A stretch of 35,868 nucleotides of DNA from an uncultured Caryophanales bacterium (GTDB lineage Bacteria; Bacillota_I; Bacilli_A; RF39; UBA660), in contig CAMKAT010000012.1 in the NCBI GenBank assembly GCA_946410555.1, positions 1 to 35,868 of the forward strand, read 5' to 3'. Shown here piece after piece: positions 1 to 35,868 of the stretch. The first letter of the stretch is position 1. Every line of letters begins with the position of its first letter. Position numbers and translations under genes: made by a program. The notes under the pieces are model-generated. The model saw only the letters and a list, made by a program, of their open reading frames with translations. It did no database searches and was not told the origin of the DNA.

Positions 1-1586
1 GTTTTATATCCAGTCTTAGTTTTCTTAGCATGAGAAAGTTCTAACTTTTCAAATAGTATTTCACCTAATTGTTTTGGTGAAGATATATTAAATTCAACAC
101 CTGCAAGTTCATATACTTTTTCTTGTAACTTTTCTATATCTTTATTTAATTCAACTCTCATAGACTCTAGAATATCTTTATCACACTTAATACCCTTGAT
201 TTCCATTTTAGCTAATACTTTAGATAAAGGTAATTCTACATCTTTATATAAATCAAATACTTCTTCTTTATTTAATCTTTCTACGAATTCTTCATGAGTA
301 TCAAAAATAAATTTAGCTTTAGAAAGAATAACTTGTTTCTTATCTTCCATCTTTAACACTTCATTATATAAAGGCGTATCAATATCATGATTATTCATTA
401 ATATTGCAATATCATCTTTAACTATTTCATTTAATAAATAAGAAGCAATATTTAAATCATATGATTCATCAATATCAAAGTTATTAGTTAATACCATAGC
501 TTTCTTTAAGTCAAATGTTAATAATTCATGTTTTTTCAACTTATCTAAAGTATCAATTACTTCATCAGATTCTACATAATAAGAATTCTTTCCATCATAA
601 AGTCCCATACCGATAATATTAGCTTTATGATAATTAGAATTATCTGCTTCAATATAGAACGAAACTTTATCTCCTAAAGAATCAATACTCTTTAGTTCTT
701 TAAATTCAACTTTAACTTCTTCTTTTGGTTGTTCACTTCTTTTTATTAAAGAATAAAATTCCAATTCTTTTAACATATTATTAAGTCTATCAGTAGGACC
801 ATCATATTTTAAATCTTCAAACTTAACATCTATTGGAACATTTTTATCAATCGTAGCAAGTTTATAACTAAAGTAAGCAGATTCTTTATCATTAACTAAT
901 TTTTCATGTGTAGTGCCCTTTATTTCATCAATATGTTCATATATACCATCAAGTGTTTCATACTCTTGTAATAGCTTTAAAGCACCTTTTTCACCTATTC
1001 CTTTAACTCCAGGAATATTATCAGAAGAATCTCCCATGATTGCTTTTAAATCAACTACTCTCGGTGGAGTTATACCATATTCTTCAAAAAATGTCTTAGG
1101 ATTATATTTAACAAAACCTTTTTGTTTTAATAATTTAATATTAACAACATCAGTAATCAATTGAAGATAATCATGATCTGAAGTAACTAATAATGCATCC
1201 CATTCTGGATCTTCATCAGCCATTCTTGCTAATGTACCAATAATATCATCTGCTTCATAACCTTCTAACTCTAAATGTTTAATACCCATGCATTCAAGTA
1301 ATTCCCTTGATAAAGGCATTTGTGATTTTAATTCATCAGGAGTCTTAGCTCTTCCTGCTTTATATTCATCATATTCTTCATGTCTAAATGTTTTACCAAT
1401 ATCAAAAGCAACAGCCATATATTCAGGCTTTTCTTCTTGAATTATTTTATAAATCATATTAATAAAACCATATAATGCATTTGTAGCTTGTCCTTTAGAA
1501 TTAGTCATTATCTTACCAGTATATGCAGTAGCATAATAAGCTCTAAACATTAAATTATTACCATCTATTAAAACTATCTTTTTCAT
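1..1586 (-). CDS. polA: DNA polymerase I, N-terminal part (runs off the left edge)
   Basis: Family A DNA polymerase used in gap filling, Okazaki fragment processing and repair. The open frame reads 528 codons from an ATG at 1584-1586 and is still open at base 1. It begins MKKIVLIDGNNLMFRAYYAT, typical of the 5'-3' exonuclease (FEN) domain. It continues through the DGYEADDIIGTLA-type acidic motif, the VTSDHDYLQL motif and the helix-hairpin-helix segment GDSSDNIPGVKGIGEKGA. A degenerate 3'-5' exonuclease-like domain follows, and the last visible residues (GEILFEKLELSH) are the start of the polymerase domain. The catalytic polymerase motifs A-C lie outside the window. The ribosome site AAAGGTGG sits 5-12 bases upstream of the ATG. 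The gene has its own extended -10 promoter after the terminator of the cohesin-like gene. Identity is certain; the 3' end cannot be judged. Confidence 0.95.
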   Translation of the reverse strand, partial: MKKIVLIDGNNLMFRAYYATAYTGKIMTNSKGQATNALYGFINMIYKIIQEEKPEYMAVAFDIGKTFRHEEYDEYKAGRAKTPDELKSQMPLSRELLECMGIKHLELEGYEADDIIGTLARMADEDPEWDALLVTSDHDYLQLITDVVNIKLLKQKGFVKYNPKTFFEEYGITPPRVVDLKAIMGDSSDNIPGVKGIGEKGALKLLQEYETLDGIYEHIDEIKGTTHEKLVNDKESAYFSYKLATIDKNVPIDVKFEDLKYDGPTDRLNNMLKELEFYSLIKRSEQPKEEVKVEFKELKSIDSLGDKVSFYIEADNSNYHKANIIGMGLYDGKNSYYVESDEVIDTLDKLKKHELLTFDLKKAMVLTNNFDIDESYDLNIASYLLNEIVKDDIAILMNNHDIDTPLYNEVLKMEDKKQVILSKAKFIFDTHEEFVERLNKEEVFDLYKDVELPLSKVLAKMEIKGIKCDKDILESMRVELNKDIEKLQEKVYELAGVEFNISSPKQLGEILFEKLELSHAKKTKTGYK

Positions 1587-1607
1587 ATATTTCCACCTTT
1601 CTTTTAT

Positions 1608-1616
1608 ATTATATCA
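1608..1616 (-). promoter_or_regulatory. polA promoter, extended -10
   Basis: On the minus strand this reads TGATATAAT, an extended -10 (TGnTATAAT), about 22 bases upstream of the polA ATG. No convincing -35 is seen at 16-18 bp. Confidence 0.6.
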
Positions 1617-1643
1617 AAGAATTTACCAATATTAGATTTTAAA

Positions 1644-1675
1644 TAAAAAAATGTAGAAATAATTCTACATTTTTA
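1644..1675 (-). terminator. Intrinsic terminator of the dockerin/cohesin operon
   Basis: Stem 1651-1658 with 1663-1670 (8 bp, 4-base loop), extended by A:T pairs 1647-1650/1671-1674, followed on the minus strand by a T run at 1645-1650. The extended stem overlaps the TAA stop codon at 1673-1675. Confidence 0.8.
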
Positions 1676-3379
1676 CCAATCAAAGTCTTTAGCTTTTTTA
1701 GCTTCAGCTTTAGCTTTACGTTTTTCTTCTTTTTCACGTTTCTTCTTATCTTTTTTAGATTCAACAATTGGTTCTTCTTCAACTAAATCTTCATCAATAT
1801 CTAGTTCTTTAGTTTGAATTTCTTCTTTTTCTTCTTCAGGAGTTTCTTCTACTTCTAGAGGAACTTCTTCAACTACTTCTTTTTTCTTTCTTCTAGATTT
1901 CTTTTCAGGTTTAGGTTCTTCTTCAATATTTTTAAGTTCTTTTAATTCTTCTTTCATTTCTTTAGTATTAAGATCTTCAACATAAACTTCTTCTTCATCT
2001 TCATGTGAATCTTCAGCTTTAGGTTCTTCTTCAACTTCATCAACAAAATAAGAAGAATCATCATTATCTATAGAATCAATATCGTTAGTTTTTTCTTTTC
2101 TTCTCTTTTCTTTTCTATTACCTTTTCTACCAAAGATACAAATAAGTAATAATAATACTGAGAATCCAATCAATCCATAAATGATATATTTATAAATTTC
2201 AATTTTTTCATTAGCTAATTTTTCAATAACACCATCATAAATAATAAATGAACCATCATCTTTATTAAATAAATAATAATTTTTTTCATTGGTATTAGTA
2301 TCTAATCCATAATAGATAACATACTTATCACTTAATGAATAACTATTTGATGAAACGGTATATTTAAATAAATCATTTTCAGGTAAATCTAATGGAGTAA
2401 AAATAGTATCTCCAAATTTATATTCAATATATTCTTTAACTATTTTATTACCATCATATATAAACATTTTAATATTACCATTAGCATCTTTAACACCAAT
2501 AATAATGTAATCAATAATATCAGAGTATAAAGCTGGAATTTCAGTTTCATTATAAATAGTAGTAGTACTTACAAAACCAACATGTTCAGGTAATACATCT
2601 TTTCTTCTAATAATAGTATATTCAACATTATCAAAAGTAATAGTAATAGGATCTAACTCTTCCCTAGTTACAACAACTTTATAAGTTAATTGATTACCTT
2701 TTTGAGCAGTAACTACGATATCAAATGAATTACTTCCTTCGGTAAATGTTACTTCTCCACCTCCATTAACAGAAGCAGTACTATCAGCTTTAGCTACATC
2801 AATACTACCCTTTTCAACTTCATTAGGAACAGTAACACTATATTCTAACGTATCTTTATTAAATTCAGGACTAATACTATAATCTTTAGTTTCTCCATTT
2901 ACATCAGTACCTTTAACAGTAATAGACGAAAGATAAGCATTAGTTGAGTAAGTAGCTTCTAATTCTGATTGTGTCAAACATCTAATGTTTGCACTACCAA
3001 TACTAATACCACTTATTTGTCCTTCAGTTTTATATGAATAAATAGCAGCATTCTTTAAAGTTACTTTAGTAGATCCACTTTTAAGTGCTTTGAATGTAAA
3101 TGTTTCAGTTTGACCAGTTAAATTAACTACACCTGCTTTAACACAAGTAGATGCATCTGCTGTTGAACCAGTTAATTTAAGTACACTTGAATCATATGAA
3201 ATACAATACGACCAAGCACCTAAATCATTAGATGAAACTTTTACAGATACTTTAACAGTATTACCAACTATTACAGTAGATGAATTAGCATATACACTAA
3301 ATCCACTTGCAGCATTAACTGTTGTAGCTCCTACAAATAATAAACAAATAAATATAAATAATTTACAAAATCTTTTCAT
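1673..3379 (-). CDS. Membrane-anchored cohesin-like surface protein with charged cytoplasmic tail
   Basis: A 568-residue protein. Residues 1-24 form a signal peptide ending VNA-A. Residues about 27-135 resemble a type I cohesin fold: a GNTVKVSVKVS strand, then GAWSYCISYDSSVLKLTG, then a TFTFKAL strand. Residues about 147-240 look like a cadherin-like beta-sandwich (LSSITVKG ... YSVTVP ... YKVVVTRE). Residues 245-395 are an unassigned extracellular region. A single membrane helix lies at about 397-416, followed by a roughly 150-residue intracellular tail of alternating Glu-rich and Lys-rich blocks. The gene lies 11 bases downstream of a dockerin-bearing wall hydrolase, so the simplest reading is a membrane receptor for that enzyme. 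The ribosome site GGGAGGTAA precedes the ATG well. The cohesin call is from fold-like motifs only; an Ig-like or BIG domain is the alternative. A terminator overlaps the stop codon. Confidence 0.72.
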   Translation of the reverse strand: MKRFCKLFIFICLLFVGATTVNAASGFSVYANSSTVIVGNTVKVSVKVSSNDLGAWSYCISYDSSVLKLTGSTADASTCVKAGVVNLTGQTETFTFKALKSGSTKVTLKNAAIYSYKTEGQISGISIGSANIRCLTQSELEATYSTNAYLSSITVKGTDVNGETKDYSISPEFNKDTLEYSVTVPNEVEKGSIDVAKADSTASVNGGGEVTFTEGSNSFDIVVTAQKGNQLTYKVVVTREELDPITITFDNVEYTIIRRKDVLPEHVGFVSTTTIYNETEIPALYSDIIDYIIIGVKDANGNIKMFIYDGNKIVKEYIEYKFGDTIFTPLDLPENDLFKYTVSSNSYSLSDKYVIYYGLDTNTNEKNYYLFNKDDGSFIIYDGVIEKLANEKIEIYKYIIYGLIGFSVLLLLICIFGRKGNRKEKRRKEKTNDIDSIDNDDSSYFVDEVEEEPKAEDSHEDEEEVYVEDLNTKEMKEELKELKNIEEEPKPEKKSRRKKKEVVEEVPLEVEETPEEEKEEIQTKELDIDEDLVEEEPIVESKKDKKKREKEEKRKAKAEAKKAKDFDW

Positions 3380-3390
3380 GAATTACCTCC

Positions 3391-5331
3391 CTATAGACTT
3401 AAACTACCTAATAAATATTTTTGAACTCTTAATAAATCTTGAATATTAATAGTACCATCAGCATTTACATCACATGCTTTATTTTCAGCACCACTTAAAT
3501 TAATAGATCCTAAGATATGTTTTTGAATTCTTAATAAATCTTGAATATTTACATTACCGTCTGAATTTACATCACCATGAATAGATAATTGGTAAGTTTG
3601 ACTACCTCCAGAAACAGTATTAATTGTTAGGTTGTATCCAGTCTTAACTGTTGAATTATTATCAATTTGTTTTCCAGATGAATCAGTTACATAAACTTTA
3701 GCATATGGACTTATACCATTTGCACTACTTACTAATGTAGATACAAGTGTACCAACACTTAAATCATAAATATTAGTTCCGTTAACTTTAATGTTCATTC
3801 CATTAATAATATCACTTGGCTTTTTATCATCTTTTACTTTATGAATTGTAATTGTATATGTTTTAGTAGTACCAGCAGCACTAGTAACAGTTAAGTTAAC
3901 AGTCGTAGAATCATTATTTAATGCTATTTCACCACCACCAGATAGTCTTGAATCCGGACTTGAAAGTGCAGCATTAACAACTACTGCTTTAACATCATCT
4001 AATACATAATAATTATAATTTGTAATATCTTCATCAAAGTTATCTATAATTTTACCATCTACATAAATTGCAGCTAAAAGTGAATTTGTAGAAAGTAAAC
4101 TTGCTTGAACAGTTTGTAGTGGCATATTCTCATAAACAGGAATAGTAAAATTATAATTTTTATCAACCAATCCATTACTTGCTAGAGAATCTTTAAATGT
4201 ATAACCTTCTTGATAAGGCGCCATAATATTACCCATATATTGATTAGTATAATGAGAATATACAGCTCTTGGACTTGTATTAAACTTTTCATAATATAAA
4301 GTATCTTGTCCCTTAGAAATATATCCATAAGATATGAAACTAGCTCCACCTTTGATAGCAAGTTCTCTTGAAGTCCAAGGTCTTAAGTGAGTTGTATATT
4401 TTCCACCATAACCACTTGCATAAACTAATGCTGCCTTTGCAGGATTAGATTCAGATGAATAAGCTCCAATACTATAGTAGTTATAATATCCATAAATATT
4501 ATATCCATTATATGTTCCACCTTCAGTACCAGATACCATTGTAGCATTTTCTCTAGTTCCAACTTCAAGTACTGATTTAGAAGCTAAGTGTAATGAAGAA
4601 ACACCAAATTGTCTTCCTCCATCTATAAACCAATTAACATAATTACCTTGAGAAAGATAAGAACTACCAAATACTGATCTAACAGCATCTGGTGTATCAA
4701 CAGCTTCATTAAATGATAATGTTTGAAACATAAATATTGTTTTATCAAGTAAGAAGTTTCTTGGATCCATAAAATAAGCAGTTACTTTTTTATTTGCTTC
4801 ATACCAGTTAGATCCTTCGATTACCCTTGAGCTTGCTGCATATGCATCAATATACTTTTGTAACATCGCAGATGTATTACCAGTTAATTGAATTTCATTT
4901 AAACCCTCGCTATTAACGGCAGTATAAAAATCTATTCCAGTCTTAGAAGCTTTAAAAGTCCAATTAGGATGAATACTATGTAAATAAGATAAATAAGGAC
5001 AATAACTATCAGGGAATCCAGCTTGTTTTAAACTATTACAATATCCAGGATCACTTTTAGTAATCTTTGAATACTCTGCAACATATCTACCAAGAATATA
5101 TCCAGTATTTTGTCCATCATATACTACTCTCATCCAAGTACCATCATTTTCTAAGATTGTAAGATTAGTACCATAAATAACTTTAGCTAGTAAAGTACCA
5201 CTTGTACTCTTAGAACCTCTGATTGATACAAAATCACCAATAACAAAACCTGTACTATTAGCAAGTACAGTTAAAGGTAGTATAAATATAGATACTAAAA
5301 ATAAAATTGTTAATATAAAGTATTTCTTCAT
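3391..5331 (-). CDS. Secreted SH3b / GH73-like glucosaminidase with C-terminal type I dockerin
   Basis: A 646-residue predicted peptidoglycan hydrolase. Residues 1-24 are a signal peptide. An SH3b domain follows at about 27-88 (VIGDFVSIRG ... GTWMRVVYDGQNTGYILG). A glucosaminidase domain of the LytD/GH73 type spans about 95-400, with typical segments YFMDPRNFLLDKTIFMFQ and SSLHLASKSVLEVG, where the Glu is the likely catalytic acid. A cadherin-like beta-sandwich covers about 420-500 and a second beta-rich segment about 510-585. Residues 585-646 are a dockerin made of two calcium-binding F-hand repeats, DVNSDGNVNIQDLLRIQK and DVNADGTINIQDLLRVQK. Both have Asp/Asn at positions 1, 3, 5, 9 and 12. 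The repeats are nearly identical, including the recognition pair Ile-Gln, as in dual-mode dockerins. It is the first gene of a two-gene operon with the cohesin-like protein. Start supported by AAAGGTAG upstream and an extended -10 promoter. Confidence 0.85.
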   Translation of the reverse strand: MKKYFILTILFLVSIFILPLTVLANSTGFVIGDFVSIRGSKSTSGTLLAKVIYGTNLTILENDGTWMRVVYDGQNTGYILGRYVAEYSKITKSDPGYCNSLKQAGFPDSYCPYLSYLHSIHPNWTFKASKTGIDFYTAVNSEGLNEIQLTGNTSAMLQKYIDAYAASSRVIEGSNWYEANKKVTAYFMDPRNFLLDKTIFMFQTLSFNEAVDTPDAVRSVFGSSYLSQGNYVNWFIDGGRQFGVSSLHLASKSVLEVGTRENATMVSGTEGGTYNGYNIYGYYNYYSIGAYSSESNPAKAALVYASGYGGKYTTHLRPWTSRELAIKGGASFISYGYISKGQDTLYYEKFNTSPRAVYSHYTNQYMGNIMAPYQEGYTFKDSLASNGLVDKNYNFTIPVYENMPLQTVQASLLSTNSLLAAIYVDGKIIDNFDEDITNYNYYVLDDVKAVVVNAALSSPDSRLSGGGEIALNNDSTTVNLTVTSAAGTTKTYTITIHKVKDDKKPSDIINGMNIKVNGTNIYDLSVGTLVSTLVSSANGISPYAKVYVTDSSGKQIDNNSTVKTGYNLTINTVSGGSQTYQLSIHGDVNSDGNVNIQDLLRIQKHILGSINLSGAENKACDVNADGTINIQDLLRVQKYLLGSLSL

Positions 5332-5357
5332 AAGACTACCTTTCTATTATCTATATA

Positions 5358-5366
5358 ATTATACCA
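5358..5366 (-). promoter_or_regulatory. Promoter of dockerin/cohesin operon, extended -10
   Basis: Minus strand reads TGGTATAAT, about 27 bases upstream of the ATG at 5329-5331. A weak -35 (TTTAAT) lies 17 bp further upstream. Confidence 0.6.
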
Positions 5367-5418
5367 ATAGAATAAACATTATTAAATGAATAGACATATA
5401 ACTTTACTTTTACTTTTA

Positions 5419-5443
5419 CAAAAAAAGATGGTCTAAACCATCT
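5419..5443 (-). terminator. Intrinsic terminator of cdd-yvcK
   Basis: Stem 5426-5432 with 5437-5443 (agatggt/accatct, loop of 4), with a T run on the minus strand at 5420-5426. The stem includes two bases of the yvcK TAG stop at 5442-5444. Confidence 0.8.
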
Positions 5444-6392
5444 AATCATTATCCATAATATAAGAAAATATTAAATAAGCAGTTTTTAAAGCATCATGTC
5501 TTAAATAACCATCTTCTATTTTCCATATTTTATCTTTTATAATTTCAACATTCATTTTCTTTAAAGTAAGTTCATCTAATTTAACAGGATCTTTTTGTTC
5601 AAGTGATGCATATTTTTTAACAATGTAATTAGACATTTTAACACTATTAGCAATGACAGCATCAATTCCATACTTACCTAAATATTTTTCAATATATTTA
5701 ATATGATCAGATACTTTAAAGTTATCAGTTTCACCTGGTTGTGTAACTAAGTTACATACATATATCTTTTTAGCTTTAGACTTATTTATTTCATCTACAA
5801 TTCCATCAACTAATAAATTAGGAACAACGCTTGTAAGTAATGAACCAGAAGAGAAAACTATTAAATCAGCACTACTAATAGCTTTTTTAATATCTTGGGA
5901 TAAACTTATTTTTTTATTATATTTAACCCTTACTATTTTTCTAGGATCTTTAGTTAGTTCTTCTTCTCCGATTATCTCTTCACCTTTTTTAGTAATACCT
6001 ACTAAATCAACATTTTCTTCAGTAATAGGAAGTACATTACCTTTGATATTTAACATCTTCGCCATCGTAGGAATAGAATGTTTAAAGTCACCTTTCATTT
6101 CTAAAAGAGATGTCATAATTAAATTCTTAATAGAATGAGTTTCTAACTCAGTTCCTTTTTCGAATCTATAATTCATTAATTCTTTAATATCATCATCAAC
6201 ATTAGACATAGAAAGTAAAACTTTAGTAATATCTCCAACAGCAGGAATATTAAATTCATTTCTAAGTTTACCTGTACTTCGTCCATTATCTGCAACTGTA
6301 ACAATTGCAGTTACATCTATAGGAAATTCTTTTAATCCCTTTAATAATTGTGAAAGGCCTGTACCCCCACCAAATATAACGACCTTTTTCAT
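5442..6392 (-). CDS. yvcK: YvcK/CofD-like protein (gluconeogenesis factor family)
   Basis: A 316-residue member of the YvcK/YbhK branch of the CofD superfamily. In Bacillus the protein is needed for growth on gluconeogenic carbon sources and for correct cell shape, and it binds UDP-sugars. The N-terminal nucleotide-binding loop GGGTGL is at residues 8-13. The conserved TVADNGRSTGKLR and AVGDITKVLL segments follow, and the middle carries VFSSGSLLTSVVPNLLV and CNLVTQPGETDNF. Length is normal for the family. It starts 4 bases after cdd and ends in a terminator. The usual neighbours rapZ and whiA are absent here, which is unusual for Bacillota. The assignment is firm, the physiological role in this organism is inferred from relatives. 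Confidence 0.92.
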   Translation of the reverse strand: MKKVVIFGGGTGLSQLLKGLKEFPIDVTAIVTVADNGRSTGKLRNEFNIPAVGDITKVLLSMSNVDDDIKELMNYRFEKGTELETHSIKNLIMTSLLEMKGDFKHSIPTMAKMLNIKGNVLPITEENVDLVGITKKGEEIIGEEELTKDPRKIVRVKYNKKISLSQDIKKAISSADLIVFSSGSLLTSVVPNLLVDGIVDEINKSKAKKIYVCNLVTQPGETDNFKVSDHIKYIEKYLGKYGIDAVIANSVKMSNYIVKKYASLEQKDPVKLDELTLKKMNVEIIKDKIWKIEDGYLRHDALKTAYLIFSYIMDND

Positions 6393-6396
6393 ATTA

Positions 6397-6780
6397 TTAA
6401 TCTAAGTCCTTTGAATCAAATGGATATGGACATAATTCTTCAACAGTAAATACTTTTTCTTCTCCTTCACCATTAACTGAAATAACTTTATCTGTCTTAT
6501 CAAAGAATTCTAAAATAACTTGTCTACATGCAAAACATGGAGTTCCAAATTCACCATTAGAAAGCATTACATAGATTTCTTTAAAATCTCCTCTTTTATA
6601 TCCATGAGCAATAGCAGCTCCGATCGCATGTCTTTCAGCACAAATTGATGTACCATTAGCGTTTTCAACATTAACACCATCAAATGTATTTCCATCCTTC
6701 ATAACTACAACAGCAGATACTGGGAAGTTATAATAAGGACTATATGAATTATTTAATAAACTTTTTAATCTATTGTACAT
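6397..6780 (-). CDS. cdd: Cytidine deaminase
   Basis: A 127-residue zinc-dependent deaminase converting (deoxy)cytidine to (deoxy)uridine in pyrimidine salvage; cytoplasmic, normally tetrameric. Zinc and catalytic residues are visible as CAER (Cys47, Glu49) and PCFAC (Cys82, Cys85). The substrate-binding segment FDGVNVENANG is also present. Length matches the tetrameric family. First gene of a two-gene unit with yvcK, preceded by its own extended -10. The ribosome site is AGGATGGTGA, a little distant from the ATG. Confidence 0.93.
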   Translation of the reverse strand: MYNRLKSLLNNSYSPYYNFPVSAVVVMKDGNTFDGVNVENANGTSICAERHAIGAAIAHGYKRGDFKEIYVMLSNGEFGTPCFACRQVILEFFDKTDKVISVNGEGEEKVFTVEELCPYPFDSKDLD

Positions 6781-6801
6781 TTATAATCACCATCCTAATT
6801 C

Positions 6802-6810
6802 ATTATAACA
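6802..6810 (-). promoter_or_regulatory. cdd-yvcK promoter, extended -10
   Basis: Minus strand reads TGTTATAAT. The -35 position (about 6825-6830) falls inside the stem of the preceding terminator and carries no consensus, so recognition probably depends on the TGn element. Confidence 0.6.
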
Positions 6811-6815
6811 TACAA

Positions 6816-6843
6816 ACAAAAAAAGGAACCATAAAGGTTCCTT
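6816..6843 (-). terminator. Intrinsic terminator of FIST-ALDH operon
   Basis: Stem 6823-6830 with 6836-6843 (aaggaacc/ggttcctt, loop of 5), followed by T-rich minus-strand sequence at 6814-6824. The stem starts 6 bases after the TAG stop at 6850-6852. Confidence 0.8.
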
Positions 6844-6849
6844 AAACTC

Positions 6850-8286
6850 CTATTTCATTACATTCTTTAAAATAACAGTTTTAGTTCTAGACATTTCATG
6901 AAGTGTAGTCATTATACCTTCATTACCAATTCCAGAATATTTCCAACCACCAAACGGTTGTTCAAATGATCTAAAGAAACTTGCTCCGTTAATAACGAAT
7001 CCACCTGATTCACATTTTTCAGCAGCTTTGAATGCTTTATTCATATTATTTGTAATAATACCACCACTTAAACCAAATTTAGATTGGTTAGCTATTTCTA
7101 AAGCTTCTTCAATAGTATCAAATCCTATAACCGGGATTACTGGTCCAAAGATTTCCATATCTTTAGCAACATCCATGTCTTTAGTCACTCCGTCTAGAAT
7201 AGTAGGTTCAAAGAAAGCACCGTTTCTTCTTCCACCTTTAACTATTCTAGCACCAGCTGCAACTGTATCATTAACTTGTTTTTCAACTTCAATCGCAGCT
7301 TGTTCGCTTATTAAGCATCCAATATCACTAGTTGGATCACTAGGCATACCTACCTTTAGTGTATCTATCTTTTCAGACATCTTCTTAATAAATTCGTCCT
7401 TAATAGAATTCTCAACTAAGAATCTTTTAGATGCACAACATACTTGTCCAGTGTTATATAATCTACCCCAGACAACTTCATTTACAGCTAAATCTAAATC
7501 TCCATCTGCACATATAATCATTGCATCATTACCGCCTAATTCAAGTGATGAATGAGCACAATGATCAGCACATTTTTTAGCTGCATCAATACCTGCTTCA
7601 GTAGAACCAGTTAAAGTTACCATTGAAACTTTCGGGTTAGAAGTAAGTGCAGTTCCAACTACACTTCCAGCTCCGTGAACTACTTCAATAACACCAGCTG
7701 GAACCCCTGCTTCAACTAATAATTCAACATATCTTGTTAGTGTTAAAGGATTAACACTCGCAGGTTTTAAAATAACTGAGTTACCCATTAATAATGCAGG
7801 TGGTATTTTATTAATAAAAATATCACTAGGGAAATTAAATGGAATAATAGCTACTACAACACCAAGTGGTTGTTGCATAGTAAATTGGATAGTATTTTCT
7901 TGTCCAGCTTCAGTTCCTCTAGGTACGACATTTCCATAATCATGTTTTACCTTTTCAACATAAGCAGGAACACCAATTGAAATATTTCCAATTTCTGCTA
8001 TTGCTTCTTTAATTGGTTTACCAGTTTCATCTGATAAAAGTTTAGCAAGCTCAGCACTATTTTGTTCAACTAAGTCTTTAAACTTCATTAAACATTTACA
8101 TCTTTCTAATAGTGGAGTTGCTTCCCATTCTTTTTGTGAAGCATAAGCTTCATCAACTGCCTTATTAATATCTTCAACAGTTAGACTAGGAACAGTATCT
8201 ACTAATTCATTAGTAGCAGGATTCATTACTTGAATAGTTTCACCATTAGAAGAATCTACCCAATTCTTACCTATTAAACTTTTCAT
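6850..8286 (-). CDS. NAD(P)-dependent aldehyde dehydrogenase (succinate-semialdehyde/lactaldehyde dehydrogenase-like)
   Basis: A 478-residue ALDH-superfamily enzyme that oxidises an aldehyde to the carboxylic acid. Visible elements: the PFNFP oxyanion Asn at 151, the cofactor-binding segment ILKPASVNPLT, LTGSTEAG, the general base in LELGG (Glu249) and the catalytic GQVCC (Cys283). A C-terminal EIFGPVIPVIGF-type motif and PFGGWKYSG are also present. Overall it looks most like the succinate-semialdehyde or lactaldehyde dehydrogenase group, but the substrate cannot be set from motifs. It lies 9 bases downstream of a FIST-domain gene with an excellent AGGAGG site. The third codon positions look richer in G/C than in the neighbouring genes, a possible sign of transfer or of high expression. 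Confidence 0.9.
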   Translation of the reverse strand: MKSLIGKNWVDSSNGETIQVMNPATNELVDTVPSLTVEDINKAVDEAYASQKEWEATPLLERCKCLMKFKDLVEQNSAELAKLLSDETGKPIKEAIAEIGNISIGVPAYVEKVKHDYGNVVPRGTEAGQENTIQFTMQQPLGVVVAIIPFNFPSDIFINKIPPALLMGNSVILKPASVNPLTLTRYVELLVEAGVPAGVIEVVHGAGSVVGTALTSNPKVSMVTLTGSTEAGIDAAKKCADHCAHSSLELGGNDAMIICADGDLDLAVNEVVWGRLYNTGQVCCASKRFLVENSIKDEFIKKMSEKIDTLKVGMPSDPTSDIGCLISEQAAIEVEKQVNDTVAAGARIVKGGRRNGAFFEPTILDGVTKDMDVAKDMEIFGPVIPVIGFDTIEEALEIANQSKFGLSGGIITNNMNKAFKAAEKCESGGFVINGASFFRSFEQPFGGWKYSGIGNEGIMTTLHEMSRTKTVILKNVMK

Positions 8287-8295
8287 TAATGCCTC

Positions 8296-9459
8296 CTATT
8301 TCTTAAATCCAGTAAATGATAAAGATAATCCACCAACTGTATTACCAGAGTGTTCATTAATACCATATTCACCGAAGGTAAATACCATTAAGAATTCTTT
8401 ATCACCAGTTACTTTTTTAACTGCTGGATAAATTTCTTCTTCTTTTCCCTTTAGTTGAAGTCCTAGTCTTCTTCCACCACAGTGTACTAAGAAGTAAGAA
8501 TCTGCAGATCCACCAATCTTTTCATCAACTTCTAAGATTGTCTTAGGATTTGCTTGAACCATTTCATCTGGTTCCATGTGTAAATGAATAATAGCTGTAT
8601 TAGTTACCATATTAGCACCAATACTTAAAGAACCATCTTCATTTGCACCCATCGGATGACGAACAGCAGTAACTCTACCGATTGGATCTTTAACTCCTAG
8701 TGGATCAAATATAGATGCAGCAAGCATGTTTCCACCCATTACTTCATCCTTTTTAAATCCAGTCCACTCGATATATTTATCAAGTGCAGGAACATGATCG
8801 ATTTCAGCTAAACTTCTCTTACCATTAACTTTAGTAATGATACCTGCTTGTTCAGTTTCAGTAAATTGACCTTTATAAATATTAGCCATTGGTGCATCAC
8901 TTGCAAATATTGCAATTGCACAGCCATCGCTAAATATCTTATCATCACAAATGATAGACCATTTACCTTCAACAGTGTTATCAGCAGCAGAACCACCAAA
9001 CACTGGCACTTCCCCTATTACATCTTGAATACCTAATAAGTATTCTTCTTCCTCTGCTGGTGAAGCTGTCATGAAGAAATAATCTGGTCTTCTAACACTT
9101 AACTTTTTCATTGCTTCTTTAGCAATACGACGACCTATCTCTCTCGCAGTTTCATTTTCAGTTTTCTCACTTGCAGCAACGCCTACTTCTAAATCGCCAC
9201 CGAAGGACATAATTCCTGAATACCCAGTTTCAGCATTAAAATAGCCATCCTTAGTACAAATAGCTGCACTTGAAGTACAACCTATAACATGAGCATCACT
9301 AACACTTCTAATTCCCTCAACTATTTTTTCTTGATCGTTGACTACTGAAGTAAATAGTAATCCTACTTTTGCTTTGTCTAGTTTGGCCATTTTAGCTGAT
9401 TCAGATCCTGATGTAAATGAATCACTATTTTGGCTATAACCAACTTTAGTATTTAACAC
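8296..9459 (-). CDS. FIST-domain sensory protein (FIST_N + FIST_C)
   Basis: A 387-residue soluble protein with both halves of the FIST domain, a predicted small-ligand sensor module usually fused to kinases, cyclases or chemoreceptors. Family signs are HVIGCTSSAAICTKDGY in the N-terminal half, VFGGSAADN in the middle, and LVHCGGRRLGL plus FTFGEYG in the C-terminal half. No output domain, transmembrane helix or signal peptide is visible, so it is a stand-alone FIST protein. The start is a GTG at 9457-9459: AGGAGG lies 9 bases upstream, while the ATG inside the site is followed at once by TAA. It heads a two-gene operon with an aldehyde dehydrogenase, suggesting that the sensed ligand or the enzyme's product is linked. 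A promoter and an operator-like inverted repeat precede it. Confidence 0.85.
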   Translation of the reverse strand: MLNTKVGYSQNSDSFTSGSESAKMAKLDKAKVGLLFTSVVNDQEKIVEGIRSVSDAHVIGCTSSAAICTKDGYFNAETGYSGIMSFGGDLEVGVAASEKTENETAREIGRRIAKEAMKKLSVRRPDYFFMTASPAEEEEYLLGIQDVIGEVPVFGGSAADNTVEGKWSIICDDKIFSDGCAIAIFASDAPMANIYKGQFTETEQAGIITKVNGKRSLAEIDHVPALDKYIEWTGFKKDEVMGGNMLAASIFDPLGVKDPIGRVTAVRHPMGANEDGSLSIGANMVTNTAIIHLHMEPDEMVQANPKTILEVDEKIGGSADSYFLVHCGGRRLGLQLKGKEEEIYPAVKKVTGDKEFLMVFTFGEYGINEHSGNTVGGLSLSFTGFKK

Positions 9460-9485
9460 TTAAATCATCCTCCTTTGTTAAATAT

Positions 9486-9509
9486 TAGGGTGAACAAAAT
9501 AACACCCTA
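9486..9509. promoter_or_regulatory. Operator-like inverted repeat in the FIST-ALDH leader
   Basis: Perfect 7-bp arms, tagggtg at 9486-9492 and caccct-a at 9503-9509, separated by 10 bases. It begins at about the predicted transcription start, a common position for a repressor operator. It could alternatively be a 5' mRNA hairpin. Confidence 0.45.
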
Positions 9510-9514
9510 TATAA

Positions 9515-9543
9515 ATTATAAATTTCATAAAAACTCTAAACAA
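9515..9543 (-). promoter_or_regulatory. FIST-ALDH promoter
   Basis: Minus strand TTGTTT (9538-9543), 17 bp spacer, TATAAT (9515-9520). No TGn element. The 18 bases from the -10 downstream (9503-9520) are identical to those at the promoter of the pta operon (13720-13737). Confidence 0.7.
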
Positions 9544-9550
9544 TACAACA

Positions 9551-9581
9551 AAAATAAAAAAAAGTGCCTTTACAGCACTTT
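9551..9581 (-). terminator. Intrinsic terminator of the M16 peptidase pair
   Basis: Stem 9561-9567 with 9575-9581 (aaagtgc/gcacttt, loop of 7), with T-rich minus-strand sequence at 9551-9560. Overlaps two bases of the TAA stop at 9580-9582. Confidence 0.8.
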
Positions 9582-10830
9582 AGTCATTTTTTTGATGTGT
9601 AATTGTATAATTAGAAAAATCTAATTTATTTAAAAATTCTTCCATTTCTTTAAATGATACTTTATCTAATTCCTCTAACGAAGGAAATTCAGTTTTATTA
9701 TAGAAAAGATAATCTAAAGCAAACTCTCTTGCTAAGAAAGAAGAACTATCTAAATTTAATAATCTTTTAAAATATAATTTCTTCTTATATAAATCCTTCT
9801 TAACATTACTTGGCATTTTAATATTTTTTAATTCATTTAATACTAAATCTACAAACTCTTTTCCCTTAGATGTAGGAAGTAAAAATGCAACAATCATAAA
9901 ATTATTTCCATATGGAGAAGTATAATGAGAAGTACTAATAGCATAACTACTTATACCTTTATCTATAATAGTTTTATAAAGTTCAGATTTAGAAGAAAAA
10001 TTATAATCAAAATACCAATCTAAATATAAGTGTAATCTATCTATTTCATCACATCTAAATTCTTTTAGAGGAAGTTTAAATGAAATATCATATAATTCTA
10101 AATCTTTTTCATTAACAACTTCGGAAGACTTACATCTTACATTTTCTTCATCAGTAAAATCAATTATTTCATGAGTTCTATATTCTCTTTTAATCTTTTT
10201 AAAACTATCCTTAATAACCTTTAATATGCTATCCATATCAAAGTTACCACTAACAGTAATAACTTCATTACTTGGTTTATAAAAAGTATCATAAACAAGT
10301 CTTAAATCTTCATAAGAGAAATCTTTAACACTATTAAATTCACCAACACCACTTAAAGCAATATCTTTATTAAATAAATTATAATTAATAGTTCTATTAA
10401 ATTCATAATTTCTTACATTTGTTCTTTCTCTAACTTCTTCTAAAACAGGACCCTTACTCTTTTCAACATCTTCTTTAGTAAAAGTAGAGTTATTAATTAC
10501 ATCAATTAATATACCTAAATTCTTTTCGAAATCCTCATAACCATGAATAAAGAATTCAGTAAACTCTTTATGGGTAACACCATTAAATCCATAATAATTA
10601 TCAGTAAAATATTTAAAAACATTACCATTTGGACCAGCATCAATTAAAACATGTTCAAGTAAATGAGCTAAACCATCTTCACATTTATAAACAACATTAT
10701 TAGAAGTAAAATCTTTATTACCAAATCCATACTTAATAAGGATACGAGCATCAAAAGAATGAACTTTATCATTTTTACAAAGAACAACAGTTAAACCATT
10801 ATCTAATTCTATAAACTTTTTCTTAATCAT
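9580..10830 (-). CDS. ymfH: M16 zinc peptidase, YmfH-like (active subunit)
   Basis: A 416-residue insulinase-family (M16B) protein. The inverted zinc motif HLLEH is present (His56, Glu59, His60), with a downstream acidic ligand region EEVRERTNVR, so this is the catalytic member of the pair. Homologues YmfH/YmfF of Bacillus are paired and have been linked to EF-P modification; AlbE/AlbF in bacteriocin processing are related. A longer frame exists from a GTG at 10837-10839. I prefer the ATG at 10828-10830 because AGGTGA lies at proper distance in front of it, and because it overlaps the upstream stop in the compact ATGATTAA arrangement that favours translational coupling. The C-terminal half has the second M16 fold. 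The substrate is unknown. Confidence 0.85.
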   Translation of the reverse strand: MIKKKFIELDNGLTVVLCKNDKVHSFDARILIKYGFGNKDFTSNNVVYKCEDGLAHLLEHVLIDAGPNGNVFKYFTDNYYGFNGVTHKEFTEFFIHGYEDFEKNLGILIDVINNSTFTKEDVEKSKGPVLEEVRERTNVRNYEFNRTINYNLFNKDIALSGVGEFNSVKDFSYEDLRLVYDTFYKPSNEVITVSGNFDMDSILKVIKDSFKKIKREYRTHEIIDFTDEENVRCKSSEVVNEKDLELYDISFKLPLKEFRCDEIDRLHLYLDWYFDYNFSSKSELYKTIIDKGISSYAISTSHYTSPYGNNFMIVAFLLPTSKGKEFVDLVLNELKNIKMPSNVKKDLYKKKLYFKRLLNLDSSSFLAREFALDYLFYNKTEFPSLEELDKVSFKEMEEFLNKLDFSNYTITHQKND

Positions 10831-12076
10831 TCTTATCACCTATCATTATTAATTCAGAATCTTTATTTAAATCATCAACAAACTTAGAAAATTCTTCATA
10901 AGTTATTTCTTTTAATATATTATATTCTTCTTCGAAAGTTTCTTTTTTAAATACTTTCTTTTTCTTTAATTTATATTTATAAAAATAATCATCTAATCTA
11001 TCTAAGAATGAAATTTCATCAGCTTTTAATAATCTCTTTTTAGATTCCTCAAATATTTCTTTATTTTTAAAACTAACTAAAGTTTGATCCACTATTTCTA
11101 ATGCTTTATCTATATTTTCTTTTGAAAGATAAGCAGTAAAATAAATAGTATTAAATTTATAATGAGCATCAGAAAGACAAGAATAAACTAAATTATTTTC
11201 TAATCTTAAATTATTAAATAAATGATTATTTTCTTTTCTTGATAAGAAACATTCTAACATCATAAATAAAAATCTATCTTTTTCTTCTACTTCATTTTTA
11301 TGAAAACTTACTCTTATTGCACTTAAAGTATAATTAACAGTTTTATCTACATGACCAAATGAATCAGGTTTATAGTTTAAATAATAATTAACATCAATAC
11401 TAAATTTTTCTTTCTTAGGTTTAAATACTTTACTAAATGTTTCTATATATTCATCTTTATCTTTAACATTACCACCGATAAATGAAACATAATCAGCTTT
11501 TAAAATTAATGATTCATATAATTCACATACTCTATCTAAATTAGTTGTAGTATTAAGAATCTTTTGTTTTTCTGCATTACTAATTAAAACTTGATGTTTA
11601 AAATCATAAAGTTCACACCACATATCATTAAATAAATTCTTTGGATTAGCTAAAGCAGCTTTAACATTACTTAAATAACGATTAAAGTCAGTTTCAAATA
11701 TTTTCTTAGATTCTTCTTTATCTAAAAGAATTGCTTTAAATAAATTATTCTTAACTACCTTTAATGATTTTTCTAAATTAAAATCATCAAAGAATCCTAC
11801 ACCCGGTAAAAGGAAAGAACAATATACAAGCATGCTATCTCCCTTAATGGAATAATCTAAATTATAATTAGATATATAATGTAATTCATTATTCTCAATA
11901 AATGAATTTCTATCTCTATTTTTAAGTGAATAATTATTAATAATATTAAGCATAATATTTAAATTATAATAATCACTCATATCAAATTTTTTAGTTGGAA
12001 AAATAAGTTCGAAAACAGTTACTTTTGTATCATTGTTAGGAACTACATTTACTTTAGTATTAAGATTAATTTTCAT
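10823..12076 (-). CDS. ymfF: M16-family protein, YmfF-like (non-catalytic partner)
   Basis: A 417-residue M16-type protein without an HxxEH motif. It keeps the partner-subunit feature, an Arg/Tyr pair in FNNLRLENNLVYSC, typical of the half that completes the active site of heterodimeric M16B enzymes. It directly precedes and overlaps the YmfH-like gene by 8 bases, so the two very likely form one complex. An upstream in-frame ATG at 12101-12103 would add 9 residues, but AGAGGTG sits just in front of the ATG at 12074-12076 and the upstream codons overlap the promoter, so the shorter start is preferred. Confidence 0.8.
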   Translation of the reverse strand: MKINLNTKVNVVPNNDTKVTVFELIFPTKKFDMSDYYNLNIMLNIINNYSLKNRDRNSFIENNELHYISNYNLDYSIKGDSMLVYCSFLLPGVGFFDDFNLEKSLKVVKNNLFKAILLDKEESKKIFETDFNRYLSNVKAALANPKNLFNDMWCELYDFKHQVLISNAEKQKILNTTTNLDRVCELYESLILKADYVSFIGGNVKDKDEYIETFSKVFKPKKEKFSIDVNYYLNYKPDSFGHVDKTVNYTLSAIRVSFHKNEVEEKDRFLFMMLECFLSRKENNHLFNNLRLENNLVYSCLSDAHYKFNTIYFTAYLSKENIDKALEIVDQTLVSFKNKEIFEESKKRLLKADEISFLDRLDDYFYKYKLKKKKVFKKETFEEEYNILKEITYEEFSKFVDDLNKDSELIMIGDKND

Positions 12077-12093
12077 ATAAACACCTCTATTAA

Positions 12094-12102
12094 ATAATAA
12101 CA
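12094..12102 (-). promoter_or_regulatory. Promoter of the M16 pair, extended -10
   Basis: Minus strand TGTTATTAT, beginning one or two bases after the T run of the pta terminator. The -35 position would lie inside that hairpin. One mismatch in the -10 hexamer. Confidence 0.45.
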
Positions 12103-12127
12103 TAAAAAAACTATCATTAAGATAGTT
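12103..12127 (-). terminator. Intrinsic terminator of pta
   Basis: Stem 12109-12115 with 12121-12127 (aactatc/gatagtt, loop of 5), T run on the minus strand at 12104-12110. Overlaps two bases of the pta TAA stop at 12126-12128. Confidence 0.78.
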
Positions 12128-13091
12128 ATTTAACTTGTAGACAGGTAATTGCTATTGCACCCACGACATCTTCGGTAGAACATCCTCTAGATAAATCATT
12201 AATTGGATTCTCTAAACCTTGAGTAATAGGTCCATAAGCATTAGCTCCACCAATTCTTTGAGCAATCTTATAAGCAGTATTACCAGTATCTAAATCAGGA
12301 AATACAAAAGTATTAACGTGACCCGCAACTGATGAATTAGGCATCTTTTTCATAGCCACTTCAGTATCTACAGCTGTATCAAATTGCATTTCACCATCAA
12401 TAAGTAAATTAGGATGATTCTTAACACAAATATTAAGAGCCTCTACTACTTTCTTTTGATCATCACATACTGAAGAACCATTAGTAGAATGACTAATCAT
12501 ACCAACAATTGCTTCACCACCAACTAAGCGTTCATAAGATACACTTGAATCAAAAGCAATTTGTGCAAGAGTTTCACTATCAGGATTTTGATTTAATCCA
12601 GTATCGGCAAATATTACAACTCCATTATTACCTAAATTCTTATTTGGAAGTTCCATTATATTAAAAGCTGATGCTTTTCCACTTTTTGGTTTACAAATTT
12701 GAAAAGCACTTCTAAAAGTATCTGCAGAAGTATGACAAGCACCAGTAACTTCACCTTCACATATACCCAAATATACAAGCATAGTAGCAAAATATCTTGA
12801 ATTATTTCTTACTAAATCATAAGCTTTCTCTTTAGATAATCCTTTTTCTTTTCTTAAGTTATAAAATGTTTCACACATTTCATCTAATTTTTCATATTCT
12901 AAAGGATTAATAACTGTAACATCTTCATTTACTTTATTCTTAATTGATTCATCACCAATTACATAAATTTCAGCAAAACTTGACGCTATATTAGCAGCTT
13001 CAATTATTCTTTCATCTTCACTTTCAGGTAAAACAATTTTCCTTTTAGATTCTCTTTTTAATTTTTCTATCACACTATCAATATAATTCAT
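12126..13091 (-). CDS. pta: Phosphate acetyltransferase
   Basis: A 321-residue short-type Pta, interconverting acetyl-CoA plus phosphate and acetyl phosphate plus CoA. Together with acetate kinase (not in this window) this gives ATP by substrate-level phosphorylation. Family marks are KIVLPESEDERIIEAA near the N-terminus, CHTSADTFRSAFQI, FADTGLNQNPDSETLAQIA, the GMISHSTNGSS segment and NTAYKIAQRIGGANAYGPI. Length is normal. It is second in an operon after a small membrane protein (17-base gap) and ends in a terminator. Its presence suggests a fermentative, acetate-forming metabolism. Confidence 0.94.
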   Translation of the reverse strand: MNYIDSVIEKLKRESKRKIVLPESEDERIIEAANIASSFAEIYVIGDESIKNKVNEDVTVINPLEYEKLDEMCETFYNLRKEKGLSKEKAYDLVRNNSRYFATMLVYLGICEGEVTGACHTSADTFRSAFQICKPKSGKASAFNIMELPNKNLGNNGVVIFADTGLNQNPDSETLAQIAFDSSVSYERLVGGEAIVGMISHSTNGSSVCDDQKKVVEALNICVKNHPNLLIDGEMQFDTAVDTEVAMKKMPNSSVAGHVNTFVFPDLDTGNTAYKIAQRIGGANAYGPITQGLENPINDLSRGCSTEDVVGAIAITCLQVK

Positions 13092-13108
13092 ATTCTACCC
13101 CATTTATA

Positions 13109-13714
13109 TTAAGCGTTATAAACTACACTCCAAGTAAATCCTCTTTTAACTGCATATATTGAAGTATAAGAATATGTAACATTACCATCATTCTCAATTT
13201 CAAATTTAACTAAATATCTTCTTGCATCCTTAATCTTAGATTCATCCATACTTCTTGCATAAATTTTCATAGTACTTAATAATACACTCTTTTCATAAGA
13301 TCCAAGTTTATAAGAATCAATTATTTTATATGATTTATAATCTTTCTTATTTTGTTTTAAACTAGTAATTGATTCTTGAATTGATTCTCTTACAACAATA
13401 CTAGAAGAATCTTCAATTTCTTTAATATAGTTACTATTAATAACTGAGTACATTTTATTAACATTAAAATTAACTAATCCTTTAGAATATGTTTTTACAA
13501 CAGATGTAGGATTAGATAAGAACATAAATAAAAACATAACAATAACTATGATAGCTACAACACCAATTACTATAACTTTAAATAATCTATTATCTTTATT
13601 CTTTTTATATAGATTAACAAATGGTCTTTTAATTAATTTCCAAATATTTTTAAACATGACTTTTAATTTATGAAGTACATGACCAACACCTTGTTTTACA
13701 TTATTTTTATCCAT
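13109..13714 (-). CDS. Single-pass membrane protein of unknown function
   Basis: A 201-residue protein I do not recognise. Residues 1-45 are basic and cytoplasmic, residues about 47-68 form one strong membrane helix (VIVIGVVAIIVIVMFLFMFL), and the remainder, beginning NPTSVVKTYSKGLVNFN, is extracytoplasmic. The repeated pattern of a short helix followed by beta strands ending in YTSIYAVKRGFTWSVVYN resembles NTF2-like/DUF4878-type folds, but that is only a hint. It is the first gene of the pta operon. The ribosome site AGGGTGATAAT lies directly upstream of the ATG, and the promoter core and leader are identical over 18 bases to those of the FIST operon. Confidence 0.7.
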   Translation of the reverse strand: MDKNNVKQGVGHVLHKLKVMFKNIWKLIKRPFVNLYKKNKDNRLFKVIVIGVVAIIVIVMFLFMFLSNPTSVVKTYSKGLVNFNVNKMYSVINSNYIKEIEDSSSIVVRESIQESITSLKQNKKDYKSYKIIDSYKLGSYEKSVLLSTMKIYARSMDESKIKDARRYLVKFEIENDGNVTYSYTSIYAVKRGFTWSVVYNA

Positions 13715-13731
13715 ATTATCACCCTATATAA

Positions 13732-13760
13732 ATTATAGATAATTTATATTTTTATTACAA
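13732..13760 (-). promoter_or_regulatory. Promoter of the 201-aa gene and pta
   Basis: Minus strand TTGTAA (13755-13760), 17 bp spacer, TATAAT (13732-13737). No TGn element. It begins immediately after the T run of the L,D-transpeptidase terminator. Confidence 0.7.
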
Positions 13761-13761
13761 T

Positions 13762-13790
13762 AAAAAAATATGTAGAATAAATCTACATAT
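13762..13790 (-). terminator. Intrinsic terminator of the L,D-transpeptidase gene
   Basis: Stem 13768-13776 with 13782-13790 (9 bp, loop of 5), T run on the minus strand at 13762-13768. Shares one base with the TAA stop at 13790-13792. Confidence 0.8.
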
Positions 13791-14809
13791 TATCTTTTAA
13801 CTAAAACTGGTGTACCAACTTCTAGAAGTTTATCAATTTCTAAAGCATCTTCATGACGTAAATTACAACAACCAGCAGAACCATGAGTTAAATAAATATT
13901 TGTACCGAAATCAGATTCAGGTCTCCAACCATGTTTTTTACCTTTTTCATTTACACTATTTTCTGCACAATGGAAACCACAATTACCTTTAAATTTTAAC
14001 ATTACATCAGTAAAATGTCTTGGATCTCCACCTAAGTAATAATTATATCCTTTAGAATTGATTTGGAAATAACCTTCAGGAGTTGGAGAAGAAGGTCTAC
14101 CTGTTACAGTAGGTGCTTCAAATATAGGAGTTACATCATCATAAACAACAGCTTGTTGATCAGATATATCAATTACAGCATATCTTCCTGTTAAATCAAC
14201 AGTATTAACTTTATCAACATATCCAACTACTCCATCAGCTTCAACTAAATATGAGTCAACTAAATCTTCATATACATGACCCATTTCATTCTTAGGAATA
14301 ACAGCTTTACTTTCCATATAGTCATCATAAAGAGTAGTATCTTTAGTAAAGCATACATTTTTTACTACTTCACCATTAATATGTTCTCTATTATAAACAT
14401 ATGAATAATCATTAGATACATATCCAACCTTATCTAAATATTCAATTTTATAGAATCCATTTTCTTCTCCTAAATATTTAGCAGAAGTTCCAATACCTAA
14501 TAAATCTATTTTTTCAGATTCAGTATTAGCATATTTTCTAATATTAACAGTATCAGTAGCTTTTACAAAATCACCATCAGAAATAATATAACCATTATCA
14601 AATGTTTCTTCATTTTCTGGTAATGTTTTAGCTAATACTTCATCATAACTAATTAAATCATTTTCATAATAGTTTTCTGGAGAATCAGCTAAATATTCAA
14701 ACTTTACTGAATTTACTTCTTCAACTTCACTTTCTATCCCACATCCACATAATCCTAATGTAGAAGTCATAGCAAGTAATAACACCTTTTTATTCAATCT
14801 TAGTTTCAT
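13790..14809 (-). CDS. SH3b / YkuD L,D-transpeptidase lipoprotein
   Basis: A 339-residue protein predicted to make 3-3 cross-links in, or attach proteins to, peptidoglycan. The N-terminus MKLRLNKKVLLLAMTSTLGLCGC is a lipoprotein signal with lipobox LCGC, lipidated Cys23. An SH3b domain lies at about 83-138 (TDTVNIRKYANTESEKIDLLG), a second degenerate SH3b-like region at about 150-200, and the YkuD domain at about 207-338. The catalytic motif is HGSAGCCN (His309, Cys314). A second conserved His is in CGFHCAEN. The open frame extends upstream to 14875, but that would run through the promoter, and the lipoprotein signal supports the ATG at 14807-14809. It ends in a terminator and is monocistronic. 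Confidence 0.88.
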   Translation of the reverse strand: MKLRLNKKVLLLAMTSTLGLCGCGIESEVEEVNSVKFEYLADSPENYYENDLISYDEVLAKTLPENEETFDNGYIISDGDFVKATDTVNIRKYANTESEKIDLLGIGTSAKYLGEENGFYKIEYLDKVGYVSNDYSYVYNREHINGEVVKNVCFTKDTTLYDDYMESKAVIPKNEMGHVYEDLVDSYLVEADGVVGYVDKVNTVDLTGRYAVIDISDQQAVVYDDVTPIFEAPTVTGRPSSPTPEGYFQINSKGYNYYLGGDPRHFTDVMLKFKGNCGFHCAENSVNEKGKKHGWRPESDFGTNIYLTHGSAGCCNLRHEDALEIDKLLEVGTPVLVKR

Positions 14810-14847
14810 ACAAAAACTTCGCCCTTTTCTTTTTAAAATATATGTAT

Positions 14848-14875
14848 ATAATATACTTTTTTTTAAAAAAGTCAA
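14848..14875 (-). promoter_or_regulatory. Promoter of the L,D-transpeptidase gene
   Basis: Minus strand TTGACT (14870-14875), 16 bp, TATTAT (14848-14853). The surrounding A/T runs make the exact -10 uncertain. Confidence 0.5.
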
Positions 14876-14878
14876 ATA

Positions 14879-14906
14879 TTAAAAAAAGAAGGATTTCTCC
14901 TTCTTT
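14879..14906 (-). terminator. Intrinsic terminator of the symporter gene
   Basis: Stem 14885-14893 with 14898-14906 (aaagaagga/tccttcttt, loop of 4), T run on the minus strand at 14881-14887. Overlaps two bases of the TAA stop at 14905-14907. Confidence 0.8.
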
Positions 14907-16350
14907 ATTTAGTTTTTTTCTTTTTAGTTGTTTGCTTTTTTACTGGTTTAGCTTTTGCTTTTGTTTTGCTTTCAACTTTAGTAACTTTTTTAGGTTGTTT
15001 TTTAGTTACTTTTTTATTTTTTATAACTTTTTTAACCTTCTTAGGTTCTTCTTTTACTACTTCTTTTTTAGTTTCTCTAGCTTTCTTATCTTTCTTTTTA
15101 GTTTTATCTTTCTTACCTTTTTTAGGTCTTTCACCTAACCAATTTCTTCCTTCCACTATTCTTGCAACCATCATAGAAGAAGCAGTATCTCCTACTACAT
15201 TTAAGCAAGTAGCTGGAGGATCAATAATAGTAGCTATCATTGTTAAAATTGGTAAAGCTTCAAATGGATAACCCATTAATGATAAAATCATCATTTCAGA
15301 AATAGTTCCACCACCAATAGGAACTCCAGTAATAAGTAAATTAGCAAGTAATGCAACTCCTAATATTTTAATAGTAGAAACATTACCACCAAATAAACAA
15401 ACTAAGAACATGATTTTAAATACAGATCCAATAATACTTCCATCTTTATGGAAACTTGTTCCCATTGGAATTGTAGTTTCTGCAATATCATCAGGAACAC
15501 CCATTGCTTTAGCAGCTTTAGTATTTACCGGAATTGAAGCAGCACTTGAACATGTAGCAATACTTGTTACAGTTGGAGCAAGTACATTTTTCCAAAATAC
15601 TACAACACCTTTCTTTCCACCTGCCATAAATGCATATAATGTATAGAATACAAAATAGAATACTACACATACAACAGTATAAATAACAAATGTTTTTAAG
15701 AAACCTGCACCAATAGATGCACCAAATGTTCCAATTAAGTAAGCAAAATAACAACCAAGACCAATTGGAGCATAATACATAATGATCTTAACAATGTTTT
15801 GCATTACTTCATTAGCACTTATAAGTACTTCTTTAAATTTTTCTCCTTTTTCTTTAGACATATTAATTGCAATACCAACAATAATTGAGAATACTAATAA
15901 AGCAATAATATTACCTTTAGATAAAAGTTTAGAAAAATCATTAACTGTTAATAAATTAACAGTAGATTCCATAATGTTAACTTTTTCACTTTCTTCTGCA
16001 ACTTCAAAGATTGATTTAATCTTTTCAGTATCAGTAACATTAACTAAATTAATTGGTTTAGTTACTAAGAAACCAACTAAACAAGCTACTAATGAAGTAA
16101 AGATAAATACTCCAATAATAGTACCTAAAATCTTTCCAATTCTTTTAGGATTTTCCATTTTACCAATTGAAGTAGATATAGTTAAAAATATTAATGGTAC
16201 TATAGAAACCAATAATAGATTTAAGAAGATATCACCAAATGGTTTTAGAACTTCACATTTTTCTTTAAAAATTATTCCAATTATTGCTCCAAGTATAACT
16301 GAGAATAATAAAATTAAAGTACTACGATAGTTCTTTAAAAATTTCTTCAC
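14905..16350 (-). CDS. Dicarboxylate/amino acid:cation symporter (DAACS family) with Lys-rich C-terminal tail
   Basis: A 481-residue secondary transporter related to GltP, DctA and SstT. It has about eight hydrophobic segments with the two re-entrant loops of this fold. The serine-rich first hairpin is ATCSSAASIP, the TM7 motif is TSFHKDGS where most relatives have NMDGT, and the substrate/sodium Asp region is DPPATCLNVVGD. The altered TM7 motif suggests a substrate other than glutamate or succinate. After the conserved part ends near residue 405, about 70 residues of almost pure Lys/Thr/Val/Glu follow, absent from typical members. The start is probably the GTG at 16348-16350, since AAGGAG lies 10 bases upstream; an in-frame GTG at 16357-16359 is too close to that site. 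Own promoter and terminator. Confidence 0.87.
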   Translation of the reverse strand: MKKFLKNYRSTLILLFSVILGAIIGIIFKEKCEVLKPFGDIFLNLLLVSIVPLIFLTISTSIGKMENPKRIGKILGTIIGVFIFTSLVACLVGFLVTKPINLVNVTDTEKIKSIFEVAEESEKVNIMESTVNLLTVNDFSKLLSKGNIIALLVFSIIVGIAINMSKEKGEKFKEVLISANEVMQNIVKIIMYYAPIGLGCYFAYLIGTFGASIGAGFLKTFVIYTVVCVVFYFVFYTLYAFMAGGKKGVVVFWKNVLAPTVTSIATCSSAASIPVNTKAAKAMGVPDDIAETTIPMGTSFHKDGSIIGSVFKIMFLVCLFGGNVSTIKILGVALLANLLITGVPIGGGTISEMMILSLMGYPFEALPILTMIATIIDPPATCLNVVGDTASSMMVARIVEGRNWLGERPKKGKKDKTKKKDKKARETKKEVVKEEPKKVKKVIKNKKVTKKQPKKVTKVESKTKAKAKPVKKQTTKKKKTK

Positions 16351-16372
16351 ACACAACACACTCCTTACTTAC

Positions 16373-16400
16373 ATTATATTACTTGTCAAGTGAATTGCAA
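16373..16400 (-). promoter_or_regulatory. Symporter promoter with palindrome in the spacer
   Basis: Minus strand TTGCAA (16395-16400), 16 bp, TATAAT (16373-16378). An 11-base perfect palindrome acttgtcaagt (16381-16391) occupies the spacer and could be an operator. Confidence 0.6.
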
Positions 16401-16401
16401 G

Positions 16402-16431
16402 AAAAAAAATACTTAGCAAAATCTAAGTATT
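16402..16431 (-). terminator. Intrinsic terminator of the radical SAM gene, stop codon inside the stem
   Basis: Stem 16408-16416 with 16423-16431 (aatacttag/ctaagtatt, loop of 6), T run on the minus strand at 16402-16409. The 5' arm consists of the last two sense codons plus the TAG stop (16423-16425). Confidence 0.82.
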
Positions 16432-17253
16432 CTTAATTTTTAAATAATTTCTTTTTGTTCTTTTTTTAAAATCATCTTGATTCTTGTTTTTAATATAATT
16501 CAAACTTGCATTTAAAAGTCCATGTTTATTTACATTAGAATCATATCTATTAGCTTCATTATCTTCCTCATCAAAAGGTAAAGAATAAGAAACTATATTA
16601 CCATTAACATCTACATTAACAACGCCATATAATTCATTATCTTCTTCTAAATAAGTAGTATCAAAAGCAATCGTTGGAACAATTGAACCATTATTAAAAT
16701 CATAATTAGTATTTTTTAATATATTTATTTCATCTAATCTTTTTAAAGATAAATTAGCTGCTTTACCAATTGGATATATTAAATCTTTATTTCTTTTATT
16801 AGCATCTTTATAATCAAAATATTCAGAAGCATTAAATTTCTCTTTTAATACCTCAGCATTCTTTTGTCTTTTTTCAAATAAATTTAATCTTTGTAATTCT
16901 AAATAATGAAACATATCATATGACAATTGAATATTTAATTTAGAATCAGTAGACAATTCATTTAATGTATTAATAATATCATCATTTAAAACAGTACAAT
17001 TGGTTATCAAAAGAATCTTATCGATCTTTATATTATTCTTATGAATAACATTTAGAATCTCTTTTATTTGTCTTAAAGCAAGTAAAGGTTCACCACCAGT
17101 TAAAAGTAGACGTTCTACTTCAGTTATGTCTTTAAATATATTATCTATAGTCTCTTTAGACATATATTCATTTCTTCTATCTCCTCTAAGACAATGTTCA
17201 CATTCAATAGTACACATTCTAGTTAACTCTAAATATAAGCTCTCTACATACAT
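16423..17253 (-). CDS. Radical SAM protein of unknown function
   Basis: A 276-residue radical SAM enzyme. The iron-sulfur motif is CTIECEHC (Cys14, Cys18, Cys21; CX3CX2C), followed by the SAM-binding LLLTGGEPLL. The C-terminal half has no SPASM-type Cys cluster. It is flanked by its own promoter and terminator, and neither neighbour suggests a substrate or precursor peptide. The start is taken at the ATG at 17251-17253, behind GAGGGATAG; an ATG 10 codons upstream overlaps the -10 element. Fold assignment is safe. The reaction is unknown. Confidence 0.8.
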   Translation of the reverse strand: MYVESLYLELTRMCTIECEHCLRGDRRNEYMSKETIDNIFKDITEVERLLLTGGEPLLALRQIKEILNVIHKNNIKIDKILLITNCTVLNDDIINTLNELSTDSKLNIQLSYDMFHYLELQRLNLFEKRQKNAEVLKEKFNASEYFDYKDANKRNKDLIYPIGKAANLSLKRLDEINILKNTNYDFNNGSIVPTIAFDTTYLEEDNELYGVVNVDVNGNIVSYSLPFDEEDNEANRYDSNVNKHGLLNASLNYIKNKNQDDFKKRTKRNYLKIKNT

Positions 17254-17273
17254 ATCTATCCCTCGCGTAATAT

Positions 17274-17282
17274 ATGATAACA
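17274..17282 (-). promoter_or_regulatory. Promoter of the radical SAM gene, extended -10
   Basis: Minus strand TGTTATCAT, one mismatch in the hexamer. The -35 position falls in the preceding terminator hairpin. Confidence 0.45.
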
Positions 17283-17289
17283 CAAAAAC

Positions 17290-17318
17290 AAAAAAAGAAA
17301 TAAATTTTTTATTTCTTT
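17290..17318 (-). terminator. Intrinsic terminator of the 290-aa gene, stop codon inside the hairpin
   Basis: Stem 17294-17304 with 17308-17318 (mostly A:T, 11 bp), T run on the minus strand at 17290-17296. The TAA stop (17309-17311) lies wholly within the 5' arm, together with the last codons. Confidence 0.7.
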
Positions 17319-18181
17319 AATCGTCTACTTAGAACAGGACAATTTTGTTCTTTTTGAGGTGTATTAAATTCTTCATATAAATTATTGTCATAGTAATTAT
17401 TACTATCTTCAACATTAGTATTTCTTGCTTTTTTCATTTTTTCTATAGAATTATGAATATCATTTGCAAATCTTTCTTCCCATGTACATGGATAAACAGT
17501 AAATTTTTTATACTTTGCATCATCTAAATCCATTTCTTCAAACATATGATATTGCATAAAAGTTTCATCTCTAAAATTAACTCTTTCAACTTTAGTATAC
17601 GGACTAGGAATACCTATAATTGCTACATTATCATTATCCATAGTACCTACTCTATAAGTATATCCAGTAATATTATTTAATTCTTTAACATCATTTAAAC
17701 TATAACCTATAGGTTCTAATTTATCATACTTAAGTTTAAAATTATCAGTATCTACAGTAAAAACATGAGAATTACTAACAGCAACTACTTCTTTATCTTC
17801 TATAAGGTTTCCAATATAAACAACTTTAGTAAGAGTTGAATCAATGCCATTTAATAGTTTAATCTTATGATCAGATAATTTTATATAAACATCATTATCA
17901 AAAACCTCTTTTTTATAATTTTTCTTATAATTAATAGCTTCAACAGAAGAACAAATAACATTAACACCAGGAATAAACCAACATATAAGTCTTAATGTAT
18001 CTAATAACTTATTTTTCTTTTTAGTTTTTAATGTACCATTTTTTTGCTTTTCTAAATATTTATTCTTATCAACAATATAACCATCTTCTGCTAAACTTAT
18101 AGTAGCATGTATAGCACCCTTAAATTTAATAAAAATAGATAAACCAAAAGTACCTATATCTAATAATATAAAAGTTCCCAT
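17309..18181 (-). CDS. Protein of unknown function with two hydrophobic segments
   Basis: A 290-residue protein I do not recognise. A moderately hydrophobic N-terminus (residues 3-20) and a second segment near 65-85 (RLICWFIPGVNVICSSVEAI) may be membrane-associated or re-entrant. A beta-rich soluble region follows (VYIKLSDHKIKLLNG ... KVVYIGNLIEDKEVVAVSNSHVF), and the C-terminal 50 residues are Asn/Asp/Lys-rich and probably disordered. No catalytic signature is visible. Strong ribosome site AAGGAGGAG. Monocistronic with its own extended -10 and a terminator containing the stop codon. Confidence 0.65.
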   Translation of the reverse strand: MGTFILLDIGTFGLSIFIKFKGAIHATISLAEDGYIVDKNKYLEKQKNGTLKTKKKNKLLDTLRLICWFIPGVNVICSSVEAINYKKNYKKEVFDNDVYIKLSDHKIKLLNGIDSTLTKVVYIGNLIEDKEVVAVSNSHVFTVDTDNFKLKYDKLEPIGYSLNDVKELNNITGYTYRVGTMDNDNVAIIGIPSPYTKVERVNFRDETFMQYHMFEEMDLDDAKYKKFTVYPCTWEERFANDIHNSIEKMKKARNTNVEDSNNYYDNNLYEEFNTPQKEQNCPVLSRRLKK

Positions 18182-18208
18182 ATAATCTATCTCCTCCTTA
18201 TGAGGCCT

Positions 18209-18217
18209 ATTATAACA
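18209..18217 (-). promoter_or_regulatory. Promoter of the 290-aa gene, extended -10
   Basis: Minus strand TGTTATAAT preceded by TTA. The -35 position (18232-18237) lies inside the upstream terminator arm. Confidence 0.6.
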
Positions 18218-18223
18218 TAATAT

Positions 18224-18251
18224 AAAAAAATGAAGTAAATTATTTTACTCC
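18224..18251 (-). terminator. Intrinsic terminator of the YitT-family gene, stop codon in the loop
   Basis: Stem 18232-18239 with 18244-18251 (8 bp, one G-U pair), 4-base loop 18240-18243. The loop contains the entire TAA stop (18240-18242); the 5' arm encodes the last residues GVK. Seven Ts follow on the minus strand (18224-18230). Confidence 0.78.
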
Positions 18252-19103
18252 ATGATTATTTTTAATATGATTTCCAATTATTTCTGAAATATCACTAATA
18301 GTTATAAAAGCAGATGAATCACTTTCTAATACTATTCTTTTTAACTCTGGTATTTCAATTCTAGTTAAAACACAATATAAAACTTCTTTATTACCACTTA
18401 TAAAACCAGTTCCTTCAAGTCTAGTAACAGTTCTTCCAATATTCTTATAAATAGCTTCAGTAATTTCTTTACCATCATCAGTAATAATCATCGCTGCTTT
18501 TGCTTTATTTAAACCTTCACTTACTTCGTCTACAACTTTTGAAGTAATAAAGTAAGCAAGTAATGAATAAAGTGCTCTATCAACGCCAAAGAATATACCA
18601 GCTACTCCAAAGATAATTACATTACATAAAAGAACAAATTGTCCTACCGAAAAGTTAGTCTTTTTACTAATAACAATACCAACTGATTCAGTACCATCTA
18701 AACATCCTCCACATTTGATAATAATACCTACTCCACAACCAAGTAAAGCACTACCATATACACATGCAAGAAGTATATTATCAGTTATTTCTTTTACATC
18801 TTTAAATATTTCCAAGAATAATGAAAAACTTATAATACTAAATAAAGCTTTTGTAATAAATTTCCATCCTAAATTTTTATAACCAACATACATAAATGGA
18901 ATATTAATTAAGATAATTAATAAGCTTAAATTAAGTCCAAATTTTAAATTAAGAATAATACTTATTCCATTAACTCCACCATCTAAGATTGAATTAGGAA
19001 CTAAGAAACATTCAATTGCAAATGCTGCAAGTATTGAACCTACGATTATAAAAAAATAGTTCATAATAATATTAAAATAGTTAATCTTTCTTAACTTACT
19101 CAT
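18240..19103 (-). CDS. YitT family membrane protein (DUF161 + DUF2179)
   Basis: A 287-residue integral membrane protein with five to six N-terminal hydrophobic helices, including FLVPNSILDGGVNGISIIL and IIIKCGGCLDGTESVGIVIS, segments characteristic of the YitT/YqfU/YpjC family. The C-terminal soluble domain of about 80 residues (AAMIITDDGKEITEAI ... TGFISGNKEVLYCVLTRIEI) is DUF2179, which in related proteins is thought to bind a small ligand. Function is not established for the family. Monocistronic, with an extended -10 promoter and a terminator whose loop holds the stop codon. Confidence 0.88.
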   Translation of the reverse strand: MSKLRKINYFNIIMNYFFIIVGSILAAFAIECFLVPNSILDGGVNGISIILNLKFGLNLSLLIILINIPFMYVGYKNLGWKFITKALFSIISFSLFLEIFKDVKEITDNILLACVYGSALLGCGVGIIIKCGGCLDGTESVGIVISKKTNFSVGQFVLLCNVIIFGVAGIFFGVDRALYSLLAYFITSKVVDEVSEGLNKAKAAMIITDDGKEITEAIYKNIGRTVTRLEGTGFISGNKEVLYCVLTRIEIPELKRIVLESDSSAFITISDISEIIGNHIKNNHGVK

Positions 19104-19125
19104 ATCATCACTCCAATTCTTTATA

Positions 19126-19134
19126 ATTATAACA
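19126..19134 (-). promoter_or_regulatory. Promoter of the YitT-family gene, extended -10
   Basis: Minus strand TGTTATAAT, about 23 bases upstream of the ATG. No good -35. Confidence 0.6.
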
Positions 19135-19152
19135 AAATAAAATAATAAAAAT

Positions 19153-19186
19153 AAAAAATGTAATTACTGTTTACAATAATTACATT
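19153..19186 (-). terminator. Intrinsic terminator of the pnuC operon
   Basis: Stem 19157-19166 with 19177-19186 (10 bp, loop of 10), T run on the minus strand at 19153-19158. Starts 9 bases after the TAG stop at 19196-19198. Confidence 0.72.
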
Positions 19187-19195
19187 AATAATTTA

Positions 19196-19567
19196 CTAAA
19201 TAAGACTTAAAGCACTATATGAATATCCCCAAAACATAAATAAAGCAAGAATTATATAGAAAGCCCATCTAATACAAATAATAACTATACCTGCAATAGC
19301 AAAACCTTTTCTATCTTTCTTCTTATCTTTTGCTTTTGATAAAGCAATTATACAAAGTATTAGTCCAATGATAGATAAATGGAATAAAGCAAATATAAAA
19401 CCTAAGATAGCAAGAGTATTATCATCACTATATTTATCTCTTATATCTTCATTTTTAATCTTATCATTTATTTCATATTGTATTGAATTAATACTTTGTC
19501 CACAGTTACCACAAAACTTATCATTTTCTTTTAGTTTCGCTCCACAATTACCACAAAAATATGCCAT
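19196..19567 (-). CDS. Zinc-ribbon membrane protein (DUF4190-like)
   Basis: A 123-residue protein. Residues 1-24 form a zinc ribbon with two CxxC pairs (CGNC and CGNC). A short linker is followed by two membrane helices at about 48-70 and 88-115, separated by a basic loop KAKDKKKDRKG, the DUF4190 pattern. Starts 2 bases after the stop of the HAD-pyrophosphatase fusion, so it is the last gene of the pnuC operon. Function unknown; such proteins are common small membrane proteins in Bacillota. Confidence 0.75.
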   Translation of the reverse strand: MAYFCGNCGAKLKENDKFCGNCGQSINSIQYEINDKIKNEDIRDKYSDDNTLAILGFIFALFHLSIIGLILCIIALSKAKDKKKDRKGFAIAGIVIICIRWAFYIILALFMFWGYSYSALSLI

Positions 19568-19569
19568 AA

Positions 19570-21303
19570 TTATTCTCCTATTCTATTTGTATCTATAACA
19601 ATTAATGGAATAATAACTTCTTCTTTTGAATTACCAGCATGATGTGATTTTAATCTAGAGTCTCCATTATATACAAATGCTTTTTTACTATGAGATATTG
19701 CTAAATAATCTCCTAACTCAGATCTAAATTTAGCATTTTCTTCTCCATCACCAAAGAACTTATTATTAATAACTTCTTCTTTTGTATAAAGATTATAATA
19801 TTTACTAAAATATTTATTAAATAAATCTTCGAACCTTTTATTCATTCCTTCTTTAACAAAGAAGTTAGTTGCTCTAGGTTCAATTGATGGAAGTTCTTTT
19901 AAACATTCTATGAAATCAGGATATTCACTTAATAGAAAATCTTCTTCTTCTAAATGACCATGATCTGCAATTACAAAGATTAAAGTATCTTTAAGTTTAC
20001 TAGCTAATTCAGATACTTTTCTTTCTCTTTTTTCAATTAATTCAGTAACATATTGATCACAATCAGTATATTCATGTAATGTATGATCAGGTTCATCATT
20101 ATATGCATAAATATACTTTTTATCATCGCTTGAATTAGCTAACTTCTCTATTTTATTAAACATATCATCTAAGTCAGTATAAGCATCATCATTAAAAGGC
20201 ATTACATTAAATCCTTTATTATTTGTTTCTTCATTAATTCTACTTGTTACTTCTTTATGACTTAAATATTTTTTAATATATTCTTTTGCATCTTCAGTTG
20301 GAGTAAAAGTTTCATCTGTCTTTTTACTTCCAAAGAAAGTTACAAATGTATCTTTACATTCATCAAAATATAAAGTCCATCCAAGCATTCCAGTTTCAAC
20401 TGGATTTAAACCAGTTCTAATACTTGTAGTAGCAGCTACGGTAGTCGCAGGAAATACACTTGTAATATCTTTAAATTTATTTTTTATAAAAAATGAATCT
20501 TTATCTAAATGTTTATCTAAAATATAAGAACCCATTCCATCAAAAAGAATTGTTATTACATTCTTAGGTTTCTTTTCTTCTAAAAGTTGATCAACATAAT
20601 CTAATGTATTATGTAAATAACTACATCCAAAATACTTAGAAATAGAACAAGCTAAATTATTTAAACAATTATTATAATCAGCTACTAAAGTATCACCTTT
20701 AATAATATTATATAAATCTCTAATAGTATGAGTTTTATCAATTATGAATGAATCAATACCAGCATTATCTGCACCTGTCTTATCACTCCTAATTGAATCA
20801 CCAATCATAATACAATCACTCTTTGGTGTGTCTCCAATTGCAAGTTCGAAAGACTCTAAATCAGGTTTCATAGCATCTTCACCTGCTACAATTTTATCTA
20901 TATATTCATATAAACCTGCTCTTTTAAGTCTAGGTATTTGAGTACCACTAAACCATGAAGTTAGTATTACTATTTCTTTACCATTATCTTTTAAATATTT
21001 AAATAAATCTTTAACACCATCTACTATTACATCAATAATAGTTTCACCATTATGAATCATCCATCCAGAAATAACATCTTCAGTTACAGTTAATCCATAA
21101 CTCTTAAAGAAATCACTTAATGTTTTAGTATCATATCTAGGAAATTCTAATTCATATTTATTTAAAATATCTTGTTTAATTTCAAAGAATTTTTCTTGTT
21201 CATCTAAAGGAATACACTTTTTAAAGTAATCATCTTCCTTAGACCAATCTGGAATTAAAATTGTATAATCAATATCAAAAATGTATTTTTTATAGTTTCT
21301 CAT
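19570..21303 (-). CDS. Fusion of a HAD hydrolase and a nucleotide pyrophosphatase/phosphodiesterase domain
   Basis: A 577-residue two-domain protein without signal peptide or membrane helix, so cytoplasmic. Residues 1-205 are a HAD phosphatase: FDIDYT (Asp10, Asp12), ILTSW (motif II), MKPD (motif III Lys) and MIGDSIRSDKTGADNAG (motif IV). Residues about 245-577 belong to the alkaline phosphatase superfamily, NPP-like branch. Its metal-site residues are visible as LFDGMG (Asp255), FPATT (nucleophile Thr288), PDHTLH (Asp406, His410), ADHG (Asp447, His448) and SHH (His554/555). Both catalytic sets look intact. It overlaps pnuC by 14 bases, so a role in nucleotide or vitamin-phosphate breakdown, for example NAD to NMN and NMN to riboside, is plausible but inferred. 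Start chosen at the ATG at 21301-21303 behind GGAGGGG; the frame is open 11 codons further, inside pnuC. Confidence 0.8.
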   Translation of the reverse strand: MRNYKKYIFDIDYTILIPDWSKEDDYFKKCIPLDEQEKFFEIKQDILNKYELEFPRYDTKTLSDFFKSYGLTVTEDVISGWMIHNGETIIDVIVDGVKDLFKYLKDNGKEIVILTSWFSGTQIPRLKRAGLYEYIDKIVAGEDAMKPDLESFELAIGDTPKSDCIMIGDSIRSDKTGADNAGIDSFIIDKTHTIRDLYNIIKGDTLVADYNNCLNNLACSISKYFGCSYLHNTLDYVDQLLEEKKPKNVITILFDGMGSYILDKHLDKDSFFIKNKFKDITSVFPATTVAATTSIRTGLNPVETGMLGWTLYFDECKDTFVTFFGSKKTDETFTPTEDAKEYIKKYLSHKEVTSRINEETNNKGFNVMPFNDDAYTDLDDMFNKIEKLANSSDDKKYIYAYNDEPDHTLHEYTDCDQYVTELIEKRERKVSELASKLKDTLIFVIADHGHLEEEDFLLSEYPDFIECLKELPSIEPRATNFFVKEGMNKRFEDLFNKYFSKYYNLYTKEEVINNKFFGDGEENAKFRSELGDYLAISHSKKAFVYNGDSRLKSHHAGNSKEEVIIPLIVIDTNRIGE

Positions 21304-21949
21304 CGTTGCCCCTCCATTTAAATAATGCATATACATTTATAGTTAAATACATAACACTCATTAATAATACCATTAAAGAATCAAAACCGCCATCTTTAAA
21401 GTTAATAATCCATAAAGTTAAATCTAATACATTATTAACTAAATAAAGAATCCATGATTCATTATATCTAAGCATTAATAAAATACCTGCGATAAAGCTA
21501 ATTACATTGGTAAAAGCATCTAAATAAGTTAATCTTTCACCTGGAATTAAATGTAATAAATAAGCAATAATTAAACCACTTACAATCGATAAAACAATAG
21601 TAAGTATACCTTTATTAAAACCTAATCCTCTATTTTCTACTTCGGAATCATTATCATGTTTACCCCATTCAAAATATCCTTTAATATTGATAGGCATAAA
21701 GAATACTAAATTAAAAATAACTAATCCATAATTATGATTCATATAAGCTACATAAGATAAAGTTAAATTATTAATTACACCGATAGGAAAATTAATCTTA
21801 TTACCAATACTACCATAATATGAATTAAGTATACCTGTAATTAAAACAATCATCCCAACAAAAGTATTCTTAGTAGTTACACCTATAATAATAGAAATAA
21901 GACAAACTAAAAAAGGAACTAATACTTGTTTAATATTTTTATCTTTCAT
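21290..21949 (-). CDS. pnuC: PnuC family vitamin transporter (nicotinamide riboside type or relative)
   Basis: A 219-residue membrane protein with about seven hydrophobic helices, related to SWEET transporters. PnuC proteins move ribosides or thiamine/riboflavin by facilitated diffusion, and intracellular phosphorylation traps the substrate. Family motifs visible: FPIGVINNLTLSYVAY, YFEWGKHD, and ESWILYLVNNVLDLTLW near the C-terminus. Substrate type (nicotinamide riboside, PnuT-like thiamine or PnuX-like riboflavin) cannot be decided from what I see. First gene of a three-gene operon with the HAD-pyrophosphatase fusion and a zinc-ribbon protein. Ribosome site AGGAGAGAG. No riboswitch fits in the short 5' region. 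Confidence 0.88.
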   Translation of the reverse strand: MKDKNIKQVLVPFLVCLISIIIGVTTKNTFVGMIVLITGILNSYYGSIGNKINFPIGVINNLTLSYVAYMNHNYGLVIFNLVFFMPINIKGYFEWGKHDNDSEVENRGLGFNKGILTIVLSIVSGLIIAYLLHLIPGERLTYLDAFTNVISFIAGILLMLRYNESWILYLVNNVLDLTLWIINFKDGGFDSLMVLLMSVMYLTINVYALFKWRGNDEKL

Positions 21950-21967
21950 ACACTCTCTCCTATTGTG

Positions 21968-21976
21968 ATTATAACA
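21968..21976 (-). promoter_or_regulatory. pnuC operon promoter, extended -10
   Basis: Minus strand TGTTATAAT, starting right after the T run of the upstream terminator. The -35 position is in that terminator's loop. Confidence 0.62.
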
Positions 21977-21977
21977 T

Positions 21978-22003
21978 AAAAAAAGATAACAATAAGTTAT
22001 CTT
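21978..22003 (-). terminator. Intrinsic terminator of the recX-rluB-rlmD operon
   Basis: Stem 21983-21990 with 21996-22003 (aagataac/gttatctt, loop of 5), T run on the minus strand at 21978-21984. Begins 12 bases after the TAG stop at 22016-22018. Confidence 0.8.
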
Positions 22004-22015
22004 AAGAAAACTTTA

Positions 22016-23206
22016 CTATTTACTTTCAAGAATTACAAAACTTTCAACGTGATATGTATTAGGAAACATATCTAATACATTTATTTTAGAAATATAATAC
22101 TTATCTTGTAATACTTTCAAATCTCTAGATAATGTTAATTGATCACATGATACATAACATATCTTCTTAGGATTAATATCTAGTATCAAATCAATAGTTT
22201 CTTTATTTAAACCACTTCTTGGAGGATCAACTATAACTGTATCAAATTTTTCATTTAATTCACTTAATATTTTAGCAGTATCTCCTGCAAAAAATTTTGC
22301 ATTAGTAACTCCATTACTCTTAGCATTATCTTTAGCATTAAGAATAGCATTTTCTATTTTTTCAATACCTACGATTTTATTAAAATTATTTTTTAAAGAT
22401 AAACCTAGGGTACCTACCCCACAATAAAGATCTAAAAGATTTTCTCCACTTAAATATACATTTAAAAGTTTAAAAATTTCATTAGCTATATAATTATTAA
22501 TTTGAAAGAAAGAATTATAAGATATCTTAAATTTCATATCTCCGATCATATCATAAAAATAATTCTCACCATAAATAGTTTTATCATTTAAAACTATACC
22601 TTTGATATTATTAGGAACATTATTAAATGTAACTTTAGAATCACTTTTAATATCAATTAATAATTCATTTAAATAATTTACTCTTACTGTGATTGTTCCA
22701 TCTTTAACTGTTAAAAAATCATGATTATGTAAGAAAGAATTAATCTCATTGTTAGCAAGTAAACAGTTTTCAACACTACATAAATTATGAGTATCTTTAT
22801 TATAAAAACCATATTTATAATTCTCTACTTTAAAAGTAATTTTATTTCTATAATATAAATCTTTATTACTTTTAATTAGTTTTATTTCTTTATCTAAATT
22901 AGCATATTTATATAAAATATCTTTTGATTTTTCTAATTTATAATCTTCTTGAGAATCTATTCCTATATGCATTAAATTACATCCACCACATTTATCATAA
23001 TATGGACACTTAGGAATAACTCTTAATGGACTTTTTTCTATTACTTCTTTAGTAATAGCTTCAGAATATTTCTTTTTATTCTTAATTATTTCTGCTTCTA
23101 CGATTTCATTAGGAAGAGCATTATTAACAAATACTATTTTATTATCAAGATAACCTATTCCTCTTCCTTCATTATCTAACTTTTTAATTTCTATTTTTGT
23201 AGTCAT
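22016..23206 (-). CDS. RlmD/TrmA-family RNA uracil-C5 methyltransferase
   Basis: A 396-residue SAM-dependent RNA (uracil-5-)-methyltransferase of the COG2265 group. Residues 1-50 form a TRAM RNA-binding domain. An iron-sulfur cluster site follows, CPYYDKCGGC (Cys67, Cys73, Cys76) with a fourth Cys in VENC. The SAM site is LLDLYCGVGTLGL, VDPPRSG is the substrate-binding loop, and YVSCDQ carries the catalytic Cys354. C-terminal HVES has the usual general-base Glu. Target (23S U747/U1939 or tRNA U54) is not decidable here. The start overlaps the end of rluB by 23 bases and has only a weak ribosome site, so translation is probably coupled. Last gene of the recX operon. Confidence 0.9.
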   Translation of the reverse strand: MTTKIEIKKLDNEGRGIGYLDNKIVFVNNALPNEIVEAEIIKNKKKYSEAITKEVIEKSPLRVIPKCPYYDKCGGCNLMHIGIDSQEDYKLEKSKDILYKYANLDKEIKLIKSNKDLYYRNKITFKVENYKYGFYNKDTHNLCSVENCLLANNEINSFLHNHDFLTVKDGTITVRVNYLNELLIDIKSDSKVTFNNVPNNIKGIVLNDKTIYGENYFYDMIGDMKFKISYNSFFQINNYIANEIFKLLNVYLSGENLLDLYCGVGTLGLSLKNNFNKIVGIEKIENAILNAKDNAKSNGVTNAKFFAGDTAKILSELNEKFDTVIVDPPRSGLNKETIDLILDINPKKICYVSCDQLTLSRDLKVLQDKYYISKINVLDMFPNTYHVESFVILESK

Positions 23207-23903
23207 ATAACTTATGTACTTCTTTAATAGTTAATTCTCTATATTCTCCACTTTTAAGTCCATCAAGTGTTAAGAATGCATAACTAGTTCTTGTTAATTT
23301 ATCTACTAAATAACCACATGTTTCAAATAATCTTTTAACAATATGATTTCTTCCTTCGATAATAGTTATTTCAACTAAACAAGAATCTTTCTTCTTATCA
23401 ACACTTTTAAGTTTAACTCTAGTTGGTCTACATATTCTTCCATCTACCATCACACCATTTTGAATTTTCTTTAAATCTTCGATTTCTAAAACTCTATTTA
23501 ATTTAGCAACATAAGTCTTAGGAACATGTTTAGATGGATGAGTTAATATATTATCAAGATTACCATCATTAGTTAAAATTAAAAGACCAGTAGTATTATA
23601 ATCAAGTCTTCCTACAGGAAAAATACGTTTATCAGTATCAATTAAATCAATAACAGTCTTTCTATCTAAATCATCACTAACTGTAGTTATGACTCCTCTT
23701 GGTTTATTTAAAAGATAATATACTTTATCTTCTTTCTTAAGCATTTTACCATTAATAACAATTACATCATCACCAGCAACTTTAGTACCCAATTCAGTAA
23801 CTCTTCTATCATTAACAAATACTTTTCCAGCTTTAATTAATTCTTCAGCTTTTCTTCTTGAAGTATAACCTGATTCTGCTATAACCTTTTGTAATCTTTC
23901 CAT
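23184..23903 (-). CDS. rluB: RluB/RsuA-family rRNA pseudouridine synthase
   Basis: A 239-residue enzyme converting a specific rRNA uridine to pseudouridine. Residues 1-50 are an S4 RNA-binding domain (MERLQKVIAESGYTSRRKAEELI). The catalytic motif is GRLDYNTTGLLILTNDG with Asp101. YYLLNKPRGVI and EGRNHIVKRLFE are further family motifs. Length is typical. Preceded by AAAGAGGTAAT. Lies between a small membrane protein and the methyltransferase in one operon. Confidence 0.92.
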   Translation of the reverse strand: MERLQKVIAESGYTSRRKAEELIKAGKVFVNDRRVTELGTKVAGDDVIVINGKMLKKEDKVYYLLNKPRGVITTVSDDLDRKTVIDLIDTDKRIFPVGRLDYNTTGLLILTNDGNLDNILTHPSKHVPKTYVAKLNRVLEIEDLKKIQNGVMVDGRICRPTRVKLKSVDKKKDSCLVEITIIEGRNHIVKRLFETCGYLVDKLTRTSYAFLTLDGLKSGEYRELTIKEVHKLYDYKNRN

Positions 23904-23936
23904 AATATTACCTCTTTCTATTTCTTTAAATAAAAA

Positions 23937-24362
23937 TTATTTACTCTTTTTAGTTGTCTTCTTGGCAGTAGTTTTTTTAGTTGTAGTTTTTTTCTTAGTA
24001 GAAGCTTTTTTAGTAGTTTTCTTTTCTTCTTTTTGCCATTCTTTAATTTGTTTTTGTCTTAAATCTTCAACTAACATATTATTAATTAAACTTTCTAGTT
24101 TTTTAGTTGAATACATTAAGAAGAATACACTGAATATTAAAACTCCACAATCAAGTAAAATATTAATATTAAATGATCCTGTTAATAAAACATCTTTATA
24201 AAGAATATCAACAGTTAAAATAATAACACTATAAATAATACCAAATATACAAACTTTCTTTAGTCTATCAAATTTATTATAAACTACATCATGTCTTTTA
24301 GCATATTCCTTCTTAGCATTAATTTTTTCTTCTTTAGATAATCTTTGATATTTATTCTTCAT
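23937..24362 (-). CDS. Small two-helix membrane protein with Lys/Thr-rich tail
   Basis: A 141-residue protein of unknown function. The N-terminal 40 residues are highly basic and helical (RLSKEEKINAKKEYAKRHDVV). Two membrane helices lie at about 40-60 and 67-90. The C-terminal 30 residues are a low-complexity Lys/Thr/Ala sequence with repeated KKTT and AKKTT units. The start is the ATG at 24360-24362, overlapping recX by 11 bases with GGTGAT in front; a TTG-initiated reading 4 codons upstream is less likely. Expressed in the recX-rluB-rlmD operon. Confidence 0.7.
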   Translation of the reverse strand: MKNKYQRLSKEEKINAKKEYAKRHDVVYNKFDRLKKVCIFGIIYSVIILTVDILYKDVLLTGSFNINILLDCGVLIFSVFFLMYSTKKLESLINNMLVEDLRQKQIKEWQKEEKKTTKKASTKKKTTTKKTTAKKTTKKSK

Positions 24363-25107
24363 ACATATCACCAATATTAAAACCTTTCCTATATAAATAT
24401 GATTTTACTTTTAAATCTAATTCATATCCCGAATACTTTTTAGAGTATTTATTATAAGCTTTTTCTCTTTCCTTTTTAATAATATCTGTATCATTAAAAG
24501 TAATAGAATTTAAAACACTTAAAATAACTTCCTTATTATAGCCTAAATTGATTAAACTAAAAAGTATTTTTCTCTTTAAATAATTACTTCCTTTATCTTT
24601 ATTTACCTTAATCTTCTTATTTATTATATTTTCTATTCTTTTATTTAAATCTACCTTAGATAAAATAGTATCTAAAGTCTCATCAATTAAGTTTATATCT
24701 AAATCTAAATTAATCAATTCTTGTTTGATTTTAAATGGTCCTTTATCACTTAAATTAATTGAATCGTTGATATATGACTTGATATAAACATAATCATTTA
24801 AATAAGAATCATTATATAATTTATCAATTACTCTATCAATAATATTCTTATCTACATTCTTTTTAGATAAATATGTTCTAACTTCTTTTTCACATCTTAA
24901 TCTATTTTGAATATACTTAAGACTTATATAATAATATGTTAAAAAATCATTATATTCTAACAAATCATTAAAAGACGATTTATCAATTTCATTCTTAAGT
25001 CCTAAAGAATATTTAAGTAAAACATCATCATATAGAATATACTCTATATCATCAATAATAACTTTATACTTATTAGATTTATCTTTTATTATTTTAGTTA
25101 CTTTCAT
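24352..25107 (-). CDS. recX: Regulatory protein RecX
   Basis: A 251-residue RecX-type protein, which binds RecA filaments and limits recombination and the SOS response. It is built of repeated three-helix units: SLKYIQNRLRCEKEVRTYLSKK, NDSYLNDYVYIKSYINDSI, KGPFKIKQELINLDLD and a C-terminal YELDLKVKSYLYRKGFN. The N-terminal 50 residues form the beta-rich extension common in Bacillota RecX. First gene of a four-gene operon. recA is not nearby. Ribosome site GGAAGGA. Confidence 0.87.
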   Translation of the reverse strand: MKVTKIIKDKSNKYKVIIDDIEYILYDDVLLKYSLGLKNEIDKSSFNDLLEYNDFLTYYYISLKYIQNRLRCEKEVRTYLSKKNVDKNIIDRVIDKLYNDSYLNDYVYIKSYINDSINLSDKGPFKIKQELINLDLDINLIDETLDTILSKVDLNKRIENIINKKIKVNKDKGSNYLKRKILFSLINLGYNKEVILSVLNSITFNDTDIIKKEREKAYNKYSKKYSGYELDLKVKSYLYRKGFNIGDMYEE

Positions 25108-25125
25108 ATTTTTCCTTCCAAGTAG

Positions 25126-25134
25126 ATTATACCA
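25126..25134 (-). promoter_or_regulatory. recX operon promoter, extended -10
   Basis: Minus strand TGGTATAAT, about 18 bases upstream of the ATG. Overlaps one arm of a 9-bp inverted repeat (25128-25136). Confidence 0.6.
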
Positions 25135-25175
25135 TACTTACAAGGCTTTATTAACAGTTCAAGAGTTATGGTATA
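25128..25175. repeat. Inverted repeat flanking the recX promoter
   Basis: tataccata at 25128-25136 and its exact complement tatggtata at 25167-25175, 30 bases apart. One arm lies in the recX -10 region. Could be a looping operator or a chance A/T-rich match. Confidence 0.35.
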
Positions 25176-25182
25176 CAGAAAT

Positions 25183-25208
25183 AAAAAAACTGGTTAATTA
25201 ACCAGTTT
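25183..25208 (-). terminator. Intrinsic terminator of the envelope operon
   Basis: Perfect inverted repeat with arms 25187-25195 and 25200-25208 (loop of 4 or fewer), T run on the minus strand at 25183-25189. Shares two bases with the TAA stop at 25207-25209. Confidence 0.8.
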
Positions 25209-28200
25209 AATTATTATATTGAATATAATTACAACGACTTTGAGATTCTTCACCATAGCAATCCCAATGTACTTTCTTACGAGCACTTGATAATGCAGAA
25301 TCACCTAATGGTTTAATATCTAATTTAAATTGTTTTGTTTTAAATTTAAGAACTCCATCTTTATAATAATTTTCAATAAAGTTACTATGATATTTCTTAA
25401 CTAATGGACTAGTTTCAGTATAAGAACCAGTATCAGGAGAAATATCGTTGTAATTATTTACATATGAATTATAATTCTTAATTTCATTTAAAGCTTTAGA
25501 ACTTAATTCAAATTCATAAGTAATTCTACTTGGATCATATAAAGTATCATTCTTACTTGTATCTTCGATTTCTTTTAAGGCTCCAGTACCTCTATTAGTA
25601 CCGAACCAGTTGTAAGCATATCTAACACTATTTCCATTAGAATCTTTTCCAACAGGAGCATTAGAAATATCATATTTGTCTTTACTATTTCTGCTTGTTC
25701 CAGGGAATAACTTAGTAGAATCAACAACCTTAAATGTATAAGTTAAAGAATCATCTACAGTTTTATCGCAGCTTCCACCTTCACAACATTTTTTAGACCA
25801 TTCGTTGTTGCTTCCATCTTCATTAGTAACTACTAAATCAGTAGGACAACCTTTAATCTTAACTAAGTCTGATTCAACTTTCATTGTACAGTAGAAGTTA
25901 ACTCCATCATTATTAGCTTCATTTGCACAAGTTTTACCGTTTTCAAAATAACTATCAAATTTACCATTTGAACCAATCGATAAATTCAACCACTTAGTTT
26001 GATATGTACCATAAATAGTAGAATGTTGAACATATTCACGACCATCGTATTTAGTATATGCCCATTTTAACGGATTAGATTCACTAAATTCAGTATATCC
26101 ACCATAAGGATAAACAGTATATTTACTATTATTATTAGGATATTTATAAATACAATCATATGTATATAAAGTATCTGAAGTATATTTTTGTTTATATAAT
26201 TGTCTATAAGGTTGAATAAATGGATTAACTTCTCTAACACAATCACCAACATATCTATTAGTAGAAACACATTTTAATTCAGTAAAGAAACTAAAGTTCT
26301 TAATTTGCGCATCAACTTTCTCGTTATGATTATATCTTGGAGAAATAACTCCACCTACACCACGATAATCACTTCCATATTCACCAGTAGCATTATAGTT
26401 ACATTCAGCTTTTAAATCAACAATATGATCATCACTATCAACAATGCTTTGGAAGTTAACATAAGCTACAAACCATTCAAATGAAATATCATTTTGAGTA
26501 ATTTTCTTTTTAATATATTCAGTAGTAGATCCTTTACCATTAATAAAGTAATTATCACATAACTCTAAATCAACTTTCATTTGATTCAATTGAGCCATAA
26601 GTGTACTATAAATGGATTTATATGTATTAGCAGTTGAATAATAACTATTCATAGTTCCATTATAAGAATTTTTAATATCAGGTAAAGAAGGTGGCGTAAA
26701 GTGTTGTCTTTGAGCTGAAGCATGACATGTAGCCTGATTATATTCTGGATAACCATTAGGATAATACTCACCAGTCCTATACCAAGTAGATGCTTCACAA
26801 CCAACACTACTTGGGAAATCATCAGCAGAAGGACTATCGCCAACCCAATCTAGTTCATATAAACCTCCGAAATTGCCAGAACTATTTTGAGAACCACCAT
26901 CAACAATTTCAAATCCACGGAATCTATCAACATAATCTACATTATTATCATAACTAATTTGTACAGTTTTATAAGAATAAACATGATAATTACTAGGAAT
27001 ATCCTTTTTATAACTATAAGTATAAGTCTTAGTTCTTGAATCACCACATGTTGCATATCCATGACCAGTATCACAACCTCCTGAATAAGAAACAGAAGCG
27101 TCCATAGTTCTTGTACCAGGATTATTAACTTCATCTAGTGTATCTTTATAAGCATAATAAGAATTTATACTATATTGATAACTATTGAAAGCATCTCTAG
27201 CTTGTTTAGTTAAATTTAAATATTTCTTTAACCATTTATTATAATAAATAATATTTCTACAAGACATATTACCATGAACATATGGTCCATAAGTATCTCC
27301 ACTTGGAGTACTACGAGAAGTTAATTGGAAATATTTACCATTACGTCCGTTAGAAGCTCCAGGCAAATCAACATATGCTCTTTCAGTACAATATGTTTGA
27401 CAATATTCATTAATATGTTCTGATTGATCGGTAGCGTAAGTACTAGATTTTCCATCAAATGCTTCAGGAACATTAATATTATTATCACGACTATCAACTT
27501 TTCCATCATCAGAAATTAAACATCCTTTTAAATCACAGAAAACTTCATTTAATGATGGTTCAGTTACACTTGAAGTAGTAGATTCAGAACAACAAAGATG
27601 TACATCTGGTTTAATTTCTGTACTAACATTACATTCATCAGTACATCCATTATTATCACAAACATCCTTTTTAACATTTCCAGGAATAGCTAATTTAAAT
27701 TGTGCATTATTAGCTCCAAGTTTTTTACTAGATGTACTTCCACCAGCATTAGGCATTGATAATGATTGTAATACATCTGTAGGAATGTAAGCTAAGAACT
27801 CTTGTTCAGTGTAATATAATTGTGCTCCAGATTGACTTGAAGGAATACATTTATATAAACCACCACTTGATGGTTGATAACTTACAACAAATTCAGGTTC
27901 ACATTTACCATTAGCATCTAAAGTAAATTGAATTGTACCTTCGCTAGCACCAGGTGCCCAATTAACAGTAACTCCACCATAACAGTTAGAAGTACAACTA
28001 AAGTTTGGTGCAACACTTAAAGGTGAACTAGAAGTTACCCTAGCAGTTACTTTAGCTCCAGCGCTTGTAATATAAGTAGCAGTAAATTTAACATTAGTTA
28101 AATCAATGCCAGGATTTACACTAGTTGATCCTCCGCCAGCATTAGAATTAACAATATTCATTGCTTGTTGTACATAAGATGATCCACCAACTTCTTTAAT

Positions 28201-28668
28201 TCTATTCCATCCTGATTGAGCTAAAGCACTCATACCATATTTACCTTTTGTTAAACCACTTTGAGCTGCTAAATAACGAACAGCTAAATCTCTAGATACT
28301 TGATTATATTTAACAGAATTCTCGTAAATATTAGAAATTGTTTGATTACTAATAGGATCACAACTCATATAGTGGTGTTTTAAATTAACACCAGGATCTA
28401 TACAAGTAACTTCAATCTTTTTTCCCCCAATAGAACCACTATATCTAATCGTAGGAATATAGTATTCATAATATTCAGAAGTAGAACCTACCTCTCTATT
28501 AAGACTAGCTTCTTTTTCAGGGTCTCCTTGACTTTTAGGTGTAGTATAATGGATATTCTTTGTTAGAGAAACTCCACCACCATCAATTTTAACTACAACA
28601 GTTCCAGCATTAACTTTAAATAAAGGAATAAAGCATAATACTAATAATATTCTTAAAATTCTCTTCAT
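25207..28668 (-). CDS. Large Cys-rich secreted protein, possible thioester-domain adhesin
   Basis: A 1153-residue extracellular protein with a signal peptide at 1-21 (ends KVNA-G). The mature protein has roughly 33 cysteines, many in pairs or CxxxxC spacing (CDNNGCTDEC, CCEGGSC), and is rich in Tyr, Ser and Asn. The N-terminal region has VTCIDPG (Cys89) and LAAQSG (Gln136), which resembles the Cys-Gln arrangement of thioester (TED) adhesin domains; this is only a suggestion. No LPxTG signal, membrane anchor or known repeat is visible at the C-terminus, which ends in a Cys-containing strand. The start overlaps the upstream membrane protein by ATGA, and the gene is last in an operon with a pilin-like and a bitopic membrane protein, so it is probably held at the surface by them. 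Confidence 0.7.
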   Translation of the reverse strand: MKRILRILLVLCFIPLFKVNAGTVVVKIDGGGVSLTKNIHYTTPKSQGDPEKEASLNREVGSTSEYYEYYIPTIRYSGSIGGKKIEVTCIDPGVNLKHHYMSCDPISNQTISNIYENSVKYNQVSRDLAVRYLAAQSGLTKGKYGMSALAQSGWNRIKEVGGSSYVQQAMNIVNSNAGGGSTSVNPGIDLTNVKFTATYITSAGAKVTARVTSSSPLSVAPNFSCTSNCYGGVTVNWAPGASEGTIQFTLDANGKCEPEFVVSYQPSSGGLYKCIPSSQSGAQLYYTEQEFLAYIPTDVLQSLSMPNAGGSTSSKKLGANNAQFKLAIPGNVKKDVCDNNGCTDECNVSTEIKPDVHLCCSESTTSSVTEPSLNEVFCDLKGCLISDDGKVDSRDNNINVPEAFDGKSSTYATDQSEHINEYCQTYCTERAYVDLPGASNGRNGKYFQLTSRSTPSGDTYGPYVHGNMSCRNIIYYNKWLKKYLNLTKQARDAFNSYQYSINSYYAYKDTLDEVNNPGTRTMDASVSYSGGCDTGHGYATCGDSRTKTYTYSYKKDIPSNYHVYSYKTVQISYDNNVDYVDRFRGFEIVDGGSQNSSGNFGGLYELDWVGDSPSADDFPSSVGCEASTWYRTGEYYPNGYPEYNQATCHASAQRQHFTPPSLPDIKNSYNGTMNSYYSTANTYKSIYSTLMAQLNQMKVDLELCDNYFINGKGSTTEYIKKKITQNDISFEWFVAYVNFQSIVDSDDHIVDLKAECNYNATGEYGSDYRGVGGVISPRYNHNEKVDAQIKNFSFFTELKCVSTNRYVGDCVREVNPFIQPYRQLYKQKYTSDTLYTYDCIYKYPNNNSKYTVYPYGGYTEFSESNPLKWAYTKYDGREYVQHSTIYGTYQTKWLNLSIGSNGKFDSYFENGKTCANEANNDGVNFYCTMKVESDLVKIKGCPTDLVVTNEDGSNNEWSKKCCEGGSCDKTVDDSLTYTFKVVDSTKLFPGTSRNSKDKYDISNAPVGKDSNGNSVRYAYNWFGTNRGTGALKEIEDTSKNDTLYDPSRITYEFELSSKALNEIKNYNSYVNNYNDISPDTGSYTETSPLVKKYHSNFIENYYKDGVLKFKTKQFKLDIKPLGDSALSSARKKVHWDCYGEESQSRCNYIQYNN

Positions 28669-29492
28669 TGATACATCACCATACGCTTTCTTTTGCTTCT
28701 ATATATAAAGAAAATAATAACAATAATTAATAGAACACTTATAATACCAATAACAATATATAAAACTATGTTAGAAGATTTCTTTTCTTCTTTCTCTTCA
28801 GTTTCACTAGAACTTTTAATTTCATAATCTTTTGATTTCTTAGATAAATCTACATTGTTATAAATTAATGTATCACATACAGCATCAGTACTGTCTTTAC
28901 AAACTAATAAACCAGAGAATTGATTATAAGCAGGAGTTGTAAAACTAAACTCTCTTACTAATACATCTTTGCAAGATTCATTAATTGAATAAATCTTAGC
29001 AGTATATTCAACTAAATTCCCAGTATAAGTAGTTATAAAAGAACTATTATCTTTATCAACAGTATATGTATTTTCATCAGAATCATTAGTAATAAGAATT
29101 TTAAAATTATCAGTTACATTAGAAAACTTAACATCATAAGCATAAACATAAGAATCACCATAAACTTCTTCCTCTTCCGAGTTTTCTAAGTCTAATAAAT
29201 GTTCTTCTTCTTTTACTTCAGTAGTTTTAAGTTCTACATTAATCTTACTTAATTCATCTTTAATCTTTTTAATATAATCAGAATCACAACTAATAGAATA
29301 TGTTAGTGTTTTATCATTAACATCTAATCCATATTTATCTTTAGGTTGATCATCATTCTTTTTGTTATCTGATGGATTATAATTAAAAATTATTAATAAT
29401 ACTACAATTAGAACGAATAATATAAAACCACCAGTAATAGGTTTAAGATATTCTCTATTAAATCTTTTTCTTTCTTTCTTCAACTTCTTCAT
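28665..29492 (-). CDS. Membrane protein with extracellular Cys domain and two terminal helices
   Basis: A 275-residue protein not recognised as a known family. It has a basic N-terminus, a first membrane helix at about 22-42 (FILFVLIVVLLIIF), an extracellular region of about 190 residues, and a second helix near 240-262 followed by a basic end. The extracellular part carries the pattern KIYSINESC, then VREFSFTTPAYNQF, then two more cysteines. The same pattern occurs in the 229-residue protein at 30025-30714, so the two share a domain. Middle gene of a three-gene operon; overlaps the next gene by 4 bases (ATGA). A role in anchoring or exporting the large Cys-rich protein is inferred. Confidence 0.68.
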   Translation of the reverse strand: MKKLKKERKRFNREYLKPITGGFILFVLIVVLLIIFNYNPSDNKKNDDQPKDKYGLDVNDKTLTYSISCDSDYIKKIKDELSKINVELKTTEVKEEEHLLDLENSEEEEVYGDSYVYAYDVKFSNVTDNFKILITNDSDENTYTVDKDNSSFITTYTGNLVEYTAKIYSINESCKDVLVREFSFTTPAYNQFSGLLVCKDSTDAVCDTLIYNNVDLSKKSKDYEIKSSSETEEKEEKKSSNIVLYIVIGIISVLLIIVIIFFIYRSKRKRMVMYQ

Positions 29493-29498
29493 AACAAA

Positions 29499-29957
29499 TT
29501 ACCATTTTCCTTCACTTTTTAATTTATCCACATCAGCATTTCTATATTCACCAGTTGTATAAAGTGCACCAGCAATTCTGTTTGTAACTTGTTTAGCACC
29601 ATCATTATTTGTAAATAGAAGGTTACTACCATCACCATAAGCAGTTACAGAAACAACAGCATAAGGAGGGTCCTCATAAATATCATAAAAAGTTACTTTA
29701 TAATGTTTATTAATATTAACTTGTTCACCAAATCTTCTTAAGAAGTTTTCAGTAAATTTTTCACCATTCATTCTAATTACATTATTATCAGAATAATATC
29801 CGAAATCTACAGAATCATACATAGCAGCTTCCATAGAGTTTTTAATTAAATAATAATCTTGTTCACTAGTAGTTGTTAAGTTTTGCATAAGAACCATTAC
29901 AGACATAATAGAAATACCTAAAACTACTATCCAATAACCCCAAACACTCTCTTTCAT
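29499..29957 (-). CDS. Pilin-like small membrane-anchored protein
   Basis: A 152-residue protein: one N-terminal helix (WGYWIVVLGISIMSVMVLMQ) directly after a short MKESV leader, then a helix and a beta-rich C-terminal domain. This is the shape of TadE-like or pseudopilin proteins. It lacks the Glu at position 5 of a processed type IV prepilin, so cleavage by the prepilin peptidase nearby is doubtful. I think it resembles a DUF5411-type family, but cannot confirm. First gene of the envelope operon; AAGGTGATAG ribosome site; promoter at 29991. Confidence 0.65.
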   Translation of the reverse strand: MKESVWGYWIVVLGISIMSVMVLMQNLTTTSEQDYYLIKNSMEAAMYDSVDFGYYSDNNVIRMNGEKFTENFLRRFGEQVNINKHYKVTFYDIYEDPPYAVVSVTAYGDGSNLLFTNNDGAKQVTNRIAGALYTTGEYRNADVDKLKSEGKW

Positions 29958-29990
29958 TCTATCACCTTACTCTTATTGTATTATTTTATT

Positions 29991-29999
29991 ATTATATCA
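29991..29999 (-). promoter_or_regulatory. Promoter of the pilin-like/Cys-rich operon, extended -10
   Basis: Minus strand TGATATAAT, about 34 bases upstream of the ATG; no clear -35. The preceding gene has no obvious terminator, so read-through may also contribute. Confidence 0.58.
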
Positions 30000-30024
30000 T
30001 AAACAATTATAAACTTATATAAAA

Positions 30025-30714
30025 TTAGAACTCAGCATCCTTAATTTTTTTATAAGATAAATAAATATAAATAATATCAATAATAATTCCTAAACCTAAT
30101 CCTATAAGTATATAAACTCTATATTGTTTATAAAGATCTAATATTGTAACTAAGTTACTTTTCTCACCACTATCATCAACACTTTTCATAGTAGTAGTTT
30201 TATTAAATTCAGCTCTAATATTTTTAATAATAGTATCTTCATCTACTTTAAAATCACTACTAATCCATTCTTTACAATAATAGTAATCTTTCATTTTCTC
30301 ATACTTACATTCATCCATAGAAACATAAAAAGGATTCTTTTTAGGTTTAACTAAAGTAAATGATCTAACCTTTGAAATACAACCTTCACTACCATTAACA
30401 TATATATCAAATTGATATTTAAAAGTAGTATCTAAATTATAATCTTTAAATGAAGGATCAACTCCATCTAAATTAACTAAAGATTGTATTTTTCCACTTT
30501 CATCTGTGTATGATAAAAAAGTACTTTCATCAATATTATAGGCAGTAATTAAAAAATAATTAACTCCATTTTCATCTGTCTTAAATTCATAAGATGCCGT
30601 AATTTTAGTAGCATTCGTAGAAAGATTAACTTTCTCTTTAGCACTACACTCTAAAGCATATGTGGAACTAATAAAAGAAAAACAAATTAATATTAAAAAT
30701 AATACTTTTTTCAT
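30025..30714 (-). CDS. Exported membrane-anchored protein with Cys domain
   Basis: A 229-residue protein with a signal peptide at 1-20 (ends TYA-L), an extracellular domain, and a C-terminal membrane helix at about 199-220 followed by KKIKDAEF. The extracellular domain contains DIYVNGSEGC, then VRSFTLVKPKKNPF, then two cysteines, matching the pattern in the 275-residue protein at 28665-29492. Function unknown. Monocistronic with a -35/-10 promoter immediately downstream of the ncRNA terminator. It lies just upstream of the pilin-like operon and probably belongs to the same surface system. Confidence 0.7.
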   Translation of the reverse strand: MKKVLFLILICFSFISSTYALECSAKEKVNLSTNATKITASYEFKTDENGVNYFLITAYNIDESTFLSYTDESGKIQSLVNLDGVDPSFKDYNLDTTFKYQFDIYVNGSEGCISKVRSFTLVKPKKNPFYVSMDECKYEKMKDYYYCKEWISSDFKVDEDTIIKNIRAEFNKTTTMKSVDDSGEKSNLVTILDLYKQYRVYILIGLGLGIIIDIIYIYLSYKKIKDAEF

Positions 30715-30733
30715 CTATTCCACCTCTATTATA

Positions 30734-30762
30734 AGTATAGCAAAGAGGGTCTATAAACTCAA
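30734..30762 (-). promoter_or_regulatory. Promoter of the 229-aa membrane protein gene
   Basis: Minus strand TTGAGT (30757-30762), 17 bp, TATACT (30734-30739). An overlapping TATAAT (30728-30733) is poorly spaced. Confidence 0.55.
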
Positions 30763-30785
30763 TAAACGTAACCTTAATTTTAGGC

Positions 30786-30819
30786 AAACAAAAAACATAT
30801 TGCTGACAACAATATGTTT
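30786..30819 (-). terminator. Intrinsic terminator of the ncRNA
   Basis: Stem 30793-30802 with 30810-30819 (aaacatattg/caatatgttt, loop of 7), followed on the minus strand by TTTTTTGTTTG. No protein gene ends nearby, so it must end a non-coding transcript. Confidence 0.8.
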
Positions 30820-31189
30820 CGAGTTTTTAAGATAAACTATTAATCTAAGAATGTCAGTTCCTGATTAACAATTCCATATCCCTTAAAATTGAGTTTCTTT
30901 CTCATGTGCACACATACTTAGTATCAAGATATGACCTTCACGGCATCAACACAATACCAAAGTCGCTCCAATATTGTCTTCAACAATACGAGCAACTAAC
31001 TAGGTTATTCATGTATGTATTTTTTATACATATTATATAACTACCCGTTATTAATATGTTTATATACATTACATATTTGATCAAGTAATTTTAAATTATA
31101 TTTTTTCAGTTTACTTGTTTGGATAAGTAACCGATTATAATTTTTAAATTACCTTTTATTTTTTAAACCTAGTATATTGCTTACTAAGT
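30786..31189 (-). ncRNA. Probable structured non-coding RNA of about 400 nt, family not identified
   Basis: This is the only stretch over 300 bases without a gene. It is bounded by the best promoter in the window (TTGACA-17-TATATT at 31196-31224) and by an intrinsic terminator at 30786-30819. The 3' half is less A/T-rich than other intergenic DNA and carries strong helices: gtcgctc+atattgt (30962-30968, 30971-30977) pairing with acaatac+gagcaac (30983-30996); tatgtat/atacata (31014-31020/31026-31032); cttaaaa/ttttaag (30882-30888/30825-30831) enclosing gattaa/ttaatc (30863-30868/30840-30845). No open frame with a ribosome site is convincing. I find no signature of tmRNA, RNase P RNA, SRP RNA, T-box or the riboswitch classes I know. 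The 5' end is estimated from the promoter; the A/T-rich first 150 bases may be a leader. Confidence 0.6.
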
Positions 31190-31195
31190 AATTAT

Positions 31196-31224
31196 AATAT
31201 ACAACCTCACTTATTTAATGTCAA
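31196..31224 (-). promoter_or_regulatory. Strong promoter of the ncRNA
   Basis: Minus strand TTGACA (31219-31224), exactly 17 bp, TATATT (31196-31201). This is the only perfect -35 hexamer I noticed at proper spacing in the window. Confidence 0.72.
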
Positions 31225-31246
31225 CAATATTTATGAAAAAATTTTT

Positions 31247-31921
31247 TTATTTTTTTCTTAAATTTGTTTGTGTATATTTATTGCACATAATTACGTACTC
31301 TTCTAAAATTTTTGAATCTTTAGAAAATAAATTTTTATCAAAAACTTTATCGTTCATTTTAAAATCTTGAAGAAAATATCTTGATGGTGAAACTAATTTT
31401 GCAATACTAATTAAATCATCCAACTCATGAATATTAAAAACTGTAGTTCTAAACTCATGTTCAATTCTAGAATTCTTAATTAATTCAACAGATAATAAAA
31501 TATCATCAATATTATTATTTGTATTAGTAACCATTTTATATTTCAAAGGATCATTTTTAATGTCCATAGCTATATAATCTACTAAAGAGTTTTGAATTAA
31601 ATATTCAATCATCTTAGGATTAGTACCATTAGTATCAAGTTTAACCAAGAAACCTAAATCTTTTATTTTTTTAATAAATTCCGGTAAATCATTATTAATT
31701 GTAGGTTCACCACCAGTAATAACTACTCCATCAATTTTACCTATCCTAGATTTTAAAAACTCAAATAATTCTTCTTCACTTATTCTTCCATTACTTTTAA
31801 CTTTTAAGTCAGAATTATAACAGTAACTACAATTCATGTTACATCCAGATAAAAATATAATCGAAGACACTTTCCCAGGATAATCAAGTAAACTTAATTT
31901 ATTTAAATCATAAATATTCAT
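31247..31921 (-). CDS. nrdG: Anaerobic ribonucleotide reductase activating protein-like radical SAM enzyme
   Basis: A 224-residue radical SAM activase of the NrdG2 (PflA-related) type, which puts a glycyl radical on a partner enzyme using SAM and a 4Fe-4S cluster. The N-terminal LSLLDYPGKVSSIIFLSGC is characteristic of this subfamily. The cluster motif is CNMNCSYC (Cys27, Cys31, Cys34), followed by VVITGGEPT and LDTNGTNP. No nrdD or other glycyl-radical enzyme lies in the window. The ATG overlaps the stop of the DUF2207-like gene by one base (TAATG), so it is co-transcribed with the pilus-type genes. No convincing terminator: after the stop there is only an A7/T7 hairpin. Confidence 0.85.
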   Translation of the reverse strand: MNIYDLNKLSLLDYPGKVSSIIFLSGCNMNCSYCYNSDLKVKSNGRISEEELFEFLKSRIGKIDGVVITGGEPTINNDLPEFIKKIKDLGFLVKLDTNGTNPKMIEYLIQNSLVDYIAMDIKNDPLKYKMVTNTNNNIDDILLSVELIKNSRIEHEFRTTVFNIHELDDLISIAKLVSPSRYFLQDFKMNDKVFDKNLFSKDSKILEEYVIMCNKYTQTNLRKK

Positions 31922-33585
31922 TATATTTTACTCTTTCTTTTATAAACTATAATATTAGATCCACTTTGCATTAAATTACCACTCATCTCATCATAGTTAT
32001 AAATTTCATTATTCTTAACTGTTTGTCTATAAGCAGCAAGAGATAAACTATAAACTTTTTCATATATATAATTAACTGATTGGAAATCTAATAATTTCTT
32101 TGCATAAATATTATTAGGATTCTTTCTTAATATTTCTTCTGCAACTTGTTTACCTATTCCAAGCATTTGAGCACATAAAAGTAATAACTTATAAGTATCT
32201 TCACTAAGTCTTGTTTGTCTTGGAACTTGATTAAAGTTAAGTAAATATTTCTTCATAGAAATAATCTTATTACCATAATCTACAAATTGTTCATTAAATA
32301 TAAGTCTAGAAGTTTTACCTATCTTAGCACCACGAGTTACATGGCCTCTATTAAGTTCATCTGTAATAGTTTCACTATAACCCATGTTATACCAAGTCAT
32401 AATTCTAACAAAATGTCTTTTAGCAAATCTATTAAACTTAGTATCACTAATAACTTTCATATCAGATGCTTCAAGCATAATATTATATAAGTCTTGATCT
32501 AAGTCTCTATCAATACCTTCATCATTCTTAAGTCTTATATTGCGACCATTCTTACCAGGAATAAGTTCAAGATTATCATTTAAATACATTTTAAATAGAA
32601 TAGTACCTAAGAAATCACTCTTATTCTTTAATAATTTAAAATAACCAGCAGTAAAGAATATCTTATATAAATCTCCTTGGCAAGGAACTGAATCATAATA
32701 AGATAAGTCTTTAGCTTTAGCTACAGTCATTTTATCTTTTATTTCCATAGCATAATATTCATCATGAGTTCCATATCTAATATAAACAAATGAAACGACA
32801 AGTATAATAAATCCTAATGCGATAACTGTAATAAATCCAATTAAGAAAGACTTTGATGAATAAGAATAAAATAAAGCTAAAAAGTCTCTACCATTAATAA
32901 CGTCATCACTATATTCATCATAGTTTTTGTCTATCTTCTTATAATTAGAAAACTCTACATCTGGAGTAAATAATATTAACATTCTTAAACTTTGAGTAGA
33001 ATCAATGTTACTAAAATTAAAATTAATATTACTACTAGAAATCACAGGGTTACTCTTACCTAATCCGACTAAATCAACTTTAGCAACTTTAGATAAAAAA
33101 GATTCGTTTTCAAAAGAAATATTAGCACTAAAACTACCAACATAATTTTCTGCTACTCTAGAAAGTAAATACCAATCTATTCCATATGTACCATCTTTAT
33201 ATTTAACAACAACATTAGATATTTTATATTTAATAGTTATAGTTACATCTTCACTTACAACACTATACCAAAGAAGTTTCTTATATCCTTGATCATCAAA
33301 TGAATAAAAAAATGCTTTATTATCCTCTAGATATTTAGCATACTCATATTTAGTACCTAAGTTATCACTAATACTAATATCACTAATTTTTGCATCTTTA
33401 ACATTAAAGAAAACAAGATTATAAACAGTATCTCTTTGTCCTAAATAACTTAAAACTTGAGTAACTTCACAAGAACCATCATTCTTTATAACTCCGTTAA
33501 TATTAGATGAAGAAACTTGAATCGCAGATACGGAAGGTATAAAGAAAAAGAATAAAAATAATAAAATTATTATTTTCTTTTTCAT
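31921..33585 (-). CDS. DUF2207-like membrane protein
   Basis: A 554-residue protein. Signal peptide at 1-21 (ends VSA-I). The extracellular part of about 220 residues begins with VSSSNINGVIKNDGSCEVTQVLSY and contains the YKISNVVVKYKDGTYGIDWYLL segment typical of DUF2207 domains. One membrane helix lies at about 249-272 (FLIGFITVIALGFIILVVSFVYI), followed by a 280-residue cytoplasmic region with helical and winged-helix-like stretches. Family function is unknown. The start overlaps the prepilin peptidase gene by 4 bases (ATGA) and has GGAGGAAT in front. Confidence 0.8.
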   Translation of the reverse strand: MKKKIIILLFLFFFFIPSVSAIQVSSSNINGVIKNDGSCEVTQVLSYLGQRDTVYNLVFFNVKDAKISDISISDNLGTKYEYAKYLEDNKAFFYSFDDQGYKKLLWYSVVSEDVTITIKYKISNVVVKYKDGTYGIDWYLLSRVAENYVGSFSANISFENESFLSKVAKVDLVGLGKSNPVISSSNINFNFSNIDSTQSLRMLILFTPDVEFSNYKKIDKNYDEYSDDVINGRDFLALFYSYSSKSFLIGFITVIALGFIILVVSFVYIRYGTHDEYYAMEIKDKMTVAKAKDLSYYDSVPCQGDLYKIFFTAGYFKLLKNKSDFLGTILFKMYLNDNLELIPGKNGRNIRLKNDEGIDRDLDQDLYNIMLEASDMKVISDTKFNRFAKRHFVRIMTWYNMGYSETITDELNRGHVTRGAKIGKTSRLIFNEQFVDYGNKIISMKKYLLNFNQVPRQTRLSEDTYKLLLLCAQMLGIGKQVAEEILRKNPNNIYAKKLLDFQSVNYIYEKVYSLSLAAYRQTVKNNEIYNYDEMSGNLMQSGSNIIVYKRKSKI

Positions 33586-34358
33586 AGTATTCCTCCATAT
33601 AGTTTAGTAATTAAATCATAAAAGAAATCACTAAAGTGAAAGATTATATAAAATGCACTGATTAAAAATGGACCAAAAGGTAAAATATTACTTTTGTTCT
33701 TAAAACTTACATAAAGTGCATAAGGAAGAGCTAAAAAGGCACCCATAAAAATATATAAAACACCTAATTTAACACCTAAAACAATACCTACAAAGAAAGA
33801 AAGCTTAATATCTCCCCATCCTAGTGATTCTTGTTTAAATGTTACATCTCCGAATACTTTAATTAGAAGCATTAAAGAGAACAATAAAAGTCCATGTAAA
33901 TATTTATAAGCAACTGCAATCATTCCATATTTAATAACAAAACAAATTGTAGTAAATACTATACCCACTATTAAAACCTCATCTAAAATAATCATATATT
34001 TAGCATCACTAATAATAACGCAAATAAATACAGATGAAATAATAATAGAAATAATAGTATCTATACTAAATCCATATATTAAAAAACTACCCATAAATAA
34101 TAATCCAGTAATTATTTCAGTTAATGGATACCAAAAAGATAGTTTTATCTTACATTTAGAACATTTTCCACCTTGAAAAAGATAAGAAAAAACTGGTATT
34201 AATTCATACCAGGTTAATTCATGTTTACAATTATCACAATGGGAACCTGGATGAATTATTGATTGGTTATTGCTTAATCTATCACATAAACAATTAAAAA
34301 ATGATCCAAAAAACAATCCAACAATAAACAAATATATACTAATCATCCATTGTTCCAT
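33582..34358 (-). CDS. Type IV prepilin peptidase / A24 aspartic peptidase
   Basis: A 258-residue membrane peptidase that cleaves and N-methylates type IV prepilins. The N-terminal domain has two CxxC pairs (Cys41, Cys44; Cys66, Cys69), as in bifunctional PilD/GspO/ComC. Catalytic aspartates are visible in SDAKYMIILDE (Asp118) and GWGDIKL (Asp183). About eight membrane helices. The start is taken as the ATG at 34356-34358, behind AAAGGATT; the frame is open 13 codons further into the upstream gene without a ribosome site. Placed 13 bases after the GspF/PilC-like gene. Confidence 0.92.
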   Translation of the reverse strand: MEQWMISIYLFIVGLFFGSFFNCLCDRLSNNQSIIHPGSHCDNCKHELTWYELIPVFSYLFQGGKCSKCKIKLSFWYPLTEIITGLLFMGSFLIYGFSIDTIISIIISSVFICVIISDAKYMIILDEVLIVGIVFTTICFVIKYGMIAVAYKYLHGLLLFSLMLLIKVFGDVTFKQESLGWGDIKLSFFVGIVLGVKLGVLYIFMGAFLALPYALYVSFKNKSNILPFGPFLISAFYIIFHFSDFFYDLITKLYGGIL

Positions 34359-34371
34359 ATAATAATCCTTT

Positions 34372-35784
34372 CTACATAAGTTCACTATATAAGCCAAACA
34401 TTGGCATTATAATAGAGATAATAATTCCTCCTACTACAACAGCTAAGAAAAGAATAAGAACAGGTTCAATTAAACTTTTCATTGTATCAACTAATGTTTT
34501 ATGTTGAGTATCAAAATAATCAGCAACTTTTTCCATCATCTCAGCAAGTTGTCCAGTAGATTCACCAGTTTGCATCATGTAATATGCAACCTCTGGAATA
34601 GCCCAATTATTTTTGAACGCTTCACTTATTTTATCACCACGACCAATATAGTTAACAGTATTAATCATGATTTGTTTATATATTTCATTATTTGTAATCT
34701 TAACTAAGATATCCATAGACTCTGTAATAAATACGTTGTTCTTCAAAAGATTTGCAAACGTACGAGTAAATATAGTTATTTCTTTATAAATAATCATATT
34801 ACCAAATACAGGTAGTTTCATTGCAAATGTTTGCATGTAGAACCTTATTGCTTTAACCTTCTTATAAAGAAGTACAATAACAATTATTACAAGGATAATA
34901 CCTAAGATAATTGATAAAATATATGCTTTCAAGAATTTAGAAGCTGCAATAATAAATGCAGTTAATGGACTAACTTTAGCTCCAGCAGTTGCATAGATAT
35001 TTTCAAATTGAGGAACTAAGTATATCAAGATGAATGCTACAACACCAAATGCAAATAACAAAATAAGAATTGGATATGTTAAAGCACTCTTCATTTCTTT
35101 TCTAGTCTTTTCAACATTACTATAATATGCAGCCATATCATCTAGAGTACCTTCAAGGTCTCCAGTTGCTTCAGCTGTCTTAATCATGTTTATAAGTAAC
35201 GCAGGGAAAATATTACTTTGGTTCTCCAAACATGTAGAGAAATTTTCACCCAAAGTTAAGTCATAAACAATTCTATCGAAAATACGTTTAAGATTATCAC
35301 TTTTACCCATTTGTTTACTAAGGATTTCCATAGCTTGCGTTAAAGGAATACCAGCTTTTAAGTAAGTTGATAATTGTTCAAGCCAGAATACTAAATCTTT
35401 AGTACTCATTTTTTTATTTAAGAATCCGTTAGCACCATAGAATCTATCAATTGATGAACTAGTTTCAATTTTAAATACTTTATATCCTTCATTTTCAAAG
35501 AAAGTAAATACTTCCATTTTAGAATATGCTACGAAAGTATTCTTTACAAGTTTACCATCAGGATTTAAAGCAGTATATCTATAAGTAACTTGATGATCTG
35601 CTCTTGGGTTTTGGTTACTATTAATTTCATTGATTAGTTTTTCTCTATCTGCAAGTAATGCAGGACTAATCTTAGTTTGTTTTTGAGTAACACCTAAAAC
35701 TTTATTACTTTCCTCTTTAGGATTAACAACTTTAGCATCTTTAACTTCAGTTTTTGTATTTGCAGGCTTTTTATCTTCGTTCAT
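34372..35784 (-). CDS. Type II secretion/type IV pilus inner-membrane platform protein (GspF/PilC family)
   Basis: A 470-residue platform protein that couples the assembly ATPase to pilin insertion. Residues 1-50 are a charged disordered extension (NEDKKPANTKTEVKD). TYRYTALNPDGKLVK starts the usual N-terminal region, followed by two repeated T2SSF helical domains: FWLEQLSTYLKAGIPLTQAM near 140 and ITIFTRTFANLLKNNVFIT near 345. Each is followed by a membrane segment, and a C-terminal helix ends the protein. The ATG at 35782-35784 follows AGAGGTG at 6 bases. First gene of this operon in the window; the ATPase (PilB/GspE) and pilins would be expected to the right. Confidence 0.92.
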   Translation of the reverse strand: MNEDKKPANTKTEVKDAKVVNPKEESNKVLGVTQKQTKISPALLADREKLINEINSNQNPRADHQVTYRYTALNPDGKLVKNTFVAYSKMEVFTFFENEGYKVFKIETSSSIDRFYGANGFLNKKMSTKDLVFWLEQLSTYLKAGIPLTQAMEILSKQMGKSDNLKRIFDRIVYDLTLGENFSTCLENQSNIFPALLINMIKTAEATGDLEGTLDDMAAYYSNVEKTRKEMKSALTYPILILLFAFGVVAFILIYLVPQFENIYATAGAKVSPLTAFIIAASKFLKAYILSIILGIILVIIVIVLLYKKVKAIRFYMQTFAMKLPVFGNMIIYKEITIFTRTFANLLKNNVFITESMDILVKITNNEIYKQIMINTVNYIGRGDKISEAFKNNWAIPEVAYYMMQTGESTGQLAEMMEKVADYFDTQHKTLVDTMKSLIEPVLILFLAVVVGGIIISIIMPMFGLYSELM

Positions 35785-35817
35785 CACAATCACCTCTATT
35801 TATTCTTTTACTATTTT

Positions 35818-35826
35818 AGTATAACA
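35818..35826 (-). promoter_or_regulatory. Promoter of the gspF-like operon, extended -10
   Basis: Minus strand TGTTATACT preceded by TA. No good -35. Confidence 0.5.
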
Positions 35827-35856
35827 TAAATCAATTAAAAACATATACTATTTAAA

Positions 35857-35868
35857 CAAAAAAAAGAC
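35857..35868 (-). terminator. Probable T run of a terminator for the gene beyond the right edge
   Basis: A run of eight As (35858-35865) followed by gac at the window edge has the same layout as the T run plus stem start of the other terminators. The hairpin itself is outside the window, so this is only a likely reading. Confidence 0.35.

Follow-up and report, generated by a model that had tools for sequence, protein, structure and literature searches.

A gene for a folded, non-protein-coding RNA of about 400 nt that appears to be a divergent member of the PGK RNA family (RF03040)

The minus strand of the 35.9-kb stretch of DNA analysed here (the window, at its full length) carries a real gene for a folded, non-coding RNA of about 400 nt, and comparison with its homologs indicates that this RNA is a divergent member of the known but uncharacterised PGK RNA family. 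What appears to be new is the full architecture, consisting of an own promoter, a 5′ end predicted to pair with the core, and a predicted pairing between the loop of the P4 hairpin and the loop of the terminator. The reading that we prefer, and to which we assign a probability of roughly 0.65, is that the locus encodes, as a gene standing by itself, a compact non-coding RNA of this family that acts in trans. The plan of such a gene, with P1 at the start site, the core helices and the complementarity of the terminator loop, is shown by comparing the loci.

Results

The locus and its transcription unit

The initial annotation of the window described a structured RNA with a promoter and a terminator of its own, and the fold, the homologs and both signals bear this out (Table 1). 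The ends of the RNA are inferred ones, the start being placed 5-8 nt past the −10 box and the end at the U-tract of the terminator. Its fold is more stable than those of dinucleotide shuffles (z −5.7, 0/100), a comparable excess is seen in the relatives G002 and G003 (z −4.85 and −5.65), and the RNA strand of the locus has no ORF of at least 50 aa. The promoter had been called the strongest in the window. It is present as described with an 11/12 match, and it ties with two other 11/12 sites, among which it is the sole one to combine a perfect −35 with 17-nt spacing. When promoters were chosen blindly at about 65 homologous loci, the one picked had this same placement with respect to the RNA in 55 of them. 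Judging by its promoter, the window RNA may be highly abundant. The terminator that had been placed about 400 bases further on, and assigned to no protein gene, is likewise there, its stem being followed by a U-tract; a simple terminator scan missed this stem because the rule of the scan demands at least three G-C pairs.

Table 1. Features of the RNA locus and of the folded RNA, in window coordinates
Feature	Position	Strand	Remarks
Sigma-A type promoter TTGACA-17-TATATT	31196..31224	(-)	11/12 match
RNA gene, inferred transcript of ~400 nt	30789..31190	(-)	Fold z; homologs via models R1, R2, R3
Upstream neighbour, radical SAM protein	31247..31921	(-)	Stops before promoter
Downstream neighbour, secreted/membrane protein	30025..30714	(-)	No Pfam family
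P1 5′ strand UACUUAGUA, at inferred 5′ end	31182..31190	(-)	Complementary to 30915-30923
P1 3′ strand UACUAAGUA	30915..30923	(-)	Pairs with 31182-31190
5′-domain hairpin ACUU-AUCCAAAC-AAGU	31113..31128	(-)	
Hairpin AUAAC-GGGUA-GUUAU	31037..31051	(-)	Window and G002 only
14-bp stem with 2-nt bulge	30962..30996	(-)	Window and G002 only
P1b 5′ strand CAUAUC, PGK core outer helix	30928..30933	(-)	Pairs with 30875-30880
P1b 3′ strand GAUAUG	30875..30880	(-)	Pairs with 30928-30933
P2 hairpin AUGU-GUGC-ACAU	30904..30915	(-)	3/4 pairs changed on both sides
P3 hairpin GAG-AAAGAAA-CUC	30891..30903	(-)	Aligned to PGK/R3 consensus
P4 hairpin, loop CUGACA at 30852-30857	30834..30874	(-)	11/12 model pairs changed on both sides
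P5 terminator hairpin AACAUAUUG-UUGUCAG-CAAUAUGUU	30794..30818	(-)	9/9 stem pairs changed on both sides

The RNA had been located between pilus-type and envelope genes. This is right for the upstream side, where the radical SAM gene is part of a pilus-type cluster, and inexact for the downstream side, where the neighbour encodes a secreted/membrane protein of no known family. A candidate promoter of that downstream gene (TTGAGT-17-TATACT with an extended −10) is not better than those of shuffles (p = 0.2). The pilus-type cluster in the window includes genes for T2SS F (34372-35793), a prepilin peptidase (33582-34397) and a DUF5411 protein (29499-29957), and inside it lies the gene of a secreted protein of 1153 aa that belongs to no Pfam family (25207-28668).

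Identification of homologs

A DNA search of relatives returned the syntenic locus of G002 (86%) as the only full-length match, together with a 56-nt match at an unrelated place in G003; other short matches were mostly chance. The radical SAM gene was useful as a synteny anchor for G002 only, because the G003 RNA sits elsewhere. A pattern drawn from the most conserved block added G290 and G131 as true members, each with compensatory changes, and two other pattern matches (L056 and L057), both inside coding sequence, were discarded. The exact core pattern had no match in viral contigs and found only the two known relatives in genome contigs.

Model R1 was built from these five loci (the window, G002, G003, G290 and G131), none of which matches RF03040, and its search yielded homologs in 37/386 genomes of the bacterial family, tandem pairs and triplets included. 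The rows for R1 and R2 were hand-segmented and N-padded because plain MAFFT misplaced P4 in the 3′ domains. In the R2 rows the bulge and some loop bases were also trimmed, so that the counts obtained with R2 lean towards the structure. Model R3 was made from 20 sequences, none of them from the genus of the window and 16 of them matches of the PGK model (14 above threshold), and was aligned without hand-segmentation or trimming.

Relation to PGK RNA

The RNA had been presented as unidentified, with a cmscan against Rfam proposed as the check. The window sequence indeed goes unmatched: an Rfam search of the window, at gathering threshold and up to E 10, gave no relevant match, PGK included, and the PGK model gave no match in the window's own genome, the window copy not rising above the 50.8-bit gathering threshold. 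The homologs, however, match RF03040, a known class, and together with the genus-excluded model they place the RNA there. The homolog G217:C57, found with R1, scores 58.1 bits with the Rfam PGK model and is thus above the threshold. A cmscan of other homologs gave several PGK matches of 34-42 bits, and every one of these matches, like that of G217:C57, coincides exactly with the 3′ domain. When the bacterial family was searched directly with the PGK model, 30/291 genomes were above threshold, with scores of up to 98 bits, and two paralogs from the genus of the window scored 32-34 bits.

Applied to the window, R3 recovers the RNA at 47.2 bits (E = 1.2e-5) as the sole significant match, the next-best having an E-value of 0.68 in an unfiltered scan. 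Since no sequence from the window's genus went into R3, this match argues that the window RNA is a divergent PGK-family RNA. R3 also matches all members that were tested from the window's genus and from a second clade, the weakest at E 0.016. The window RNA has the core helices of PGK RNA, namely P1b, the GAG/CUC hairpin with its AAAG loop, and P4 with a loop of the CUGAUA type.

In Rfam, PGK RNA is a 92-nt entry of type 'Cis-reg', and its name presumably derives from a position upstream of the phosphoglycerate kinase gene (pgk). It occurs in the same bacterial family, and its P1b, GAG-AAAGAAA-CUC hairpin and P4 hairpin align with the window RNA. The Rfam model lacks the promoter, P1, the variable 5′ domain, P2, and the terminator hairpin whose loop is predicted to pair with P4. 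The full unit described here differs in being about 400 nt long, and the window copy differs further in that it escapes the Rfam model and does not lie beside pgk.

The earlier statement that the RNA is not tmRNA, RNase P RNA or 6S RNA is sustained, as the first two and a candidate for the third are found elsewhere in the same genome. In the window there is no covariance-model match to tmRNA (RF00023; no ARAGORN match either), RNase P RNA (RF00011) or 6S RNA (RF00013), whereas the genome has its tmRNA at C7 (133 bits), its RNase P RNA at C2 (271 bits) and a 6S candidate at C39 of G000 (37 bits, E 3e-6, below the gathering cut-off). The window RNA resembles 6S RNA in being a stand-alone structured RNA with paired ends. 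Neither the window nor the cmscanned homologs gave a covariance-model match to raiA/ModT (RF03072); nine genomes tested for raiA had no match, and the control genomes likewise gave none.

Conserved structure of the RNA

Alignment with related genomes had been recommended as a check of the RNA, and it reveals conserved blocks, compensatory changes and a preserved paired structure. In the five-sequence structure 99% of the cells are paired and 26/39 pairs have changed on both sides, while slid versions are 35-45% paired. With 13 sequences, 28/40 pairs have changed on both sides and 94% of the cells are paired, compared with 35-49% for slid versions and 0/500 shuffles; these rows were hand-segmented and slightly trimmed, and the counts lean towards the structure. 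In the same 13 sequences P1b is paired in 100% of the cells, with changes on both sides in 4/6 pairs, and P3 is the most conserved element of the PGK core.

Two RNA-defining features were missing from the initial annotation, the pairing of the 5′ end with the core (P1) and the pairing of the P4 loop with the terminator loop. P1 was evaluated at 55 loci with promoters picked without reference to pairing. A pairing of at least 7 bp between the stretch past the −10 box and the core was found in 45/55 loci, compared with 11-12% for shuffled or random stretches, and P1 starts 3-7 nt past the −10 box in 50/55 loci. When 3′ strands were exchanged between loci the pairing was still reached in 40%, because the strands themselves are conserved. 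The occurrence of P1 right after the −10 box suggests that the 5′ end of the RNA is close to the start site and paired.

In the window, the segment UGUCAG of the P5 loop (30803-30808) is complementary to the P4 loop CUGACA. With automatically chosen loops, P4 and the terminator are complementary over at least 6 nt in 47/65 loci, compared with 1.5% for shuffled loops and 0.1% for loops swapped between classes. The classes of loop pairs, CUGACA:UGUCAG, CUGUCA:UGACAG and CUGAUA:UAUCAG, are related by compensatory changes; CUGUCA:UGACAG is seen in G131, and one G134 copy has UGACUG:CAGUCA. In most of the other loci a match is visible by eye that the automatic selection of loops had overlooked; it is truly absent, among the 65 loci, from L127, L131 and L132. 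These three loci sit a few kb from an L10 leader or ribosomal-protein genes. The 22 canonical PGK copies that were read with their flanks follow the same plan as the window: a sigma-A promoter precedes a short 5′ strand, after which come a variable domain, the core and the terminator. The loops of P4 (CUGAUA) and of the terminator (UAUCAG) are complementary in these copies. In the second clade a pseudoknot between the P3 loop and J5 is suggested by pairings that reach 6 bp in 6/15 loci, compared with 8% in shuffles.

The 5′ domain is more variable. The 14-bp stem with its 2-base bulge is exactly as first described; it is kept in G002 and absent from more distant relatives in the alignment, and is thus a feature at the level of the genus. 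The aagtaa copies reported in direct orientation at 31083, 31125 and 31186 and inverted at 31111 are present, and as repeats they are nothing special, since the hexamer occurs 97 times in the window in both orientations. One of them is the 5′ strand of P1, and the pair at 31125 and 31111 makes up a single hairpin (31113-31128), whose UCCAAAC loop is kept in most of the window-type relatives, in two genera. The UAUCC of this loop and the GGGUA loop of the hairpin at 31037-31051 could, by their complementarity, form a second loop-loop contact within the 5′ domain. Related genomes have instead a conserved 11-nt loop, GACGGGAUGUU, on a stem that varies. At L110 (G351:C8) the roughly 330 bases upstream of the match at 1205-1350 (−) contain near-repeats of a segment with CCGAGTAGAAGTTTTATTTGGAAA, and this 5′ domain looks as if a 5′-domain module had been multiplied.

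Distribution, paralogs and tandem copies

Class-wide samples gave no match outside one bacterial family, and the best reading is that the PGK-family RNA is restricted to one family of gut and rumen Bacilli. With the models used, significant matches occur in about 37 of the roughly 150 genera of that family, and the RNA may be absent from many of them. A deep search of 14 genomes from two genera found it in all 14, weakly in G001. Two or three copies are carried by 8/11 genomes of the window's genus (G008 included), and in the paralog pairs that could be read one copy has CUGACA/UGUCAG and the other CUGAUA/UAUCAG, each matched within itself, with diverged 5′ domains. The window copy belongs to the CUGACA/UGUCAG class, and a second copy was not found in the window's genome G000 (93.7% complete). 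Two or three full units in tandem, each with its own promoter and terminator, lie at L122:6090-7143 (G134), L109:5226-5749 (G363) and L101:6060-6648 (G008). A genome of the window's genus also carries OLE RNA (RF01071, 206 bits, L101:1792-2294, G008:C75), on the same strand as two tandem PGK-family RNAs and about 3.8 kb upstream of them.

Discussion

Our results suggest that the 'Cis-reg' label deserves to be revisited. Among the loci read, pgk lies downstream of the RNA only in the genus g81, and there it has its own 12/12 promoter (TTGACA-17-TATAAT) past the RNA terminator, so the description of PGK RNA as a cis-regulator of pgk is probably wrong. A broader role as a leader or attenuator, in which the contact between the P4 and terminator loops, or a ligand that disrupts it, sets read-through into whichever gene follows, is unlikely in our view, even though it has the Rfam type and the pgk genus on its side and a loop that grips the terminator would be a natural place for control. 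A terminator stands between the RNA and a co-directional gene in 46/51 loci (upstream genes are co-directional in 32/42), and at many loci, including that of the window, the downstream gene has a promoter no better than those of shuffles, so that local effects in cis may occur in some species. Yet the downstream genes are unrelated between genera: they include murG, a PPIC foldase, HU, SpoIVA, a sulfatase, RNase J, S12, an ABC ATPase, a FabG-like reductase, peptidase U32, acpS and alanine racemase, among others, and in five loci of two contexts (spoIVA and acpS) the downstream gene is convergent. The terminator appears strong and is conserved by covariation, no conserved anti-terminator is apparent, and the whole unit is repeated in tandem (G008, G363 and G134). 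We found no conserved protein partner near the RNA, neighbours being common only within a genus or between close genera. In some genera of this small-genome family the sporulation genes SpoIVA and CotJB adjoin the RNA (L189, L132).

The same loop pairing could instead join molecules. OLE, ROOL and GOLLD are elaborate bacterial RNAs with covarying intermolecular kissing loops (PMC12286853), and a homo-oligomeric scaffold of that kind, in which the paralog classes would form separate assemblies, is consistent with loop pairs that covary and are matched within each paralog; OLE RNA is itself present in a sister genome. The window RNA is shorter than those RNAs and has no Rfam match to them. An intramolecular contact is the simplest reading of the pairing, since P4 and P5 lie next to each other with a linker between them. 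Covariation cannot separate intra- from intermolecular pairing, and the structure resolved for the raiA motif, which is likewise a structured RNA, is that of a monomer (PMC12286853). We regard the scaffold as improbable. Its fullest version, which we hold to be quite improbable, is that the P4-terminator pairing is intermolecular and homotypic, that each cell has two PGK-family RNAs with distinct loop codes (CUGACA/UGUCAG and CUGAUA/UAUCAG) forming two separate RNA-only complexes, and that the cis label is wrong everywhere; if this were true, the two homotypic complexes would be a new class of natural RNA assembly beside OLE, ROOL and GOLLD. It is most improbable that the RNA is a base-pairing, antisense-type sRNA whose exposed loops UCCAAAC and AAAGAAA target mRNAs. 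These loops are conserved within the window's relatives and the paralogs have diverged 5′ domains, but the UCCAAAC loop is confined to two genera, and conservation lies mostly in the helices and their tertiary contacts, unlike in typical sRNAs.

For the stand-alone gene of a trans-acting RNA that we favor, comparison shows a sigma-A promoter position of its own and first nucleotides that pair with the PGK core as P1, around the variable 5′ domain; past the core helices P1b, P2, P3 and P4 comes an intrinsic terminator, and its loop complements that of P4. Compensatory changes preserve these pairings, and the neighbouring genes differ between genera. P1 and the contact between the P4 and terminator loops may hold both ends of the RNA in one closed fold, which could protect it from exonucleases and make it long-lived. 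The A-rich, conserved P3 loop and the loops of the 5′ domain might present a surface to which a partner, protein or RNA, binds. Such an RNA would act in trans, in a housekeeping or growth-phase role in the manner of raiA/ModT or 6S RNA, and would not switch the next gene. The raiA/ModT transcript of Bacillota is a sigma-A driven, abundant, trans-acting, pseudoknotted and stand-alone RNA (PMC11706538). Its likeness to the window RNA is one of working only, as there is no match in sequence or structure. The two paralogs with different self-matching loop pairs may be two specialised versions of the RNA.

PGK RNA is one of many computer-listed bacterial motifs that are known by a short consensus and presumed to regulate in cis. 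It can now be redefined as an apparently complete RNA gene that has inferred ends, a loop predicted to contact its own terminator and covarying with it, and matched paralogs within a genome. In this form the RNA is directly testable, since it is clear where to clone, which loops to swap, and which genes are not expected to be its targets. The case also indicates that an entire RNA gene can go unnoticed behind a truncated Rfam model.
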